From: Enterococcus haemoperoxidus ATCC BAA-382
Lineage (GTDB): Bacteria > Bacillota > Bacilli > Lactobacillales > Enterococcaceae
Length of the DNA stretch: 64,000 nucleotides
Direction: 5' to 3'
Assembly (NCBI RefSeq): GCF_000407165.1
Contig: NZ_KE136479.1
Location: 693,464-757,463 of the forward strand
Below the pieces are notes generated by a model that was given only the letters and a program-made list of their open reading frames with translations, made no database searches and was not told the DNA's origin. Shown here one piece after another: positions 1 through 64,000 of the stretch (position 1 is the stretch's first letter; every line of letters starts with the position of its first letter). The position numbers and the translations under genes were made by a program.

Positions 1-1
1 T

Positions 2-409
2 AAAGCATATGGTATTGAAGTTGTAGATGTAACAGGGAACGGTACAGGTTGGAATGTCAAAGTGTCAATGGATTCATTTAAAGTAAAAGGTGGAGCAAAC
101 GATGGAGAAGAGCTAAAAGGCTGGGAATTAACAATCCCAACGGCTGAAGTTACATCCAAAAGTGCATCAATCCGTCCAGAAAATACACCCGTAGGAAAAG
201 AAGCAAAAATTTCAGGTCAATTATCTAGTACAGTATTTCAAGCTGATGCAGGTAAAGGAATGGGACGTTATACAAATATTTTTGAAAGATACGCCGACAA
301 GCAAGCACCAACTAGAAAAACAGGGGTTCAATTATCTGTTCCAAATACAGCACGTAAAGCAAGCTATATCGGAAAATTAAATTGGACATTAACGAATACA
401 CCTAACTAG
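2..409 (+). CDS. WxL-domain surface protein, C-terminal part (5' end outside window)
   Basis: The reading frame is open from base 2, so the gene begins before the window; the visible part is about 135 residues. It shows the two WxL motifs of the C-terminal WxL wall-binding domain: GWNV near the window edge and LNWTLTNTP at the very end. Its sequence (GIEVVD, GKGMGRYT) is close to the protein at 18763, so it is probably the paralogue at the same place in cluster A. WxL proteins are secreted and bind peptidoglycan non-covalently. It is followed after 52 bases by another WxL gene on the same strand, consistent with an operon. Signal peptide and N-terminus cannot be judged. Confidence 0.9.
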   Translation, partial: KAYGIEVVDVTGNGTGWNVKVSMDSFKVKGGANDGEELKGWELTIPTAEVTSKSASIRPENTPVGKEAKISGQLSSTVFQADAGKGMGRYTNIFERYADKQAPTRKTGVQLSVPNTARKASYIGKLNWTLTNTPN

Positions 410-461
410 CATTTTAATTCCTTATTTAGTTAGTTGAATCAAAAAGGGAGGATAGATAATC

Positions 462-1163
462 GTGATATCAAAAAATTATAGAGCCGCTTGGCTAAGTGTT
501 TTCTTATTACTAACAGTCTACAAAGCTGATACTAGTTTAGCAGAAAACTTACCAGTGGACTCTTTAAAATCTGATATTGATGCCGTAGTTATCGAAGGAA
601 AAGAGAATCCTGTTCTGCCAGTATTTGGTCAAGATCCGGAAGATCCAACAAATAACGGTACGAATAGCTCTGGGTTGTTAAAAATTGATCGAGTACCAAA
701 TTTTACCTTTGGAAAAGTTGTTAGAAGCGGATTGTATCAAGAAGAATATGCGATGAATTCTAATCCCTATATTCAAGTTTCCGATTTAAGAGGAAGTCTT
801 GGTGGTTGGGCATTGTATGCTAAAATATCTAACTTTGTTTCTGAGCCGACGACAAAGAATCAAAAAAGGTATCTATTAAGTGGAGCTACATTAACCTTAA
901 ACAAAGGAGATATTCAGGAATATAAATCTGAATATGCAGCGCCGCCTAAAAGCTACTCAGTTTCATTGAATAAGGATCTGCAAAAAGTTATGTCAGCCGA
1001 TCAAAATACTGGTCAAGGGGTTTGGGCTTCGAGATGGAAAAGTGAAAAAGGGATAAATAAAAAGATAACATTAGATATTTTGCCGAATACTGCCAAAGTA
1101 GGAAGAGATTACACCGCAACAATCTCTTGGAAATTGGCAGATATTCCAAGTACAGAAAACTAA
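462..1163 (+). CDS. WxL-domain surface protein
   Basis: A 233-residue secreted protein. GTG start chosen because GGGAGG lies at 446-451 at good spacing. An N-terminal hydrophobic stretch (AWLSVFLLLTVY, about residues 9-20) is the signal peptide, with likely cleavage after SLA. A Pro/Asp/Asn-rich linker (residues 55-75) precedes the WxL domain, which has GWALYAKI in the middle and ISWKLADIP at the end. It resembles the protein at 19462 of cluster B (both have LL-IDRVP-FG and GWALY). Expected to sit non-covalently on peptidoglycan. It lies 14 bases before the DUF916 gene, its probable membrane-anchored partner. Confidence 0.93.
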   Translation: MISKNYRAAWLSVFLLLTVYKADTSLAENLPVDSLKSDIDAVVIEGKENPVLPVFGQDPEDPTNNGTNSSGLLKIDRVPNFTFGKVVRSGLYQEEYAMNSNPYIQVSDLRGSLGGWALYAKISNFVSEPTTKNQKRYLLSGATLTLNKGDIQEYKSEYAAPPKSYSVSLNKDLQKVMSADQNTGQGVWASRWKSEKGINKKITLDILPNTAKVGRDYTATISWKLADIPSTEN

Positions 1164-1177
1164 ATGGAGAGTAATAA

Positions 1178-2206
1178 ATGACAGTTATAAAAACATTAAA
1201 GTACAGCCTAATAACGCTTTTGCTTGTTACGCTATTCAATATTGGAGAAACGGCTTTTGCTGATGGTATGGGCTATTCAGTAAAAGCTGTTATTCCAGAA
1301 AACCAAATCGACCAAACCAAAACCTTTTTTGATTTGAAGATGAGCCCTGGACAAACACAAAATTTAGAATTAGAAATAAAAAGTAGCAGTTCAGAAACGT
1401 TAAACCTAGCTGTAGAACCATATATCGCTACAACAAATCAAAATGGAGAACTAGAATATAGTGTAGAACCTGAAAAAAATGATTCTACCCTGATTTACCC
1501 AATTACTAGATTAATTTCAGGAAAACAAACGGTGACGATTCCACCTAAGGAAACGAAAAGAGTGACTTTTAATTTAAAAATGCCTAAAAAAGCCTTTACT
1601 GGAAAAATAGTTGGAGGCTTTAATATCTATGACCAAGAAAATGAGGTAAAAGAAGACTCAACAGCAAAGAAAAATGATGTTCAAATCAAGAATGTCTTCT
1701 CAGTTGTAATTGGTATTCAATTAAGAGAAAGTTTGGATAAAATCAAGCCAGAACTCAAACTAAATGCAGTTAAAGCAGGTCTATTTAACTATCGTACCGC
1801 AATCACAGCCAATCTCCAAAATATCAAACCAGAATTTGTCAGTGAATTATCTATTGAAGCTAAAGTCAGAAAAAATAACTCTAGAAAAGTGATCTATGAA
1901 GCCGAAAAAACAGAAATAGCAATGGCACCTAATTCTAACTTTGACTTTCCCATTTCACTAGAAAATCAAGAACTAGCAGCAGGCGGCTATGAATTAGAAA
2001 TCACAGCACACTCAAAAAATGATGAATGGACGTTCACAAAAAAATTTAGAATCTCAGAAGAAGAAGCTGCACAACTAAATGAAGAAGCGGTCGAAATTGA
2101 GACTGAGCCAAGCAACAAATGGATGATGATTATTATTATATCAAGTGGCGCAGCTATATTATTTTTACTAGTAGTTATATTTTTATTGCGGAGAAGTAAA
2201 CAATAA
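1178..2206 (+). CDS. DUF916 and DUF3324 domain protein (WxL-interacting protein, CscA-like)
   Basis: A 342-residue exported membrane protein: signal peptide about residues 1-28, DUF916 immunoglobulin-like domain about 35-155, DUF3324 domain about 165-300, one transmembrane helix about 314-336 (rich in Ile and Leu) and a short basic tail. This is the standard architecture of the WxL-interacting proteins, which are anchored in the membrane and bind WxL proteins and peptidoglycan from outside. GGAG stands before the ATG. It lies between a WxL gene and an LRR-WxL gene, as expected for a csc cluster. A damaged near-identical copy lies at 5161-5981, so this one is probably the working copy of cluster A. 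Confidence 0.93.
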   Translation: MTVIKTLKYSLITLLLVTLFNIGETAFADGMGYSVKAVIPENQIDQTKTFFDLKMSPGQTQNLELEIKSSSSETLNLAVEPYIATTNQNGELEYSVEPEKNDSTLIYPITRLISGKQTVTIPPKETKRVTFNLKMPKKAFTGKIVGGFNIYDQENEVKEDSTAKKNDVQIKNVFSVVIGIQLRESLDKIKPELKLNAVKAGLFNYRTAITANLQNIKPEFVSELSIEAKVRKNNSRKVIYEAEKTEIAMAPNSNFDFPISLENQELAAGGYELEITAHSKNDEWTFTKKFRISEEEAAQLNEEAVEIETEPSNKWMMIIIISSGAAILFLLVVIFLLRRSKQ

Positions 2207-2234
2207 GGCTAATCTAAAATGGAGGTTAAGAAAG

Positions 2235-5069
2235 ATGTTACGAAAAAAAATAGGTTATATTATCTTTTTTTTCTTGCTTGTGTCTAGTTTATTTTCTTTA
2301 CCAAAAATATGTTCTGCTGCTGATTTTATAGACGTGTCTGGATGGAGTCATTTCGGGTATTTGTCAAATGAGTATATTCTGAATGATCAGGGAATTGCTT
2401 CTAATCTAACGACAGGAGAACAAATTGATATAACATCAAATGTTATTAATTTAAATTATTTTGGGCAAAATATACAAGACGATGTTAGACTTCAAAATAA
2501 TGTGCTGAAGTTAGACACGTACTATCGTGTTTATAAGGATCAGGAGCTACGTGTTAAAAATATAGGTATCTATAAAGGGAAAGCATTGGAAATGAGAATT
2601 ACTTTCTTACATGATGACGGTGTAAAGATAGGATCCATAGGAAAGAGTGATTGTCTAGTTAATTTTATAGATCTCAATGATTCAAAGGGGACCTTTGCAC
2701 CAGACATTAGTTATTATTTGGTAGATCAGGAATCAGGGGAATTAATAAATGATAACGTTAATGTCATGGTACCTGTCAGCTCAAAAATAGCATATTATGA
2801 GTACCCAGCAGCCCTAGTAATCCAAAAAGATATTGGTTTAGTTGTTACAGATACGGGCCTTGAAAAAAATGCATTTAGGTCCAGATTTAATGGTGCTTAT
2901 ACTAATATTGCTTTAGGAGGAGTGACTGGTGGAGGAGGAGGGAAAAGACTTGATGTAAGTATGCTACATCCTCTAAATAAAAAGGGAGAAATAGGCATAT
3001 ATATTCGTCCCGATTTTTATAGTTCAGACTTTAGTTTATTTAATTATGCACCTAGAATAATCAGCCCTCAACAGTACAATAAAATGTCAGTTACATCAAT
3101 TGACAATGAGCTAGGGAATTTAAATTATATAATTGAGCAAGAACTTCCTAAACAAGGGTTTCCTGTTTATTATCCCGAAAAACTTGAACTAGATTACTCT
3201 AAAGAAACCAGCAACTTGAAGTTGTCACAACCAACAATTTTTTCTGAAAATAAGGTCATCGCAGCTAGTGAGTATGATTTTAGTAACAATAAAGTGACCT
3301 TACCCAATTCCTTTTTAAAAAAATATGCAGGACAAAAGATACAAATAAAATTTAGCAGCGACATTGATTATTCAGATAAAAAGACATTATCGTACTACGA
3401 TAAAGACAAGCAAAATTTTAAATTTCCATTGGGACTAAAAAGTACTAGTGTAAAAAATTCTGTTAGTAAAACTGAAATTGAAGTGACAAATAATGGCGTT
3501 GTTAAATTTCCTCTGGTGTTAAAAGCAGATGGGCGTAATAAAACAGTGGACATTGAAAGTTCTACTGATAATTATAATGAAAAAGATTTTATTACGAATG
3601 TATCTACTAATTTTCCAAATGACACCGTCATTACAACATTTAAAAATAAAGTTGAATTTAATACAGTAGGAAATCTGACTATCCCAATAACATTGGAAAG
3701 TGAACTATTAGGAATAAAAAATGAAATCATGGTTCAAGTAAACGTCATTGCACGACCAGTTACCTCTGCTTTTTTTGAGAATCAAGCTTGGCTTATTGAT
3801 GAAATAAATCGCCAATTCTCAAGTAAGGGGAAGAAAATAGATGAAAATCTGTATATGCCAGATCTACTAGAAATTACTTCAATAACCAACCGAACAGGAG
3901 CAGATTTTCTTGATCAGTATATTCCAAAAAATATAGCTGCTCTCGAAAATTTAGAAGTGATAGATCTAAAAGATAAACATCTTAGCGGATATTTGCCTGA
4001 TGAGCTAGGAAATTTAACCAAGCTGAAGAAATTATCGATATTTGGGAACAGTATCAAAGGAGAAATTCCAAAAACGTTATCTAAATTAGAAAACCTGGAG
4101 TTTCTAGCTCTTGATGATAATAAACTCACTGGAACGATTCCGCCTGGATTAGAGAATATATCTACATTAAGACAAGTTTATCTAAATAAAAACAATTTGG
4201 TTGGAATAGTACCAACCTTTAGTTTAGGCCCCTTTTCTAATTTTCATATCTGGGAAACACAGTTAACCTACAATGATGATAAGAGGCCCAGTTTTATTAA
4301 TAAGGTAACACAGTTTAAACAATCGTTTGTTGTAGGAACGGACAGCTTATCTTTGACAGGTAACATAAATATAGCCATTACAACTAAAGGAACGAGCATA
4401 AAACCATTTGATCCTTCTGATAGAGGGTTTCTTAACCTGCATGCACAAAAAAATAATAAGACAAGGGTTGAGCTATATTCAGGACATACATTCAAGATCA
4501 TTAATAAAAAAAGTAAACAGGTATTGTATAATGGGCCAGCTAATAAGAGTTTAGAAATTAAAGTCGATCCTGCTGAAATCTATCAAGTTATCATGGATGG
4601 TGCAGATAAAAATCCAAATAATATCACTGAATTTGAAACAACGCTTCGTGAATATAAATTCAGCGAGGTACCTAAAAGTTTATCACTGGATTTAAAATTA
4701 GGTGATTTAGAGTATCAACCAGTGAAAATTTCAAGTAAAGATAATTTAATCCTATTTGATAATCGATTGAATAGTCAATGGCAATTGAGGATCAAGACTA
4801 GTGAACTAAAAAGTAAAACACGAACCATGGCAGGCAGTTATTTTTATAAGTCAAAAGATGAAGTCCCAGTAGAAATTCCAGTATCTGACACTTTTAAGAC
4901 GATTGAAAAAGGCAATAGTGAACCAGATATGAACACAATCAATTTATCAAAAGAATGGAATGACAGGCGAGGTTTATTTTATAAACAAGCCAATACAGGA
5001 AACTATAAAGACTCATACAGTGGAAAAATTGATTGGCAGTTAATAGATGTTCCAATGGGTGGAAAATAA
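2235..5069 (+). CDS. Leucine-rich repeat WxL surface protein
   Basis: A 944-residue secreted protein. Signal peptide residues 1-28 (IGYIIFFFLLVSSLFSL), cleavage near CSAA. N-terminal unknown region (about 30-330, probably beta-rich), then a region of beta-sandwich type, then about four leucine-rich repeats at about 560-660 of the form LxGxIPxxLxxLxxLxxLxLxxN, the LRR subtype best known from plant receptors. The C-terminal third is a large WxL domain: QWQLRIK near residue 855 and IDWQLIDVP at the end. GGAGG precedes the ATG. The C-terminal ~250 codons are almost identical at DNA level to 8140-8900, while the N-termini differ, so the gene belongs to a mosaic family with 5982, 9403 and 21492. 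Function: probably adhesion or wall binding; ligand unknown. Confidence 0.9.
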   Translation: MLRKKIGYIIFFFLLVSSLFSLPKICSAADFIDVSGWSHFGYLSNEYILNDQGIASNLTTGEQIDITSNVINLNYFGQNIQDDVRLQNNVLKLDTYYRVYKDQELRVKNIGIYKGKALEMRITFLHDDGVKIGSIGKSDCLVNFIDLNDSKGTFAPDISYYLVDQESGELINDNVNVMVPVSSKIAYYEYPAALVIQKDIGLVVTDTGLEKNAFRSRFNGAYTNIALGGVTGGGGGKRLDVSMLHPLNKKGEIGIYIRPDFYSSDFSLFNYAPRIISPQQYNKMSVTSIDNELGNLNYIIEQELPKQGFPVYYPEKLELDYSKETSNLKLSQPTIFSENKVIAASEYDFSNNKVTLPNSFLKKYAGQKIQIKFSSDIDYSDKKTLSYYDKDKQNFKFPLGLKSTSVKNSVSKTEIEVTNNGVVKFPLVLKADGRNKTVDIESSTDNYNEKDFITNVSTNFPNDTVITTFKNKVEFNTVGNLTIPITLESELLGIKNEIMVQVNVIARPVTSAFFENQAWLIDEINRQFSSKGKKIDENLYMPDLLEITSITNRTGADFLDQYIPKNIAALENLEVIDLKDKHLSGYLPDELGNLTKLKKLSIFGNSIKGEIPKTLSKLENLEFLALDDNKLTGTIPPGLENISTLRQVYLNKNNLVGIVPTFSLGPFSNFHIWETQLTYNDDKRPSFINKVTQFKQSFVVGTDSLSLTGNINIAITTKGTSIKPFDPSDRGFLNLHAQKNNKTRVELYSGHTFKIINKKSKQVLYNGPANKSLEIKVDPAEIYQVIMDGADKNPNNITEFETTLREYKFSEVPKSLSLDLKLGDLEYQPVKISSKDNLILFDNRLNSQWQLRIKTSELKSKTRTMAGSYFYKSKDEVPVEIPVSDTFKTIEKGNSEPDMNTINLSKEWNDRRGLFYKQANTGNYKDSYSGKIDWQLIDVPMGGK

Positions 5070-5127
5070 TAACCAAGTAAGGATGTTTTTATATCCACCC
5101 GTAGCAATATAAAACTATTTTGAAAGC

Positions 5128-5156
5128 GTCTAAAATGGTTATCGGACATTTTAGAC
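5128..5156 (+). terminator. Perfect 10-bp inverted repeat at a duplication junction
   Basis: GTCTAAAATG (5128-5137) and CATTTTAGAC (5147-5156) form a perfect stem with a 9-base loop. There is no clear T-run after it, so it is a weak terminator candidate. It ends four bases before the truncated DUF916 copy begins, so it may mark the recombination junction that created the duplication. Confidence 0.5.
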
Positions 5157-5160
5157 TATC

Positions 5161-5981
5161 AAGTACAGCCTAATAACGCTTCTGCTTGTCACACTATTTA
5201 ATATTGGAGAAACGGCTTTTGCTGATGGTATGGGCTATTCAGTAAAAGCTGTTATTCCAGAAAAACAAATCGACCAAACCAAATTTTTTTTGATTTGAAA
5301 ATGAGCCCTGGACAAACACAAAATTTAGAATTAGAAATAAAAAGTAGCAGTTCAGAAACAGGCTTTAATATCTATGACCAAGAAAATGAGGTAAAAGAAG
5401 ACTCAACAGCAAAGAAAAATGATGTTCAAATCAAGAATGTCTTCTCAGTTGTAATTGGTATTCAATTAAGAGAAAGTTTGGATAAAATCAAGCCAGAACT
5501 CAAACTAAATGCAGTTAAAGCAGGTCTATTTAACTATCGTACCGCAATCACAGCCAATCTCCAAAATATCAAACCAGAATTTGTCAGTGAATTATCTATT
5601 GAAGCTAAAGTCAGAAAAAATAACTCTAGAAAAGTGATCTATGAAGCCGAAAAAACAGAACTAGCAATGGCACCTAATTCTAACTTTGACTTTCCAATTT
5701 CACTAGAAAATCAAGAATTAGCAGCAGGCGGCTATGAATTAGAAATCACAGCACACTCAAAAAATGATGAATGGACGTTCACTAAAAAATTTAGAATCTC
5801 AGAGGAAGAAGCTGTTCAGTTAAATGAAGAGGCAGTTGAAATTGAAACTAAACCACGCAATAAATTAGTGGTGACAATGATTGTATCTACTGGATTAATT
5901 ATACTCTTTTTACTCGTAGTTATTTTTATTTTATGGCGTCGTAAAAAAATAATTGTCAAAGTGCAGCAAAGGAGTGATTTT
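5161..5981 (+). pseudogene. Broken duplicate of the DUF916/DUF3324 gene
   Basis: The DNA from 5161 matches the gene at 1178 from its seventh codon on (AAGTACAGCC). Three lesions are visible: the start codon and first codons are missing; the CAAAACC before the T-run has become CAAA plus a longer T-run, which shifts the frame near 5285; and about 220 bases coding for the middle of DUF916 (equivalent to about 1397-1614) are deleted, joining TCAGAAAC directly to AGGCTTTAAT. The remainder is more than 95 percent identical by eye through DUF3324 and the membrane helix. The stop codon is also gone, so the frame runs into the next gene; a 1201-residue reading starting at TTG 5295 is therefore an artefact with no ribosome site. 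Confidence 0.85.
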
Positions 5982-8900
5982 TTGAAAAAAATAGGTTTAT
6001 ATAATATAAGCATTGTAGTAAGTTTTCTTATCTTATTCTGTTTAACTGAACGCTGTTATGCAAGTAAGGAGATAGATGTCGCTGGATGGGAGACTAATTT
6101 TGGTCTTACCAAAAATATGTATCGAACAAATGAATACCTTATGGATAATAATGGAATTGCTAAAGGATACGTTTTAGATTCAAGTAATCAAGTAGTTGAG
6201 GATAGTATATATGTAGGTAATGCTGTCACTTTGGGCTATTTTGGAGAAGATATTAATTCAGAGGCTACTGTGAATGGAAAATATACTAAAGATAAATATT
6301 TTTCTGTGGTAAAAGGCGATGAATTTCGTTTAAAAAATGTAGGTAGTTACAACGGTAGAGCCTTAGAACTTGTGATGAAAGTTACGACTAATACAGATAA
6401 GAATAATTTGAAGCTTATATTATTGAATAAGGATCCGAAATTGCCTGCAGTACAGTTTAGAATTGAGCACAATTTTGAAGCATCCTATGATTTTGATTAT
6501 TACGTTGTGGACCAATTAACTCAACAAAAGATACCTGGATTAAAGATAATGTTTCCAATGAATGTTACGGATGATTTTAGTGGTGAAAGATATAGGAAAG
6601 CAACATTATTTTCACCTAATGCGAATTTAATCATGGAAAAAGATGCTCCTGGATTATATCGTTTTTTGAGAAAGCCTAGTAAAGCCCCTTCTGCTATTTA
6701 CGTAGTTCAAGGTAAGGATAACTCAGCGGTAACATACAGTCTCTCTATATATAATGATGCGAGTGAAACAATATCTATCGGTCAATACATTCCTAATGAT
6801 ACTGCAATTTATGGTACATTAATTTCTTTCTTTGATCCAAATATAAAAAAAATTAGCCCACAAAGCTACGATAAAGTTAAATTGGACTATGTTGAGGATC
6901 AAAAAGGACAGGTAGATTTTACAATTAGACAGGACTTACCTTATCAAGCGTTGGATGTATACTATCCAGAAGAACTAGTTTTAGATTATTCTAAAGATAC
7001 AGCAGATTTAAATTTAACAGAACCAATTCTTTCCTACGGCGATCAGAAGGTTAGCAGGGATGAATATGAATACAAAGAGGGGAAATTTGTTTTTAACAAG
7101 GCTTTCTTAAAGAAATATCATGCCTCGGAAACAGAAAAAAATAAAGAGCTCATTATAGACTTTCGTAGTCAGATTGATTACAGTGCTGAAAAAACACTGG
7201 TACATCATCAGCCAAATAGCAGAAATTTTACTTATCTTTTCCAGATTCATAGCCACTCTAAAAAGCAAAACCCATTAAATGGAGTTGTTGAAGAATCTAC
7301 GGAAGCAGAGTATTCAAAAGATATGACGGTTTCATATCCATTGGAGTTAAAAGTAACAGATTTAAAAGCTAAGGTAGATTTAGACTCTAAGATTAGTGAT
7401 TATGATCTGTCTGAATTTGTTCAAAATCCATCAAGCAATTTTCCTAAAGATAATCTAAAAGTGCTATTAAAAGACGATCAAATAAAATTTAGTAAAGTAG
7501 GACCGATTGATGTTCCATTTATACTAAAGAGTAATTTATTGAACGTAGAACAGGAATTTATTGCTAAAGTAACGGTTACAGCTGAACCTATTACCTCGGA
7601 GTATTTTGAAAATCAAGCATGGTTAATCGATGAAATAAATAAACAATTTGCAAGTAAGGGAAAGAAAATTGATGTAAATCTTTATATGCGAGATTTATTG
7701 TCAATTACATCAATTGTCAATCGATCAGGGGCGGATTTTAAAGGACAGCATATCCCAAAAACAATTGCGTCACTTAAAAACTTAGAAGAGATAGATTTGA
7801 AGAATAAGTATCTTGTTGGGACGTTGCCAGATGAATTAGGTAGTTTAACCAAATTGAAAAAACTATCAATATTTGGTAATAGTTTTTCTGGAGAGATTCC
7901 TAGATCATTATCAAAATTAGAAAATCTTGAGTTTCTAGCTCTTGATGATAATAAACTGAGTGGAACGATTCCACCTGGTATAGAGAAATTAACGAAACTA
8001 AAGCAAGTGTATCTAAATAAAAATCAATTGATTGGCAGCATTCCATTATTTGATTTAGGTCCATTTTCAAACTTTGATATAGGAGAAACTCAGCTAACTT
8101 ATAATGAAAATAAAAGCCCAAGTTTTATTAGTAAGGTAGCACAGTATAAACAATCGTTTGTTGTAGGAACGGACAGCTTATTTTTGACGGGTAACATAAA
8201 TCTAGCCATTACAACTAAAGGAACGATTATAAAACCATTTGATCCTTCTGATAGAGGGTTTCTTAACCTGCATGCACAAAAAACGAATAAGACAAAGGTT
8301 GAACTATATTCGGAACATACATTCAAGATCATTAATAAAAAAAGTAATCAGGTATTGTATAATGGGCCAGTTAATAAGAGTTTAGAAATTAAAGTCGATC
8401 CCGCTGAAATCTATCAAGTTATCATGGATGGTGCAGATAAAAATCCAAATAATATCACTGAATTTGAAACAAAGCTTCGTGAATATAAATTCAGCGAGGT
8501 ACCTAAAAGCTTATCACTAGATTTAAAATTAGGCGATTTAGGTTATCAACCAGTGAAAATTTCAAGTAAAGATAATTTAATCCTATTTGATAATCGATTG
8601 AATAGTCAATGGCAGTTGAGGATCAAGACTAGTGAACTAAAAAGTAAAAAACGAACCATGGCAGGCAGTTATTTTTATAAGTCAAAAGATGAAGTCCCAG
8701 TAGAAATTCCGGTATCTGACACTTTTAAGACGATTGAAAAGGGCAATAGTGAACCAGATATGGGCACAATCAATTTATCAAAAGAATGGAATGACAAACG
8801 AGGTTTATTTTATAAACAAGCCAATACAGGAAACTATAAAGACTCATACAGTGGAAAAATTGATTGGCAGTTAATAGATGTTCCAACAGGTGGAAAATAA
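5982..8900 (+). CDS. Leucine-rich repeat WxL surface protein (second copy)
   Basis: A 972-residue secreted protein. Start taken at TTG 5982 because AAAGGAG stands at 5968-5974 with 7-base spacing and a standard signal peptide follows (MKKIGLYN..., cleavage near CYA). The frame is also open upstream into the broken DUF916 copy, but that start has no ribosome site. Layout as in the 2235 protein: divergent N-terminal region (the EIDVAGW start matches FIDVSGW of 2235), plant-type LRRs at about 589-688, and a C-terminal WxL domain with QWQLRIK and IDWQLIDVP. The last ~760 bases are nearly identical to those of the 2235 gene, showing recent duplication or gene conversion. If translation read through from upstream, a membrane-anchored fusion would result. 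Confidence 0.85.
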   Translation: MKKIGLYNISIVVSFLILFCLTERCYASKEIDVAGWETNFGLTKNMYRTNEYLMDNNGIAKGYVLDSSNQVVEDSIYVGNAVTLGYFGEDINSEATVNGKYTKDKYFSVVKGDEFRLKNVGSYNGRALELVMKVTTNTDKNNLKLILLNKDPKLPAVQFRIEHNFEASYDFDYYVVDQLTQQKIPGLKIMFPMNVTDDFSGERYRKATLFSPNANLIMEKDAPGLYRFLRKPSKAPSAIYVVQGKDNSAVTYSLSIYNDASETISIGQYIPNDTAIYGTLISFFDPNIKKISPQSYDKVKLDYVEDQKGQVDFTIRQDLPYQALDVYYPEELVLDYSKDTADLNLTEPILSYGDQKVSRDEYEYKEGKFVFNKAFLKKYHASETEKNKELIIDFRSQIDYSAEKTLVHHQPNSRNFTYLFQIHSHSKKQNPLNGVVEESTEAEYSKDMTVSYPLELKVTDLKAKVDLDSKISDYDLSEFVQNPSSNFPKDNLKVLLKDDQIKFSKVGPIDVPFILKSNLLNVEQEFIAKVTVTAEPITSEYFENQAWLIDEINKQFASKGKKIDVNLYMRDLLSITSIVNRSGADFKGQHIPKTIASLKNLEEIDLKNKYLVGTLPDELGSLTKLKKLSIFGNSFSGEIPRSLSKLENLEFLALDDNKLSGTIPPGIEKLTKLKQVYLNKNQLIGSIPLFDLGPFSNFDIGETQLTYNENKSPSFISKVAQYKQSFVVGTDSLFLTGNINLAITTKGTIIKPFDPSDRGFLNLHAQKTNKTKVELYSEHTFKIINKKSNQVLYNGPVNKSLEIKVDPAEIYQVIMDGADKNPNNITEFETKLREYKFSEVPKSLSLDLKLGDLGYQPVKISSKDNLILFDNRLNSQWQLRIKTSELKSKKRTMAGSYFYKSKDEVPVEIPVSDTFKTIEKGNSEPDMGTINLSKEWNDKRGLFYKQANTGNYKDSYSGKIDWQLIDVPTGGK

Positions 8901-9402
8901 CTATAATGCTCACTAAAGGATGTTAAAGTAAATGGTTTTGAAAAAAAGATATTTATGAGATAAAGTCTATTTTAGGCGCTATATTAGAACTTCTATCCTT
9001 ACTTTGTGTATCTTAACCGTGCTATGTTTTTACAGCGATAAATGCAATAAGATTTTTCAGAACGTTAATTTTATCCATCGTTAACCAAAGGAGTTAATTG
9101 ATTAAGGATAGTGATTAAAAATTATGAACGATGAATGCTTTAAAAAAATGAAACTGAGAATAGAAGAGACCAGATGATAAAAAGAAGTATTATGTCTTTT
9201 ACACTTAGCGATAATAGTTATTTGGTCGAAAAAACATAGGAAGTTAAAATGAGAGATTATATGAATGAATAAATGTTTCGTTTATTATGTAAATGGAATG
9301 TTTGTTCATTTTCTATCTTAAATAGAACAGGGACATAATATAAGGAATTCAAGTTATAATCTGAATATTATAATCATCTTTAAAAGAAAGGATATACATA
9401 CA
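8901..9402 (+). other. Intergenic region with decayed coding-like fragments
   Basis: Between two LRR-WxL genes. From ATG 8932 one frame reads a lysine-rich start, an early stop and then a hydrophobic stretch (TSILTLCILTVLCFY) that looks like the remains of a signal peptide; no longer frame survives. Further on only short frames with stops are seen. A TATTATAAT stretch near 9366 could be the -10 of a promoter for the following gene. No RNA gene recognised. Confidence 0.4.
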
Positions 9403-12249
9403 GTGAATAAAAAAATAGTAATCAATCTTATTTTCTCGATTATATTATATGTAGTTGTATGGGGGAACCCTGTAGTTGTCAATGCTCAGAAAACCTTGAA
9501 TAGTAATATGTATGTGGCGTATTCAAAATCGAATGAAAACTATGTTTTAGATATATCTGCCTATACGGATAATTTGATTACTTATTCATATCACGGATTG
9601 GGCAACCAATTATTTTTGTTTAATTACAGATCCGAAAAAGATGGATATATTATCCAAGCTGCTGGGAATGAACAAAAGCTTTTGAAAGACAATTCTACGA
9701 AAAATATAGTTACTGCTGTTAAATTAGATAAAGCAGTTAATAGCCTAAGTGTTTTAGAAGATGAATTAATTTGGGATATAAAAAAAGTTTCTGGGAATTA
9801 TTATTCTATATCTAATAGAAAATCTGGTCTTTATATAACAATTAGTGATTTGGGGTCTAATGCTGATATATCTTTGAAACCATTCATAAATAATGTTTCA
9901 CAGTTATTTAAGATTGAGACGATGTTAGGCGTCTATACGATTAGAAATCGTTATGATACTGAACAGGTGTGGGATATTCAGGGAGGTGTTGGTGAAAATC
10001 GAGACATTATTCCTTATTCTTACGGCGGCTTAGGGAAGAAAAATCAAGAGTGGTTTGTACTATATAAACCTAATGATAATGACTATGTTTTATCAAATGC
10101 AGGAAACAAGCAATTGATTGTTTCCCAAAACAGTGCAAGCAGTGCAGCAACGACTGTCTTAAATACTTTAGCATTTACAGATAAGTATGATTTAAAAAAT
10201 CTATTACGTTTTTCAAAAGAGACTGCGATAAATGGTGATAATGTTGTGACAATAAGAAATGAGCAATATGGTTCATATTACACTCTTACTGATAGTGGAA
10301 CAATCAACTTGCAAAGCTATATATCAGCGGATCGTACTTCATCAGAGCAGTATAAACAACATTGGATTCTTGATAAAATCAAGGAGTTAGAAGTCCCTGT
10401 TATAGATAATATTAAAGTAACTGGTCCAATTTCAGGAGAAAGTTCTACATTCTTTGCAGGAGAAAAATTAGTTGTTGATGGAAGATATTCAGATTCAGAA
10501 TTTAAGTCATTTGATTTGTATGCTAAGTATGATGTGAATGTAGAAACATTGATTTATAAAAATATGCCTATAGCTAACGGAACGAAAATATTTTCAACAA
10601 GTTTTGACACTTCAAATTATAAGGATGGAAATCATTTTTTAGAATTTTCTGCAAGAGGCGATGGAATGTTTCAATCAAATAGAGTGGCTTTAAAATATAC
10701 TATTATATATCCAACTCCGATAGGTAAGCCGAACCCCCAAATAATAAAACAATACACGGATATTAATTCGTTAAAAGTTTCTGATTTTGTAACGGATTTA
10801 ACTGATGAAATTGGTAGTACTATTGAAATTTCTGAGTTGAATTTAGATACGAGCATTGAAGGAGACCAAATGGCTGTCGTTTCAATTAAAAATAAATATA
10901 AAACAGTGAAAATTGATGTTCCTGTAACAATTGTACCAGATCCAATTGTTATATCAGAATATTTTGAAAATCAAGCATGGTTGATTGGAGAAATAAACAA
11001 GCAGCTCTCTCCTAAAAAAATAGACAAAGATGTTTATATGACAGATTTATTGAAAATTACGTCAATCGTCAATCGATCCGGGGCGGATTTTAAAGGACAA
11101 CATATTCCAAAAACAATTGCGTCACTTAAAAATTTACAAGAGATAGATTTGAAGAATAAGTATCTAATTGGAATGTTACCAGATGAATTAGGTAGTTTAT
11201 CCAAGTTAAAAAAACTATCAATATTTGGTAATAGTTTCACTGGAGAGATTCCTAGATCGTTATCTAAACTAGAAAAACTTGAATTTTTAGCTTTTGATGA
11301 TAATAAACTGAGTGGAACGATTCCTCCTGGATTAGAGAATATAACTACATTAAGACAAATTTATTTAAATAAAAATAATTTGGTTGGAATAGTCCCAACA
11401 TTTAATTTAGGTCCATTTTATAATTTTCATATAGGAGAAATGCAGTTAACCTACAATGATAATAAAAGTCCAAGTTTTATTAGTAAAGTAGCACAATATC
11501 AACAATCATTTGTTGTGGGAACGAATAGCTTATCTTTGACTGGTAATACGAATTTAGTCATTGCAAATAAAGAAATGCTCATAAGACCATTTGATTTCGC
11601 TGATGAAGGTTTTCTTAACCTACATGCACAAAAAAAGGATAGGACAAATGTTGCGCTATATTCAGGACATACATTTAAGATCATGAATAAAAAAAGTGGT
11701 CAGGTACTCTATAATGGACCAGAAATTAAGAATCTAGAAATTAAAGTAAATCCTGCTGAAATTCATCAAGTTATAATGGACAATGCAGATAAAAACCCAA
11801 ATAATATTTTTGAGTTTAAACCCAATCTGCGTGAATATAAATTAAGCGAAGTGCCTAAAACAATGTCGCTAGATTTAAAAATAGGCGATCTGAATTACCA
11901 ACCAGTGAAAATTTCACGTGATGATAACTTAAGTATTTTTGATAATCGTGTAGACAATCAATGGCAATTAAAAGTTAAGGTTTATCCATTACAAAATAAA
12001 ACAAAAAGATTGGCTGGCGATTTTTTTTACAAAGGGTCTGATGCTATACCTAAAATTTTGACGGCTAGTAGCAATTTCCATGTAATCGAAAGTGGAAAGA
12101 GTAATCCGAATTCAGAAACAATCGATTTAGGAAAAGAATGGGATGAAAATAGAGGGTTATTTTATAAACAAGCAAGCACTGCCAATTATAAAGATTCCTA
12201 TACTGGAAAACTTGAGTGGCAAATGGTGGATGCGCCAAATGGAAGTTAA
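9403..12249 (+). CDS. LRR-WxL surface protein with ricin-type lectin N-terminus
   Basis: A 948-residue secreted protein, GTG start with GAAAGGA at 9386-9392. Signal peptide residues 1-28 (cleavage near VNA). Residues about 30-325 differ completely from the sister proteins: three or more repeats with Y-I-SN-SG-Y-, W-I-, and QEWFV / QHWIL (QxW motifs) indicate beta-trefoil folds of the ricin B lectin family, so it probably binds sugars. A beta-sandwich follows (about 330-520), then plant-type LRRs (about 567-666) and a WxL domain with QWQLKVK and LEWQMVDAP. The LRR and WxL parts are clearly homologous to those of 2235 and 5982. The gene stands apart (500-base gap in front), so it may have its own promoter. 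Confidence 0.88.
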   Translation: MNKKIVINLIFSIILYVVVWGNPVVVNAQKTLNSNMYVAYSKSNENYVLDISAYTDNLITYSYHGLGNQLFLFNYRSEKDGYIIQAAGNEQKLLKDNSTKNIVTAVKLDKAVNSLSVLEDELIWDIKKVSGNYYSISNRKSGLYITISDLGSNADISLKPFINNVSQLFKIETMLGVYTIRNRYDTEQVWDIQGGVGENRDIIPYSYGGLGKKNQEWFVLYKPNDNDYVLSNAGNKQLIVSQNSASSAATTVLNTLAFTDKYDLKNLLRFSKETAINGDNVVTIRNEQYGSYYTLTDSGTINLQSYISADRTSSEQYKQHWILDKIKELEVPVIDNIKVTGPISGESSTFFAGEKLVVDGRYSDSEFKSFDLYAKYDVNVETLIYKNMPIANGTKIFSTSFDTSNYKDGNHFLEFSARGDGMFQSNRVALKYTIIYPTPIGKPNPQIIKQYTDINSLKVSDFVTDLTDEIGSTIEISELNLDTSIEGDQMAVVSIKNKYKTVKIDVPVTIVPDPIVISEYFENQAWLIGEINKQLSPKKIDKDVYMTDLLKITSIVNRSGADFKGQHIPKTIASLKNLQEIDLKNKYLIGMLPDELGSLSKLKKLSIFGNSFTGEIPRSLSKLEKLEFLAFDDNKLSGTIPPGLENITTLRQIYLNKNNLVGIVPTFNLGPFYNFHIGEMQLTYNDNKSPSFISKVAQYQQSFVVGTNSLSLTGNTNLVIANKEMLIRPFDFADEGFLNLHAQKKDRTNVALYSGHTFKIMNKKSGQVLYNGPEIKNLEIKVNPAEIHQVIMDNADKNPNNIFEFKPNLREYKLSEVPKTMSLDLKIGDLNYQPVKISRDDNLSIFDNRVDNQWQLKVKVYPLQNKTKRLAGDFFYKGSDAIPKILTASSNFHVIESGKSNPNSETIDLGKEWDENRGLFYKQASTANYKDSYTGKLEWQMVDAPNGS

Positions 12250-12313
12250 TTGCAGCATCTAAGTCAAAAAATCAAATAGAAGTTGCGTTTGTTTATCATA
12301 ATTATTTTGATTA

Positions 12314-12358
12314 AAAATGGTTGGGATATAGCTCATAGAGTTATATCTCAGCCATTTT
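12314..12358 (+). terminator. Rho-independent terminator of cluster A
   Basis: AAATGGTTGGGATATA and TATATCTCAGCCATTT pair over 16 bases (two G-U pairs), followed by TTCA. It lies 65 bases after the LRR-WxL gene. A second weaker stem, AAAAATGC with GCATTTTT (12389-12420), follows before the regulator gene. The rest of the gap up to 12558 is very AT-rich and probably contains the regulator promoter. Confidence 0.7.
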
Positions 12359-12558
12359 CAATTAAAATTTTGTGAATTTTATATAATAAAAATGCAAATG
12401 TAACTTGAAACCGCATTTTTGTTGTTTTTTTTATCTAAAATTAAGTGTAATATAAATATAATGAATTTTTTTAAATAAAAAATAAATATAATGTAGGGTT
12501 GTTGTATCGTAATTATTTGAATTAAAAATATATTTTCTTAGAAAAGGGAGGAAAAATC

Positions 12559-13251
12559 ATGTATACGGTTGGATACTTGATAGAAAAAAAACAAGAAGTA
12601 AATGTTCATTTAAATTTTTTAACAGATAAAGGCTGGACTTTAGCAGAAATCAATATGAAAGAGCAAGTTGCACATCAAGAGAATTTAGATGCTATCATCA
12701 TCTTTGAAGATACAATGTCTGAAGCTTGCTTTTGGTTGATGAAACTAAAAAAACATGTGAAAGTACCTATTTATTTATTATCTGCAATCGATGAGTCTCG
12801 TTCAAACATTGTCTATCTGCAGTTAGGAGCGGAAGCTTGTTTTTCTATGAAGATGGAATCAGAAGAACTTTATTATACGCTAACTAATTTACTTAGCCAT
12901 TATTCAAATAAAAGTAGTTATCCATCAGCGAAGAAATCAACCTCACCTAAGCGAAAAGAACTTGAGCTAATGCCCAGAAACTTAAGTGTGCTAATTGACG
13001 GGGAAAAAGAGGTTTCTTTAACCAAAAAAGAATACAATGCACTAGAGCTATTATTAAATAGTCCAGGACAAACCATTTCGTATAGTGAGCTCAAAGAAAA
13101 ACTGTGGAACTCTGAAATGAATGTTGAGGATAAAAACTATCGAGTTGCCAATATTATGTTTCATTTGCGCAATAAAATAGAAATAAGCACAACGAATCCG
13201 AGGTTTATTAAAACAGTCCGTTCAAAAGGGTATATGTTGGATATAAAATAA
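12559..13251 (+). CDS. OmpR-type winged-helix regulator with degenerate receiver
   Basis: A 230-residue cytoplasmic DNA-binding protein; GGGAGG before ATG. Residues 1-115 follow the receiver fold (DAIII, PIYLLSA, LQLGAEACF match the usual D-IILD, PIIMLTA, LGADDYL), but the phospho-acceptor Asp is Phe49 and the conserved Lys of the T/K pair is replaced. Residues about 140-230 are a winged helix of PhoB/OmpR type (LTKKEYNALELL, YRVANIMFHLRNKIE, RFIKTVRSKGYML). It should bind DNA without aspartyl phosphorylation. Paralogues at 24529 and 50613 each go with a WxL cluster, so control of these clusters is inferred. No histidine kinase is on the same strand. Confidence 0.88.
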   Translation: MYTVGYLIEKKQEVNVHLNFLTDKGWTLAEINMKEQVAHQENLDAIIIFEDTMSEACFWLMKLKKHVKVPIYLLSAIDESRSNIVYLQLGAEACFSMKMESEELYYTLTNLLSHYSNKSSYPSAKKSTSPKRKELELMPRNLSVLIDGEKEVSLTKKEYNALELLLNSPGQTISYSELKEKLWNSEMNVEDKNYRVANIMFHLRNKIEISTTNPRFIKTVRSKGYMLDIK

Positions 13252-13279
13252 TTAGTAGATTTCATAAAAAAGAGGCCGA

Positions 13280-13321
13280 GACAAACACTCATGAGGGCGA
13301 TAGCCCTCAAGGGTGTTTGTC
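13280..13321. terminator. Bidirectional terminator
   Basis: GACAAACAC pairs with GTGTTTGTC, with an inner stem TGAGGGC / GCCCTCA. It lies between the convergent regulator (ends 13251) and sensor gene (ends 13337 on the minus strand), so it can serve both. Confidence 0.8.
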
Positions 13322-13336
13322 CCACACCCTTGTCTT

Positions 13337-14653
13337 TTATGGTTCTGAAACTAAAGATGCATACTTTAGTGGAAGAGTAAGTATAATCAAGCACTTTTTA
13401 TGATTAAAGTAAAAAGCAAAAGAAGCTTTTCTGTAATTTTTTAGCATCATTGGTACGGCAGCTATCCCAAATGTTTTTAAATTTTTTTTATCCGTAATCA
13501 AGTAATCGGGCTGTTTAATTTCCGAGTATTGTTGTTTAGGAAGATTACTTAGCTCAATAAAAATAGAGTGTGGCTTTTTTTCAAAAGTTAAATAGATTTG
13601 CTTCTTTGACTCAGTGTTTTGTTGCTTTATTATGAAATCAAGAAGAGTGGATAAACTTCTAATGGAATCAATCAAACTAATCGAAATATCAGCATCGTAA
13701 ATCTTTTGAGGAATAGAAATTCTCAAATGAATTCCGTTTTTTTCACAGCTCTCAATAAACTGTAAAAGCAACCCTTGGATTGGAGGAATCATCAATCGCT
13801 TTAATTGATCATAACTATCCTCATCTAATAAATTCTTTGAATAATCTGTTACTGATAAAATAAAAGCGGAAGCCTCCTCCATTCGATACTCTTCAATATA
13901 GCCCACCAAACTCACCAAAATACTACGATAATCATGTCTAAATTCATCAGCCAAAGTAATTTTATCTAAATCATTATTGTACTGCTGAGACAAAACCAAT
14001 TTTCGTAACTGTTCTTGATAATATCGACTATATAAATAAACAGTAAAATGAAATACACTATTCAATCCGAGTAAAATCACTGTTAAGTATAAAAATGAGC
14101 TATAAGAGATGCTATAAACCGCAAATTGACGTAAAAAATATAAAAAAATCAAAAGAAAAGTAAGGAATAACACTGTCATTTTATAATTTTTTTGGACGTG
14201 CGCAATAGAATCGAAAAGCTGTAATTTTTGATCAAGCCATCTAACAAATAAAATGAGCACAAATAATAGGAGTTGTTGTGTACTCAATAAAAAAGGAACA
14301 AGCTGTTGGAGTAATTCAGGAGAAATCTTTCCAATCCTTGATAAGTAAACAGGTAAATCGTAGGTAAATAACCAAGATGTAATGATCAAAGAACTTTGTA
14401 AATAAAGAAACAAGGCCATCAATAACCAACTGTTTAAATGTCGAACGATGAAAATTGGCTGAAAAACAATAAAAAGAAATAAAAATAGTCCGATAAAAGG
14501 TGTATTAAACAGAAAAATAAACAGAATATGAAAAATAAGAAGCGACGAAAGGACAATGGTCTGACGCAGAGTAGTATATTTTTTATTTCCTAAAAACCAA
14601 ATAAGCTGGAGATAGTTCAATGTTAGTAAACTAGCAAAAAAAGGAAAAGTCAT
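13337..14653 (-). CDS. AgrC-like sensor protein keeping the histidine but lacking ATPase motifs
   Basis: A 438-residue protein with about six transmembrane helices in residues 1-210 and a cytoplasmic region like AgrC/FsrC kinases. The phospho-acceptor motif is present (EFRHDYRSIL, His240). The ATP-binding half is decayed: the N-box reads LLDFIIKQ (Phe340 where the Mg-binding Asn belongs) and the G-box reads NLKTFGIAAV (391-400) in place of GxGxGL. It can therefore probably receive a phosphate but not make ATP-dependent phosphorylation itself. The start overlaps the stop of the gene before it by ATGA, and AAAGGAGG precedes it. Same length and colinear with the 14650 protein, so the two arose by tandem duplication. 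Confidence 0.88.
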   Translation of the reverse strand: MTFPFFASLLTLNYLQLIWFLGNKKYTTLRQTIVLSSLLIFHILFIFLFNTPFIGLFLFLFIVFQPIFIVRHLNSWLLMALFLYLQSSLIITSWLFTYDLPVYLSRIGKISPELLQQLVPFLLSTQQLLLFVLILFVRWLDQKLQLFDSIAHVQKNYKMTVLFLTFLLIFLYFLRQFAVYSISYSSFLYLTVILLGLNSVFHFTVYLYSRYYQEQLRKLVLSQQYNNDLDKITLADEFRHDYRSILVSLVGYIEEYRMEEASAFILSVTDYSKNLLDEDSYDQLKRLMIPPIQGLLLQFIESCEKNGIHLRISIPQKIYDADISISLIDSIRSLSTLLDFIIKQQNTESKKQIYLTFEKKPHSIFIELSNLPKQQYSEIKQPDYLITDKKNLKTFGIAAVPMMLKNYRKASFAFYFNHKKCLIILTLPLKYASLVSEP

Positions 14654-15963
14654 AGATGCCTCCTTTCATGGACAGCTTTCAATAATGTGAAATTAGCAAT
14701 AAATTGGTTTTCTTTCTGTGTGATCGTATAATCACATTCTGGGTATTGATCTAAAATGGTCATAAAAATATGCAATCCTTTTCCTTGATGTCCTATTTTT
14801 GTAGAAAAATTATTTTGTAGCAATGTCTGAAATGAAACTTTTTTTTCTTCATTGTAGGTGTTACGAACCTCTACGGTAAGAAAGTCCTTTGTTCCTTCAA
14901 TTGTGATGCTGATGAAGGAATGATTGGTCTGTTCAGTGGCTTCATATGCATTATTCAATAAAATCGATAAACATCGAATAAAATCTACAATATTCATTTT
15001 TACATTCGTTAAATTATCAGTTACGTTTAAACGGATATCAATATTAGCTGTTAGGCATTTCGTCAAAAAACTAGTTAATAATCCTCTAACAGCTGGATTA
15101 CTGATACTGGAAATTTTTTTATATAAGTTAGGAGTCAGTAAAGGGTCTGAATAATCAATGATGCCATTAAGTAAGGAGATGGCTTTTTCCTTATCTTTTT
15201 GTTCTAAGTAGCTATTTAAACTAAGTAATAAGGTTTGATACTCTTGGCGAAACTCTTCAGAAAGAGTAACCTTATTTTTTTCTTGTTTATAAGCTTCTGA
15301 GAGTAATTCAATATATTTTTTTTCATCGTTATACTTGATAGCAAGTAATAAATTAAACGTTATGATTATGGTAGAGCCAATCACAATGCCAGAACTGTAT
15401 AAAACAGAAATAGGATCTCCTTGAAGAACACTAAATTGCTTGAGACCACTAAGTAAAAGTAAGAGCAGCAGCATTAGAATAGATAGCAACTTATACTTTT
15501 TCGGCAGTAATGAAATTGAATTTGATAGTGAAAAACGTTTATTTAAGTAACTGACTAATAGAATCAAAAAGAACAAGAGGAGTTGTTGTAAAAGAATAAA
15601 CAAGTATAAGTATTTAGAATACGTTAAATCAGTAATTATCTGATTTATATGTAAAATATCCCATGTGTCTAAGGTCGGAATCCATGACAAAAGTATCAAA
15701 GAATTTTCAATACTGATCAATAATGATGGGATAAACCAGTTGTTTAATTTCCTCGCAACGAAAATGAATTGTAAGGCAAGAAATAATAACTGAGAAAAAG
15801 CAATATAGGATCCGGTGATAAACATTCCTGATATAAACTGAATAACAACAAATCCACTCAAAATAAAGGTTTCACGTAATGAAAGTAGTTTTTTATAAGT
15901 GATCAGCCAAATCATTTGTAAAAAATTTACCGCTATTATGGAAGTGACGAAAGACTTATCCAT
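14650..15963 (-). CDS. AgrC-like sensor protein keeping the ATPase but with Gln for His
   Basis: A 437-residue protein with about six transmembrane helices (residues 1-210) and a GHKL ATPase domain. N-box LLNNAYEAT (Asn338) and G-box GHQGKGLHIF (391-400) look functional. The phospho-acceptor motif reads EFRQEYQTLL, with Gln240 exactly where the sister protein has His240. It cannot carry the phosphate itself; the simple reading is that it phosphorylates the sister protein in a heterodimer. It follows the response regulator after 12 bases and overlaps the sister gene by 4, so all three should be made together. GGGGGG stands before ATG. The input signal is unknown; no AgrD-like peptide gene was recognised next to it. 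Confidence 0.88.
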   Translation of the reverse strand: MDKSFVTSIIAVNFLQMIWLITYKKLLSLRETFILSGFVVIQFISGMFITGSYIAFSQLLFLALQFIFVARKLNNWFIPSLLISIENSLILLSWIPTLDTWDILHINQIITDLTYSKYLYLFILLQQLLLFFLILLVSYLNKRFSLSNSISLLPKKYKLLSILMLLLLLLLSGLKQFSVLQGDPISVLYSSGIVIGSTIIITFNLLLAIKYNDEKKYIELLSEAYKQEKNKVTLSEEFRQEYQTLLLSLNSYLEQKDKEKAISLLNGIIDYSDPLLTPNLYKKISSISNPAVRGLLTSFLTKCLTANIDIRLNVTDNLTNVKMNIVDFIRCLSILLNNAYEATEQTNHSFISITIEGTKDFLTVEVRNTYNEEKKVSFQTLLQNNFSTKIGHQGKGLHIFMTILDQYPECDYTITQKENQFIANFTLLKAVHERRHL

Positions 15964-15975
15964 ACTAAAGCCCCC

Positions 15976-16731
15976 CTATAATACTTTTTTCAATTTATCA
16001 ATAATTTTGATGCCCACCAATAGCTCATCCCCGCTAGAGAAGATAATCATCCCTTTGGCTCTGTCAAGAACAGTAATTGAGGTTAAATTAATGATGTAAG
16101 ACTGCAATGATGTAAATAGATAAGGCTGATGCTCCACTAGTTTTTTTATTTTGCCGATTTGCCCATTAATGATGATATCTTCATGAAATGTTTTAATTAA
16201 AATTTTTCCACGCAATCCTTTCATTGATTCTATGTATAGAATATCTTTACCATTAACGTAGATTTTTTTAGCGCCTGTTTTTATCATAACGATGTTTGGA
16301 TCTTCTCTCCAACTATTATTTAAATTGTCTTCAATTTTATCTAATAGTTCGTAGAGCGGTTGACTTAATTTTATGGAAGAAACAGTATTTTTTATCAGGT
16401 AGCCTATCGGTAAAATATTGCTATTGATGATAGGAATCGCTTGATCTTCTAAACTTGTTAAAAAAATAATCGAACAGTTTCGATTGTGCTTACGTACTTC
16501 TAAAGCTAAATCAATTCCTGTAAAAGTTGTTTTTAAATCAATATCAAAAATAAAAATATCTGTATCCGCAATAGAAAGCGATTGAAGCTCCTCCATAAAG
16601 AATAAATGGTTATCAATCGAAGAAACATTGAATTGAACAAAATTTGAATGATAATTTTTTAAAGAAAGAATAATTTTCTTCCTATATTCATAGTCATCTT
16701 CTACTACGTAAACCGTTGATCTAAATGCCAT
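15976..16731 (-). CDS. LytTR-family response regulator
   Basis: A 251-residue regulator. Residues 1-130 form a receiver with acidic pocket VVEDDYE, acceptor Asp63 (IFIFDIDL), Thr/Ser (FLTSLED) and Lys (YLIKN) all present, so it should be phosphorylated. Residues about 150-251 are a LytTR DNA-binding domain (YIESMKG, ILIKT, the ITVLDRAKG stretch), as in AgrA, FsrA and ComE. First gene of a minus-strand operon with the two incomplete sensors; AAAGGAG precedes the ATG. The promoter must lie in the 300-base gap shared with the divergent WxL cluster B, which makes that cluster a likely target. Confidence 0.9.
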   Translation of the reverse strand: MAFRSTVYVVEDDYEYRKKIILSLKNYHSNFVQFNVSSIDNHLFFMEELQSLSIADTDIFIFDIDLKTTFTGIDLALEVRKHNRNCSIIFLTSLEDQAIPIINSNILPIGYLIKNTVSSIKLSQPLYELLDKIEDNLNNSWREDPNIVMIKTGAKKIYVNGKDILYIESMKGLRGKILIKTFHEDIIINGQIGKIKKLVEHQPYLFTSLQSYIINLTSITVLDRAKGMIIFSSGDELLVGIKIIDKLKKVL

Positions 16732-16830
16732 TGACGACTCCTTTCCTGTATTACGAAAAAATTAAAAATTCAAGTAAATTATTTTAGTATATTTTAGATT
16801 AATTTTACAAGAAAAGGAAGTAATTGTTAA

Positions 16831-16900
16831 ATAAAAGTTATAAAAGTGCTCGGAAGGAACGAAAAAACGCTTTCAAAATGTTTTGTGAGATAAAAGTTAT
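16831..16900. promoter_or_regulatory. Pair of 11-bp direct repeats between divergent operons
   Basis: ATAAAAGTTAT occurs at 16831-16841 and again at 16890-16900, both in the gap between the LytTR operon and cluster B. LytTR proteins bind pairs of short direct repeats, so this is a candidate site, though the spacing (59 bases start to start) is wider than usual. The rest of the gap 16732-17030 is AT-rich with no gene. Confidence 0.35.
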
Positions 16901-17030
16901 CTGTATTATTGAAAGTGTACTACAGCAATAACTCTGATACAAAAAATAACTAAGAACATTTTTTCGTAAAAGAGTGATGTACGAAGGATTAAATAATTAT
17001 CATGCAAAGAATGAATGAAGGAGTGATTCT

Positions 17031-18041
17031 ATGAGAAAGTTTCGATTACTTGTTTTGTTTACAGTGATTCTTTATTTTGCTTTTATTCCGTTTATCGGGA
17101 ATGCAGAAGAAGCACACAGTGGGAATAGAGCAAGTAGTCAAGCCAGTATCAAATTTGTCCATGACAACACACCTAAAACATTAAGAGATTCACCTAAAGA
17201 ACAAAGTGATATCTGGGGAGATTTAGGCTATGGACAAAGAAAAAGATTACCGAACACGGGTGAAATGATGAAAATTTTCGGGACAACTCTTGGTTTTCTA
17301 TTCATCACGTTGTTCACCATTATTGTAACTTACTACTATATATCAGGGGGAAGAAAAATGAAATTATGGAAATCAATCCTTTTATCTGCAGTTGTGTTAG
17401 GAGCTGTTTCGACACCAAGTACTACATTTGCCAATGAGTCAGAAGGAGACGGGAAAGGAAATGCTAAGTCCGTAGGCTCAGTTACGTTAGAACCAGGGGA
17501 TGAGAATGAAAAACCAGTGGATCCAGAAAATCCTGGTGGAGAAGAAGGAGGAGAAACTGGGAATCCAGGGAATTTAGCCATTTCTTTTGTTTCACCGTTA
17601 GATTTTGGTACGGTGAAATTGACTGGACAAGATCAAGTTGTTTCAGCAACCAATGAAGCGCCTAATCTACAAGTGAGGGATTCTCGGGGGACTGCTAAGG
17701 GATGGACTGTTCAAGTCGCTATTTCAAACTTTATGAAAGTTAAAGAAGATGGCAAATTAGATGATAAGGCAATTATCAGAGGCGCTTCATTATATCTACC
17801 AAAAGGAACAGTCAAATCGGCTAATGGTGGCACAGGGACTAATGCGCCGGTAGCCAGAGAATTAAGTGTTAATAATAAACCACAAACAGTATTTGAAGCA
17901 CCTGATAAAACAGGAGCAGGTAACTGGATGAATAGCTTTGGTAAAGAAGCTGTCAGTCTAACCATTCCACAAGATGTATTGATTGGCGATTATAAAGCAG
18001 AACTAACATGGACAATGTCTGATACACCAGGTAAAAAATAA
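17031..18041 (+). CDS. Small LPXTG anchor protein fused in frame to a WxL protein
   Basis: A 336-residue reading. Residues 1-109 are a complete small LPXTG protein: signal peptide 1-25, short linker, LPNTGE near residue 75, a membrane helix and a short SGGRK tail. Residue 110 is the ATG (17358) of a normal WxL protein with its own signal peptide (LWKSILLSAVVLGAV), Pro/Glu-rich linker, GWTVQVAI and LTWTMSDTP. In cluster C the same two genes are separate and overlap by ATGA (55893/55890). Here a run of five G at 17346-17350 precedes AAGAAAAATGA; with four G the first frame would stop at that TGA. So this is probably two genes joined by a one-base slip. GAAGGAG stands before 17031 and GGGGG before 17358. 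Confidence 0.8.
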   Translation: MRKFRLLVLFTVILYFAFIPFIGNAEEAHSGNRASSQASIKFVHDNTPKTLRDSPKEQSDIWGDLGYGQRKRLPNTGEMMKIFGTTLGFLFITLFTIIVTYYYISGGRKMKLWKSILLSAVVLGAVSTPSTTFANESEGDGKGNAKSVGSVTLEPGDENEKPVDPENPGGEEGGETGNPGNLAISFVSPLDFGTVKLTGQDQVVSATNEAPNLQVRDSRGTAKGWTVQVAISNFMKVKEDGKLDDKAIIRGASLYLPKGTVKSANGGTGTNAPVARELSVNNKPQTVFEAPDKTGAGNWMNSFGKEAVSLTIPQDVLIGDYKAELTWTMSDTPGKK

Positions 18042-18059
18042 AAGGAGTGAATAGATAGA

Positions 18060-18737
18060 ATGAAAAAGACAATTTTATTAAGCAGTACTTTACTATTAAC
18101 GGCACTATTATCGGCTGGAGTAAAAGAAGCAGAAGCTGAAACAACAGAGCCTTTCAACACGAAGGCAACCTTTAATTTTGGAACAGAAGATCCAGAAAAT
18201 ACAGATCCTAACGATCCAGTTGACAAGGATAAACCAGTTGGTCCAGAAACTGGACAAAAAGGGTTGCTGACGATTGACGCTGTGTCAGATTTTAACTTCA
18301 AATCAGCAAAAATTACTGGTGGTGAGACAAAAACTACGGCAGAAGTTCCTGACGGGAAAACAGTAGGAATTCAAGTGACCGATAAACGAGGAACTGGCGC
18401 TGGCTGGAATGTTCAAGCTAAAGTGGATGAATTTAAAGATACAAAAGAAGCAACAAAAATCTTAAAAGGCGCAACAATTAAAGTGCCAGCAGGAACGTTT
18501 AAAACAACAGTAAATGGTGATACAACCAACCCGCCGAAAGCCGCCAATGCAGAAGGAACATTGATTGGAAAATCAGCAACACCAATCTTACGTGCAGAAA
18601 AAGACCAAGGGAAAGGATCATGGGTCAACGATTGGGCTGATCAAGTTGAATTAACGATTCCAGGTGGAAACTTACTTGGAAATTATCAAGCGACTGTGAC
18701 ATGGACATTAATCAATACACCAACTGGTAATAACTAA
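18060..18737 (+). CDS. WxL-domain surface protein
   Basis: A 225-residue secreted protein: signal peptide about 1-27 (cleavage after EAEA), a linker rich in Pro, Asp and Glu (about 40-65), and a WxL domain with LLTIDAVSDFNF, GWNVQAKV and VTWTLINTP at the end. AAAGGAG precedes the ATG. It lies 18 bases after the LPXTG/WxL reading and 25 before the next WxL gene, in a run of four WxL domains in cluster B. Expected on the cell surface, bound to peptidoglycan. Confidence 0.92.
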   Translation: MKKTILLSSTLLLTALLSAGVKEAEAETTEPFNTKATFNFGTEDPENTDPNDPVDKDKPVGPETGQKGLLTIDAVSDFNFKSAKITGGETKTTAEVPDGKTVGIQVTDKRGTGAGWNVQAKVDEFKDTKEATKILKGATIKVPAGTFKTTVNGDTTNPPKAANAEGTLIGKSATPILRAEKDQGKGSWVNDWADQVELTIPGGNLLGNYQATVTWTLINTPTGNN

Positions 18738-18762
18738 ATTTAGTTAGGTGAAGGAGAGCAAG

Positions 18763-19437
18763 ATGAAAAAAACAACTATACTAATGGGATTAACTTTAAC
18801 TGCAACCTTATTGGTAACAGGACATGATACTTATGCAGAGACACCAACAGAAAAGACGACAATGGCAGAGATTGAAGTTTTAAAATCTGGTGGAATTGAG
18901 CCAGGTAAACCAGAAGAACCAGAAGAACCGATAGGACCTGGAATTGGAACGGGAGATTTTACAATCAATGCTGTTTCCGATTTTAAATTTGGGCAAATCA
19001 AAATGGGGCAAACTGGGAAAGCACAAGTAGAAGCCGATAAAAAGTTAGGGATTGAAGTAATCGATGAACGAGGAACAGGTTCAGGCTGGAATGTTCAAGT
19101 TTCTATGACAAACTTTTCATCCACAATTAATGGAAATCAGGATACGATTGTTAAAGGCTGGGGCTTGTTTATTCCAAAGGGAGAGGTCTCAAGTAAACAA
19201 GGGGATATGCAAAATCCTCCAACATCAAGAAGCGTAGTGATTAACTCTGCAAGCGTAAATGAAACGATTTTGACAGCTGATAAGGATAAAGGGATGGGAA
19301 GATATACAAGTATTTTTATGGATGATAAGACAACTGATCTTGATAAATCTATTCGTTTAGTGATTCCATCTTATGCTAAAGTCGGTCAATACAAGGCTGA
19401 GTTAACATGGTCGCTGATCAATGGACCTGTAAAATAA
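18763..19437 (+). CDS. WxL-domain surface protein
   Basis: A 224-residue secreted protein. ATG 18763 is preferred to GTG 18748 because the AAGGAG site (18751-18756) lies between them and a textbook signal peptide (KKTTILMGLTLTATLLVTG) starts at 18763. WxL domain with GWNVQVSM and LTWSLINGP. The protein most like it in the window is the partial one at 2-409 (shared GIEV-D, GKGMGRYT), which places both at the same point of paralogous clusters A and B. Confidence 0.92.
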   Translation: MKKTTILMGLTLTATLLVTGHDTYAETPTEKTTMAEIEVLKSGGIEPGKPEEPEEPIGPGIGTGDFTINAVSDFKFGQIKMGQTGKAQVEADKKLGIEVIDERGTGSGWNVQVSMTNFSSTINGNQDTIVKGWGLFIPKGEVSSKQGDMQNPPTSRSVVINSASVNETILTADKDKGMGRYTSIFMDDKTTDLDKSIRLVIPSYAKVGQYKAELTWSLINGPVK

Positions 19438-19461
19438 ATGATGGAAAAAGGGAGAGACATT

Positions 19462-20142
19462 ATGAAAAAGAACATCACACTACTTGCTAGTTTAACTATG
19501 GCGATTTATGTTGGAAGCAATTTTAGTACAGAAGCGCATGCAGAAAAGTCAGATGCAAATTCAGTCGTGAACATTCAAATGCTAGTTGGGGACGAGAATG
19601 AAGAACGCCCTCCTGTGGGACCGACAGATCCAGGAGACGAGGGAAATGATGGAACAGGAAATAAAGGACTTTTAACAATCGACCGTGTACCTAACTTGAA
19701 ATTTGGTGAAGTCAATATTAGCGGGTCAGACCAAGTAGAATCAGCCATCAATGAGACCCCTTATGTTCAAGTAACAGACGTTAGAGGTACTTCTGCGGGC
19801 TGGGCATTATATGTGAAGGCTGATGAATTTTCTAGTGATAAGCAAGAGAAGCTAAAAGGTGCAACGCTAGCATTGAAAAATAGTAGCGTTAGTTCATCAA
19901 GTTCGGGTAAAGCGATCACTCCACCAAAAGGAAGTGACCTTGTACTCTCACCAAAAGCACAAAAGATTATGACCGCTGCCAAAGGTTCAGGTGAAGGAAC
20001 TTGGTTGCAAGCCTGGAATAAAAACGGTTCTGACGAAAAAAATACGAATGTTCAACTATCTATCCTAGCGGGTACTGCTAAAGCAAATACAGAATATAAA
20101 ACAACTATCTACTGGGAGTTACAAGATACCCCTGGTAAATAA
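19462..20142 (+). CDS. WxL-domain surface protein
   Basis: A 226-residue secreted protein. ATG 19462 is chosen because AAAGGGAG lies at 19447-19454; the upstream in-frame ATG at 19438 has no ribosome site. Signal peptide to about residue 27 (EAHA), proline-rich linker (about 45-65), WxL domain with LLTIDRVPNLKFG, GWALYVKA and IYWELQDTP. Paralogue of the 462 protein of cluster A. It is the last of the small WxL genes of cluster B and is followed by a hairpin at 20181-20228. Confidence 0.92.
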   Translation: MKKNITLLASLTMAIYVGSNFSTEAHAEKSDANSVVNIQMLVGDENEERPPVGPTDPGDEGNDGTGNKGLLTIDRVPNLKFGEVNISGSDQVESAINETPYVQVTDVRGTSAGWALYVKADEFSSDKQEKLKGATLALKNSSVSSSSSGKAITPPKGSDLVLSPKAQKIMTAAKGSGEGTWLQAWNKNGSDEKNTNVQLSILAGTAKANTEYKTTIYWELQDTPGK

Positions 20143-20180
20143 TCACAAGTAATGAGAGCAAGACAAAACCAATTGCATAC

Positions 20181-20228
20181 CAAGAAAATAGGAAATTGTT
20201 TTGATAAAATCCAATTCTTATTTTCTTG
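20181..20228 (+). terminator. Imperfect stem-loop after the small WxL genes
   Basis: CAAGAAAATAGGAAATTG pairs, with two mismatches, with CCAATTCTTATTTTCTTG across a 12-base loop. No good T-run follows, so it may be a weak terminator or an mRNA-stability hairpin that lowers expression of the following DUF916 and LRR-WxL genes. Confidence 0.45.
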
Positions 20229-20355
20229 TGTCTAATGCAAGAAACACTAATAAGTCCATTTATTTCCCCATAGACGTAAAACATCTGTTTTAAAAAGTTG
20301 GGAGACTGAAAGGTTTAAGTTGTCCCAATCTCATTATTATAGGAGGAAATAAACG

Positions 20356-21471
20356 ATGAAAAACGTCAAAAAAAATCTATATAATTTACTGTTCATTCTT
20401 TTATTTTTAATCTGTCCAATTCAATCACAAGCGGCAGATATGGAATATTCTGTTAGCGCAGATATTCCTGAAAATCAAGTGGATAAATCACAAACCTATT
20501 TTGATCTCAGAATGAAACCCGAACAAAAACAAGAGTTAACATTAAAAGTTTCTAACTCAGGAGACAAAGAAATTACGTTGAATATCATTCCGAATAGTGC
20601 GACAACCAATCAAAATGGTGTGGTTGATTTTAGTGAAAAGGACAGAAAAATCGATTCAAGCTTATCCTGTCCAATCACAAAATTGATTTCAGGAGAACAG
20701 AAGGTTAAATTAGCTCCAAAAGAGAAAAAAGCAGTGAAATTTACATTGCAAATGCCTAAAGAAGAGATAGATGGAAAAATTGTTGGCGGCTTTTATGTAT
20801 ACAAAGACGAAGCCAATGATGAGCAGAAAAGTTCAGAAGGCGGCGTTCAAATTAGTAATAAATATGCGATGGTAGTGGGTATTCAACTAACGGAGAAGGA
20901 CGATCCAGTAAAAGCAGAACTAAACTTAAATGCCATTCAACCAGATCTGATTAACTATAGAACAGCAGTCACCGCAAATATTCAAAATACTAAACCGACA
21001 TTTGTTAATGATTTAAAAGTTGTGGCAAAAGTAAGCAAAAAAGACTCAGTAGAAATCATCCATCAAACAACTAAAGAAGAGATGGCAATGGCACCTAATT
21101 CCAATTTCGATTTTCCAATTAGCTGGGATAATCAAGAACTACTTCCAGGAAAATATACATTGGATTTAGTTGCAACCACAAAAGAGGACGAGTGGGCCTT
21201 TAAAAAAGAGTTTGAAATCACATCTAAAGAAGCTAAAAAACTTACGGATGAAGCGATTGAAATTGAGAAAGAACCAAATTATTGGGCGATAGGCGGTATT
21301 ATCGCTGCAAGTATTTTAGTCGTTGTGGGGATCATTATTCTAGTAGTATTACTGTATAAGAAAAGAAAGAAAAAACTCGAATTAGAAAGAAAACGTCAAG
21401 CAAAAAAGCGCAAACAGCAACGAAAAAAACGTACTGAAAAAGACAAACAAAAAGATAGATACAAACAATAA
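20356..21471 (+). CDS. DUF916 and DUF3324 domain protein (WxL-interacting protein)
   Basis: A 371-residue membrane-anchored protein: signal peptide about 1-27, DUF916 about 32-155, DUF3324 about 165-295, one membrane helix about 308-332 and a long, strongly basic cytoplasmic tail of about 38 residues (Lys/Arg runs with KRKQQRKKR). The tail is much longer than in the 1178 protein. AGGAGG precedes the ATG. Expected partner of the WxL proteins of cluster B. It is followed after 20 bases by the LRR-WxL gene, as in cluster A. Confidence 0.93.
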   Translation: MKNVKKNLYNLLFILLFLICPIQSQAADMEYSVSADIPENQVDKSQTYFDLRMKPEQKQELTLKVSNSGDKEITLNIIPNSATTNQNGVVDFSEKDRKIDSSLSCPITKLISGEQKVKLAPKEKKAVKFTLQMPKEEIDGKIVGGFYVYKDEANDEQKSSEGGVQISNKYAMVVGIQLTEKDDPVKAELNLNAIQPDLINYRTAVTANIQNTKPTFVNDLKVVAKVSKKDSVEIIHQTTKEEMAMAPNSNFDFPISWDNQELLPGKYTLDLVATTKEDEWAFKKEFEITSKEAKKLTDEAIEIEKEPNYWAIGGIIAASILVVVGIIILVVLLYKKRKKKLELERKRQAKKRKQQRKKRTEKDKQKDRYKQ

Positions 21472-21491
21472 CGAAAGAAAGGAGGAAAATA

Positions 21492-24314
21492 ATGAGTAAA
21501 AAAAGGAAATTACTGCCGATTATTATTTTTTGTTTCTCCTTTGCAAGTCTCATTTTATTTGATGTTCAACAAGTTGTAGCGGATGATCCTTTGGATTATT
21601 ATACAGAGATAGATAATAAAGGAGGTATATATGGGTCTATTTTTCATCCAGATAAACCCATGATACGTCCGGAATATCAAGGAGCTACATGGGAAGATAT
21701 TTTAAAGGACGTTACTGACGAATCTGGTACCCCACTATTTAAAGGATTTGGGGAATCGAATAAAAAAAATTACAAAGTTGGTGATGTGGTTTATTATAAC
21801 AATGTTGGCATTTACAATAAACGGAAACTTTCGTTAAAGATCAACTACATTACAGGCGGTAATGGAGGGACAGCAGATTGGAAGTATATAGTTTATCTGA
21901 ATGAGGATGGATCTTTGAGTCAGAAATCAGCAGGGATTAAGGAAGATGTGGAAGGGCTGATGTCTTATCAGCTTGTTTATACAGATGATAAGCAAGTTGT
22001 AAAGGATGTATATTTAGAGTTTCCTCAGGTTATTTATATTAAACAAGGGGGAGATCGATCGCCTTCGTTTAATACAATCAGCAAAAACGGTTTAAAAAAA
22101 GTTTATCTGAATTTAATAGCTGGAGGCTATACAGGAACCAAGTTAGATTTCTTTGTCGGAGAGAATAAAAAAGATGAAATGTTGAGCATGTCGTTATCAA
22201 CACTTTATAATGAGAGAGTGCCTCAAAATTATGTTATTGTATCTGATAATAATGAAGCGATTACGATTGGCGCATACAGTGCATTTAGTTATAGTCCGAA
22301 ATTCAATATATTTTCAAGTTCGATTGAAGCACCAGGTACACCAAGCTATTCTCCGCCAGCAGTAAGAGGTCAGTCAGTTAAAAAAGGACTAGCACCAGAG
22401 TACAATATAACCCAAAGTTTAGGCTCTGCTTATGAAAAGTACTACCCAGAAAAATTATCGATTATTTTAGAAGATAAGGAAGCGATTTTTCCTACTGCTG
22501 AATTACCAAGTATTCAAGTTTTCAATCGTAATGGAGAATCAATCACAAGCAAAGTAAAGGTTCAAAGGCTTACGACAAGAAAAGTAGTTGTGGAGTTGCC
22601 AGATATATTATTAAAGGAACTTAAAAGTAACTCTGTTACGATTAAGGTGAAATATAATGACTTAAACCTTTTGAAAATTATGAAGTATTATGATTCATCT
22701 AGTGATACATTCAATATTCCACTGTCTGCATCTAACATCAGAAAAACTGGGACAGAAGAAGTATCGTCTGATACTGAAACGGGCAGCTCAAAACTGATAC
22801 CCACTATTTCAGCAACTCCAGTTGAGCAAACTGTGTGGATCAATAGTTCAACAAATGATTTAGACCCGACGCAACTTCTGAAAAATATAGAAAGTTCACT
22901 TCCAAATGATAGAGTAAATATCGTTGGATTCACAGAAGAAAAAGTATTTAATACAGTAAAAAAAGACTCTGTTCAGATAAAACTTCAAAGTCAACAGTTG
23001 AGCCAAATAACTAAAGTAGTAGAAGTTCCGATAAATGTCATCGATGAAGTAGTCACTACTGATTTTTTTGAAAATCAACCATGGATTATTAATAATATTA
23101 ATAGTCAACTCAGTCCAAAAAAAATTGGAAAAGATGTCTATTTGTCTGATTTAGATAAAATCAAACAAATCAACACGGATACAACCAGACCATTTCCAGA
23201 GCAGCATATTCCAAAAAATATTAAATATTTTCAAAATCTGGAACTCTTGTATCTAAGAAATACCAAGATGATTGGAACTCTTCCAGAAGAATTAGGGCAA
23301 TTAAGAAAAATGAAAGATCTAAGAATCTTTGATAATTCTTTGACGGGAGAAATTCCTAAACAGTTGGGAAATTTAAAAGATTTAGGCTATCTTATTTTGG
23401 ATAGAAATGGTTTGACCGGGACTGTGCCAAAAGAACTAGTCGACTTACCAAAACTCCATACCCTATATTTAGAGAAAAATAAGTTAGTTGGACAATTACC
23501 GGATTTTAGAGATAATTTCAAGATTTTAATAGTAAGTGAGAACCAAATTACACACAATTCAAGCACGGTGCCAAGCTTTTTAAAAACGGCGATTAAAAAT
23601 GATTACGCTCAAACTTTTATTGGTGAGATGAAGTTAATAGGGAAAGATAAACTAGCCGAAATTAGCCCAGATACTACTGAGATTAAACCTTTTGATCCAG
23701 TTGATTCAGGTTATTTTTCACTAATGACAAGTACGCAACAATTACATGCTGAGCATGAATTTACAATCATTGACGAAGAGACTGATGAGATTCTGTATGA
23801 AGGGAAAGCCGATGAAAGGGTTGAGATTCCCTATAAAAAAGGAATAATCTATAAAGTCATCATGGATCATGCGGATAAAAATCCAAAAAATCAGTGGCTT
23901 GTTAAAACAAAAATACCTGAACTGAAATTAGAGAGTGTACCTTCATCAATGGCATTTTCCATTCCATTGGGAAGAGAGTTGACAAAGCCAGTACAATTAA
24001 CAGGAAATGTTTCTGTATTCGATAATAGAGACAAAGGCAATTGGCAGTTAAGTATGACACCAAGTGCTCTAAATTCAGATGCTAAAACGCTTAAGGGAAC
24101 ATATAGTTATATTGATTCTAAAGGTGAGCATTCCATCGTTACAGGACAAAAAGTAATCATTGAAAAAGGACAAAGTGACACTGAAAATGAAGTAATCCCA
24201 ATTTCTAATAAATGGACAGATCAAAAAGGTCTGCAGTTTACCTTAAACGGATCAAATTACCTTGGGAAATATCAAGGAAGTGTGACCTGGACTTTAGAAG
24301 ATGTCCCAAATTGA
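21492..24314 (+). CDS. Leucine-rich repeat WxL surface protein
   Basis: A 940-residue secreted protein. Signal peptide about 1-32 (LLPIIIFCFSFASLILF, cleavage near VVA). N-terminal unknown region distantly like those of 2235 and 5982 (shared VGIYNKRKLSLKIN type motif), then a beta-rich middle, LRRs of the LxGxIP type at about 571-676, and a WxL domain with NWQLSMT and VTWTLEDVP. AAAGGAGG precedes the ATG. It is more diverged than the three cluster A copies are from each other, so those probably expanded after the A/B split. Last structural gene of cluster B. Confidence 0.9.
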   Translation: MSKKRKLLPIIIFCFSFASLILFDVQQVVADDPLDYYTEIDNKGGIYGSIFHPDKPMIRPEYQGATWEDILKDVTDESGTPLFKGFGESNKKNYKVGDVVYYNNVGIYNKRKLSLKINYITGGNGGTADWKYIVYLNEDGSLSQKSAGIKEDVEGLMSYQLVYTDDKQVVKDVYLEFPQVIYIKQGGDRSPSFNTISKNGLKKVYLNLIAGGYTGTKLDFFVGENKKDEMLSMSLSTLYNERVPQNYVIVSDNNEAITIGAYSAFSYSPKFNIFSSSIEAPGTPSYSPPAVRGQSVKKGLAPEYNITQSLGSAYEKYYPEKLSIILEDKEAIFPTAELPSIQVFNRNGESITSKVKVQRLTTRKVVVELPDILLKELKSNSVTIKVKYNDLNLLKIMKYYDSSSDTFNIPLSASNIRKTGTEEVSSDTETGSSKLIPTISATPVEQTVWINSSTNDLDPTQLLKNIESSLPNDRVNIVGFTEEKVFNTVKKDSVQIKLQSQQLSQITKVVEVPINVIDEVVTTDFFENQPWIINNINSQLSPKKIGKDVYLSDLDKIKQINTDTTRPFPEQHIPKNIKYFQNLELLYLRNTKMIGTLPEELGQLRKMKDLRIFDNSLTGEIPKQLGNLKDLGYLILDRNGLTGTVPKELVDLPKLHTLYLEKNKLVGQLPDFRDNFKILIVSENQITHNSSTVPSFLKTAIKNDYAQTFIGEMKLIGKDKLAEISPDTTEIKPFDPVDSGYFSLMTSTQQLHAEHEFTIIDEETDEILYEGKADERVEIPYKKGIIYKVIMDHADKNPKNQWLVKTKIPELKLESVPSSMAFSIPLGRELTKPVQLTGNVSVFDNRDKGNWQLSMTPSALNSDAKTLKGTYSYIDSKGEHSIVTGQKVIIEKGQSDTENEVIPISNKWTDQKGLQFTLNGSNYLGKYQGSVTWTLEDVPN

Positions 24315-24392
24315 AGAACGATCTAAAAAAACATGCTTATAAAAGTATGCATATTTTTTATTTAAGCCACCACTACAATCAAGATTTAGCTG

Positions 24393-24429
24393 CTGAAAGA
24401 TGTTTCAATTTGATAGGAACATCTTTCAG
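24393..24429 (+). promoter_or_regulatory. 12-bp perfect stem-loop in the leader of the cluster B regulator
   Basis: CTGAAAGATGTT (24393-24404) pairs perfectly with AACATCTTTCAG (24418-24429). A third copy of CTGAAAGAT occurs near 24462. No T-run follows. It lies about 100 bases before the regulator gene, so it may be a leader structure or operator. Confidence 0.4.
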
Positions 24430-24528
24430 AATACATAGGTAGCAATGTCAGCTGAAAGATTAAACATAACTAGTTTAGAAATGTATTATTAATTAGGAAG
24501 AGCAAAACAAAGAAATGGAGGATTATCT

Positions 24529-25230
24529 ATGTATACAATCGGTTTTTTTGCTTTAGAAACGACGAAAAAATCTGCCCATGTTGAGTTTTTGACAGAAAAA
24601 GGTTGGGACATTGTTTCTCTAACAGAAGATCAATTTTCTATAGATGTTAATAAGTTTGACGCACTGGTGATTCAAGAAGAAGCTATGCCTGTTACTTGTC
24701 GTTGGTTAATGGAAATTACTCGTCAAGTAAGTGAACTACCGATTTATTTATTATCTACGAATGGAGGTAAATATTCTAATATTGTTTATCTACAGCTTGG
24801 AGTAGATGCCTGTTTTCCATTTGAGATAGACCAGGAAGAATTTTTTTATACACTAACAAATTTGTTGATGAGTTGTGACAAAACTAGGAAATTTGTGGAT
24901 GAAGGACATACTACTATGTACTCATTGAAATCAGCAGGCTTAGAACTGGTAGCAAGTAATTTAAGTGTTGTAATCGATGGAGAAGAAGAAATCATTTTGA
25001 CTAGAAAAGAATTTCAAGCAATGGAACTTCTATACAATAATCCCTGTCGTGCAATACCTTACGAAGAGTTTAAAGAAAAGATGTGGAACCCAGAGCAAAA
25101 TGAACCAGAAAAAAATTATCGCATTGCCAATGTTGTGTTTCATTTAAGAAATAAAATAGAACAAAACCCAATGAACCCAAGGTTTATTAAAACAGTTCGT
25201 TCAAAAGGGTATATGTTGGATATAAAATAA
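24529..25230 (+). CDS. OmpR-type winged-helix regulator with degenerate receiver
   Basis: A 233-residue paralogue of the 12559 protein; the last 30 residues (RFIKTVRSKGYMLDIK) are identical in part. N-terminal receiver-like domain (1-115; FDALVIQEE, LPIYLLST, LQLGVDACF) with Gln49 in place of the phospho-acceptor Asp. C-terminal winged helix (about 145-233) with LTRKEFQAMELL and YRIANVVFHLRNKIE. GGAGG precedes the ATG. It ends cluster B just as 12559 ends cluster A, which supports cluster duplication including the regulator. DNA targets are not visible; the clusters themselves are the likely ones. Confidence 0.88.
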   Translation: MYTIGFFALETTKKSAHVEFLTEKGWDIVSLTEDQFSIDVNKFDALVIQEEAMPVTCRWLMEITRQVSELPIYLLSTNGGKYSNIVYLQLGVDACFPFEIDQEEFFYTLTNLLMSCDKTRKFVDEGHTTMYSLKSAGLELVASNLSVVIDGEEEIILTRKEFQAMELLYNNPCRAIPYEEFKEKMWNPEQNEPEKNYRIANVVFHLRNKIEQNPMNPRFIKTVRSKGYMLDIK

Positions 25231-25279
25231 AAAAGAGTACTTGCATTTTAGGTTATTAGATGTTATTCTTATCACTCTT

Positions 25280-25300
25280 AAAAAGTAATCATTACGATTT
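25280..25300. promoter_or_regulatory. Candidate Zur box
   Basis: The 21 bases match the Bacillus-type Zur consensus (AAATCGTAAT-N-ATTACGATTT) at 19 of 20 to 21 positions depending on how the centre is scored, with two changes in the left arm (AAAAAGTAAT). It lies 20 bases before the alternative rpsN gene, a classic Zur target, so repression by zinc is expected. Confidence 0.75.
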
Positions 25301-25318
25301 AGAAAGGGTGAAAGAAAA

Positions 25319-25588
25319 ATGGCTAAAAAATCAAAAATCGCCAAAGCAAAACAGCAACAAGCCTTGATTGAAAAATACGCTGAACGACGTACCGAGTTAA
25401 AAGCAAATAAGGATTACGAAGCTTTAGCAAAATTACCAAAAGATTCCAATCCAAATCGCTTGAAAAACCGTGATTTGATCGATGGACGACCAAGAGCCTA
25501 TATGCGTAAATTCGGCATGTCACGAATTAATTTTAGAACGTTAGCACATCAAGGACAAATTCCAGGTGTACACAAAGCAAGCTGGTAA
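25319..25588 (+). CDS. rpsN: Alternative 30S ribosomal protein S14 (zinc-free form)
   Basis: An 89-residue basic protein that matches S14 over its whole length ([13 protein letters not shown] start, [35 protein letters not shown] end). It lacks the CxxC-CxxC zinc ribbon of the 61-residue S14 form and is therefore the long zinc-independent type. Such genes are induced when zinc is short and replace the zinc-binding protein in the ribosome, freeing zinc. GAAAGGGTG stands before the ATG, and the candidate Zur box at 25280-25300 fits this role. It is followed by a small basic gene at 25623. Confidence 0.95.
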
Positions 25589-25622
25589 AGAAACCGAAAA
25601 ATAGATACCAAGAGGTGATTTT

Positions 25623-25763
25623 ATGGAGAAGCAAGATCTTTCAAGTGCACGAAGAAGATTGAAGTGTACAAATCGAAAAACAAGAAAACGAGCATTGAAA
25701 ATCATTCAGCAATATAAACGGGAGCAAAGACACCGTGTGATGGCTTCTGGTAATGTTGGTTGA
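25623..25763 (+). CDS. Small basic protein, resembles 'putative metal homeostasis protein' family
   Basis: A 46-residue frame starting at ATG with AGAGGTG just before it, 34 bases after rpsN and so probably in the same zinc-controlled transcript. The sequence is very basic (SSARRRLK, KTRKRALKIIQQYKREQR). Short lactic acid bacterial proteins of this pattern (RRLKS-N-KTRK-ALKII-EYK) are annotated as putative metal homeostasis proteins; I recall the pattern but cannot check it here. No biochemical function is known to me. Confidence 0.7.
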   Translation: MEKQDLSSARRRLKCTNRKTRKRALKIIQQYKREQRHRVMASGNVG

Positions 25764-25913
25764 GTGGAGCATTTTTAAGAAACAAGAATAAAGTTCTTCC
25801 TTTTTAGAGTAGAAGGGAAGGGCTTTTTTTGTTTTTGTTGAGATTATTTGGATTGTAAATTTTTTTGATTTAATCTGTTCCATTTCTATGGTGTGGCAAA
25901 TTTGGAGTGATTA

Positions 25914-26142
25914 AAACTTCTCTCCCGTTGGTCGTCAAGCGCAGTTGCTCTGGCAAAACCAGTCGCAGTGATTCGCAAGTAAGGAGACAACGCTCCTTTT
26001 AGTCGCCTTGTACTGTTCAACATCTATTCTGTCTACTTTGTAGCCAATCATAGTGTTTCACAAGTAAGGAAACTTCTCTCCCAAAGGTCGCCAAGTACTG
26101 TTCATCATCCGCTCTGGCAAAGCCAGTCGCAGTGATGAACAG
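25914..26142. repeat. Triple array of a structured intergenic repeat (family shared with 41381-41599)
   Basis: Three diverged units of about 70-85 bases (about 25914-25984, 25985-26069, 26070-26142), each beginning AAACTTCTCTCCC or a variant, then GTCGCCAAG or a variant, a CTGG(C)-loop-(G)CCAG hairpin and GTCGCAGTG. Unit 3 folds into a long stem: CTGTTCATCA (26098-26107) with TGATGAACAG (26133-26142), enclosing CTGGC-AAA-GCCAG. No frame is conserved. The remaining stretch from 25764 to 26277 has no gene. Confidence 0.75.
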
Positions 26143-26216
26143 CAATATCCAGGAATTTTTTACCCATAATCTAGGAAGAAAGCTCTTTCAAAATTTTGTA
26201 TAGTAATAGTGTAGAA

Positions 26217-26240
26217 GTGGAACCGTTTTATTTCTTCCAC
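26217..26240. promoter_or_regulatory. Inverted repeat before the sugar operon, candidate operator
   Basis: GTGGAA (26217-26222) and TTCCAC (26235-26240) are inverted about a 12-base centre. A TATAGT sequence just upstream (near 26200) could be the -10, so the repeat would overlap the transcription start. Weak match to a catabolite-response element; the regulator is unknown. Confidence 0.4.
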
Positions 26241-26277
26241 AAAATAATATGAGCAGATTATTGGAGGTTATTTGAGG

Positions 26278-27351
26278 ATGTTGAAAGTAGGAATTATCGG
26301 TTGTGGCGGAATTGCCAATGGAAAGCATTTACCAGCGCTTGCACAGGTTAAGGAAGTGGAACTAGTTGCTTTTTGTGACCTAATCAGTGAACGGGCAGAA
26401 GAAGCAAAGATGCATTATGGGACATTAAAAGCGAAAACTTTTACCAATTATCAAAAAATGCTTGAAGAAATGGATTTGGATGTTGTTCATGTTTGTACAC
26501 CAAATAGCACACATGCCGAACTATCAATTGCAGCAATGGAAGCGGATTGTCATGTGATGTGCGAAAAGCCAATGGCAAAAACATCTGCTGAAGCGCGTAG
26601 TATGATCAAAGCTGCAAAGAAAACAGGAAAAAAATTAACCATCGGGTATCAAAATCGTTTTAGAAAAGATTCCACATACTTACACGAGGTTTGTGATGAA
26701 GGGGAGTTAGGCGAAGTTTACTTTGCCAAAGCCCATGCCATTCGTCGTCGAGCAGTACCAACTTGGGGTGTTTTCCTTGATGAAGAAGCCCAAGGTGGCG
26801 GACCATTGATCGATATCGGGACTCATGCGCTGGATCTGACGCTATGGATGATGGACAATTACAAACCCAAATATGTGGTAGGAAAATCCTATCATAAATT
26901 AGCTGAGACTGAAAAGGCAGCCAATGCTTGGGGTTCTTGGGACCCTGAAAAATTCACTGTTGAAGATTCTGCTTTTGGCTTTATCATGATGGAAAATGGC
27001 GCGACAATCTTTTTAGAATCTAGCTGGGCATTGAATAGTTTAGACGTAAAAGAAGCCAAAACCACTCTTCACGGTACGAAGGGCGGAGCTGATATGAATG
27101 ACGGATTGACCATCAATGGAGAAGATCATAGTACACTATTTGAAAAGAAAATCGAATTAGAACCAGGCGGTGTTGATTTTTACGATGGCGCTGGCGACAA
27201 ACCGGAAGTGTTAGAAGCACAATCTTGGATCGATGCAATCATCAATGATACAGAACCAGTGGTGAAACCAGAACAAGCGTTAGTTGTGACAGAAATTCTT
27301 GAAGCCATTTACAAAGCATCCGAAACGAATCAACCGGTATTTTTCGATTAA
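26278..27351 (+). CDS. Gfo/Idh/MocA family NAD(P)-dependent oxidoreductase
   Basis: A 357-residue cytoplasmic dehydrogenase. ATG 26278 is chosen over TTG 26272 because GGAGG (26263-26267) is 10 bases before it. N-terminal Rossmann fold with GIIGCGGIANGKHLPAL; CEKPMAKT holds the family's catalytic EKP lysine; GGGPLIDIGTHALDL provides the catalytic Asp/His motif. The family oxidises or reduces sugar hydroxyls, often at C3 of glycosides. It is the first gene of an operon with a ThuA protein, a sugar isomerase/epimerase and a second family member, a set seen in pathways that go through 3-keto sugars. The substrate is not evident. Confidence 0.92.
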   Translation: MLKVGIIGCGGIANGKHLPALAQVKEVELVAFCDLISERAEEAKMHYGTLKAKTFTNYQKMLEEMDLDVVHVCTPNSTHAELSIAAMEADCHVMCEKPMAKTSAEARSMIKAAKKTGKKLTIGYQNRFRKDSTYLHEVCDEGELGEVYFAKAHAIRRRAVPTWGVFLDEEAQGGGPLIDIGTHALDLTLWMMDNYKPKYVVGKSYHKLAETEKAANAWGSWDPEKFTVEDSAFGFIMMENGATIFLESSWALNSLDVKEAKTTLHGTKGGADMNDGLTINGEDHSTLFEKKIELEPGGVDFYDGAGDKPEVLEAQSWIDAIINDTEPVVKPEQALVVTEILEAIYKASETNQPVFFD

Positions 27352-27364
27352 CTCAAGATTATCT

Positions 27365-27471
27365 AGCTTAATGAGCCAGCATCTCGTAAAAAAGATAAAA
27401 TATGAATGTGACAAAAAACATCACAGTCATATTTTCCTATTTTTCGTCGATGCTAAACGGCTCATTCAGCT
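27365..27471 (+). repeat. 107-base near-complete hairpin inside the sugar operon
   Basis: AGCTTAATGAGCC at the left pairs with GGCTCATTCAGCT at the right (12 of 13). Inside, AGCATC pairs with GATGCT, AAAAA with TTTTT, AATATGA with TCATATT and TGTGA with TCACA, so almost the whole 107 bases fold on themselves. A short T-run follows. It may be a partial terminator, an mRNA processing site or a small mobile repeat. Confidence 0.65.
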
Positions 27472-27494
27472 TTTAAATTAGGGGGAAAAAAACG

Positions 27495-28232
27495 ATGATC
27501 CAAGTCACAGTATGGAATGAATTCCGTCATGAGAAAACAGATGAAGCAGTAAAAAAAGTTTATCCAGAGGGAATCCATCAACAAATCGCACAATTTTTAA
27601 AAGAAGATGATTTTTCAGTACGAACTGCTACGTTAGATGAGCCAGAACATGGCTTGACAGAAGAAGTTCTAGCAAATACGGATGTCTTGATTTGGTGGGG
27701 ACATGTCGCTCATCAAGAAGTTTCTGACGAAATTGTTCAGCGTGTTTATCAATGTGTCCTTGAAGGCATGGGGTTAGTCGTGCTGCATTCAGGTCATATG
27801 TCAAAAATTTTTATGAAATTAATGGGCACCTCTTGCGATTTAAAATGGCGAGAAGCACAGGAACATTGTCGAATTTGGACAGTAGCGCCTAGTCATCCAA
27901 TCGTTGAAGGCATCGGCGAGTACATTGAACTAGAGCAAGAAGAGATGTATGGCGAGTATTTTGATATCCCAACACCAGATGATTTGATTTTTATCAGTTG
28001 GTATCCAGGCGGCGAAGTCTTCCGCAGCGGTTGCACTTATCATCGTGGGAATGGAAAAATCTTTTATTTCCAGCCAGGTCATGAAACGTATCCTTCCTAC
28101 TATAATAAAGAAGTCCAAAAAGTCATTAAAAATGGTGTCCGTTGGTGTCAACCAACCCAAAACGCATATCCCAATTACGGACATCATGAGCCTTTAGAAT
28201 CTATTACGAACAAGAAAGGAACTGAACAATGA
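27495..28232 (+). CDS. ThuA-domain protein
   Basis: A 245-residue protein of the ThuA family (class I glutamine-amidotransferase-like fold): [10 protein letters not shown] start, [28 protein letters not shown], and [11 protein letters not shown] / [18 protein letters not shown]. The family is linked to trehalose utilisation in rhizobia and to breakdown of 3-keto glycosides. GGGGGAAA stands before the ATG. The stop overlaps the next start (ATGA), so it is translationally coupled to the isomerase. The lack of a trehalose transporter nearby argues for another glycoside as substrate. Confidence 0.92.
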
Positions 28233-29197
28233 AACTAGGTGTATTTACTCCCTTATTTAATAATTTAAGCTTTGAAGAAATGATTGATACTGTTTCAAAA
28301 GCAGGATTAGAAGCAGTCGAGATAGGAACAGGTGGTTCTCCAGGAAATGCTCATTTAGATATCGACAAATTATTAGCGAGTTCGGAGGCTAGAAAAGAAT
28401 ATTTAGCCAAACTTGCTGACAAAGGCTTAACGATCAGTGCTTTAAGCTGTCATAATAATCCTATTTCTCCATTAAAAGAAACGGCGCAAGAAGCAGATGA
28501 ATTAGTGCAAAAAACAATCAAACTAGCTTCTCTATTGAATGTATCAGTCGTTAATGGTTTTTCAGGTGTATCAGGAGGTAATTCAACCGATACTCAAGTC
28601 AATTGGCCCGTTTTACCTTGGCCAACAGAATATGATGATAATTACAATTATCAATGGGAGAAAAAGTTGATTCCTTATTGGAAAAATATCAATACCATCG
28701 CAGAATCTGCTGGTGTGAAAATTGGGGTCGAACTGCATGGCGGTTTCTTATGCCATACACCTTATACAATGCTGAAACTCCGTGAAGCAACGGGAAAAGC
28801 AATCGGCTGTAATTTAGATCCAAGTCATTTATGGTGGCAAGGGATCGATCCAGTAGCCGCAGTGAAAATTTTAGGAGAAGCTGATGCAATTCATCATTTC
28901 CATGCCAAAGATACGTATTTGGATCAAGACAATATCAATATGCATGGCTTAACCGATATGCAGCCGTATGGGAATGTTAAAACCCGTGCGTGGACTTTCC
29001 GCTCTGTTGGATGCGGTCATGATTTGAAAGTCTGGTCAGATATTATTAGTGCACTTAGAATTTACGGATATGATTACGTTTTAAGTATTGAACATGAAGA
29101 CCCAATCATGTCTACAGAAGAAGGTTTGAATAGAGCAATCACCAATTTGAAAACTATTATGATCAAAGAACAACCAGCAGAAATGTGGTGGGTGTAA
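28229..29197 (+). CDS. Sugar phosphate isomerase/epimerase family protein (TIM barrel)
   Basis: A 322-residue xylose-isomerase-like TIM barrel. Candidate metal ligands are seen in order: VELHGG (Glu), [11 protein letters not shown] (Asp, His), HFHAKD (His) and LSIEHEDP (Glu). Members of this family in operons with Gfo/Idh/MocA enzymes act as epimerases or as lyases/hydratases on 3-keto glycosides. It begins inside the stop of the ThuA gene. A 13-base perfect hairpin follows at 29250-29280. Confidence 0.92.
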
Positions 29198-29249
29198 TTA
29201 AGGAAACAACTCAACATCGACTCACCGTATTCCTCGTGGTTCACAGTAA

Positions 29250-29280
29250 AGCTGAACGAACTCATTCAGTTCGTTCAGCT
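29250..29280 (+). terminator. 13-bp perfect stem-loop between sugar-operon genes
   Basis: AGCTGAACGAACT and AGTTCGTTCAGCT with the loop CATTC. No T-run follows (GGATGTC instead), so it is more likely an mRNA-stabilising or processing hairpin than a terminator. Confidence 0.55.
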
Positions 29281-29370
29281 GGATGTCAAAGAGAAGAATA
29301 TGACAGTTTCTGACCAACTCTTTCGCCACCCTAAATCAAGCATCCTCTTTAATAGAAAGGACTCAAAAAA

Positions 29371-30405
29371 ATGACAGCAATCAACTTTGCCGTAATCGGC
29401 TATGGTGGCATGGGCTCATACCATGTCCATAACATTATGCCAAACGAAAATGAACGAATCCATGTCGTTGGAACTTATGACATTTCTGGCGAACGCCAAA
29501 AAATTTCCAGCCAATACAACCATAAAATTTACAATACTCTAGAAGATGTGTTAACAGATGAAACGATCGAAGCATTGCTGATCGCTACACCAAATGATTC
29601 TCACAAAGAACTAGCGATTCAGGCACTACAAGCTGGGAAACACGTAGTTTGTGAAAAACCAGTCGCAATGAATGTCGAAGAGTTAGATGCGATCCTAAAA
29701 GTGGCCAAAGAAACAGGCAAAATCTTTATGGTTCATCAAAATCGTCGCTGGGACCCAGATTTTCTAATTACACGGGAACTATATAAAAACCACCAAATCG
29801 GCGAACTTTTCCAAATCGAAACCCGGGTTCAAGGTGCTAACGGAATCCCAGGAGATTGGCGTCATGAGCTAAAACATGGCGGCGGTATGCTCTTAGATTG
29901 GGGTGTTCACTTATTAGATCAGCTATTATTTTTAGTGGATAGCCGAATTGAAAAAGTATCTGCTGATTTAAGCTATATTCTTGGGGATGAAGTGGATGAC
30001 GGTTTTATTACGTATATTATTTTTGAAAATGGTGTCCGAGCAATTGTTGAAGTGGGTACAACTAATTACACTAAGCTCCCACGTTGGTATTTAAAAGGAA
30101 CCAAAGGCACAGCCATCATCTATGATTGGGATCTAACGGGCGAAATGGTAATCGAATCAGGGAAACAAAATATTCAAGCACCCAGACCCGTCCAAGCAGG
30201 TGTAGGTCTGACTAAAACAATGGCTCCGCCATCAGAAGAGGCGACAGAGACGAAAAACTTGCCACAAGGATCAGCGGAATATGACCCGTTTTATAAAAAT
30301 TTCTACAATGTTGTGAGAGAACAAGCCGAACCTGTAGTAAAAAATGAAGAGGTCCGTCAAGTAATGGTTCTGATTGAGGAAATTTTTAAAGCAGCTAAAA
30401 GATGA
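29371..30405 (+). CDS. Gfo/Idh/MocA family NAD(P)-dependent oxidoreductase
   Basis: A 344-residue dehydrogenase, only distantly like the 26278 protein. Rossmann start AVIGYGGMGSYH, catalytic CEKPVAMN, and GGGMLLDWGVHLLDQLLFL for the Asp/His pair. GAAAGGA precedes the ATG. Two members of this family in one operon fit a scheme in which one oxidises a sugar hydroxyl and the other reduces the product after cleavage or epimerisation. A terminator follows at 30421, so this is the last gene of the operon. Confidence 0.92.
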   Translation: MTAINFAVIGYGGMGSYHVHNIMPNENERIHVVGTYDISGERQKISSQYNHKIYNTLEDVLTDETIEALLIATPNDSHKELAIQALQAGKHVVCEKPVAMNVEELDAILKVAKETGKIFMVHQNRRWDPDFLITRELYKNHQIGELFQIETRVQGANGIPGDWRHELKHGGGMLLDWGVHLLDQLLFLVDSRIEKVSADLSYILGDEVDDGFITYIIFENGVRAIVEVGTTNYTKLPRWYLKGTKGTAIIYDWDLTGEMVIESGKQNIQAPRPVQAGVGLTKTMAPPSEEATETKNLPQGSAEYDPFYKNFYNVVREQAEPVVKNEEVRQVMVLIEEIFKAAKR

Positions 30406-30420
30406 GGTTTATCCATTAAA

Positions 30421-30458
30421 AGTAAAGTTCCCTAAAGCGGGTGCTTTACTTTTTTTTC
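30421..30458 (+). terminator. Rho-independent terminator of the sugar operon
   Basis: AGTAAAG pairs with CTTTACT (an inner AAAGC/GCTTT alternative also exists), followed by eight T. Confidence 0.85.
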
Positions 30459-30511
30459 GTCTAAGCATAAAATATTAGAGGACACTTCAGGAAAAGAAAA
30501 GGGAGAATCGT

Positions 30512-32347
30512 GTGAAGAAAAAATTACAGATAATCAAGAAAAATCCAGTCAAATATTCGCTGATCATCATAGGATTGCTATTATTGGTTTTAATAAGTAA
30601 CTTATACTTACAATGGTGTCAAAATGAATTATCACTGAATTTAGTGTTTAAATTTGCTTTCTCATGGCATACGGAAAAGTTTATCCTTGGTAGCCTAGTT
30701 TTGCTGATATTTTTACTATTTTTATGCAGTTTAGCAGGCTCACTGATTCTTGGAAGTGTACTTTATACAATTACGATCGGTATTTTGGGCTTCGCTAATT
30801 ATCAAAAAATGTTTTACCGAACGGAACCAATTTATCCAGATGATTTAAAAATGATCACAGAATTTGGTTTATTAAGAGAAATGATTGGAACGATTCCCTT
30901 CATTATTATTTTAGTGATTGCAGCAATCGGCTTGTTTTTTTTCGGAAGAGCCATTTACAAAAGTCGTTTGTTGCCGAAAAAAATGCAGATCATACGAATT
31001 TCCGGTTTAATTATCACAATGACATTATTACTATATGTCAGTAATTTTAACAACCCCAATAATTTATTACGAAAAGCATACAACAAAACAGCCTTATGGA
31101 TTCCTTATAGCCAAAAAATGAATTATTATAATACCGGATTTATGGGCGGCTTTTTGTATAATTTAAAAGTGGAAGCCATGGATAAACCGGATAACTATTC
31201 CAAAAAGGCTATCGAAGACATTACAAAAAAATATACAAAAACAGCGCAAGAGACAAAAGCTTCGTCGGAAGAACAGCCAAATATCATCTTTGTGATGAGT
31301 GAAAGTTTTTCAAATCCGCAAAATTTAAATGGAGTTACCGTCAATAAAGACCCGCTAAAAGATTATTACGATATTGCCAAAACAACGTATAGTGGCCAAA
31401 TGCTTTCTCAAAATTATGGTGGCGGAACCGCTAATATTGAATTTGAGGCATTGACTAGTTTCTCTATGGAATTATTCAATCCCCAAATGACAACACCTTA
31501 TACAATGTTGATACCTAAAATAGAAGAAATTCCATCGATTGTTTCGCTTTTGAATCAGCAAGACTATCAAACTACTGCTATCCATCCGTATAATACATCG
31601 ATGTACAAACGTAAAGATGTTTATCAGACGATGGGATTTGACGAATTTATTAGTGAAGAGACCATGAAATATACAGAAACAATTGAAAATAATCCGTATA
31701 TATCGGATGAATCGGCCTACAAAGAAGTGCTAGATTTGCTGAAAGAGGATCAAAATCCACAATTTGTCCATTTAGTGACGATGCAAACACATATGCCTTA
31801 CAGCGATAAATACAAGACCTCAGATTACTCTTCACAAAGCTTAGGAAACAAAAAAGCAATTGACAGTTACATGCAAGATGTTGCATATAGTAGTGAAGCC
31901 TTAAAACAATTTACACGTTCATTGAAAGAGTTAAAAAGACGAACATTAGTCGTTTTTTGGGGCGATCATTTGCCTAGTATTTACTCCGATGAAATCAAAG
32001 CAGATAATGATGAAGTAAGCATGCACCAAACCGAATTCTTGATGTATGATAATCATGGAAAACTTAGCGAGAAAAACACTCATGATGCCGTTACCAGCCC
32101 ATTTTATTTTGCCCCTTCATTATTTGAACAAAGTGGGATGCAAATGACCGGTTTTTATCAATTATTATCTGAACTGGAAAAACAAGTTCCAGCTTTTGAG
32201 AAAAGCTTCTATTATAAGGACAAAAAATGGCATAAGACCCTTACTTTAAATAAAACGCAACAAGAATTATACGATGATTATCGCTTGATTCAATATGACA
32301 TTGTTTCGGGTGAAAATTATAGTTTGGAGACTGAATTTTTTAAATGA
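30512..32347 (+). CDS. LTA synthase family membrane sulfatase
   Basis: A 611-residue membrane protein, GTG start with AAGGGAGA before it. Five transmembrane helices in about residues 15-175, then a large extracellular sulfatase domain: PNIIFVMSESFSNP (metal site), GGGTANIEFEALTSF (catalytic Thr), VVFWGDHLPSIY (metal site). Enzymes of this family transfer glycerol-phosphate from phosphatidylglycerol to teichoic acids or related polymers, so it probably modifies the envelope. It is not necessarily the main LtaS, since paralogues are common. It stands alone between terminators and is followed after 26 bases by the ttcA-like gene. Confidence 0.88.
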   Translation: MKKKLQIIKKNPVKYSLIIIGLLLLVLISNLYLQWCQNELSLNLVFKFAFSWHTEKFILGSLVLLIFLLFLCSLAGSLILGSVLYTITIGILGFANYQKMFYRTEPIYPDDLKMITEFGLLREMIGTIPFIIILVIAAIGLFFFGRAIYKSRLLPKKMQIIRISGLIITMTLLLYVSNFNNPNNLLRKAYNKTALWIPYSQKMNYYNTGFMGGFLYNLKVEAMDKPDNYSKKAIEDITKKYTKTAQETKASSEEQPNIIFVMSESFSNPQNLNGVTVNKDPLKDYYDIAKTTYSGQMLSQNYGGGTANIEFEALTSFSMELFNPQMTTPYTMLIPKIEEIPSIVSLLNQQDYQTTAIHPYNTSMYKRKDVYQTMGFDEFISEETMKYTETIENNPYISDESAYKEVLDLLKEDQNPQFVHLVTMQTHMPYSDKYKTSDYSSQSLGNKKAIDSYMQDVAYSSEALKQFTRSLKELKRRTLVVFWGDHLPSIYSDEIKADNDEVSMHQTEFLMYDNHGKLSEKNTHDAVTSPFYFAPSLFEQSGMQMTGFYQLLSELEKQVPAFEKSFYYKDKKWHKTLTLNKTQQELYDDYRLIQYDIVSGENYSLETEFFK

Positions 32348-32373
32348 ATGTAGTAGTAAAAAAGGAGTAAACA

Positions 32374-33141
32374 ATGAGTTTTAAAAAGAAAGATAATCAA
32401 ACCTACTATAACCCGATTCGTCGTGCGGTGTTGAATCATCAAATGATCCAACCAGGTGATAAAGTGGCAATCGGAATGAGTGGAGGCAAAGATAGTACAA
32501 GTCTGTTGTATTTTTTAGACAAGATCAGTAAGCAAAAACGATTAGGTTTTGAATTTGAAATCGTACCGATCACTCTAGCAATGGGGTTTGATATGGATAT
32601 TGCTCCGTTACAAGAATTTGTGGAAGGGCTAGGGTATAAATTAGATGTTGTGCCAACTAATATTGCCCAAGTGGTGTTTGATATTCGGGAAGAACGATCG
32701 CCTTGCTCGTTATGTGCCAAGTTACGTCGAGGCATTTTATACAAACGAGCGAAAGACGTCGGTTGTAATAAAGTTGCCCTAGGTCATCATTTGGACGATG
32801 CGATTGAAACTTATTTTATGAACTTTCTATTTCACGGTCAAATGGCTAGTTTTGACCCAATCAGCTATTTATCAAAAACTGATATTACGCTGATTCGCCC
32901 GTTGCTTTACGTAGAAGAAAAGCAGATCATTCAGTTTGTTGAAAGAGAAGCGTTACCTGTGATTTTTAATCCTTGCCCAGTCGATAAGAAAACGAAAAGA
33001 GAAGAAATCAAACATCTTGTAAGTGGATTAGCACAAAGCTATCCTGATATCAGAGAGAAATTTATTATGGGAATGGAACAAGGAGTGTCTGAAAATTTCT
33101 GGACAAAATCGCTAGTTGTAGAACAGAAAAAAGGCAATTAA
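32374..33141 (+). CDS. TtcA-family tRNA 2-thiocytidine-type thiolation protein (PP-loop ATPase)
   Basis: A 255-residue cytoplasmic protein. SGGKDS near residue 35 is the PP-loop that activates tRNA with ATP. CSLCAKLRRG (about residues 110-120) gives the CxxC pair that with a further Cys (NPCP) can hold an iron-sulfur cluster, and GHHLDDAIETYFMN is the other family motif. TtcA makes 2-thiocytidine at position 32 of some tRNAs; relatives with other substrates exist, so the exact target is not certain. AAAGGAG precedes the ATG. A hairpin terminator follows at 33167. Confidence 0.85.
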   Translation: MSFKKKDNQTYYNPIRRAVLNHQMIQPGDKVAIGMSGGKDSTSLLYFLDKISKQKRLGFEFEIVPITLAMGFDMDIAPLQEFVEGLGYKLDVVPTNIAQVVFDIREERSPCSLCAKLRRGILYKRAKDVGCNKVALGHHLDDAIETYFMNFLFHGQMASFDPISYLSKTDITLIRPLLYVEEKQIIQFVEREALPVIFNPCPVDKKTKREEIKHLVSGLAQSYPDIREKFIMGMEQGVSENFWTKSLVVEQKKGN

Positions 33142-33166
33142 GAATAAACGAACACTTAAAGAGACT

Positions 33167-33211
33167 AGGATAAATACCTTTGAGGAGATCGCCCTCATGG
33201 TTGTTTATCCT
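33167..33211 (+). terminator. Stem-loop terminator after the ttcA-like gene
   Basis: AGGATAAATACC pairs with GGTTGTTTATCCT (one bulge), with GAGG and CCTC pairing inside; a partial T-run (CTTCTTTT) follows. Confidence 0.7.
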
Positions 33212-33296
33212 AACTTCTTTTCAGTCACAAAAAAGTAAACAGTGAACGTTATTTCAAACCAAACAGAAATTTTTCTGAAAATCAATACGATTTCAT

Positions 33297-33325
33297 TTGA
33301 AAAACACTAAAAGAACAGGTATAAT
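33297..33325 (+). promoter_or_regulatory. Promoter of the Mn riboswitch transcript
   Basis: TTGAAA at 33297-33302, 17-base spacer, TATAAT at 33320-33325; a good housekeeping promoter about 55 bases before the riboswitch P1 stem. Confidence 0.75.
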
Positions 33326-33380
33326 TAATTCATCAATAATAGTTGGTGAACGATTTTAATCTGCTACCATTCTATTATTT

Positions 33381-33505
33381 CATGAGGGAGTAACTGGCGG
33401 CGCTAGCTGCGGCAACATCACCAACTCCGAAAGAAATTTCTGGTGTTGTCTTAAACGGTGAGACTTATGTATGTTCTATTTAGCATACAGAGGTCTATTT
33501 TTTTT
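33381..33505 (+). ncRNA. yybP-ykoY (manganese) riboswitch with terminator
   Basis: CATGAG (33381-33386) pairs with CTTATG (33464-33469) to close P1, and the conserved internal pieces GGGAGTA at the 5' side and GTGAGACTT at the 3' side are both present, as in yybP-ykoY aptamers. A long inner arm (ATCACCA / TGGTGTT) completes the fold. Immediately after, AGACTTATGTATG pairs with CATACAGAGGTCT (33461-33496) and eight T follow: a terminator whose left arm uses the same bases as the 3' strand of P1. Metal binding should stabilise P1, prevent the terminator and switch on the P-type ATPase behind it. Confidence 0.85.
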
Positions 33506-33601
33506 CGTTTTGCTACGAACCAATAAGTTCAAAAACGTGTTCGTTTCGCTAATATGAAGTAAAATAGATTAAAGTAGCTGTAAATTATGAGGAGGAAGAA
33601 C

Positions 33602-36313
33602 ATGTCAGAAGAGAAAAAGGTTCAACTATCTGAAGCTTTTTACACGCAGTCAGATGAAGAGGTCTTACAAAAATTTGATACAACTGTAGAAGGTTTGTCA
33701 GATCAAGAAGCCAAAAAAAGATTGGAAAGTTATGGGGCCAATGCATTAGATGAAGGGAAAAAGAAATCGATCGTTGTAAAATTCTTTGAACAATTTAAAG
33801 ACTTTATGATCATCGTTTTGTTATTTGCTGCAGTGATTTCAGCAGTATTTTCAGGTGATATGGTTGATTCATTCATCATTTTACTCGTTGTTGTGCTAAA
33901 TGCGATTTTTGGTGTGATTCAAGAAGCCAAAGCGGAACAAGCAATCGAGGCATTAAAAGAAATGTCTTCGCCAAATGCCAATATTCGTCGTGATGGTCAT
34001 GTAATCACTGTTAAAAGTGACGAATTAGTACCTGGGGATATTGTTTTGCTAGAAGCAGGCGACGTTGTTCCAGCGGACTTACGTTTATTGGAAGCAGCCA
34101 GCTTGAAAATTGAAGAAGCAGCTCTTACTGGTGAATCTGTTCCAGTAGAAAAAGAAGCGACTATTTTAGAAGGTACTGCATCTGATATTGGGATCGGCGA
34201 CCGAATCAATATGGCTTATTCTAGCAGTAATGTTACTTATGGCCGTGGAATTGGTGTGGTTGTTGGGACTGGTATGAATACCGAAGTGGGTAAAATTGCG
34301 GGTATGTTAGCCAACGAAAAAGAAACAGAAACACCATTAAAACAAAACTTGAACCAATTAGGTAAAATGTTGACAATCGCAATTCTAGTGATCGCAGCGA
34401 TCATGTTTGTGGTTGGTATGATGAATGGTCGCACATGGATCGATATGTTATTAACATCGATTTCATTAGCCGTTGCAGCAATTCCAGAAGGATTACCTGC
34501 CATTGTTACGATTATTTTAGCTTTAGGTACACAAAAAATGGCAAAGAAAAATGCCATTGTCCGCAAATTACCTGCCGTTGAAACATTAGGGAGTACAGAC
34601 ATTATCTGTTCAGATAAAACAGGTACTCTAACTTTAAACCAAATGACGGTTGAAGCTCTTTATACAGATAATGAAGTAAAACCTGCGACAGACGCTGTTG
34701 CACTAGATAACATGGCCTTAAAAATCATGAACTATACAAACGATACAAAAATTGCACAAGATGGTTCATTGATTGGTGATCCAACCGAAACAGCACTTGT
34801 TCAATATGGTTTAGATCACGATTTCAATGTAACGGAAAAAGTTGCAGCGGAACCTCGTGTTGCTGAAATTCCATTTGATTCAGATCGTAAATTGATGACA
34901 ACTGTTCACCAATTAGCAGATGGTAAATTCTTAGTTGCTGTCAAAGGTGCACCAGACGAATTATTAAAACGTTGTAATCAAGTCCTATTAAATGGTCAAA
35001 CACCAGCAATGGATGACAAACAACGCCAAGAAATTTTAGCGACTAATACAAAATTAGCGAAACAAGCATTACGTGTTTTAGGAATGGCCTACAAAATCGT
35101 AGATGCCGTGCCAGTTGAAATGGATTCTGATATCGTTGAGAAAGACCTAGTCTTCGCTGGTCTTGTCGGTATGATCGATCCAGAACGTAAAGAAGCGGCT
35201 GAAGCAGTAAAAGTTGCCAAAGAAGCTGGTATTCGTCCAATCATGATCACAGGTGACCACAGAGATACAGCTGAAGCAATCGCTGCTCGTCTTGGTATCA
35301 TCAAAGAAGGCGATGATGATGCAGTGATCACAGGTGCTGAATTAAACGAATTATCTGACGAAGCCTTTGCTAAAGTCGTGGAACATTATTCCGTTTATGC
35401 ACGTGTTTCTCCAGAACATAAAGTACGTATCGTTAAAGCGTGGCAACAAGAAGGTAAAGTGGTTGCCATGACAGGGGATGGCGTGAACGATGCACCAGCA
35501 TTGAAAGCCGCAGATATCGGTATTGGGATGGGGATCACTGGTACAGAAGTATCAAAAGGTGCCTCTGATATGGTTCTAGCAGATGACAACTTCTCAACGA
35601 TCATTGTAGCCGTTGAAGAAGGACGTAAAGTCTTCTCAAATATCCAAAAAACGATTCAATATCTACTCTCTGCCAACTTAGGGGAAGTATTAACACTCTT
35701 TATCGCAACAATGTTAGCTTGGGATACCTTACTACCGGTTCACTTATTGTGGATCAACTTAGTAACCGATACTTTCCCAGCAATTGCGTTGGGTGTAGAA
35801 CCTGCTGAACGTGATGTCATGAGCCATGCGCCTCGTGGGAAGAAATCAAACTTCTTTTCTGGTGGTGTCTTGAGTAGTGTAGTCTATCAAGGGATCGCAC
35901 AAGGTGCATTAACGCTGATCGTCTATAAAATGGCAATTGAATTCCCTGCACATACAGCAGCTAATATGCCAAACTTATCAGCAACAGCATTGTATGATTT
36001 ACAACACGGTGATGCCTTGACAATGGCGTTTGCAACATTAGGGTTGATCCAATTGTTCCATGCATTTAATGTGAAATCTATTTACCAATCAATCTTTAAA
36101 GTTGGGTTGTTTAGAAACAGATCATTCAACTGGGCAATTTTAGTTTCGTTCCTATTACTAGCTGCAACGATCCTAATTCCAGGATTCAACGATTTGTTCA
36201 GCGTAACGTCATTAGATGCTTACCAATGGGCAATTGTTGCCGGAACATCATTTGCGATTATTCCAATCGTTGAAATCGTAAAATTTGTTCAACGTAGATT
36301 GGGTAAGAGCTAA
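33602..36313 (+). CDS. Cation-exporting P-type ATPase under Mn riboswitch control
   Basis: A 903-residue P2-type ATPase of the calcium-pump class. ATG 33602 chosen because GAGGAGG ends 6 bases before it. Visible: N-terminal cation-ATPase domain, TGES actuator motif (ALTGESVPVEK), PEGL in helix 4 (AAIPEGLPAI), phosphorylation motif DKTGTLT near residue 337, KGAPDELL in the nucleotide domain, TGDGVNDAPALK hinge and six C-terminal helices. Relatives behind the same riboswitch in lactococci (YoaB) and pneumococci (MgtA) protect against manganese excess, so Mn export is the likely role; calcium transport cannot be excluded. Confidence 0.9.
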   Translation: MSEEKKVQLSEAFYTQSDEEVLQKFDTTVEGLSDQEAKKRLESYGANALDEGKKKSIVVKFFEQFKDFMIIVLLFAAVISAVFSGDMVDSFIILLVVVLNAIFGVIQEAKAEQAIEALKEMSSPNANIRRDGHVITVKSDELVPGDIVLLEAGDVVPADLRLLEAASLKIEEAALTGESVPVEKEATILEGTASDIGIGDRINMAYSSSNVTYGRGIGVVVGTGMNTEVGKIAGMLANEKETETPLKQNLNQLGKMLTIAILVIAAIMFVVGMMNGRTWIDMLLTSISLAVAAIPEGLPAIVTIILALGTQKMAKKNAIVRKLPAVETLGSTDIICSDKTGTLTLNQMTVEALYTDNEVKPATDAVALDNMALKIMNYTNDTKIAQDGSLIGDPTETALVQYGLDHDFNVTEKVAAEPRVAEIPFDSDRKLMTTVHQLADGKFLVAVKGAPDELLKRCNQVLLNGQTPAMDDKQRQEILATNTKLAKQALRVLGMAYKIVDAVPVEMDSDIVEKDLVFAGLVGMIDPERKEAAEAVKVAKEAGIRPIMITGDHRDTAEAIAARLGIIKEGDDDAVITGAELNELSDEAFAKVVEHYSVYARVSPEHKVRIVKAWQQEGKVVAMTGDGVNDAPALKAADIGIGMGITGTEVSKGASDMVLADDNFSTIIVAVEEGRKVFSNIQKTIQYLLSANLGEVLTLFIATMLAWDTLLPVHLLWINLVTDTFPAIALGVEPAERDVMSHAPRGKKSNFFSGGVLSSVVYQGIAQGALTLIVYKMAIEFPAHTAANMPNLSATALYDLQHGDALTMAFATLGLIQLFHAFNVKSIYQSIFKVGLFRNRSFNWAILVSFLLLAATILIPGFNDLFSVTSLDAYQWAIVAGTSFAIIPIVEIVKFVQRRLGKS

Positions 36314-36330
36314 AAATGTTTAATCAGTAA

Positions 36331-36376
36331 AAAAGCACAAGTAGACTTCTTCTATAGAAGCTTACTTGTGCTTTTT
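36331..36376. terminator. Bidirectional terminator
   Basis: AAAGCACAAGTA pairs with TACTTGTGCTTT, inner TTCT/AGAA, with A-run on the left and T-run on the right, between the convergent ATPase and PfpI-like genes. Confidence 0.88.
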
Positions 36377-36384
36377 ATTTAAGC

Positions 36385-36897
36385 TTAAGAATGTAAAAGT
36401 GAGACGATTGCTTTGTTAAAATCAGGCAAGTCGTCAGGGGTACGGCTCGTTATAAGGTTATTGTCAATTACAACAGCCTCATCTTTTATATGACCACCAG
36501 CATAAGCTAAATCAGGTTGAACTGTAATGTACGAAGTCAACGTACGCCCTTTCGTTAAATCGGTCTGAATAAATAATTGTGGTCCGTGACAAATCGCAAA
36601 GAGAGGTAAATTATTTTCTAAAAAGAACTTAGTAAAATCAACAAAACGTTGATCTGCACGAAGTTGGTCAGGTGAAAAACCACCAGGAATCAGTAGTGCA
36701 ACAAAATCATCAGGCTTAACATCATCAATCGAAACATCAATTGTAAAGGTCGTTCCGTTCTTCCCTGTGATTGTTTTTCCTGCTTCTTTTTCTACAAGGA
36801 TAACATCATAACCAGCTTTTTCCAATGTTTCTTTAGGGGAGGTCAATTCCACATCTTCCACCAAATCAGTCACTAATACTGCTACTTTTTTTGTCAT
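36385..36897 (-). CDS. DJ-1/PfpI family protein
   Basis: A 170-residue protein of the PfpI/YhbO type. The nucleophile elbow AICHGPQ places the catalytic Cys at residue 103 with His104, and Glu14 lies in DLVEDVEL. LLIPGGFSPDQLR is the usual family loop. Such proteins act on glyoxal adducts or as general stress proteins; early protease claims are doubtful. AGGAG stands before the ATG. It is a single gene ending against a shared terminator. Confidence 0.92.
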   Translation of the reverse strand: MTKKVAVLVTDLVEDVELTSPKETLEKAGYDVILVEKEAGKTITGKNGTTFTIDVSIDDVKPDDFVALLIPGGFSPDQLRADQRFVDFTKFFLENNLPLFAICHGPQLFIQTDLTKGRTLTSYITVQPDLAYAGGHIKDEAVVIDNNLITSRTPDDLPDFNKAIVSLLHS

Positions 36898-37087
36898 CTA
36901 ATCTCCTCTTTCATATTTGGATTACTCATTTATTTATGAGCTTAATTAAAGGGTAAAGGGAATTTTTTATAGATGCAAAAGATATGCATGATTTTAAGGT
37001 CAAAACAAGTCAAAAAAGTGGACAAATTTTCAGATTGCGGTATTATTAATATAGAGATTTAGCTTTAAAATATGGAGGTTATTACTT

Positions 37088-37675
37088 ATGAACTATTTAG
37101 ATGAAAACGAAGAAACAGAAGAAAAACAACAACCCAATGCATTTATGAAAAAACTTTTTGAAGAACGCACCATTTTAATCTACGGTGAAATCAATCAAGA
37201 CTTAGCAAGAGAAGTGACTTCTCAATTACTATTGCTTGCAGCAATGGGCGATGAACCAATCAAGATTTTCATTAATAGCCAAGGCGGACACGTTGAAGCT
37301 GGAGATACAATCCATGATATGATCAAATTTGTGAAACCAGAAGTGATCGTGATTGGTACTGGTTGGGTGGCAAGTGCGGGTATTACGATTTATTTAGCTG
37401 CTGAAGCGAAGAACAGATACAGCTTACCTAATACGCGCTATATGATCCATCAACCTGCTGGCGGCGTTCAAGGACAAAGTACAGAGATTCAGATTGAAGC
37501 CAAAGAAATCATTCGTATGCGTGAACGTGTGAACCGTTTGATTGCTGAAGCAACTGGTCAAACATATGAAAAAATTGCCAAAGATACAGACCGTAATTTC
37601 TGGATGTCAGCTGATGAAGCAAAAGATTATGGCATGATTTCTAAAATCATCCAAACAAGTGATGAAATCAAATAA
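37088..37675 (+). CDS. ClpP-family serine protease paralogue (ClpP1-like)
   Basis: A 195-residue protein with the ClpP fold. Catalytic Ser96 lies in GWVASAGITIYLAA (not the GMAASMG of the main ClpP) and His121 in YMIHQPAGG. The third residue is Asn170 (DTDRNFWMSA) where the main ClpP has Asp (TDRD). An Asn here is the hallmark of Listeria ClpP1, which is poorly active alone and works in mixed rings with the main ClpP. GGAGG precedes the ATG. It stands alone with no Clp ATPase beside it, so a role beside a main clpP elsewhere on the chromosome is inferred. Confidence 0.9.
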   Translation: MNYLDENEETEEKQQPNAFMKKLFEERTILIYGEINQDLAREVTSQLLLLAAMGDEPIKIFINSQGGHVEAGDTIHDMIKFVKPEVIVIGTGWVASAGITIYLAAEAKNRYSLPNTRYMIHQPAGGVQGQSTEIQIEAKEIIRMRERVNRLIAEATGQTYEKIAKDTDRNFWMSADEAKDYGMISKIIQTSDEIK

Positions 37676-37823
37676 ATAGTTGAAAAAGTTGCAAACAAAC
37701 TTTTGTTTGCAGCTTTTATTTTTATATTAATAAAAGGAAATAAGCATTTTACAGATTACTCTTGTCATCTACCTATAAAAAAGTGTAAAATTGAGTGATT
37801 ACTAAAAGAAAGTAGGAAAGAAT

Positions 37824-38258
37824 GTGAAACCAAATTTAGGTTATTATGTCCAAAACATCAATGATATTGTAAAAGAAACAGAAGAAGTCGGCGAAAAAAT
37901 GAACGACTATTACGAAGAAGTTCGTAAAGCGATCGATGAAGGAAAAGTCACTGAATTAGCACCAGAAAGAATTGCTGAAATTCAACGTATCTTCCAAGAT
38001 GGAACAAAGGAATATACAATCATGTTAGAGAAAGTCACTCAATTACGTCCGCCAGCACGCGTTATGGGGATACATAAAAAATTCGAACGTTCATACATCG
38101 AATATTTAGCTGGATGTAACGAAATGATTTTATCTTTAGATCCTGAAAAAGGGATAGACGTTGATTTATTCAACAACTCAGAAGAAAAACAAGACAAAGC
38201 AACAGATGATATTTCATTCGCAATTACACGAATGAGCAATCTTTTGTTGAAAAAATAA
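37824..38258 (+). CDS. Conserved hypothetical cytoplasmic protein
   Basis: A 144-residue acidic, mostly helical protein, GTG start with AGGAAAG before it. No signal peptide or membrane helix. Recognisable blocks are YYVQNINDIVKE, VTQLRPPARVMGIHKKFERSYIEYL and a lysine-rich end. The RPPARVMGIHKK block could form the core of a helical bundle. I do not recognise a family with known function. It is a single gene followed by a terminator at 38414. Confidence 0.75.
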   Translation: MKPNLGYYVQNINDIVKETEEVGEKMNDYYEEVRKAIDEGKVTELAPERIAEIQRIFQDGTKEYTIMLEKVTQLRPPARVMGIHKKFERSYIEYLAGCNEMILSLDPEKGIDVDLFNNSEEKQDKATDDISFAITRMSNLLLKK

Positions 38259-38413
38259 AAAAATAAATGAAAAATTGACAAAAAATAGCGATATTTCATT
38301 TCGTTTTAATGTTATTTTTAGTAGACAAAGAAAAAAATGTGTTGTATTATATATTCATACCAACAACAACCTTTTTATTTTTCATTTTACTCTTATTGAG
38401 TAATACTCCTTTT

Positions 38414-38443
38414 CCATCGGCCTTTTCAGCCGGTGGTTTTTTA
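38414..38443 (+). terminator. Rho-independent terminator
   Basis: CCATCGGC pairs with GCCGGTGG (38414-38436, one G-U), followed by TTTTTTA. The rest of 38259-38600 is very AT-rich and holds no gene that I can see. Confidence 0.85.
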
Positions 38444-38600
38444 TTTTTCATTTCTTTTAGATAAATTATTATTTGTTTAATACATACAAATTATTTGTAT
38501 TTTAAAATATATTCAGTTATTTTATAAAATAAAAAGTAGTTATTAAGCAATGGATTGTAGGGTAGATGATAGAAATAGTTGGAATACATTTGAAAAATAA

Positions 38601-38643
38601 AAAAAGACTAAAACAAAACATTTATGTTCTGCTTAAGTCTTAA
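38601..38643 (-). terminator. Terminator for the minus-strand pair
   Basis: Read on the minus strand, AAGACT and AGTCTT close a stem with inner pairing of AACAT and ATGTT, followed by seven T. It lies just after the small gene 38667-38828. Confidence 0.7.
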
Positions 38644-38666
38644 AAAAATTGCTTTAATGATTCGTA

Positions 38667-38828
38667 TTAATTTTCTACATTACGAACATAATCATCAAAA
38701 TACTGAACCAAATCAGATTTTATTTTTTGGTATTCAGCTTCTGTGTATTCACGTTCTTCAATCGTTCCATTAAAAAATGGAATCTCCAACTCTTCGCGCA
38801 AGCGATCTACAACTTCGCTTTGATCCAT
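38667..38828 (-). CDS. Small acidic hypothetical protein
   Basis: A 53-residue frame on the minus strand. ATG at 38828 has GAAGGTG upstream, and the frame ends 24 bases before a terminator. The protein is acidic and probably helical (VVDRLREELEIPFF, YTEAEYQKIKSDLVQYFDDYV). It lies 32 bases after the 38861 gene on the same strand, so they are likely co-transcribed. Family not recognised. Confidence 0.7.
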   Translation of the reverse strand: MDQSEVVDRLREELEIPFFNGTIEEREYTEAEYQKIKSDLVQYFDDYVRNVEN

Positions 38829-38860
38829 TTGGGCACCTTCTTTACCTGTTGTCTACTCTA

Positions 38861-39217
38861 TTATAAAACATTAAAATCATTCGTCAACTGCTCAAAAGAA
38901 TCTTTCATAGCCGTTAACTTATTATAAAGTAGGATGCTATCATCCTCTTCAAGTAAAAAGACTTGTTTTAACTCAAAATAAAAGTCTTCAAATGCTTTAA
39001 AAAAGGGATGAACTTCTGATGCAGTCAGTTCGCTATTGCTGTAGTAAAAAACACGCACACTATGATAATAAGTGAAGACTTCATTGATATTCAAAAGAAT
39101 TCGAGTATCTTCAGGGCGTGGACGGCTAGTGACTAAATCGTATAAAGATAAGCTTTTTGTATGGATCTCAGATAGATAGGATAAGAGTAATTCCACTTTT
39201 TCATTACTTGCTGACAT
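38861..39217 (-). CDS. Hypothetical helical protein
   Basis: A 118-residue protein on the minus strand. ATG 39217 is preferred to the upstream TTG because GGAGG lies 8 bases before it. No signal peptide or membrane helix; the sequence is rich in Leu, Glu and aromatic residues (VELLLSYLSEIHTKSLSLYDLV, split by short loops) and is probably helical. Family not recognised. It is divergent from the T-box leader at 39375 and co-directional with the 53-residue gene. Confidence 0.75.
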   Translation of the reverse strand: MSASNEKVELLLSYLSEIHTKSLSLYDLVTSRPRPEDTRILLNINEVFTYYHSVRVFYYSNSELTASEVHPFFKAFEDFYFELKQVFLLEEDDSILLYNKLTAMKDSFEQLTNDFNVL

Positions 39218-39326
39218 TAAATCGACCTCCAATTTATCTAATTATAATAAAAAATTGCTAGAAAGAGAAATAGGACACTCTGTTGAAAGAAAAAAGTTGG
39301 AAAAATTAGGATAAAAGGAAAAAATG

Positions 39327-39355
39327 TTGACAAAAAAATGAGTTTACTCTAATAT
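39327..39355 (+). promoter_or_regulatory. Promoter of the T-box transcript
   Basis: TTGACA at 39327-39332, 17-base spacer, TAATAT at 39350-39355: close to the consensus. Confidence 0.85.
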
Positions 39356-39374
39356 TAATACTAATAATAAAACT

Positions 39375-39658
39375 CATTGAAAAGAAGAGTACACAAGCAG
39401 ACATTGAAATCTAGCTGATAAATTTGCTTTTTAGCTAGAATGAGAGAGCTTTCGTTTGGTGAAAGAAAGCAATGAACACTTGTCGAAAATGATCTTGGAG
39501 AGGAAAAATCAATTCGATTTTTACGGCTGCTACCGTTAACAAGGCACCAAATCAAGAAGTCGTTCTGCGTTTGGGTTGAGATGGATTTTATTTCCAATAA
39601 AGGTGGTACCGCGACAGTCGCCCTTTACTAGTATACAGCTAGTAGGGGGCGACTTTTT
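39375..39658 (+). ncRNA. T-box leader, probably methionine-specific
   Basis: The T-box core AGGTGGTACCGCG is at 39601-39613. It is followed by the terminator GTCGCCCTTTACTAG / CTAGTAGGGGGCGAC (39617-39653) with a T-run. In stem I, ACAAG and CTTGT pair above the specifier loop and AAGA with TCTT below it; the 3' side of that loop reads CGAAAATGA, so the specifier triplet would be ATG (39489-39491). Uncharged methionine tRNA should therefore allow readthrough into the homocysteine synthase gene. Confidence 0.88.
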
Positions 39659-39769
39659 CGTTTGCTTTTAATGAGAAGAAAGAGAAAGAGGTGGTCATTA
39701 TGCAAGAAGGTGACATGTACAGCAGGAACGTAAAAATGATAAATAAACTAAAAAACAAAAAAGGAATGA

Positions 39770-41056
<1,287 letters not shown>

Positions 41057-41067
41057 AAAGTATTTGA

Positions 41068-41096
41068 AAGCTGAGAAGTTTTTTTCTCGGCTTTTC
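41068..41096 (+). terminator. Rho-independent terminator after metY
   Basis: AAGCTGAGAA pairs with TTCTCGGCTT (one G-U) around a T-rich loop, followed by TTCTT. Confidence 0.8.
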
Positions 41097-41118
41097 TTAA
41101 AAAATTCTCATAAAACTA

Positions 41119-41147
41119 TTGACTTTGATTATAAAGTTCTGTATCTT
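41119..41147 (+). promoter_or_regulatory. Promoter of the leu operon
   Basis: TTGACT at 41119-41124, 17-base spacer, TATCTT at 41142-41147, about 55 bases before the leader peptide. Confidence 0.65.
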
Positions 41148-41202
41148 TAACACTATAGTTTGAATTATTCAAAAATTCTGACAATAAAGGATGTTGAAGA
41201 GG

Positions 41203-41262
41203 ATGAACAAGCAAACAACGACAATTACATTCTTATTATTACTGAAGGACTCATCACACTGA
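41203..41262 (+). CDS. Leucine leader peptide of the leu operon attenuator
   Basis: A 19-residue frame starting at ATG 41203 behind GAAGAGG. It contains four consecutive leucine codons (TTA TTA TTA CTG, 41233-41244) and ends at TGA 41260. This matches leader peptides of leucine attenuators, as known for lactococcal leu operons. Stalling at the Leu codons when leucine is short should influence the hairpins at 41335-41371 and let transcription reach leuA. Confidence 0.85.
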   Translation: MNKQTTTITFLLLLKDSSH

Positions 41263-41334
41263 TTTCTAGAAACCAGCTGCAGCACAGCTTTTTCTTATCA
41301 GACGTTGAGAGTCCTGTTTTCGCATTGCATGAAC

Positions 41335-41371
41335 GGGATGACAAGCATCCCATATCGTGGGGTGCTTTTTT
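41335..41371 (+). terminator. Attenuator: mutually exclusive antiterminator and terminator hairpins
   Basis: The terminator is AAGCATCCC (41343-41351) with GGGGTGCTT (41359-41367) and a T-run. The alternative hairpin is GGGATG (41335-41340) with CATCCC (41346-41351). Both use CATCCC, so only one can form. Together with the leader peptide this is a transcription attenuator for leuABCD. Confidence 0.8.
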
Positions 41372-41380
41372 ATTGTAAAT

Positions 41381-41599
41381 CACAGCGACTGCTTGCAGAG
41401 CTGATGATGCACAATACTTGGCGAGCGAAGCGAGAGAAGTTTCATTCGTCTAAAACACAGCGACTGCTTGCAGAGCTGATGTTGCGCAATACTTGGCGAG
41501 CGAAGCGAGAGAAGTTTCATTCGTCTAAAACACAGCGACTGCTTGCAGAGCTGATGATGCACAATACTTGGCGAACGAAGAGAGAGAAGTTTCATTCGT
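41381..41599. repeat. Three tandem 75-bp structured repeats between attenuator and leuA
   Basis: Units start at 41381, 41456 and 41531 with CACAGCGACTGCTTGCAGAG and are almost identical; the third has two changes near its end. On the opposite strand each reads GAAACTTCTCTC, CGCCAAGTATTGT, CATCATC and CTCTGC-AA-GCAG, GTCGCTGTG, the same order of blocks as the array at 25914-26142. The period is a multiple of three, so frames stay open through it by arithmetic only. Confidence 0.85.
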
Positions 41600-41660
41600 G
41601 TCCCCTAACCAAAAAAAATGAAGAAAAACATGTACTCAATTCAGAAGGGAAGTATGAAAA

Positions 41661-43184
41661 ATGAAAAATATCCAATTCTTTGACACTACTCTAAGAGACG
41701 GCGAACAAACACCAGGTGTAAATTTCAACACCAAAGAAAAAGTGCAAATCGCCAAACAACTAGAAAAATGGGGCATCGATACGATCGAAGCGGGATTTCC
41801 GATCGCATCAGTTGGGGATTTTGAAGCAGTCAAAGCCATCGCAGAAAATGCTGAAAAAATGACCGTCGCAGGTCTGGCGCGGTGCCAAAAAGCTGATATT
41901 GATCGCGCTCATGAAGCGTTGCAAAATGCCAAGCACCCACAAATCCATGTGTTCCTTGCAACAAGTCCAATTCATATGGAGTTCAAACTGAAAATGACAC
42001 CAGATGAAGTGATTGCTTCTATTAAAGAACATGTCAGCTATGCTAAAACCAAATTTGATAAAGTCCAGTTTTCGCCAGAAGATGCAACGAGAACTGACAA
42101 ACAATTTCTACTAAAAGCTGTTCAAACTGCCATTGATGCGGGAGCGACGATCATCAATGTTCCTGATACAGTAGGTTATTCCAACCCAACAGAATACGGC
42201 GGACTATTTAAATTTCTAATCGAAAATATTCAAAGCGACGAAGAAATTATTTTCTCTTCTCATTGCCACGATGACCTAGGAATGGCGACGGCCAATGCCT
42301 TAGCAGCCATCGAAAATGGGGCCTGTCGAGTAGAAGGAACCATCAACGGCATTGGCGAACGTGCTGGCAATACAGCACTTGAAGAAGTAGCCTTGGCGCT
42401 ATATATTAGAAAAGATTTTTACGAAGCCCAAAGCAACATCACATTGAACGAAACCAAAAGAACCAGCGATCTCGTCAGCCGTTTATCAGGCGTGGCAGTG
42501 CCAAGAAATAAAGCAATCATCGGAGCTAACGCTTACGCTCACGAATCAGGTATCCATCAAGATGGCGTATTGAAAAATCCAGATACCTACGAAATCATTA
42601 CACCATCACTTGTTGGGGTAAATGAAAACTCATTGCCACTAGGGAAACTTTCAGGTCGCCATGCTTTTGCCACAAAAATGGATACTCTAGGCTACCAACT
42701 AACAGAAGACGAACTAAAAGTTGCCTTCAAACGTTTCAAATCATTAGCAGACAAAAAGAAACAAGTCACAGAAGATGATTTGATTGCGCTAATGGTTGGA
42801 CAATCCCAAGAATGTAGCGAAGATTATCGTTTGGAGCGTGTTCAATTACAATACGTTTCTGACGGTAGCCAAGGAGCGATCGTTTCCATCAATACTGGAG
42901 AAGACGAAAGCAAAACAGAATCAGCAATCGGCTCTGGTAGTATCCAAGCAATCTATAACTCAATCGATAAAATATTTGTCCAAAAACCAGAATTACAAGA
43001 GTATTACATCAAAGCCATCACAGGCGGTGAAGATGCCCAAGCAGAAGTTCATGTAACCTTAGCAGATACTGAAAACAACAAACAATTCAACGGCATCGGC
43101 ATCGATTTTGATGTTTTACAAGCATCAGCGAAAGCCTATGTCAAAGCCAGTGAACAATTTCAAAAAGAAGTGGGGAAAGCGTAA
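41661..43184 (+). CDS. leuA: 2-isopropylmalate synthase
   Basis: A 507-residue enzyme. [12 protein letters not shown] is the HMGL-family active-site start, [23 protein letters not shown] holds the metal-binding His pair (HxH-type), and the C-terminal third (from about residue 390) is the allosteric domain that senses leucine. It condenses acetyl-CoA with 2-oxoisovalerate in the first committed step to leucine. AAGGGAAG precedes the ATG. It shares its last base with leuB (TAATG) and heads the operon behind the attenuator. Confidence 0.96.
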
Positions 43185-44230
43185 TGAGTAAACGAATCGT
43201 AGCATTGCCGGGCGACGGCATTGGAGCAGAAATTATGGATAGCACACTAAAAATTGTAGCAGAAATCATGGTTCAAGATAATTTGGATTTTGATATTGAA
43301 CGTTTTGCCTTTGGCGGCGCAGGTATCGATGAACAAGGTGATCCGTTACCAGATTCAACCTTAAAAGCCTGCGAAAAAGCCGATGCAATTTTACTAGGTG
43401 CGATCGGTGGTCCAAAATGGGACAATGCACCAAAACGACCTGAACAAGGTTTACTAGGTCTAAGAAAAGCCTTAGGACTTTTTGCCAATATTCGTCCAAT
43501 TTCCGTACCTGATGCAGTGGTTCATTTATCTCCATTAAAAGAAGAAAACGTTCGAGGTGTTGATTTTGTAGTCGTTCGTGAACTAACAGGCGGCATCTAC
43601 TTTGGTGAAAAACAATTAGGCGAAACAGAAGCTTCAGACCTATGTACCTATTCAAAAGCTGAGATCCAACGCATCATTAGAAAAGCTTTTGAAATCGCCC
43701 AGACTAGAAGCAAAAAAGTCACCTCTGTCGATAAAGCCAATGTACTAGCGACCAGTAAATTATGGCGTCAAACAGCCGAAGAAGTGGCGAAAGAATTTCC
43801 AGATTGTACCTTAGAACACCAATTAGTGGATTCAGCAGCGATGGTCATGATTCAAAAACCAAAAGCCTTTGACGTGATTGTCACAGAAAATCTATTCGGC
43901 GATATCCTAAGTGACGAAGCATCGGTGATACCAGGCTCACTAGGGATGATGCCAAGTGCCAGTCACAGCGAATCTGGTCCGTCATTGTACGAACCAATCC
44001 ACGGTTCAGCACCCGATATCGCCAATCAAAATATCGCCAATCCAATGTCGATGATCTTGTCCGCTGCGATGATGTTACGCCAATCATTTGGCTTAGAAAA
44101 TTCAGCAAAGAAAATTGAAGAAGCTTGTGATCGTGTCATGAATCAAGGAATCCTAACAACCGATTTAGGTGGTAAAGCCACAACAACAGACTTTACCGAA
44201 GCTGTATTAAAAGAATTGAGAGGTGCTTAA
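43184..44230 (+). CDS. leuB: 3-isopropylmalate dehydrogenase
   Basis: A 348-residue NAD-dependent enzyme. [11 protein letters not shown] at the start, [12 protein letters not shown] (substrate loop), [16 protein letters not shown] (catalytic Lys) and [13 protein letters not shown] (metal-binding Asp) are all intact, followed by [11 protein letters not shown] for NAD. It oxidises and decarboxylates 3-isopropylmalate to 2-oxoisocaproate. It begins in the stop of leuA and ends one base before leuC, so the operon is tightly coupled. Confidence 0.97.
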
Positions 44231-44231
44231 C

Positions 44232-45608
44232 ATGGGAAAAACACTATTTGATAAACTTTGGGAACAACATGTGGTATCAGGCGTTGCAGGAGAACCACAA
44301 CTACTATATGTCAATCTTCATCTGATCCACGAGGTCACTTCACCACAAGCCTTTGAAGGACTAAGAGAAGCAGGCCGAAATGTTCGCCGACCAGATAGAA
44401 CCTTTGGGACAATGGATCATAACGTTCCCACACAAGATATCTTTAATATCACGGACTTGGTGGCAAAAAAACAAATCGAAGCCCTACAGAAAAATTGTGA
44501 AGAATTCGGTGTAACGCTGTGTGATAACGGCAGTGATCGTCAAGGAATCGTGCATATGGTGGGACCCGAAACAGGCTTGACACAACCAGGAAAAATCATC
44601 GTTTGTGGAGATTCTCATACAGCAACTCACGGCGCATTTGGCGCCTTGGCTTTTGGTATCGGAACAAGTGAAGTGGAACATGTCTTTGCCACACAATGTA
44701 TTTGGCAAAATAAACCAAAATCAATGGGAGTTAAAATCACTGGAAAACTTGCAAAAGGTGTATATGCCAAAGATATTATTCTCGCTTTGATTGCAAAATA
44801 TGGGGTTGATTTTGGTGTTGGACATGCGGTTGAATTTTACGGAGAAACGATTGAAAATCTTACGATGGAAGAACGCATGACCATCTGTAACATGGCCATC
44901 GAAGGCGGTGCGAAAATGGGAATGATGGCGCCTGATGAAAAAACTTTTGAATATGTGCGTGGTAGAGAATATGCACCGAAAGATATGGATGCTGCAATTG
45001 CTGATTGGAAAAAACTACCCAGCGACCCAGATGCAACCTATGATGTGAATCTAGAATTAAACGCAGATGAATTAGTTCCCTTCATTACATGGGGCACGAA
45101 TCCAGAAATGGGCATCCCAATCACCGGAACATTCCCAGAAATCAAAGATATGAACGACGAGCGTGCCTATAACTATATGGATCTAAAACCAGGACAACGC
45201 CCATCAGATATCGAAATCGGCTACGTCTTTATCGGCTCATGTACGAACGGTCGACTATCGGATTTGGAAGAAGCGGCTCGTATCGTAAAAGGTAAAAAAG
45301 TCAAAGAAGGCATTACGGCAATCGTCGTACCTGGCTCAAGACCAGTAAGAAAAGCAGCAGAGAAAATCGGTTTGGATAAAATCTTCACCGAAGCAGGCTT
45401 TGAATGGCGTGAACCCGGCTGCTCCATGTGTCTAGGCATGAACCCAGATCAAGTACCAGCGGGGGTTCACTGTGCTTCAACCTCTAACCGAAACTTTGAA
45501 GGACGCCAAGGCAAAGGGGCAAGAACCCATCTTTGTAGCCCAGCGATGGCAGCAACAGCCGCAATTGAAGGTACATTTAAAGACATTAGAGAGGAGCTTG
45601 GTGCATAA
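44232..45608 (+). CDS. leuC: 3-isopropylmalate dehydratase large subunit
   Basis: A 458-residue aconitase-family protein. ATG 44232 preferred to TTG 44223 because GAGGTG lies 8 bases before it and the family starts [27 protein letters not shown] and the Cys positions in [10 protein letters not shown] and [11 protein letters not shown] hold the 4Fe-4S cluster. With LeuD it isomerises 2- to 3-isopropylmalate. Its stop shares a base with the leuD start. Confidence 0.97.
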
Positions 45609-46195
45609 TGGAGGCATTTACACAACATACAGGAACCATGGTTCCACTAATGAACGACAATATCGATACCGATCAAATCATTCCAAAATCATTTCTAAAA
45701 CGAATCGAAAAAACAGGTTTTGGCGAGTTTTTATTTGATGAATGGCGTTACTTGCCAGACCGTACACCAAATCCAGAATTTACCTTGAATAAACCGCAAT
45801 ATAAAGAGGCGACGATTTTGATTTCTGGTGATAACTTTGGTTCAGGCTCATCAAGAGAGCATGCGGCCTGGGCGTTGGATGATTACGGGTTTAGAGCAGT
45901 TATTGCAGGAAGTTTTAGTGATATTTTTTATATGAATGCCACAAAAAATGGTTTATTGCCGATTGTCTTGAAACATGATGAGTTGGATGCATTGGCAGGA
46001 CTTGGAGCAGATGAAATGATCACAATCGATTTACCTAAGCAACAAGTTATCACACCAAATGGGCACTACTCGTTTGAGATTGACAGCACTTGGAAGCATA
46101 AGTTGGTGAATGGGTTGGATGATATTGCCATCAGTTTGACCCACGATGCGGAGATTGCGGCTTATGAAGCGAAGATTCCAGCTTATTGGCAGTAA
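45608..46195 (+). CDS. leuD: 3-isopropylmalate dehydratase small subunit
   Basis: A 195-residue swivelling-domain subunit that completes the LeuCD enzyme. [16 protein letters not shown] near the start and [17 protein letters not shown] are the family motifs. It begins at the last base of leuC (TAATGG) behind GAGGAG. A strong terminator follows at 46246, so it closes the leu operon; no ilv genes are in the window. Confidence 0.97.
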
Positions 46196-46245
46196 AAAAT
46201 AGTAAGCGTGAGGTTGGGACAGAAGGGATAGCTTATGCGGATTCT

Positions 46246-46292
46246 AAGTGTCTGGGATATGACTCGCGAAGTTATGACTCAGACACTTTTTT
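46246..46292 (+). terminator. Rho-independent terminator of the leu operon
   Basis: AAGTGTCTG (46246-46254) pairs with CAGACACTT (46280-46288), with inner ATGAC/GTTAT pairing, followed by six T. Confidence 0.88.
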
Positions 46293-46319
46293 CATTACGT
46301 CGTGAGGAGAGTGAAATCA

Positions 46320-47066
46320 ATGGAATGGGATGCGAAAAAATATAATACGACACATGATTTTGTTTTTAAATACGGAGCTGGGTTGTTGGAATTATTGCCG
46401 AAAGAGTCAAAAAAAGTGTTGGATATTGGGTGTGGAACGGGAGCGTTGACGAGTCAAATTGCAGAACTTGGTCATGAAGTGACGGGAATCGATCAATCAC
46501 TAAATATGATCAATCAAGCAAAAGAAAGCTATTCTGATTTGAGTTTTTTACAGGAAGATATTTTAAATCCCTCGGATCAAATTGGACAGTATGATGTCGC
46601 TTTTTCGAACGCAGTTTTTCATTGGATTCCTGATCAAGAGTTGCTATTGAAGAATATCAGTGAGCATCTAAACGTGAATGGGCAGTTAATTTGTGAGTTT
46701 GGTGCAGTTGGGAATGTACAGTCGCTTAGAGAAGCTTTTGGACGTGAGTTAAATGCATTGGGTGTACCTTTTGAGGAGCCATTTTGTTTTACGTCTGCTG
46801 AAGACTATCGGATTTTGCTTGAAAAAAATCATTTTGAGGTTTTGGAGATTTTGGAATATGAACGGCCAACGCTGCTTAAGGGTGGTAAGGATGGTTTGCG
46901 ACAGTGGATGGAACAATTTTATTCTGTTGAATTAGGGGAATTGTCTGAAGATCAGAAAGAGGAGGTTCTTGAGAATATGGAGCGAGATTTGAAGTCGTGG
47001 TTATGGAAAAAGGATCATTGGGAAGCTGATTATCGAAGGTTGAGAATCAAAGCTTATAAAAAATAG
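46320..47066 (+). CDS. Class I SAM-dependent methyltransferase
   Basis: A 248-residue cytoplasmic enzyme. ATG 46320 is taken because GAGGAG lies about 9 bases before it; the upstream GTG lies in that site. Motif I VLDIGCGTGALT binds SAM; VTGIDQSLNMI, FLQEDIL and YDVAFSNAVFHWIPDQ are the later motifs. The overall pattern resembles the trans-aconitate methyltransferase group, but the substrate is not evident. Single gene between terminators. Confidence 0.88.
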   Translation: MEWDAKKYNTTHDFVFKYGAGLLELLPKESKKVLDIGCGTGALTSQIAELGHEVTGIDQSLNMINQAKESYSDLSFLQEDILNPSDQIGQYDVAFSNAVFHWIPDQELLLKNISEHLNVNGQLICEFGAVGNVQSLREAFGRELNALGVPFEEPFCFTSAEDYRILLEKNHFEVLEILEYERPTLLKGGKDGLRQWMEQFYSVELGELSEDQKEEVLENMERDLKSWLWKKDHWEADYRRLRIKAYKK

Positions 47067-47112
47067 GGAAAGTAGTATCTCGGTTGAATAAAAAAGGACA
47101 AATAAGACACCG

Positions 47113-47154
47113 ATAAAGCGTTTACATTTTTACGCTCTTGTGGTAAGATATAAT
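47113..47154 (+). promoter_or_regulatory. Promoter region with AAAGCGT-TACAT motif
   Basis: TTTACA at 47121-47126 and TAAGAT at 47144-47149 with a 17-base spacer; TATAAT overlaps just downstream. ATAAAGCGTTTACA (47113-47126) fits a catabolite-response element at 12 of 14 positions. A very similar block, AAAGCGTATACAT, lies before the small gene at 60413. Confidence 0.5.
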
Positions 47155-47180
47155 TAACAAAAACAAAGGAGTGTTTTTAA

Positions 47181-47699
47181 ATAAAAAAAATAAAAATGTT
47201 GTGTGTTGCTATTATGATGGTCTCTTATGGTACCTTGTCAGTAACGAATGTTTATGCAAATGAAGCAGAGCAAACTCAAAGGCTCTCTCAACAATTATCA
47301 AAAACTAATGCACAAGAAGTCGTCCAGTTAGCTCAAACATTAGGAATTAAAACAGATAGCGAAGAAATAATTATAACCGATAGTCAAATGGTTCGTTTAC
47401 TTGAAAAAAGTGGTGTTGATACTAGTCAAATAATGTTACCTAGAAGAGATGGTGTTACAAAAATCATATCACGAGGAAGAGGTTCGTGGGATGTATATAT
47501 TAGTGCTACATGGATTCAAAATTATTATTGGGTACTTGGAGCAGCGGCTGGTGTTATTGCAGCGATTGCACCGGGAATTGGTTGGGGCTTAGTCTATTCT
47601 ATAGTAGCTTCTGTTGCAGGTCTTGTTGGACAGAATAGCAAAAATGGTGTAATTGTTCGTGTAAGAAATTGGGAAATTTCTTCTATGTCTTATCAATAA
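47181..47699 (+). CDS. Secreted hydrophobic peptide precursor, possibly bacteriocin-like
   Basis: If started at ATG 47196 the protein is 167 residues, but the ribosome site AAAGGAG (47165-47171) is 24 bases before it. An in-frame ATA at 47181 has correct spacing (9 bases) and would add KKIK, giving a complete lysine-headed signal peptide; an AUA start is rare and is an inference. Signal peptide ends near VYA. The mature part has an acidic, Gln-rich segment (about 30-95), then GRGSWDVYISATW and a long Gly/Ala/Ile-rich stretch (WVLGAAAGVIAAIAPGIGWG...) like membrane-active peptides. A small membrane protein follows, as immunity genes often do. Family not recognised. Confidence 0.6.
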   Translation: MKKIKMLCVAIMMVSYGTLSVTNVYANEAEQTQRLSQQLSKTNAQEVVQLAQTLGIKTDSEEIIITDSQMVRLLEKSGVDTSQIMLPRRDGVTKIISRGRGSWDVYISATWIQNYYWVLGAAAGVIAAIAPGIGWGLVYSIVASVAGLVGQNSKNGVIVRVRNWEISSMSYQ

Positions 47700-47709
47700 A
47701 AAAGAAAGA

Positions 47710-47988
47710 ATGTGCTTGATGATGACGATGAATAAGCAAAAAAGGTTTGTGAGTACACTATTCGTTTTTGTCTTTTATGTAGGAGTAAATTATTTTTTAA
47801 TTCATGGGAATATCGAAAATAATTATTTGACAAGTTTGTTATTGGTTCTTGTAAATAGCATTTTTATTATAATTTTAAGAATATTATTAAATGGACTGTT
47901 TAACGTTAGCAGAAATTTACTCATTTTTTCTATAATAATATTACTACTATTATTAGGAGTACCATTGTTGTTTGTTGTTTTGACTTAG
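47710..47988 (+). CDS. Small membrane protein, possible immunity partner
   Basis: A 92-residue protein with about three hydrophobic helices (FVSTLFVFVFYVGVNYFLI; LLLVLVNSIFIIIL; LLIFSIIILLLLLGV). It begins 10 bases after the secreted peptide gene, with several possible ATG starts (47710, 47719, 47722, 47728); AAAGAAAG is a weak ribosome site. The pairing with a secreted hydrophobic peptide suggests an immunity role, but nothing in the sequence proves it. Confidence 0.6.
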   Translation: MCLMMTMNKQKRFVSTLFVFVFYVGVNYFLIHGNIENNYLTSLLLVLVNSIFIIILRILLNGLFNVSRNLLIFSIIILLLLLGVPLLFVVLT

Positions 47989-48168
47989 TCATTTACGAAT
48001 AGAGTGTCTAGAATAAGAATAGAAGAGAAAGCAAGGGAATACCAATTTATGGTAATTCTTGCTTTTTCTTCTATTCAATTTTTTGCGAATTTAAAATGAA
48101 AGAATTGATAAATATGCTAGACTAGCTATGAGGAATAAAAAATAGCATGTTATTTTTAATAGTAAGTA

Positions 48169-48773
48169 GGAGCGGGTAAAAATTGCCGTTATTATTGGAG
48201 GTATCATGTTGCAAAAGCAAGCAAACGAGAAAAAAAATCGCTATGGCCCAATAGGATATCACAGTAATTGAAACAGCTACGACGAAAGATGGAGAACTGT
48301 ATACTGAAGTTAGCGCATTGTTTGATGAGAAAGAGGAGTTTCTAAATAAAGAGATCACACAGGTTACCATCAAAGAAGCAAAAGAGAATCTTTTAAAGAA
48401 GCAAACTGAAATCGAAACATTAAAACGTGAGTACAGTAAAAAAATAAATGCTAGCGTAGCAGAAGGCAATGTTCAACTCTTACAGAAAAAGATTGTTTTG
48501 GCAAGTAATAAATTAGAGATACAAACAGAGATAAATGATCTGTTCAGCTCAAAAGAATTAGCGATTAAAGGGCAAATCGTGTATACAAGCAATCGAAACG
48601 GAATGATCAATGTATATCCAGTACCAAGTCATTGGCAAATAGGTGCAGAAGTTGCCAATAATCCAGAAAAAGTGAGGACATTGGCTCAAGATATTATGGA
48701 CAATGTTCGAGTGGTAACAGTGGATGTAGGGAAGCCAAGAGATGTGTTATCTTTGATAAAGATACAGAAGTAA
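48169..48773 (+). pseudogene. Decayed membrane-anchored coiled-coil protein gene (short copy)
   Basis: The remains begin with a hydrophobic segment (KIAVIIGGIML), lose frame near 48260, and continue as DITVIETATTKDGELYTEV and a coiled-coil region (LLKKQTEIETLKREY, LQKKIVLASNKLEIQTE) into the conserved end NRNGMINVYPVPSHWQIG. Compared with the copy at 60960-62192 the middle, about 210 residues, is missing: AIKG is joined directly to QIVYTSNRN at a shared AAGGG. It is followed by a terminator like that of the other copy. Function of the intact family unknown. Confidence 0.75.
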
Positions 48774-48789
48774 CTCGATTTAACTTAAA

Positions 48790-48832
48790 AAACAGGTAGT
48801 TTAGAAAATAAAAAATTCTAAACTACCTGTTT
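48790..48832 (+). terminator. Strong terminator after the decayed gene
   Basis: AACAGGTAGTTTAGAA pairs perfectly with TTCTAAACTACCTGTT. The terminator after the second copy of this pseudogene (62208-62255) has the same design and partly the same sequence. Confidence 0.85.
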
Positions 48833-48933
48833 GTATATAGCTTTAATATTCTTATATTTGTTTATTATGCATATTTTATTTGGATAAGAAAAAATCCACA
48901 ATAAAATTTAGTATTATTCGTTTTTCATTAAAA

Positions 48934-48964
48934 AATATCTTGAAAGAATTAAGTTCAAGATATT
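48934..48964. repeat. 31-bp hairpin, left of the integrase (inverted relative to 50447-50477)
   Basis: AATATCTTGAA and TTCAAGATATT form a perfect 11-bp stem with loop AGAATTAAG. The element at 50447 has the same arms but the reverse-complement loop (CTTAATTCT), so the two copies face each other around the integrase. A T-rich tract follows. Confidence 0.7.
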
Positions 48965-49161
48965 TCTGTTTTTTTATTATATGTAATCAAAAGAGTGGAA
49001 TTGATCACTTATATAAGTATATTCTATTAATTTTATTTAGTCTAGTAGAAAAAACATTGTTTTTTATCATTTTTTTCTGTTTTTTTAAAAAAAATTGATA
49101 GAAATCCGTTTATTTATTGATTGATTTCGTTTTAGAAAAGAGATATTTATAGGTATAATTC

Positions 49162-49190
49162 GTTTTTTAGCCGTCAAAAAACCGTCAAAT
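49162..49190 (+). repeat. Integrase arm-type direct repeats, left
   Basis: TAGCCGTCAAAAAACCGTCA contains two copies of CCGTCAAA in front of the integrase gene. A further copy pair (AGCCGTCAAAAAA, GTCAAAT) lies at 50381-50407 behind it. Such repeats are typical arm-binding sites of tyrosine integrases. The rest of the gap 48833-49215 is AT-rich with no convincing gene. Confidence 0.6.
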
Positions 49191-49215
49191 TTAAAATGTC
49201 TAGGAGGAGAAAAGT

Positions 49216-50343
49216 ATGTCAAAAAGAGGAGAAAATATCTATAAGCGAAAAGATGGTCGCTGGGAAGGTCGTTATAGAAAAGGCCGGAATAAGGAAGGTA
49301 GAATTATCTATGGATATGTTTATGGAAAACAATATAATGAAGCAAAAGAAAAGTTATCAAAAAAAAATGCAGACTATTCTATATATGGAGAAACAGTTGT
49401 GCAAGAAGAAATGATGGTGGATGAATGGTTAAATTATTGGTTAAATATTTTAATGAAAAATAGAATCAAACCGTCTACCTATTCAAATTATAGAGGACGA
49501 ATTAGACGCCATCTTTCGCCATTTTTTAAAAATAAGCAATTATCTGAGCTAGAAACAGCTGATATAGACAGATTTATTTATTCATTGTATCTATCAGAAC
49601 TTTCGCCAAATACTATTCGCAGTATTATTAGTATGTTAAGAAGTGCTCTAAAAAAAGCCGTAAATGATAATAGAATTTCAAAAAATCCTTGCCAAGGGGT
49701 TCTTTTACCGGCACTCACAAAACCAAAAATAAAAAGCTTAGACAGAAAGCAACAAAAAAAATTGGAACAGATTGCTTTATATAAAAAAGAGTGTTCGGCA
49801 GAAATCATTGCGTTGTATACGGGAATGAGGATTGGAGAAATCAGTGGATTAAAATGGGAAGATATCGATTTTAAACACAATAAAATTTTTGTGAAAAGAA
49901 CCATTTCCAGAATCCCTTCAGTGACAGAACCACACAAAACAGAGATTATTATCGGAAAACCAAAGTCAATTAATGGAGAACGTGCCATACCAATATCTAA
50001 AAATTTAAAAAGATATTTATTGGAAAAAAAGCAAAGAAGTACCAGTATATTTGTCATTTCCTGCAAAAATAGTTTTACAGAACCACGTATTATTAACTAT
50101 CGTTTTAAAAAAATAATAGACGAATCGAAAATAGGACCGGTTCATTTTCACGCGCTTCGTCATACTTTCGCAACGAGATGTGTTGAATCAGGAATTGATA
50201 TTGCGACATTGAGTAAAATCTTAGGACATGCATCTACCAAAATGACACTCGACATCTATACAGATTCATTGTGGGAAACGAGACGTTCGGCAATGATGGT
50301 GATTGATAGACAGCTTAATTATGATGAAAAGATCCACATATAA
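49216..50343 (+). CDS. int: Tyrosine recombinase (phage/ICE-type integrase)
   Basis: A 375-residue integrase. N-terminal AP2-like arm-binding domain (GENIYKRKDGRWEGRY, residues 5-50), core-binding SAM-like domain (about 70-165), catalytic domain with Arg in ALYTGMRIGEISGLKWEDID, HALRHTFATR (His-x-x-Arg), LGHAS (His) and the Tyr nucleophile in TLDIYT. AGGAGG precedes the ATG. No phage or conjugation genes accompany it, so it is an orphan, either a remnant or a tool for local DNA rearrangement. Flanked by arm-type repeats and by the inverted 31-bp hairpin pair. Confidence 0.92.
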   Translation: MSKRGENIYKRKDGRWEGRYRKGRNKEGRIIYGYVYGKQYNEAKEKLSKKNADYSIYGETVVQEEMMVDEWLNYWLNILMKNRIKPSTYSNYRGRIRRHLSPFFKNKQLSELETADIDRFIYSLYLSELSPNTIRSIISMLRSALKKAVNDNRISKNPCQGVLLPALTKPKIKSLDRKQQKKLEQIALYKKECSAEIIALYTGMRIGEISGLKWEDIDFKHNKIFVKRTISRIPSVTEPHKTEIIIGKPKSINGERAIPISKNLKRYLLEKKQRSTSIFVISCKNSFTEPRIINYRFKKIIDESKIGPVHFHALRHTFATRCVESGIDIATLSKILGHASTKMTLDIYTDSLWETRRSAMMVIDRQLNYDEKIHI

Positions 50344-50380
50344 TGGAAGAAAGACATTCAGCACAACGCTGAGTGTCTAT

Positions 50381-50407
50381 TTTTTAGCCGTCAAAAAAAT
50401 AGTCAAA
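50381..50407 (+). repeat. Integrase arm-type direct repeats, right
   Basis: TTTAGCCGTCAAAAAAATAG followed by TCAAATC repeats the motif found at 49162-49190, with the second half slightly changed. It lies 40 bases after the integrase gene. Confidence 0.55.
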
Positions 50408-50446
50408 TCTTACCAAGAAATGAGGGATAATCGGATGGATTGAAAG

Positions 50447-50477
50447 AATATCTTGAACTTAATTCTTTCAGGATATT
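50447..50477. repeat. 31-bp hairpin, right of the integrase (inverted copy)
   Basis: AATATCTTGAA and TTCAGGATATT with loop CTTAATTCT. Its reverse complement equals the 48934-48964 element with one mismatch. It lies about 135 bases before the cluster C regulator. Confidence 0.7.
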
Positions 50478-50612
50478 TATTATTGTGTTTTTTAAAATTA
50501 GCGTGATGAGTATAAATTTCAGATCAAAACGTCTTCAATAGTATTTTGCTTTTGAAGGCACACTAAGAAAAGTATTTAGTTCTGGATATAAATTTAGTAG
50601 GAGGTACCTGCG

Positions 50613-51341
50613 ATGTACACTATCGGTATTTTTCGAGATTCGTCTCAACCTGTATTGGATTATACCAAAGAATTGGTGAGCTTAGGTCATGAGATTGCAA
50701 TTTTACAAGTAGGAGATGTAGGTTCTGAACTAGCAAGTATAGATGCATTTATTATTGAAGAATCCACTGTAAGTGAGCTTTCTACTATTTGCAAAAATGT
50801 TCTGGAATTAAGAACGAGATTAAATAAATTGATCTGGGTGTTGCTAATTGAAAATGATGAAGAAACAAAAACAAAAAAGAAAATTTACCTACAACTAGGT
50901 GCAGATGGTGTCTCTGTTTATGAAGATGAGTTTGTCTTACAATTTTCAAATATCTTAAAACGTATTGAGAATAAGGAAGAACCCAATGTTTTACAGATGA
51001 TGCCAACGACAGGCCCGTTATTAGAACTACTTCCAGAAAATCTCAGTGTTTTAAAAGAAGGAAAAGTCGAAATCAGTCTAACAAAATTGGAATTTAAAGT
51101 CTTGGAACTACTGTTTGATAAGCACGATAAAGCATTGAGCTATGAAGAAATCTATCAACATATTTGGGGAAACGAAAGTGCTGAGAAAAAAGAGTATCGA
51201 GTGAGTAATATCATATTCCATTTAAGAGGAAAATTAGAAGAAGACCCCACCACGCCGAAATTTATCAAAACAGTTCGAACAATCGGGTACAAATTAGCAC
51301 TGAATCCACAAGTAACCAATGTTGGGATGAATAAAGCTTGA
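50613..51341 (+). CDS. OmpR-type winged-helix regulator with degenerate receiver
   Basis: A 242-residue paralogue of the regulators at 12559 and 24529 (all begin MYT-G). Receiver-like part 1-120 with IDAFIIEEST, where Glu49 stands in place of the phospho-acceptor Asp and could mimic the phosphorylated state. Winged helix about 150-232 (LTKLEFKVLELL, YRVSNIIFHLRGKLE, FIKTVRTIGYKL). AGGAGG precedes the ATG. It stands in front of cluster C, 54 bases before the giant WxL gene, unlike the other two that close their clusters. Control of cluster C is inferred. Confidence 0.88.
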   Translation: MYTIGIFRDSSQPVLDYTKELVSLGHEIAILQVGDVGSELASIDAFIIEESTVSELSTICKNVLELRTRLNKLIWVLLIENDEETKTKKKIYLQLGADGVSVYEDEFVLQFSNILKRIENKEEPNVLQMMPTTGPLLELLPENLSVLKEGKVEISLTKLEFKVLELLFDKHDKALSYEEIYQHIWGNESAEKKEYRVSNIIFHLRGKLEEDPTTPKFIKTVRTIGYKLALNPQVTNVGMNKA

Positions 51342-51395
51342 AGGAGGTGAAGAAACTGGGAACATTCTTTTTAAACTAATGGGGCAGGAGGGAAA

Positions 51396-54300
51396 ATGAA
51401 TGAAATGATTAAAAAAAGAAAATTTCAATTAGTTGGAATGAGCATAGCCATTCTTTCGATCCTTATTTTAGCTATGTTTTCACAGCTGCATTCTTCTGCA
51501 AATAAAATTTTTGCCAAATCACCGATTTCGTTGACAGCTGTTGAAGATGAACGTTATGCAAATGAAGTATTTCATATAAAAATTTCTGACACAAGATCTG
51601 AAAATGAGCTGAAGAAACCGGATGAGAGTGATTCGTCAACTGATTTGGGTGAGTCAAAAAAAGATTGGCAAGTTCGTCTTCCAGAAGGAATAGAATTTAA
51701 TGAAGCACAAGAAAGAGCCATGCTTTTACAAGAAGACCCAAAAGCAGTGTTTCCTGTTTTTAATTGGAATGAAGAAACACGGATGTTGACGATCACAGTG
51801 AATAGTACTCAATCTTCCCTGAAATTAGCATTATTAGCAGAAAAAAGTGGCGATTATTCACTGACCTTGACTGATGAAGCAAGTAGTGTTGGTCAAGAAG
51901 AGTTAAAATTTGTCGTCAAAGAATCAAAAGAGGGTACAAAAAATAGTCAAGCTCCTGACAGTTTAAATCTCGCTCAACCAAGGGCATTAAGCACTCGAGC
52001 TACTGGAACAGCAGAAGTGACAGATTGGCAAAGTTTTGTTGAGGCGATCGCAGATAACACAGTGAATACTATTTCATTACAAAATGATATTACACTATCG
52101 GGCACGTTGAATAACTATAAGGATTTATTTAGTGTTAGTTCGGTTGATCTAGCCAGTGCGCAAAATGTTTATTTATATATTAATAAAAATGCGACTGCAC
52201 GCTCACTGACGATTGATGGAAATGGTCATAACTTTAACTTTGGCAACTTAGCCATCGGTTTTCTAGACCAATCAAGCTATGTATCAGGAAGTTCCGGTAC
52301 TACTTTTGGCTATTGGGATTTAAAATTTCAAAACATCAATATGAGTTCTTCAAACTATTCTGGCCCATTTTATATTTCATCTTATACGGCAACTGAAAGT
52401 CCAACGAATGGGTTAACGGGAACGAATCGAAGCAATGCGAATATTTCTTATGATCTTACTTCAGCTACCAATACGAGAAATGTGACAGACTTTTTAGGTT
52501 ACACGATTGGTCTAAATGACCCATGGGTAACGAATGTAGAATTGTTAAATGATATTTACACAACTGCACCAACCTATTCATCTAGTTATTTTATTTACAG
52601 TCCGTATTTACGTTACTCGCAAAATGTGACCACAGCAACATCGATTGGAATTGCTTCTGGTGGTGAGTCTCACATGTATTTCCAACTACAAGGAAATGCG
52701 CGGACCGTCAAAGTAAATGGAAACAACTACACACTGGACTTTGGTTCGCTCTGTTTTACTTTCCAAGCTTATAATAACTACGGTTCAAAAGCCTGGGATA
52801 TCCAATTTAGTAATATGACGGTTTATCACGGTAACTATTGGGGCGCGATGATTTTTAACAATGGTGCCAATGGTGGAAAAATGACAATGGATAATTATAC
52901 TGGGTATGGAACACAGTTTTTAGAATCGCAACAAACCAATTTAACGCTGAAAAACAAAGTCCATTTAGAACAACAACGTACATGGACTTCTGTAAGAAAA
53001 GACGGAACAACGATTCGTACGTGGAATGTGAATAATTACCAACAAGGAAGTTTAGCGATTTCCACAGCCGTTGTAGAAGATAATGCGGATGTTTATATTT
53101 CTTCACTTGGTTCGAACGTACTTTATATCCCATCAGGCAGTTTTGCTATCGGTAAAAATGTCAAACTAAAACTGGAACGTGGTGATCAAACAACTGCAGC
53201 CGAGTATTACAATACCAACTTAAACATTTCAGGTGGGTCATTATCCGTAGGGGAAGGTTCCACGGTAGATATCTTAAACCATCATTCGACATATGGTGGT
53301 GCGGTTTACCTAGGATCAGCTTCATCTGAGTTAAACATTGGGAAAGATTCGACGGTAAATATCCAAACAGATGCTTATTCTGGAACGGGTAACAATAATA
53401 TAAACTTTAATCCAATCTATATGAATGGCGGTTCGATCAACGTTTCAGGGAATTTAAATGTCAAGGGTGTAAACATGGGGGCCAGCACAACGGATCTATT
53501 CTATGTTGCAAATAACTCAACCTTTATCGTTCAACCGAATGCTTCGTTTGATATTCAAAGCGATAGCACATCGATCACGCAATATTTATTGCGAATGGGT
53601 GGAGCGTCATCAACTTTTAAATTCTCAGATGCTAAACGCGTGAATCTTCAAAAAAATAGCGCATTAACTAGCGGTACATCTACCAATAATGGGTTGATTT
53701 GGTCTCAAGGAAACTTAGATATGTCGGTTCAAAATGTCTTCCAATGGTCACTGAATAATGTTGCTGGCGGAGCTGATGGCGATAGTGATTATACGTATGA
53801 GTACAATCCGATGAGTAATATGCGATTAGCCTATGGAAGTAGCTTTAATCCTACGATCACAGCATCTAATGCGATGACAAATGAAACGTTAACTAGATTT
53901 AACGCGAATTTTACAACGAGAGGACAACAACGGGTTCTCTTTACTCGAGTACCAGATCCAAATATTGCGATTCATAGCATTGCAACCGATAATCGTGGCA
54001 ATAACAGTTCGATAACGGTATCTGGCTATGCGATTCCAAATGCCTATATCCGTATTTGGGATGTACCAGTCAATAACTCGATCACGGCAGCTTTTGATCC
54101 ATCAACCGACAACATAAAATCGCCCGTAGAAGATATGTCTACACCAGCTGAATATCGTGCGAATTTTACAACGAAATCAGATGCGGCAGGGAATTGGTCC
54201 ATAACCGTACCAGCAGGGCATTATTTTACCGCTGGAAGTGTCATCCATGCCTACGGATTTGCGAATTTAAAAGCCGAAGAAGTAACACAAACAGTCTTAG

Positions 54301-55532
54301 ATAAAACACCGCCTACTGCTTCACCGGTGACTTATTATATGACGAAAGGTGATCCTTTGCCTGCACCAAAAGACATGGTGAAAGACGTTAGTGATACAAG
54401 TCCTGTCAATACTGGTTTTGATTATGCCTATACGGATCCTACTACGGCAGAAACAGCAGCCAATACGCCAGGAACTCACACGGTACAGATCAATGTATCA
54501 GATCAGGCGGTTGATGCTGATGGAAATCCAGCACCGAATACCAAAGTCGTTGAGTCAACGTTAGTTGTCTATGACCAAGCTTCAGGTGTTTCAGGTTCTG
54601 ACTTTGAAGCATCGTATGTAGATATTCGTAATTTATCAGAAACGGAATTAAAGGATTATATCCTAAAGCATAGTAAACCAGAAGCCTATAAACTGACAAA
54701 TGGAACCAAAACAAACTTGACTCAATTTGTCACGGTAACAGATTTTGGCGGCTTAAATAATGTGAGCGAACTTCAACCAAAAGCATATCCTGTGACATTA
54801 ACAGTAAAAGCAGCTGATTCAGGATTGCCTACAGACATTACAACGACGATTCAAGTGACAGTAGTCGATGTCGATGCTGTATTATCAGTTGAATTCTTAA
54901 ATGAAGCAAACCAAGTGTTACCTGGGTATACCGTTAAACTAAATACCCAAGTCGGAGACACGATTGACTTAACAAAAGAAGAGAGTGTTACCACACAACT
55001 TACGAATCTAACGAAAGCCGGGTATGATATTGCCGAACGAGCAGCCAATGAAACAGCGGTGAAGATTAATAATACTGCATTAACCGTTCAATACAAACTA
55101 CAAGGTGTATTGAGCTTGACCTCGGTACCAAGTGCGTTAGACTTTGGCTCGCTCGCTTATAATGCAACAACCAAACGAGTAGAAGACCCAGAATTTGATA
55201 AACAACTAGTTGTTACAGATACTCGAGCAGATGCTGCCAATGGTTGGCGCTTAACGGCTACATTGACAACACCGATGAAAAACGATAGCGGTCAAGAATT
55301 AGTCAATGCTCTGCGCTATGTTACGAGCGGTAAGGAAACAATTTTAAATAATAATGCACAGGTCGTTTACACCAATAGTAAGGGCACTGCAGGTAGTTTT
55401 GATGTTAGTGACAGTTGGGGCAAAACAGCAAATACTGACGGGATAAAATTACAAATCAATTCATCTGATACAGTGTATACAGGAGATTATGTCGGCGTAA
55501 TTACCTGGAAAGTCATGGCTGGACAACCATAA
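51396..55532 (+). CDS. Giant WxL surface protein with beta-helix-like region
   Basis: A 1378-residue secreted protein. N-terminal signal/anchor helix about 10-32 (FQLVGMSIAILSILILAM). Residues about 205-800 contain rows of short beta strands with Asn/Ser/Thr-rich turns (ISLQNDITLSGTL, LTIDGNGHNFNFG, NISGGSLSVGEGSTVDI, MNGGSINVSGNLNVKG), as in right-handed beta-helix or pectate-lyase-like adhesins. Ig-like and MucBP-like modules follow (about 860-1235; VEFLNEANQVLPGYTV), and the end is a WxL domain with GWRLTATL and ITWKVMAGQP. AGGAGGG precedes the ATG. First structural gene of cluster C; probably the main adhesin. Confidence 0.9.
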   Translation: MNEMIKKRKFQLVGMSIAILSILILAMFSQLHSSANKIFAKSPISLTAVEDERYANEVFHIKISDTRSENELKKPDESDSSTDLGESKKDWQVRLPEGIEFNEAQERAMLLQEDPKAVFPVFNWNEETRMLTITVNSTQSSLKLALLAEKSGDYSLTLTDEASSVGQEELKFVVKESKEGTKNSQAPDSLNLAQPRALSTRATGTAEVTDWQSFVEAIADNTVNTISLQNDITLSGTLNNYKDLFSVSSVDLASAQNVYLYINKNATARSLTIDGNGHNFNFGNLAIGFLDQSSYVSGSSGTTFGYWDLKFQNINMSSSNYSGPFYISSYTATESPTNGLTGTNRSNANISYDLTSATNTRNVTDFLGYTIGLNDPWVTNVELLNDIYTTAPTYSSSYFIYSPYLRYSQNVTTATSIGIASGGESHMYFQLQGNARTVKVNGNNYTLDFGSLCFTFQAYNNYGSKAWDIQFSNMTVYHGNYWGAMIFNNGANGGKMTMDNYTGYGTQFLESQQTNLTLKNKVHLEQQRTWTSVRKDGTTIRTWNVNNYQQGSLAISTAVVEDNADVYISSLGSNVLYIPSGSFAIGKNVKLKLERGDQTTAAEYYNTNLNISGGSLSVGEGSTVDILNHHSTYGGAVYLGSASSELNIGKDSTVNIQTDAYSGTGNNNINFNPIYMNGGSINVSGNLNVKGVNMGASTTDLFYVANNSTFIVQPNASFDIQSDSTSITQYLLRMGGASSTFKFSDAKRVNLQKNSALTSGTSTNNGLIWSQGNLDMSVQNVFQWSLNNVAGGADGDSDYTYEYNPMSNMRLAYGSSFNPTITASNAMTNETLTRFNANFTTRGQQRVLFTRVPDPNIAIHSIATDNRGNNSSITVSGYAIPNAYIRIWDVPVNNSITAAFDPSTDNIKSPVEDMSTPAEYRANFTTKSDAAGNWSITVPAGHYFTAGSVIHAYGFANLKAEEVTQTVLDKTPPTASPVTYYMTKGDPLPAPKDMVKDVSDTSPVNTGFDYAYTDPTTAETAANTPGTHTVQINVSDQAVDADGNPAPNTKVVESTLVVYDQASGVSGSDFEASYVDIRNLSETELKDYILKHSKPEAYKLTNGTKTNLTQFVTVTDFGGLNNVSELQPKAYPVTLTVKAADSGLPTDITTTIQVTVVDVDAVLSVEFLNEANQVLPGYTVKLNTQVGDTIDLTKEESVTTQLTNLTKAGYDIAERAANETAVKINNTALTVQYKLQGVLSLTSVPSALDFGSLAYNATTKRVEDPEFDKQLVVTDTRADAANGWRLTATLTTPMKNDSGQELVNALRYVTSGKETILNNNAQVVYTNSKGTAGSFDVSDSWGKTANTDGIKLQINSSDTVYTGDYVGVITWKVMAGQP

Positions 55533-55545
55533 AGGAGAGTGGAAA

Positions 55546-55893
55546 ATGAAACATAAAACAATAACATTAATCGTCTGCTCTCTGGTTGTGTTGCTCGGCA
55601 TGTTTAGTTACTCAAACAGTTCAAGTGCGAATGAAGGAACAGGTGGGCAAGTCAATCGAGGCGGTAAGATTTCATTTTACGAAGAATCGACAGAACCGTC
55701 TGATTCCTCTACCAGTACTGAACCAAGTTCATCCACAACGACAACTACGAGTACAACAGTGAAACCAGCTGGAAAAACACTTCCTAGTATGGGGGAGCTG
55801 CTAAAAAACTACGGCATTTTCGGTATAGGTATTCTATTCCTATTGCTATTGCTTCTCTTTTTACGAAAACGTAGAAAGGGGGAGCAAAAATGA
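55546..55893 (+). CDS. Small LPXTG-type wall-anchor protein with LPSMGE motif
   Basis: A 115-residue protein: signal peptide about 1-29, Ser/Thr-rich linker (about 50-75), sorting-type motif LPSMGE (about residue 79), membrane helix of Ile/Leu and a basic tail RKRRKG. The sorting motif has Met where Thr is usual, so it may be a poor substrate for housekeeping sortase. GGAGAG precedes the ATG. The stop overlaps the next WxL start by ATGA. Small proteins of this type (CscD-like) accompany most WxL clusters. Confidence 0.88.
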   Translation: MKHKTITLIVCSLVVLLGMFSYSNSSSANEGTGGQVNRGGKISFYEESTEPSDSSTSTEPSSSTTTTTSTTVKPAGKTLPSMGELLKNYGIFGIGILFLLLLLLFLRKRRKGEQK

Positions 55894-56696
55894 AGTTAAA
55901 ACAAGTCGGTATCTGGTCGTTATCAATCGCCAGTTTGTTTCTAGCCATTGAATCAGGCATCATTGCACAAGCTGCCCCTGAGACGCTTGATCAATCAGGT
56001 TCAGTCAGCATCAAAGGAAGCGTGGTAACCAATCCTGTTGACCCTGAAAATCCAGAGAATGTTGTTGATCCGGGGGAGAGCCCTTCAACTGAAGGGTCAC
56101 TTCGTATTGATTACGTTTCTGCTCTTGATTTTGGTGAAAGCAAGATTTCTAAAAATGGACGTGACTATCACGCTCTTGCGCAACAGTTCTTTGGTGAAAC
56201 TGGTCCTAGAGGGAGCTACATTCAAATTACCGATCAACAAGCAGAATCGTCCGGTTGGACCCTACAAGTCAAACAAAACTATCAGTTTACAAATCCTATT
56301 ATTCAAGAAACGAATGAGCAGGATTTAAAAGGTGCGGTTCTTTCACTAGACAAAGGCTGGGCAAATTCCAGCGGTACGAGTGAAGCGCCTACCGTGATGC
56401 GAGAAACGATTGCCTTAAATTCGATTGGTTCAGCCTATGAAGTCGCAACTGCCAGAGCAGGCAGCGGTAAAGGTGTTTGGACTATTGCATTTGGCGCATC
56501 AGATACCAATTCTAGCAAGCAACCTGCAACACTGACACCTGTAGTAGATCAAACGGGAAAACCAGTGATAGACAGTCATTATAGTAAACCAGTGTATAGC
56601 AATTCAGCGATCACACTAAGCATACCGGAAACAACAAAAATTCATCCGGTAGAATACCAAACGGAGATAACTTGGATTTTAGCCAAGTTGCCTTAA
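55890..56696 (+). CDS. WxL-domain surface protein
   Basis: A 268-residue secreted protein, starting inside the stop of the LPXTG-type gene, with GGGGGAG before the ATG. Signal peptide about 1-28 (cleavage AQA). Linker with PVDPENPEN and PGESPSTEG, then the WxL domain with LRIDYVSALDFG, GWTLQVKQ and ITWILAKLP as the last residues. Part of cluster C and probably bound to peptidoglycan. Confidence 0.92.
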   Translation: MKLKQVGIWSLSIASLFLAIESGIIAQAAPETLDQSGSVSIKGSVVTNPVDPENPENVVDPGESPSTEGSLRIDYVSALDFGESKISKNGRDYHALAQQFFGETGPRGSYIQITDQQAESSGWTLQVKQNYQFTNPIIQETNEQDLKGAVLSLDKGWANSSGTSEAPTVMRETIALNSIGSAYEVATARAGSGKGVWTIAFGASDTNSSKQPATLTPVVDQTGKPVIDSHYSKPVYSNSAITLSIPETTKIHPVEYQTEITWILAKLP

Positions 56697-56731
56697 TAAA
56701 TAACACACAAACAATTAGGAGGAACATCAAT

Positions 56732-57535
56732 ATGAAAGCAAAAAGTCTTTGTGCATCAACATTAGTAGCAATTTTAGGAGTAACAGTTCTAGGAGCGGCA
56801 ACACCTGCATTCGCAGCACCAACTGAATTAACATCAGATGGTACTGTAACAGTTACAGAAGGGACTGCCGGTGGTGGTGAATCTGAAACAGTCGATCCAG
56901 AAAATCCAGGTGAAGTATTACCAACGCCAGATCCAGAATCTCCAGATGAAAACACAAACACAGAACAAGGATCATTAGTTATTGAAAAAACGACTGATTT
57001 GGATTTTGGTTCTGTTAAAACATCTGCCAACACTGTAACAAGCTATGCCAAACCAATGACATTTAACGGTGGAACAACAAAACGTGGTGCTTATGTACAA
57101 TGGGCTGACGTTCGTGCCGGAGGCGTTTTCGGATATACAATCACAGCACAATTAACAAAGCAATTCACATCAGGAACAAACGTATTATCTGGTTCAACAA
57201 TTGACTTCAGCAACGGACTTGCTGCAGCGCAAGGAGATAACACAAATGCTGTCCCTTCAAATGTTAAAACTAGTTTCCAATTGACAGAAGAAGAGAATGA
57301 TGCACAACCAGTCGTTGTAGCTGACAAAGATAAAAAAGAAGGAAAAGGCCGTCACGTCTTAGAATTTGGTCAAAGTTCATCTTCAACAGCAGGTAATGCT
57401 GGAACTGATGCGAATTCTGTAAAATTAACAATTCCTGCAGCAACTGCTTCAAACATGGCTGTAGCGGATTACACTGCTACTGTAACATGGAAAATTACTG
57501 CTGCGCCTGCTGCAGAAGAAACACCAGAAGCATAA
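56732..57535 (+). CDS. WxL-domain surface protein lacking the first Trp
   Basis: A 267-residue secreted protein. ATG 56732 chosen because AGGAGG is at 56718-56723 and a standard signal peptide follows (cleavage AFA); the frame is open 60 bases further upstream without a ribosome site. Linker with SETVDPENPGE, WxL domain with LDFGSVKT and VTWKITAAP. The first motif reads VFGYTITAQL, so the usual Gly-Trp is Gly-Tyr. Codon use looks like a highly expressed gene (many GCA, GGA, ACA). It is the last WxL gene of cluster C and is followed by a perfect hairpin. Confidence 0.9.
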   Translation: MKAKSLCASTLVAILGVTVLGAATPAFAAPTELTSDGTVTVTEGTAGGGESETVDPENPGEVLPTPDPESPDENTNTEQGSLVIEKTTDLDFGSVKTSANTVTSYAKPMTFNGGTTKRGAYVQWADVRAGGVFGYTITAQLTKQFTSGTNVLSGSTIDFSNGLAAAQGDNTNAVPSNVKTSFQLTEEENDAQPVVVADKDKKEGKGRHVLEFGQSSSSTAGNAGTDANSVKLTIPAATASNMAVADYTATVTWKITAAPAAEETPEA

Positions 57536-57554
57536 GCATGATTTTAGATTTTTG

Positions 57555-57583
57555 CAGAGGAACAAGTTTAACTTGTTCCTCTG
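57555..57583 (+). terminator. 13-bp perfect stem-loop after the WxL genes of cluster C
   Basis: CAGAGGAACAAGT and ACTTGTTCCTCTG around the loop TTA. Very strong but without a T-run, so either a partial terminator or an mRNA-protecting structure that favours the upstream WxL message over the DUF916 gene. Confidence 0.65.
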
Positions 57584-57623
57584 TGTACATAGAAAATATA
57601 CTTTAGAATAAACGAGGTTAGTT

Positions 57624-58766
57624 ATGAAATCACATATAGGATCTATAAAGCAATGGGTAAGTATTTTTTTGAGTATCGTGGTTATTGGGCTCTTTTTTTT
57701 AAAAGCAGTTCCTAGTTATTCCGCTGATAAGAATCCAGCAGGTGTTACAGGGTTTACGTACAGTATTACGTTCCCTGATAACCAAGTAAAAAAAGATTTA
57801 GGCTACTTTAAATTAAAAATGGACCCAGGTAAAAACCAACAGATTTCTATCACATTAAGCAATCCTGGTACTGAAAAAGTGACGATCGACGTTAAATTGA
57901 ATGGGGCAAAGACGAACCAAAACGGTGTGATTGAATACGGTGAATCAACAATTAAAAATGATCCATCCTTACAATTTGATTTTACCGATATTGTCACTGG
58001 ACCAGAATCAGTTGAGCTAGCACCGGGAGAAACCAAGAATCTTGATTTGACCATTCAAATGCCAGAAACAAGCTTTGATGGGGTGATTGCTGGTGGTATC
58101 CAGTTGATGAGAGCAAATCAAAATGGCACCTCTTCTAATGAAGGCGGCTCAAAAATCATTAACCAATATGCCTATGTGATTGGTGTTGTGCTACAAGAAT
58201 CAGAAAAAGTTATTGCACCAGATTTAAAATTGAACAGTGTGAAAGCGGGCCAAAGCAATTATCGCAATGCTATTTTTGTAAATTACTCTAATGTGATGGC
58301 AGCGTATTTAGATAATATGACTGTTGAAGTTCAAATTACAGAGAAAGGGAAAGAGACTGTTTTATATGAACGCAAACAAACCGCAATGAGAATGGCACCA
58401 AATTCCTTTATTGACTTTCCTGTCAGTATGAATGGTGAGCGGATGGTTGCAGGAGATTATGTAGCAAACATTCTCGTGACCTCTGGCGATAAAAAATGGA
58501 AATGGACCAAAGATTTCAGCATTTCAGATAAAGATGCGAACAAATTCAACGAGCGAGATGTTGGTTTAGTGCAAGAAAAAGGGCTGGACTGGAAATTGAT
58601 TGCCCTAATCGTTGTTGGTATTTTAGCCTTAATTATCCTAATTTTCGTCATTATTCGCATACGTAATAAGAAAAAACAAGAAAAAGAATTAGCCTTAAAA
58701 AAAGAACGTAAAAAGAAGAAACAACAAGGGTCATCTAATGGAAAAAGTAGTAAGAAAAAGGATTAG
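57624..58766 (+). CDS. DUF916 and DUF3324 domain protein (WxL-interacting protein)
   Basis: A 380-residue membrane-anchored protein: signal peptide about 1-33, DUF916 about 42-165 (FTYSITFPDNQVKKDLGYFKL), DUF3324 about 175-305, one membrane helix about 324-347 and a basic tail with long Lys runs. GAGG precedes the ATG. It is more diverged from the 1178 and 20356 proteins than those are from each other. Expected to hold the cluster C WxL proteins at the membrane. Followed after 22 bases by a membrane protein gene. Confidence 0.93.
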   Translation: MKSHIGSIKQWVSIFLSIVVIGLFFLKAVPSYSADKNPAGVTGFTYSITFPDNQVKKDLGYFKLKMDPGKNQQISITLSNPGTEKVTIDVKLNGAKTNQNGVIEYGESTIKNDPSLQFDFTDIVTGPESVELAPGETKNLDLTIQMPETSFDGVIAGGIQLMRANQNGTSSNEGGSKIINQYAYVIGVVLQESEKVIAPDLKLNSVKAGQSNYRNAIFVNYSNVMAAYLDNMTVEVQITEKGKETVLYERKQTAMRMAPNSFIDFPVSMNGERMVAGDYVANILVTSGDKKWKWTKDFSISDKDANKFNERDVGLVQEKGLDWKLIALIVVGILALIILIFVIIRIRNKKKQEKELALKKERKKKKQQGSSNGKSSKKKD

Positions 58767-58788
58767 GAAAGTATAGGAGCTGTAGTGT

Positions 58789-59457
58789 ATGTCTGTTTTA
58801 GATTGGATTTTCATCATAGGGATAGCACTGTCAATTGTTGCGCTCCTAGGGTCAGGCTATTTTTTAGTACAGTTTTTTCATAAACGTAGTCTGCTAAAAA
58901 AACTTCCAAATAAAAAATTTAAAAACAAAAAGAAAAATAGAAAAATCGCACGAAAAAAGCAGCAGTTGATGAAACAGAAAAAAAAGAGCATACGCTTATT
59001 TTGGGTAATGTCATTTGTGACAGTTGTTTTAGCTGGTGGGATGTCGTATCTTTCTTATTATCAGTCGATGAATTTAACAACGGAGGATTCAGATTCGGTT
59101 GTAAAAGGCTACTACCTTTTGCGGGATTTTGAAGACCAGTTGATTATAGCTCGTGATAAAAGTGATGAGGAAGAAAAATTACAAAAAAATCTTCGTTACT
59201 TAGCCACCTCTATGGCAAGCTATGGGACGAAAAAAGCGAGTGATGTCAATTCAGAAGAAGGTCAAATCACCTTGAATCGTTATTATAATTCAGTCAAGCA
59301 ATTAGGGATGAATGCAAGTACGCAAACCAAAAACTTTTTCGGCAACCAAGAATTGGTGGATAGTTTTTTAGCCGATATCAAGAAAGCGCAAGTCTATGAA
59401 AAAGAAACTTTTGATTATTACAAAGTGAATGAATCTGCTTTTAAAGAAGAAAAGTAA
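58789..59457 (+). CDS. Membrane protein of WxL cluster C, function unknown
   Basis: A 222-residue protein with a first membrane helix about 5-27, a strongly basic stretch about 33-65 (NKKFKNKKKNRKIARKK), a second helix about 70-90 (VTVVLAGGMSYLSYY) and an extracellular acidic helical part. AGGAG stands before the ATG. Position between the DUF916 gene and the signal peptidase gene suggests a helper role in export or assembly. I do not recognise the family. Confidence 0.8.
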   Translation: MSVLDWIFIIGIALSIVALLGSGYFLVQFFHKRSLLKKLPNKKFKNKKKNRKIARKKQQLMKQKKKSIRLFWVMSFVTVVLAGGMSYLSYYQSMNLTTEDSDSVVKGYYLLRDFEDQLIIARDKSDEEEKLQKNLRYLATSMASYGTKKASDVNSEEGQITLNRYYNSVKQLGMNASTQTKNFFGNQELVDSFLADIKKAQVYEKETFDYYKVNESAFKEEK

Positions 59458-59476
59458 TCAGAGTGAGTGATTTTCG

Positions 59477-60154
59477 ATGGAGAAAAAATCAAAGCGCACA
59501 ATAAAAAAGAAACCGACAACCGCAAGAAAAAAACGCCCTTCTCAAAAAGTACCAGCAAAAAAGACAGGAAACAAAAAAAGACAACACCATAATAAAAAGA
59601 CCAAACGTAAAAAACAACCCGTTAAAAACTATCTAAAGGAACTTATCGTTGCTATAAGTTTGAGTGTCGTATTGATACTTGTCATCAGTTCCTTTTTCCT
59701 GACGATCGTAACGGTTCACGGTTTTAGTATGATCCCAACGTTACGAGAAAAAGATCAGGTTCTTGTTCAAAAAACAACTGACTTCAAACGTTTTGATTTA
59801 GTTGCCTTTAAAAGTGGCAATGGGAACACGCAAATTAGACGAATCATTGGTCTGCCAGAAGAAAAAATTGCGTACACGGACGATACACTTTTCGTGAATG
59901 ACCAGCCAGTAGACGAAAAATTTATTATGGATGAAATCAATGAAAGCCAACGCAACGGTAAAAATTATACAGAAGATTTCACGAATCGAACGTTAACTTC
60001 TGCTGTTGCGATTCCTGAGGGATACTACTTAGTTTTAGGAGATAATCGACCGTATGCGACCGATAGTCGGCATTATGGTTTGATTGCAAAAGAGAATGTG
60101 ATTGGGAAAGTGACGATGCAGCTTTTACCGTTTGGTGAGATGAAGAGTTTTTAG
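59477..60154 (+). CDS. Type I signal peptidase with Arg at the catalytic Lys position
   Basis: A 225-residue membrane protein of the LepB/SipS family, with an unusual basic cytoplasmic tail of about 47 residues, one helix about 53-77, and the catalytic boxes: HGFSMIPTLR (Ser84), RFDLVAFK, QIRRIIGLPEEK and LGDNRPYATDSRHYG. In SipS-type enzymes the box D motif is VKRIIG, where the Lys is the general base; here it reads IRRIIG (Arg121). Activity may therefore be altered or lost. The gene closes cluster C, so a dedicated role in processing or assembly of these WxL proteins is likely. Confidence 0.88.
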   Translation: MEKKSKRTIKKKPTTARKKRPSQKVPAKKTGNKKRQHHNKKTKRKKQPVKNYLKELIVAISLSVVLILVISSFFLTIVTVHGFSMIPTLREKDQVLVQKTTDFKRFDLVAFKSGNGNTQIRRIIGLPEEKIAYTDDTLFVNDQPVDEKFIMDEINESQRNGKNYTEDFTNRTLTSAVAIPEGYYLVLGDNRPYATDSRHYGLIAKENVIGKVTMQLLPFGEMKSF

Positions 60155-60412
60155 AGTGGGAATATAGTATACAGAGTTAGCGAAGGTGAACTAAAGGCAT
60201 CTCTTGTTAATAGAAGAAAATAATGACAGATATCAAGAGAATGTTTCCCGAAAAAAGCTTGTTTATAGATTAAGTTAATAGGGAACGAAATAGCGATTGA
60301 AAAATAGAGAGAATTAAATGTAAGTAAAGTCTTTGAAAAAGCGTATACATATTTATATCTTTTTGTTAGTATATATTTATAGAATAACTATCTCGCAGAG
60401 AGGAAGATTATT

Positions 60413-60562
60413 ATGTCAACGATTGTACTTGTAATAGCCCTTCTATCACTTTTTTTAGATAGATTTTTTCCTCAAAAAAATAGTAGTGAGTTACTAAAGT
60501 ATTATAAATTTGTTTTAATAATCATAGCTGTCTTAGAAATATTGAATGGATGGGTGCTATAG
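60413..60562 (+). CDS. Small two-helix membrane protein
   Basis: A 49-residue frame with ATG behind GAGAGGAAG. Two hydrophobic helices (TIVLVIALLSLFL; KFVLIIIAVLEIL) are joined by a short charged loop. The stop codon TAG lies in the middle of the terminator stem. A promoter-like block with AAAGCGTATACAT lies about 65 bases upstream and resembles that of the 47181 gene. Family not recognised. From 60155 to 60412 no other gene is visible. Confidence 0.65.
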   Translation: MSTIVLVIALLSLFLDRFFPQKNSSELLKYYKFVLIIIAVLEILNGWVL

Positions 60563-60579
60563 CACCCATCCATTATTTT
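60548..60579 (+). terminator. Rho-independent terminator overlapping a stop codon
   Basis: GGATGGGTGCTA and TAGCACCCATCC form a perfect 12-bp palindrome, followed by ATTATTTTT. The TAG stop of the 49-residue gene is in it. Confidence 0.88.
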
Positions 60580-60592
60580 TGTATGTTCTGAA

Positions 60593-60963
60593 AACCACCG
60601 GCTATGCGGGTGGTTCCATAGAGCTTCCAGCGAGGTAATAAAAAAGGCCCTAAAATGTTAAACTGATATTGGTTTCCCGACCGTATCATCAACATTAAAG
60701 GAGGTTCCCTTATGAAAAAGGACAATCAAAGTTTATCACACACCATATGGAAATGTAAGTATCACATCGTCTTTGCGCCAAAATACCGTCGCCAAATCAT
60801 TTATGGCAAGTACAAGAAAAGTATCGGAGAAATTATTTGAGTATTATGTGAAAGAAAAGGGGTCGACATCATCGAGGCAAATGCACGTCGAGATCACATT
60901 CATATGTTGGTCAGTATTCCCCCGAAATTAAGTGTCTCGGGTTTTATCGGTTACCTAAAATGA
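60593..60963 (+). mobile_element. IS200/IS605-like element, truncated left part with broken tnpA
   Basis: The left-end hairpin AACCACC-GGCTATGCG-GGTGGTT lies at 60593-60615. A Y1-transposase frame starts at ATG 60712 behind AAAGGAGG and reads SHTIWKCKYHIVFAPKYRRQ, has a TGA at 60838, and continues with DHIHMLVSIPPK (the HUH motif) to SGFIGYLK, where it stops after 83 codons; the normal protein has about 150. The C-terminal half with the catalytic Tyr and the right end are missing. It joins directly to the pseudogene at 60960. Confidence 0.85.
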
Positions 60964-62192
60964 AGAAAAAAGTTTTAGGGATTTCTATAGGAGTGGTAGC
61001 ACTTATAGCTGTTATTATTGGAATTATTATGTTCTAACAACAAGCAAAGGAAAAGAAAAAGAAGCAACCAAAGAGGGGGTTCTTTACAAATAAGTAGCTG
61101 CACTTTTTGATGAAAAACAAGACTTTTTAAGCAAAGAAATAAAACCTGTGACTATCGAAGAAAAGCTTTTCAAAGAAACAAACAGAAATTGAAAAGTTAA
61201 AACGCGAGTATGAAAAGAAAATAAACACGAATACAGCAGAAACGACTATTCAAAATTTACAGAAAAAGGTTACTCTGGCAAACACTAAATTAGAAATACA
61301 AACAGAGACAAATGAGTTGTTCAGCTCAAAAGAACGTTCAATCAAAGGGAGCAAAATCAAAAATGAACTGCCGATTTCAGTAGACTTGACAAGAGAAAAG
61401 ATTATCGAAGTCACAGATACAGTCTCTGAAAATAAAGAATTAAAAGGGCAATGGAAAGAAACTATTGATTCTCTCCTTAAAAATGCGACAGAACAAGTAG
61501 AGCAGATAGAGAAAATTAAATAATTATTCAACGAATTCTTTGATGGAAATGTACCAAAAGAAACAGTCCAACAAAGTGATTACGATGTGTTGAACAAAAA
61601 AATAGAGAAAGTTAAAAACGAAGAACTAAAAACTACATTTACAGCAAAATTGATTTTAATGAAAACCATGCTTGATACTCAAGGCCAAATAAGTGCGTTA
61701 ACGCAACAACAAAAGGAAGCTGAAGAAGAAGTCAACAAAGCATTAGAAAAAGCAAAAGCAGACACTACCAAAGCAGCAGAACAAGCGACAGGAGACGATA
61801 AATTATTGCTTGGCTATTCAGATGATCAGATTGAATATGCTCGTGTGTGGCTGACATTGATTGGTGTGAAACCGTCAGAACTAAATGCGAAAACAATAAC
61901 TGCAGGCACACCGCTCGACTCATATGATAAAGGCAGTGCCACTTATCCGACAGATGCCATTATACTTTATGGTGGCTATAGTGCGGAAGGGCAAATCGTT
62001 TGTACAAGCAATCGAAACGGAACGATCAATGTATATCCAGTACCAAGTCATTGGCAAATCGGGGCAGAAATTGCCAATGACCCAGAAAAAGTAAGAGCGT
62101 TGACTCAGGATATTTTGGATAATGTACGAGTGGTGAATGTGGATGTAAGGAATCCAAGAGATGTGTTGGATGTGATAAAGATACAGAAGTGA
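60960..62192 (+). pseudogene. Decayed membrane-anchored coiled-coil protein gene (long copy)
   Basis: Starts as a membrane protein (KKKVLGISIGVVALIAVIIG), is stopped by TAA at 61035, shifts frame (ATKEGVLY-VAALFDEKQDFLSKEI in another frame), returns to frame from 61170, and has another TAA at 61521. The remaining frame 61524-62192 is intact and ends in NRNGTINVYPVPSHWQIGAE. Coiled-coil segments (KQTEIEKLKREYEKK; LTQQQKEAEEEVNKALEKAK) dominate. At least three stops and two frameshifts make it inactive. A shorter relative lies at 48169-48773. Role of the family unknown. Confidence 0.8.
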
Positions 62193-62207
62193 ATAAACTT
62201 GTGTCAA

Positions 62208-62255
62208 CAAAACGGATAGTTTTGAAAATGAAAATTTTCTAGACTATCTGTTTTT
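62208..62255 (+). terminator. Terminator after the long pseudogene
   Basis: AACGGATAGT pairs with ACTATCTGTT (one G-U) with inner GAAAAT/ATTTTC, followed by TTTATTT. Related to 48790-48832. Confidence 0.8.
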
Positions 62256-62593
62256 ATTTCCAATTTAAAAGCTAAAATAGAACGTATACTAGGTTTGGAA
62301 ATGTATTTTATAATTTTCTTTTAATTAATTATGGTGAACAATTGAAAATTATATATTTACATTGAGTTATTTAAGAATTACAATTAAGTATATATAGTAT
62401 TATCTAATCTTAGTAACTATACAGTCACCGTAGGTACAAAAACCAGAAGAAGTAAAAAGAGATTGGTAGGATAACAGTCAGCAAATCTTAAGTAATATCG
62501 AGAAAAGTTATCAGAAGCTTAATACTATATTTAATCCGACAAAACAAATTACAAGTATATTATAGTTTACTTATTAATGATGAGGTGTAAGGG
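62256..62593 (+). other. Intergenic region with 3' remnant of a tandem module
   Basis: From about 62459 (GATTGGTAGGATAACAG) to 62590 the DNA matches 63266-63400 closely (both continue CAAATCTTAAGTAATATCGA). In the second place this is the end of the 62991 gene plus the leader of the next DUF1310 gene; here only the tail of the gene is left. It shows that at least three module copies once stood in tandem. The first 200 bases are AT-rich with nothing recognised. Confidence 0.6.
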
Positions 62594-62998
62594 ATGACTA
62601 AAAGAAAATTTATAGTGACAGGAGTAGGAATAGTTTTAGTTATTATTCTAGGTATCGGAGGAAAAGTGTATATGGATAATAAACGATTCAATGGTGAAAT
62701 GATGAGTGTAGTAAAGAGTGGTCAAGCAAAACATATAATTGAAGAAGGATTGAAAAATATAGATTCTAATGCGTTGACACCAGAGGGAGTTATAAAGTCA
62801 TACGATATAGATTATGAAAGTATTGAACATAATCCTATGGGGGGAATTAATGGTAAATTGTATATAAATAATACAAAAAATTTATATGCTACGTTCATTT
62901 TAGATGTTGATTCTGAAGGTAATTTAAATAGAAATCATGGAATTTCAAGTTATTCATCTGAATTAGATAATATGTTAAAGGAGAAAAATATTGGGTAA
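62594..62998 (+). CDS. DUF1310-like membrane-anchored protein
   Basis: A 134-residue protein with one N-terminal helix (residues 7-25) followed by an exported part: MDNKRFNGEMMSVVKSGQAK, ALTPEGVIKSYDIDYESIEHNPMGG and a beta-rich end. This matches the DUF1310 pattern of small Listeria, Streptococcus and Enterococcus proteins of unknown role. AGGTGTAAGGG precedes the ATG. It overlaps the next gene by 8 bases and has a tandem paralogue at 63402. Confidence 0.8.
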   Translation: MTKRKFIVTGVGIVLVIILGIGGKVYMDNKRFNGEMMSVVKSGQAKHIIEEGLKNIDSNALTPEGVIKSYDIDYESIEHNPMGGINGKLYINNTKNLYATFILDVDSEGNLNRNHGISSYSSELDNMLKEKNIG

Positions 62999-63293
62999 AG
63001 CATATACAGATGATGAACGTGTTCAAATAGCAAAAAAAGAGTATGATAATTTGAATGAGAATGATCCAGTTACCATTAATAACGGAGAAACAATAGGCTA
63101 TGTATCAAAAGTAGTGAATGATAAAAAAACAGGGGAACAGGCTTTTATCATCACTGACGGCAATCCGAAAGTACAAAAACCGTCTGAAGTGAATAACGTA
63201 ACGGTGCTGTATCAAGGCTCTACAAGTCCAGAGAAAATAGGCAGTCAAGCTGGAGAAGTGAAGCAGGATTGGTGGGACAACAACAAATCTTAA
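62991..63293 (+). CDS. Truncated N-terminal part of a lipase/alpha-beta-hydrolase-like accessory protein
   Basis: A 100-residue frame, TTG start with AAAGGAG before it. It reads YTDDERVQIAKKEYDNL, GYVSKVVNDKKTGEQAF and VTVLYQGSTSPEKIG. This resembles the first ~100 residues of larger enterococcal hydrolase-like proteins that accompany DUF1310 genes (recalled, not checked). The frame ends early at DWWDNNKS and the rest of the protein is missing, so it is probably a truncated gene. The relative at 63847 runs out of the window. Confidence 0.6.
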   Translation: MGKAYTDDERVQIAKKEYDNLNENDPVTINNGETIGYVSKVVNDKKTGEQAFIITDGNPKVQKPSEVNNVTVLYQGSTSPEKIGSQAGEVKQDWWDNNKS

Positions 63294-63401
63294 GTAATAT
63301 CGAGAAAAGGTATAAGAAGTCTAATACTATATTTGATTCGATAAAAAAAATTGCAAGTATGTTATAGTTTACTTATGAAAAATGATTTTGAGGTGTTTTA
63401 G

Positions 63402-63854
63402 ATGAAAAATGATAAAAAAGTGAATGAACGAGCACTCTCTGAGGTGAAAAAAATAAAAAAAAGAACGTTTTGTTCTATTTTAGGAATATGTTTATTGATT
63501 GTTATTGTAATAGGAGGAAAAGTGTATATGGATAACAAACGATTTAAAGATGAGATGTTAAATGTGGTAAATAGTGGTCAGGCAAAACAAGTTTATGAAA
63601 AAACATTAAAAAATGCAGATTCAAAAGCTTTAACTTCAGAAGGAATAATTAAATCATATAAAGTGGATTATGATAGTGTGGAACATAATCCTATGGGAGG
63701 AATAATGCTTAAATTGATTATCAATGATGATAATCAATTGTATATTCGAGTGACTTTAGATCAAGAAGAAAATGGGAGATTAACTAACAGTTCTGGTGGA
63801 GGGTCACTGCCCTTGGAAGATATGTTAGAGAAAGGGAATATGAATAATGACTAA
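63402..63854 (+). CDS. DUF1310-like membrane-anchored protein (second copy)
   Basis: A 150-residue paralogue of the 62594 protein with a longer charged N-terminus (about 25 residues), one helix about 26-44 and the same exported blocks (MDNKRFKDEMLNVVNSGQAK, ALTSEGIIKSYKVDYDSVEHNPMGG). TGAGGTG stands before the ATG. It overlaps the following frame by 8 bases exactly as in the first module. Confidence 0.8.
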   Translation: MKNDKKVNERALSEVKKIKKRTFCSILGICLLIVIVIGGKVYMDNKRFKDEMLNVVNSGQAKQVYEKTLKNADSKALTSEGIIKSYKVDYDSVEHNPMGGIMLKLIINDDNQLYIRVTLDQEENGRLTNSSGGGSLPLEDMLEKGNMNND

Positions 63855-64000
63855 TTACTCAGATAAGCAACGAGTTGATATTGCTAAAAATGAATATGAT
63901 GACTATAAAGAAGGCGAACCTGTATACATTGATGATAGAAATACAAAAATAGGCTACGTATCAAAAGTAGTGAACGATAAAAAAACAGGAGAACAAGCTT
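63847..64000 (+). CDS. Hydrolase-like accessory protein, 5' part (runs out of window)
   Basis: Frame from ATG 63847 behind GAAAGGGAAT, open to the window end (51 codons). It reads YSDKQRVDIAKNEYDDYKEG and GYVSKVVNDKKTGEQA, the same blocks as the 62991 protein. Whether this copy is complete cannot be seen. Confidence 0.6.
   Translation, partial: MTNYSDKQRVDIAKNEYDDYKEGEPVYIDDRNTKIGYVSKVVNDKKTGEQA

Follow-up and report, generated by a model that had tools for sequence, protein, structure and literature searches.

In the window (the whole 64 kb stretch of DNA analysed), an AgrC-class kinase is probably divided between two full-length paralogous membrane sensors, here termed Q and H, such that Q would phosphorylate H and H would feed a LytTR response regulator, an arrangement that would have arisen in two steps. 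Q is proposed to supply the ATPase, and H the phospho-accepting His together with the helix that faces the regulator; within a Q:H dimer, Q would then phosphorylate His240 of H, which would hand the phosphate on to Asp63 of the regulator, a residue that we take from the receiver family to be the site of phosphorylation, and the regulator at the end of this phosphorylated pathway would act on a divergent WxL surface operon. As for its origin, the ancestor of H would have lost its ATPase before the 17 regulator-Q-H triples found in this genus diverged, at a time when the partner still carried its His, and Q would have lost that His later, in a clade of seven triples that includes the window and in an eighth triple outside that clade, the loss of His and the close packing of the genes leaving a mutually dependent pair.

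Complementary motifs in Q and H

The three genes follow one another on the minus strand, with the LytTR regulator upstream, then Q and then H (Table 1). The earlier note on this DNA, made from the sequence alone, had described Q and H as paralogues of near-equal length whose motifs line up, and this was borne out by BLASTP, which aligned them at 30% identity (117 of 392 columns, E 5e-44). Reading the codons confirmed His in H and Gln in Q at residue 240, which is aligned in both proteins, as well as the four-base overlap between the two genes. The contrast seen by that note in the ATPase motifs held up too: Q carries the N-box LLNNAYEA (N338) and the G-box GHQGKGLHI (G394, G396), H reads LLDFIIKQ and NLKTFGIAAV there, with F340 where the Asn would stand, and the Pfam HATPase_c_5 model scored 49.3 bits in Q against 20.9 bits in H, with a cut-off of 22. 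Neither window protein combines the His, the N-box and the G-box that would be expected together in a single AgrC/FsrC-class kinase.

Table 1. Features of the triple and of its divergent neighbourhood, in window positions.
Feature	Position	Strand	Remark
H protein: AgrC-like membrane sensor, 438 aa	13337..14653	-	H-box intact, ATPase degenerate
Phe340 codon, H protein, at N-box Asn position	13634..13636	-	17 H-type: Tyr 10, Phe 7
His240 codon, H protein	13934..13936	-	invariant in 17/17 H-type
Q stop / H start overlap, 4 bases (ATGA)	14650..14653	-	same overlap in locus L061
Q protein: AgrC-like membrane sensor, 437 aa	14650..15963	-	ATPase motifs intact, Gln240 replaces His
G-box codons Gly394-Lys395-Gly396, Q protein	14776..14784	-	both Gly in 17/17 Q-type
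N-box Asn338 codon, Q protein	14950..14952	-	Asn in 17/17 Q-type
Gln240 codon, Q protein	15244..15246	-	17 Q-type: His 9, Gln 5, Lys 2, Asp 1
LytTR response regulator, 251 aa, first gene of triple	15976..16731	-	Pfam
Divergent intergenic region, regulator to WxL genes	16732..17030	.	cre-like box (our label) + GTAnTA-N8-GTAnTA block
Divergent WxL / WxL-interacting-protein / LRR surface-protein genes, likely target	17031..24314	+	Pfam WxL on 4, WxLIP on 1, LRR on 1

Judged from sequence and predicted fold, both proteins are AgrC-class membrane sensors. Among solved structures Q is closest to 6e52, the kinase module of S. aureus AgrC (E 5.2e-13), a profile of the H-type proteins matched the same structure (E 1.6e-14), and AgrC was the top Foldseek match for the single-chain fold models of both H and Q, models that are modest in confidence (pLDDT 70 and 65). 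The window's regulator matched Pfam LytTR (3.4e-7) and, at 28.3 bits and thus below the cut-off of 30.2, Response_reg (2.1e-6), and its residues D12, D63, T92 and K114 are invariant in the regulators of all 17 triples.

To place the pair among its relatives, we searched 22 genomes of the genus, with matches in 16 for the H query and in 19 for the Q query, and gathered 60 sensors of at least 380 amino acids from 40 stretches and the window, excluding shorter fragments (in L083, L088 and L091) and weaker genus matches. These 60 comprise 17 Q, 17 H, 10 single sensors (those adjoining a similar regulator) and 16 AgrC/FsrC-like sensors that are more distant; the count of 17 Q follows the reassignment by hand of two proteins first scored as Q, namely L086 (single) and L089:9370 (distant). 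Adding an outgroup of 21 sensors, taken from 20 stretches selected in genomes beyond the genus, gave 64 comparison sensors that are not H (17 Q, 10 single, 16 distant and 21 outgroup). Ten more sensors (L101-L110), seven of them at the same places as outgroup rows, were kept outside these 64, and all ten carry the His, the N-box Asn and both G-box Gly.

The same pair, which the earlier note had proposed to seek in other genomes, recurs in 17 triples across 9 of the 22 genomes, with three triples each in the window's genome (G000), G009, G004 and G011 and one each in G019, G001, G014, G018 and G003. A Q and a regulator adjoin every H found (17/17), and the regulator is homologous throughout. 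At the family level, H was matched in 18 of 105 genomes at E 1e-20, with scores above 120 bits in this genus only; at the order level, with up to four candidates scored per genome, the H profile was matched in 94 of 395 genomes at E 1e-15, and matches above 400 bits again fell in this genus only.

Across these sets the two proteins have lost opposite motifs. The N-box Asn is present in 0/17 H versus 64/64 other sensors, as is Gly394, such that the ATPase motifs are kept by all 17 Q and by the 47 further relatives compared, and with the N-box Asn so distributed the complementary pattern is more than chance. His240, by comparison, is found in 17/17 H, 9/17 Q, 10/10 single, 16/16 distant and 20/21 outgroup sensors, its loss from Q affecting eight triples. 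By motif, ATPase and phospho-accepting His appear to be split between two proteins in the window and in seven other triples, and H has a degenerate ATPase, as do pseudokinase modulators of the RocA/DivL type. The ATPase of H is degenerate at key positions yet not erased, and since Asn368 (17/17), Lys389 (16/17) and Gly396 (12/17) are largely retained, H may still bind some nucleotide.

The main rival reading, which we consider unlikely, is that H, in the manner of RocA or DivL, acts on Q as an allosteric pseudokinase while its own His goes unused, with Q signalling alone or by another route. Such a role would suit a protein whose ATPase is degenerate while its fold is kept, and there are precedents in DivL and ChrS (PMC9491836, available excerpt) and in RocA, in which the H246A variant is indistinguishable from its parent (PMC7028121, available excerpt); it fits best the nine triples with a His-bearing Q and a seemingly separate transcription of H. 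An unused His should drift, however, and the H-box block D236-Y242 shows no variation across the H proteins (17/17), while the Q of the eight His-less triples has no His for phosphorylation. These objections weigh against the modulator reading for the window type and less strongly for the His-kept type.

The motif HDxxN occurs in 15/17 H, 10/10 single and 16/16 distant sensors and in 0/9 His-bearing Q, all of which have HDxxQ. This distribution, together with split-kinase theory that places phosphatase activity on one free subunit (PMC3591291, in the text available), would favour a role for H mainly as a phosphatase or phosphate-sink subunit that strips the regulator, with Q as the kinase (acting as a homodimer in those triples whose Q retains His). 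We find this quite improbable: the window's H and its ortholog are the two of 17 that have HDYRS instead, just four of the 21 intact outgroup sensors have Asn at that position, so that the motif is not general in this class, and the His-less Q would be left unexplained.

Divergence, selection and gene spacing

In our trees H (n=17) formed one clade (100/100) and Q (n=17) another (100/99), with H grouping with seven single sensors and Q with two other single sensors (root not inferred). Because both of the single sensors nearest the Q clade carry His, the Q ancestor most likely carried it as well. The His-less Q form one clade of seven from four genomes plus the divergent L081, for which the tree needs two changes; a single clade was not rejected (AU p 0.186 for Q, 0.35 for H), and we retain one event and two events equally as options. 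Since the loss of the ATPase is common to all 17 H while that of the His in Q is partial, the most likely order is H ATPase first and the partner's His second. Pairwise distances over the 17 loci correlated at 0.96 (H-Q), 0.95 (H-regulator) and 0.99 (Q-regulator), none of these being reached in 2,000 permutations (0/2000), and the triple therefore diverges as a unit.

Conservation is crossed between the two proteins. Relative to the 16 distant sensors, identity over the first DHp helix (236-256) was 48.4% for H, 37.0% for Q with His and 33.3% for Q without, versus 15.9%, 25.0% and 24.4% over the ATPase domain, and the membrane parts were equal (13.8 to 14.7%). The 10 single sensors gave the same direction; seven of these ten are the H sister group, and the comparison was repeated with neutral references. 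Against the three single sensors outside that sister group, values were 61.5 for H and 54.3/48.0 for Q with/without His in the helix, and 23.1 and 35.8/35.9 in the ATPase domain. With the 21 outgroup sensors as reference, the first helix was near-equal between H (44.7%) and His-bearing Q (43.5%), and the crossed contrast persisted in the ATPase domain and, in the helix, relative to Q lacking His.

Selection was evaluated in 11 comparisons of related triples, in which some dN/dS values were not computable. Values for H ranged from 0.07-0.27 in the DHp part and from 0.22-0.45 in the ATPase domain, as against 0.04-0.13 in the ATPase domain of Q, and on these ratios H is constrained over its whole length, most weakly in the dead ATPase domain, which argues against pseudogenes. 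In most of the 11 comparisons dN/dS was higher in the ATPase domain of H than in its two other parts, which could suggest decaying duplicates without joint function, a reading that we find scarcely credible given 17 open pairs in nine genomes that diverge in parallel, dN/dS well below 1 wherever computed and an invariant H-box. Relatives whose ATPase protein keeps its His, which the earlier note had held would point to recent decay, do occur (9 of 17 triples); these nine nonetheless represent an older paralogue class, and recent decay was rejected on the grounds of an ATPase loss common to 17/17 H, a supported clade of seven His-less Q plus L081 and purifying selection on H.

The two classes of triple also differ in layout. 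Measured from longest-frame starts, with later starts likely in some H of both classes, the gap between Q and H ranges from 132 to 212 bases in the nine His-kept triples and from -44 to 89 bases in the eight His-lost ones; the choice of start shifts single values and not the separation of the classes, a difference that reflects few independent events. In all nine His-kept gaps, RNAfold revealed a hairpin with a T-run, at energies between -13.7 and -28.9 kcal/mol that only 0 or 1 of 60 mononucleotide shuffles equalled; the stems vary in sequence between subgroups, and a promoter-like TTGnnn-(17-19)-TATGAT block follows the hairpin each time. In the eight His-lost gaps, which are shorter and therefore have less room for a hairpin, the same script found a best hairpin of -6.2 (none at all in two gaps) and no TTGnnn/TATGAT block. 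A general consensus scan listed the hairpin of L067 and missed its promoter-like block (8/12 matches, below the limit), and in L082 it listed the promoter-like site and missed the hairpin, the RNAfold script finding both elements in both loci; in consensus scans of L067, L082 and the window, promoter-like sites were rarer than in shuffles, and terminator-like sites exceeded shuffles in L067 only (6 vs 1.2).

H thus looks to be separately transcribed in the nine His-kept triples, where it would not be needed for a phosphorylatable kinase, as these 9/17 partners keep their His. Our reading is that the transcription of H was independent while Q could work alone and became tied to Q once it could not, a change of spacing that may also have altered the dosage of the two proteins. 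The obligate heterodimer claimed by the earlier note can accordingly be argued for the eight His-less triples, the window included, and does not extend to the other nine, in which H is apparently transcribed on its own. Its broader claim, that the LytTR regulator is served by a kinase made of two proteins, is supported, fitting the complementary loss, the 17/17 co-occurrence, the parallel divergence and the purifying selection.

WxL neighbourhood and search for AgrB

We assessed neighbourhoods in stretches of 8.5 to 18 kb, and over 64 kb in the window. WxL or WxLIP homologues lie around 17/17 triples (L081: WxLIP only), near 6/10 single-sensor loci and near 0/12 distant-sensor loci. The probable target of the LytTR regulator is the divergent WxL surface operon. 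Seven aligned regulator-WxL regions have in common the GTAnTA-N8-GTAnTA block and a box that we presume to be cre-like. We also looked in the 17 regulator-WxL gaps, with a crude script, for direct repeats of the LytTR type that recur every 20-24 bases. Thirteen gaps had none and the other four (L061, L065, L069 and L078) had AT-rich matches, and for this reason we claim no operator.

The window's genome holds all three kinds of sensor locus: two His-lost triples (the window and L081), a His-kept triple (L082) and four single sensors (L084-L087), with each of its pairs beside a WxL-type surface cluster. We tentatively propose, with confidence a little short of even, that these represent a series from single sensor to separately transcribed pair with a dead ATPase to close-packed pair with reciprocal loss, the last of which may provide switch-like control of the surface.

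The earlier note had further called the sensor quorum-type. The AgrB family had no match in the window's genome or in G011, and the one match in each of the other seven of nine pair-bearing genomes lies away from every triple; without AgrB in the window's genome or near the triples of the other eight pair-bearing genomes, the term is unsupported and we do not retain it. In the five genomes in which the neighbours of the AgrB match were examined, it lies within 400 bases from a distant AgrC/FsrC-like sensor in G004, G014 and G003, about 0.9 kb from such a sensor in G001, and about 1.3 kb from a weak sensor match in G019.

Relation to known kinases

AgrC subunits are reportedly able to phosphorylate each other (Cisar et al. 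2009). The comparison with AgrC that the earlier note had suggested places the His and G-box of H and Q at the same positions as in S. aureus AgrC (PDB 6e52, 6e95, 4bxi), their closest solved relative, with 6e52 the best for both. AgrC is a dimer with key residues His239, Gly394 and Gly396 (PMC6755735, available excerpt). Within the agr system it is a single protein sufficient in itself, whereas here two proteins complement each other in a genome that has no AgrB match.

CheA3 and CheA4 of Rhodobacter sphaeroides make one kinase from two proteins, as is proposed for Q and H; neither CheA protein autophosphorylates alone, and CheA3 doubles as a phosphatase. In that system, however, whole domains are absent (P1 from CheA4, P3/P4 from CheA3), as described in the available part of PMC3591291, whereas H and Q are AgrC-class membrane sensors of equal length that have lost opposite motifs, with sensor parts in both and an intermediate state in relatives. 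Hik36 and Hik43 of Synechocystis similarly divide the HPt and catalytic parts between them and act with one regulator, but they are a split CheA homologue with genes far apart (PMC7656254, excerpt), and H and Q are paralogous sensors in one cluster. RocA of group A Streptococcus and a laboratory-evolved ChrS variant resemble H in setting a dead or truncated ATPase beside an active kinase (PMC7028121 and PMC9491836, excerpts). The His of RocA and ChrS is dispensable, unlike that of H, which is invariant while the partner's own is lost in 8/17; RocA interacts with CovS (PMC7028121, same excerpt), and heterodimers were not seen for the truncated ChrS variant, as far as the excerpt of PMC9491836 extends.

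Searches of an open-licence PMC library, outside whose scope most subscription papers lie, turned up no description of a Q/H-type pair. Split kinases (CheA3/CheA4, Hik36/Hik43) and kinase-dead partners (RocA, ChrS, DivL) were already known; what the present pair appears to add is that its members are AgrC-class receptors of full length, that the motifs they lost are opposite ones, and that the order of events is preserved. Were H also a phosphatase, split-kinase theory would predict possible ultrasensitivity (PMC3591291, available part), and that prediction of switch-like responses is testable in the same genus or strain. Both an earlier and a later stage seem to survive among relatives, such that the evolution of an obligate heterodimeric receptor may be tested in one genus and even in one strain. 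The split kinases described so far, among those we found, are CheA-type with whole domains on separate proteins, and here the same state was apparently reached by opposite losses of active-site motifs in two full-length membrane receptors.

Sequence box and genes around the surface-protein cluster

Aligning seven regulator-WxL regions, we found a conserved box, AACGCTTnC, which we take to be cre-like and which in the window lies in the divergent gap (16732-17030) between the LytTR regulator gene and the WxL surface-protein genes, and this box hints that the surface genes may be regulated by sugar. The surface-protein genes are flanked on both sides by Trans_reg_C regulators, neither of which gave a Pfam match to a receiver domain. 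The terminator-like hairpin downstream of the first of these two regulator genes (12559-13251) faces the point where the H gene (the sensor with His kept and degenerate ATPase motifs) ends, and it comes from a scan in which 1.7 such sites are expected by chance in the region.

Features of the window and of one locus outside the genus
Feature	Location	Strand	Remarks
948-aa protein, ricin-type lectin domain and leucine-rich repeats	window 9403-12249		adjoins WxL genes
Trans_reg_C regulator	window 12559-13251		Pfam; related to second regulator
Terminator-like hairpin, 9 pairs	window 13308-13332	+	terminator-like site scan
Trans_reg_C regulator	window 24529-25230		Pfam; related to first regulator
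Ribosomal protein S14 gene	window 25319-25588		immediately past surface-protein genes
AgrC-like sensor, Arg at His position	L151:7651-8928 (G246)		outside genus; ATPase motifs intact

Possible exchange, duplication and decay among sensors

Between two H genes (L062:6815-8104 and L066:7888-9177), identity is 81% for the ATPase domain but 58% for the membrane part, a pattern that resembles a swap of the 3' part between paralogues. Elsewhere, three AgrC/FsrC-like sensors stand in tandem next to a single regulator (L089:6511-10677, genome G016), each with the phospho-accepting His, N-box and G-box; they are duplicates without motif loss. The window's own genome also carries, on contig 2, a family sensor remnant split into short frames (L083:7473-8006).

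His loss outside the genus

In L151 the genes run regulator-sensor, regulator-sensor in tandem, with the Arg-bearing sensor first and the second intact. The first sensor represents a separate loss of the His in an AgrC-like sensor.
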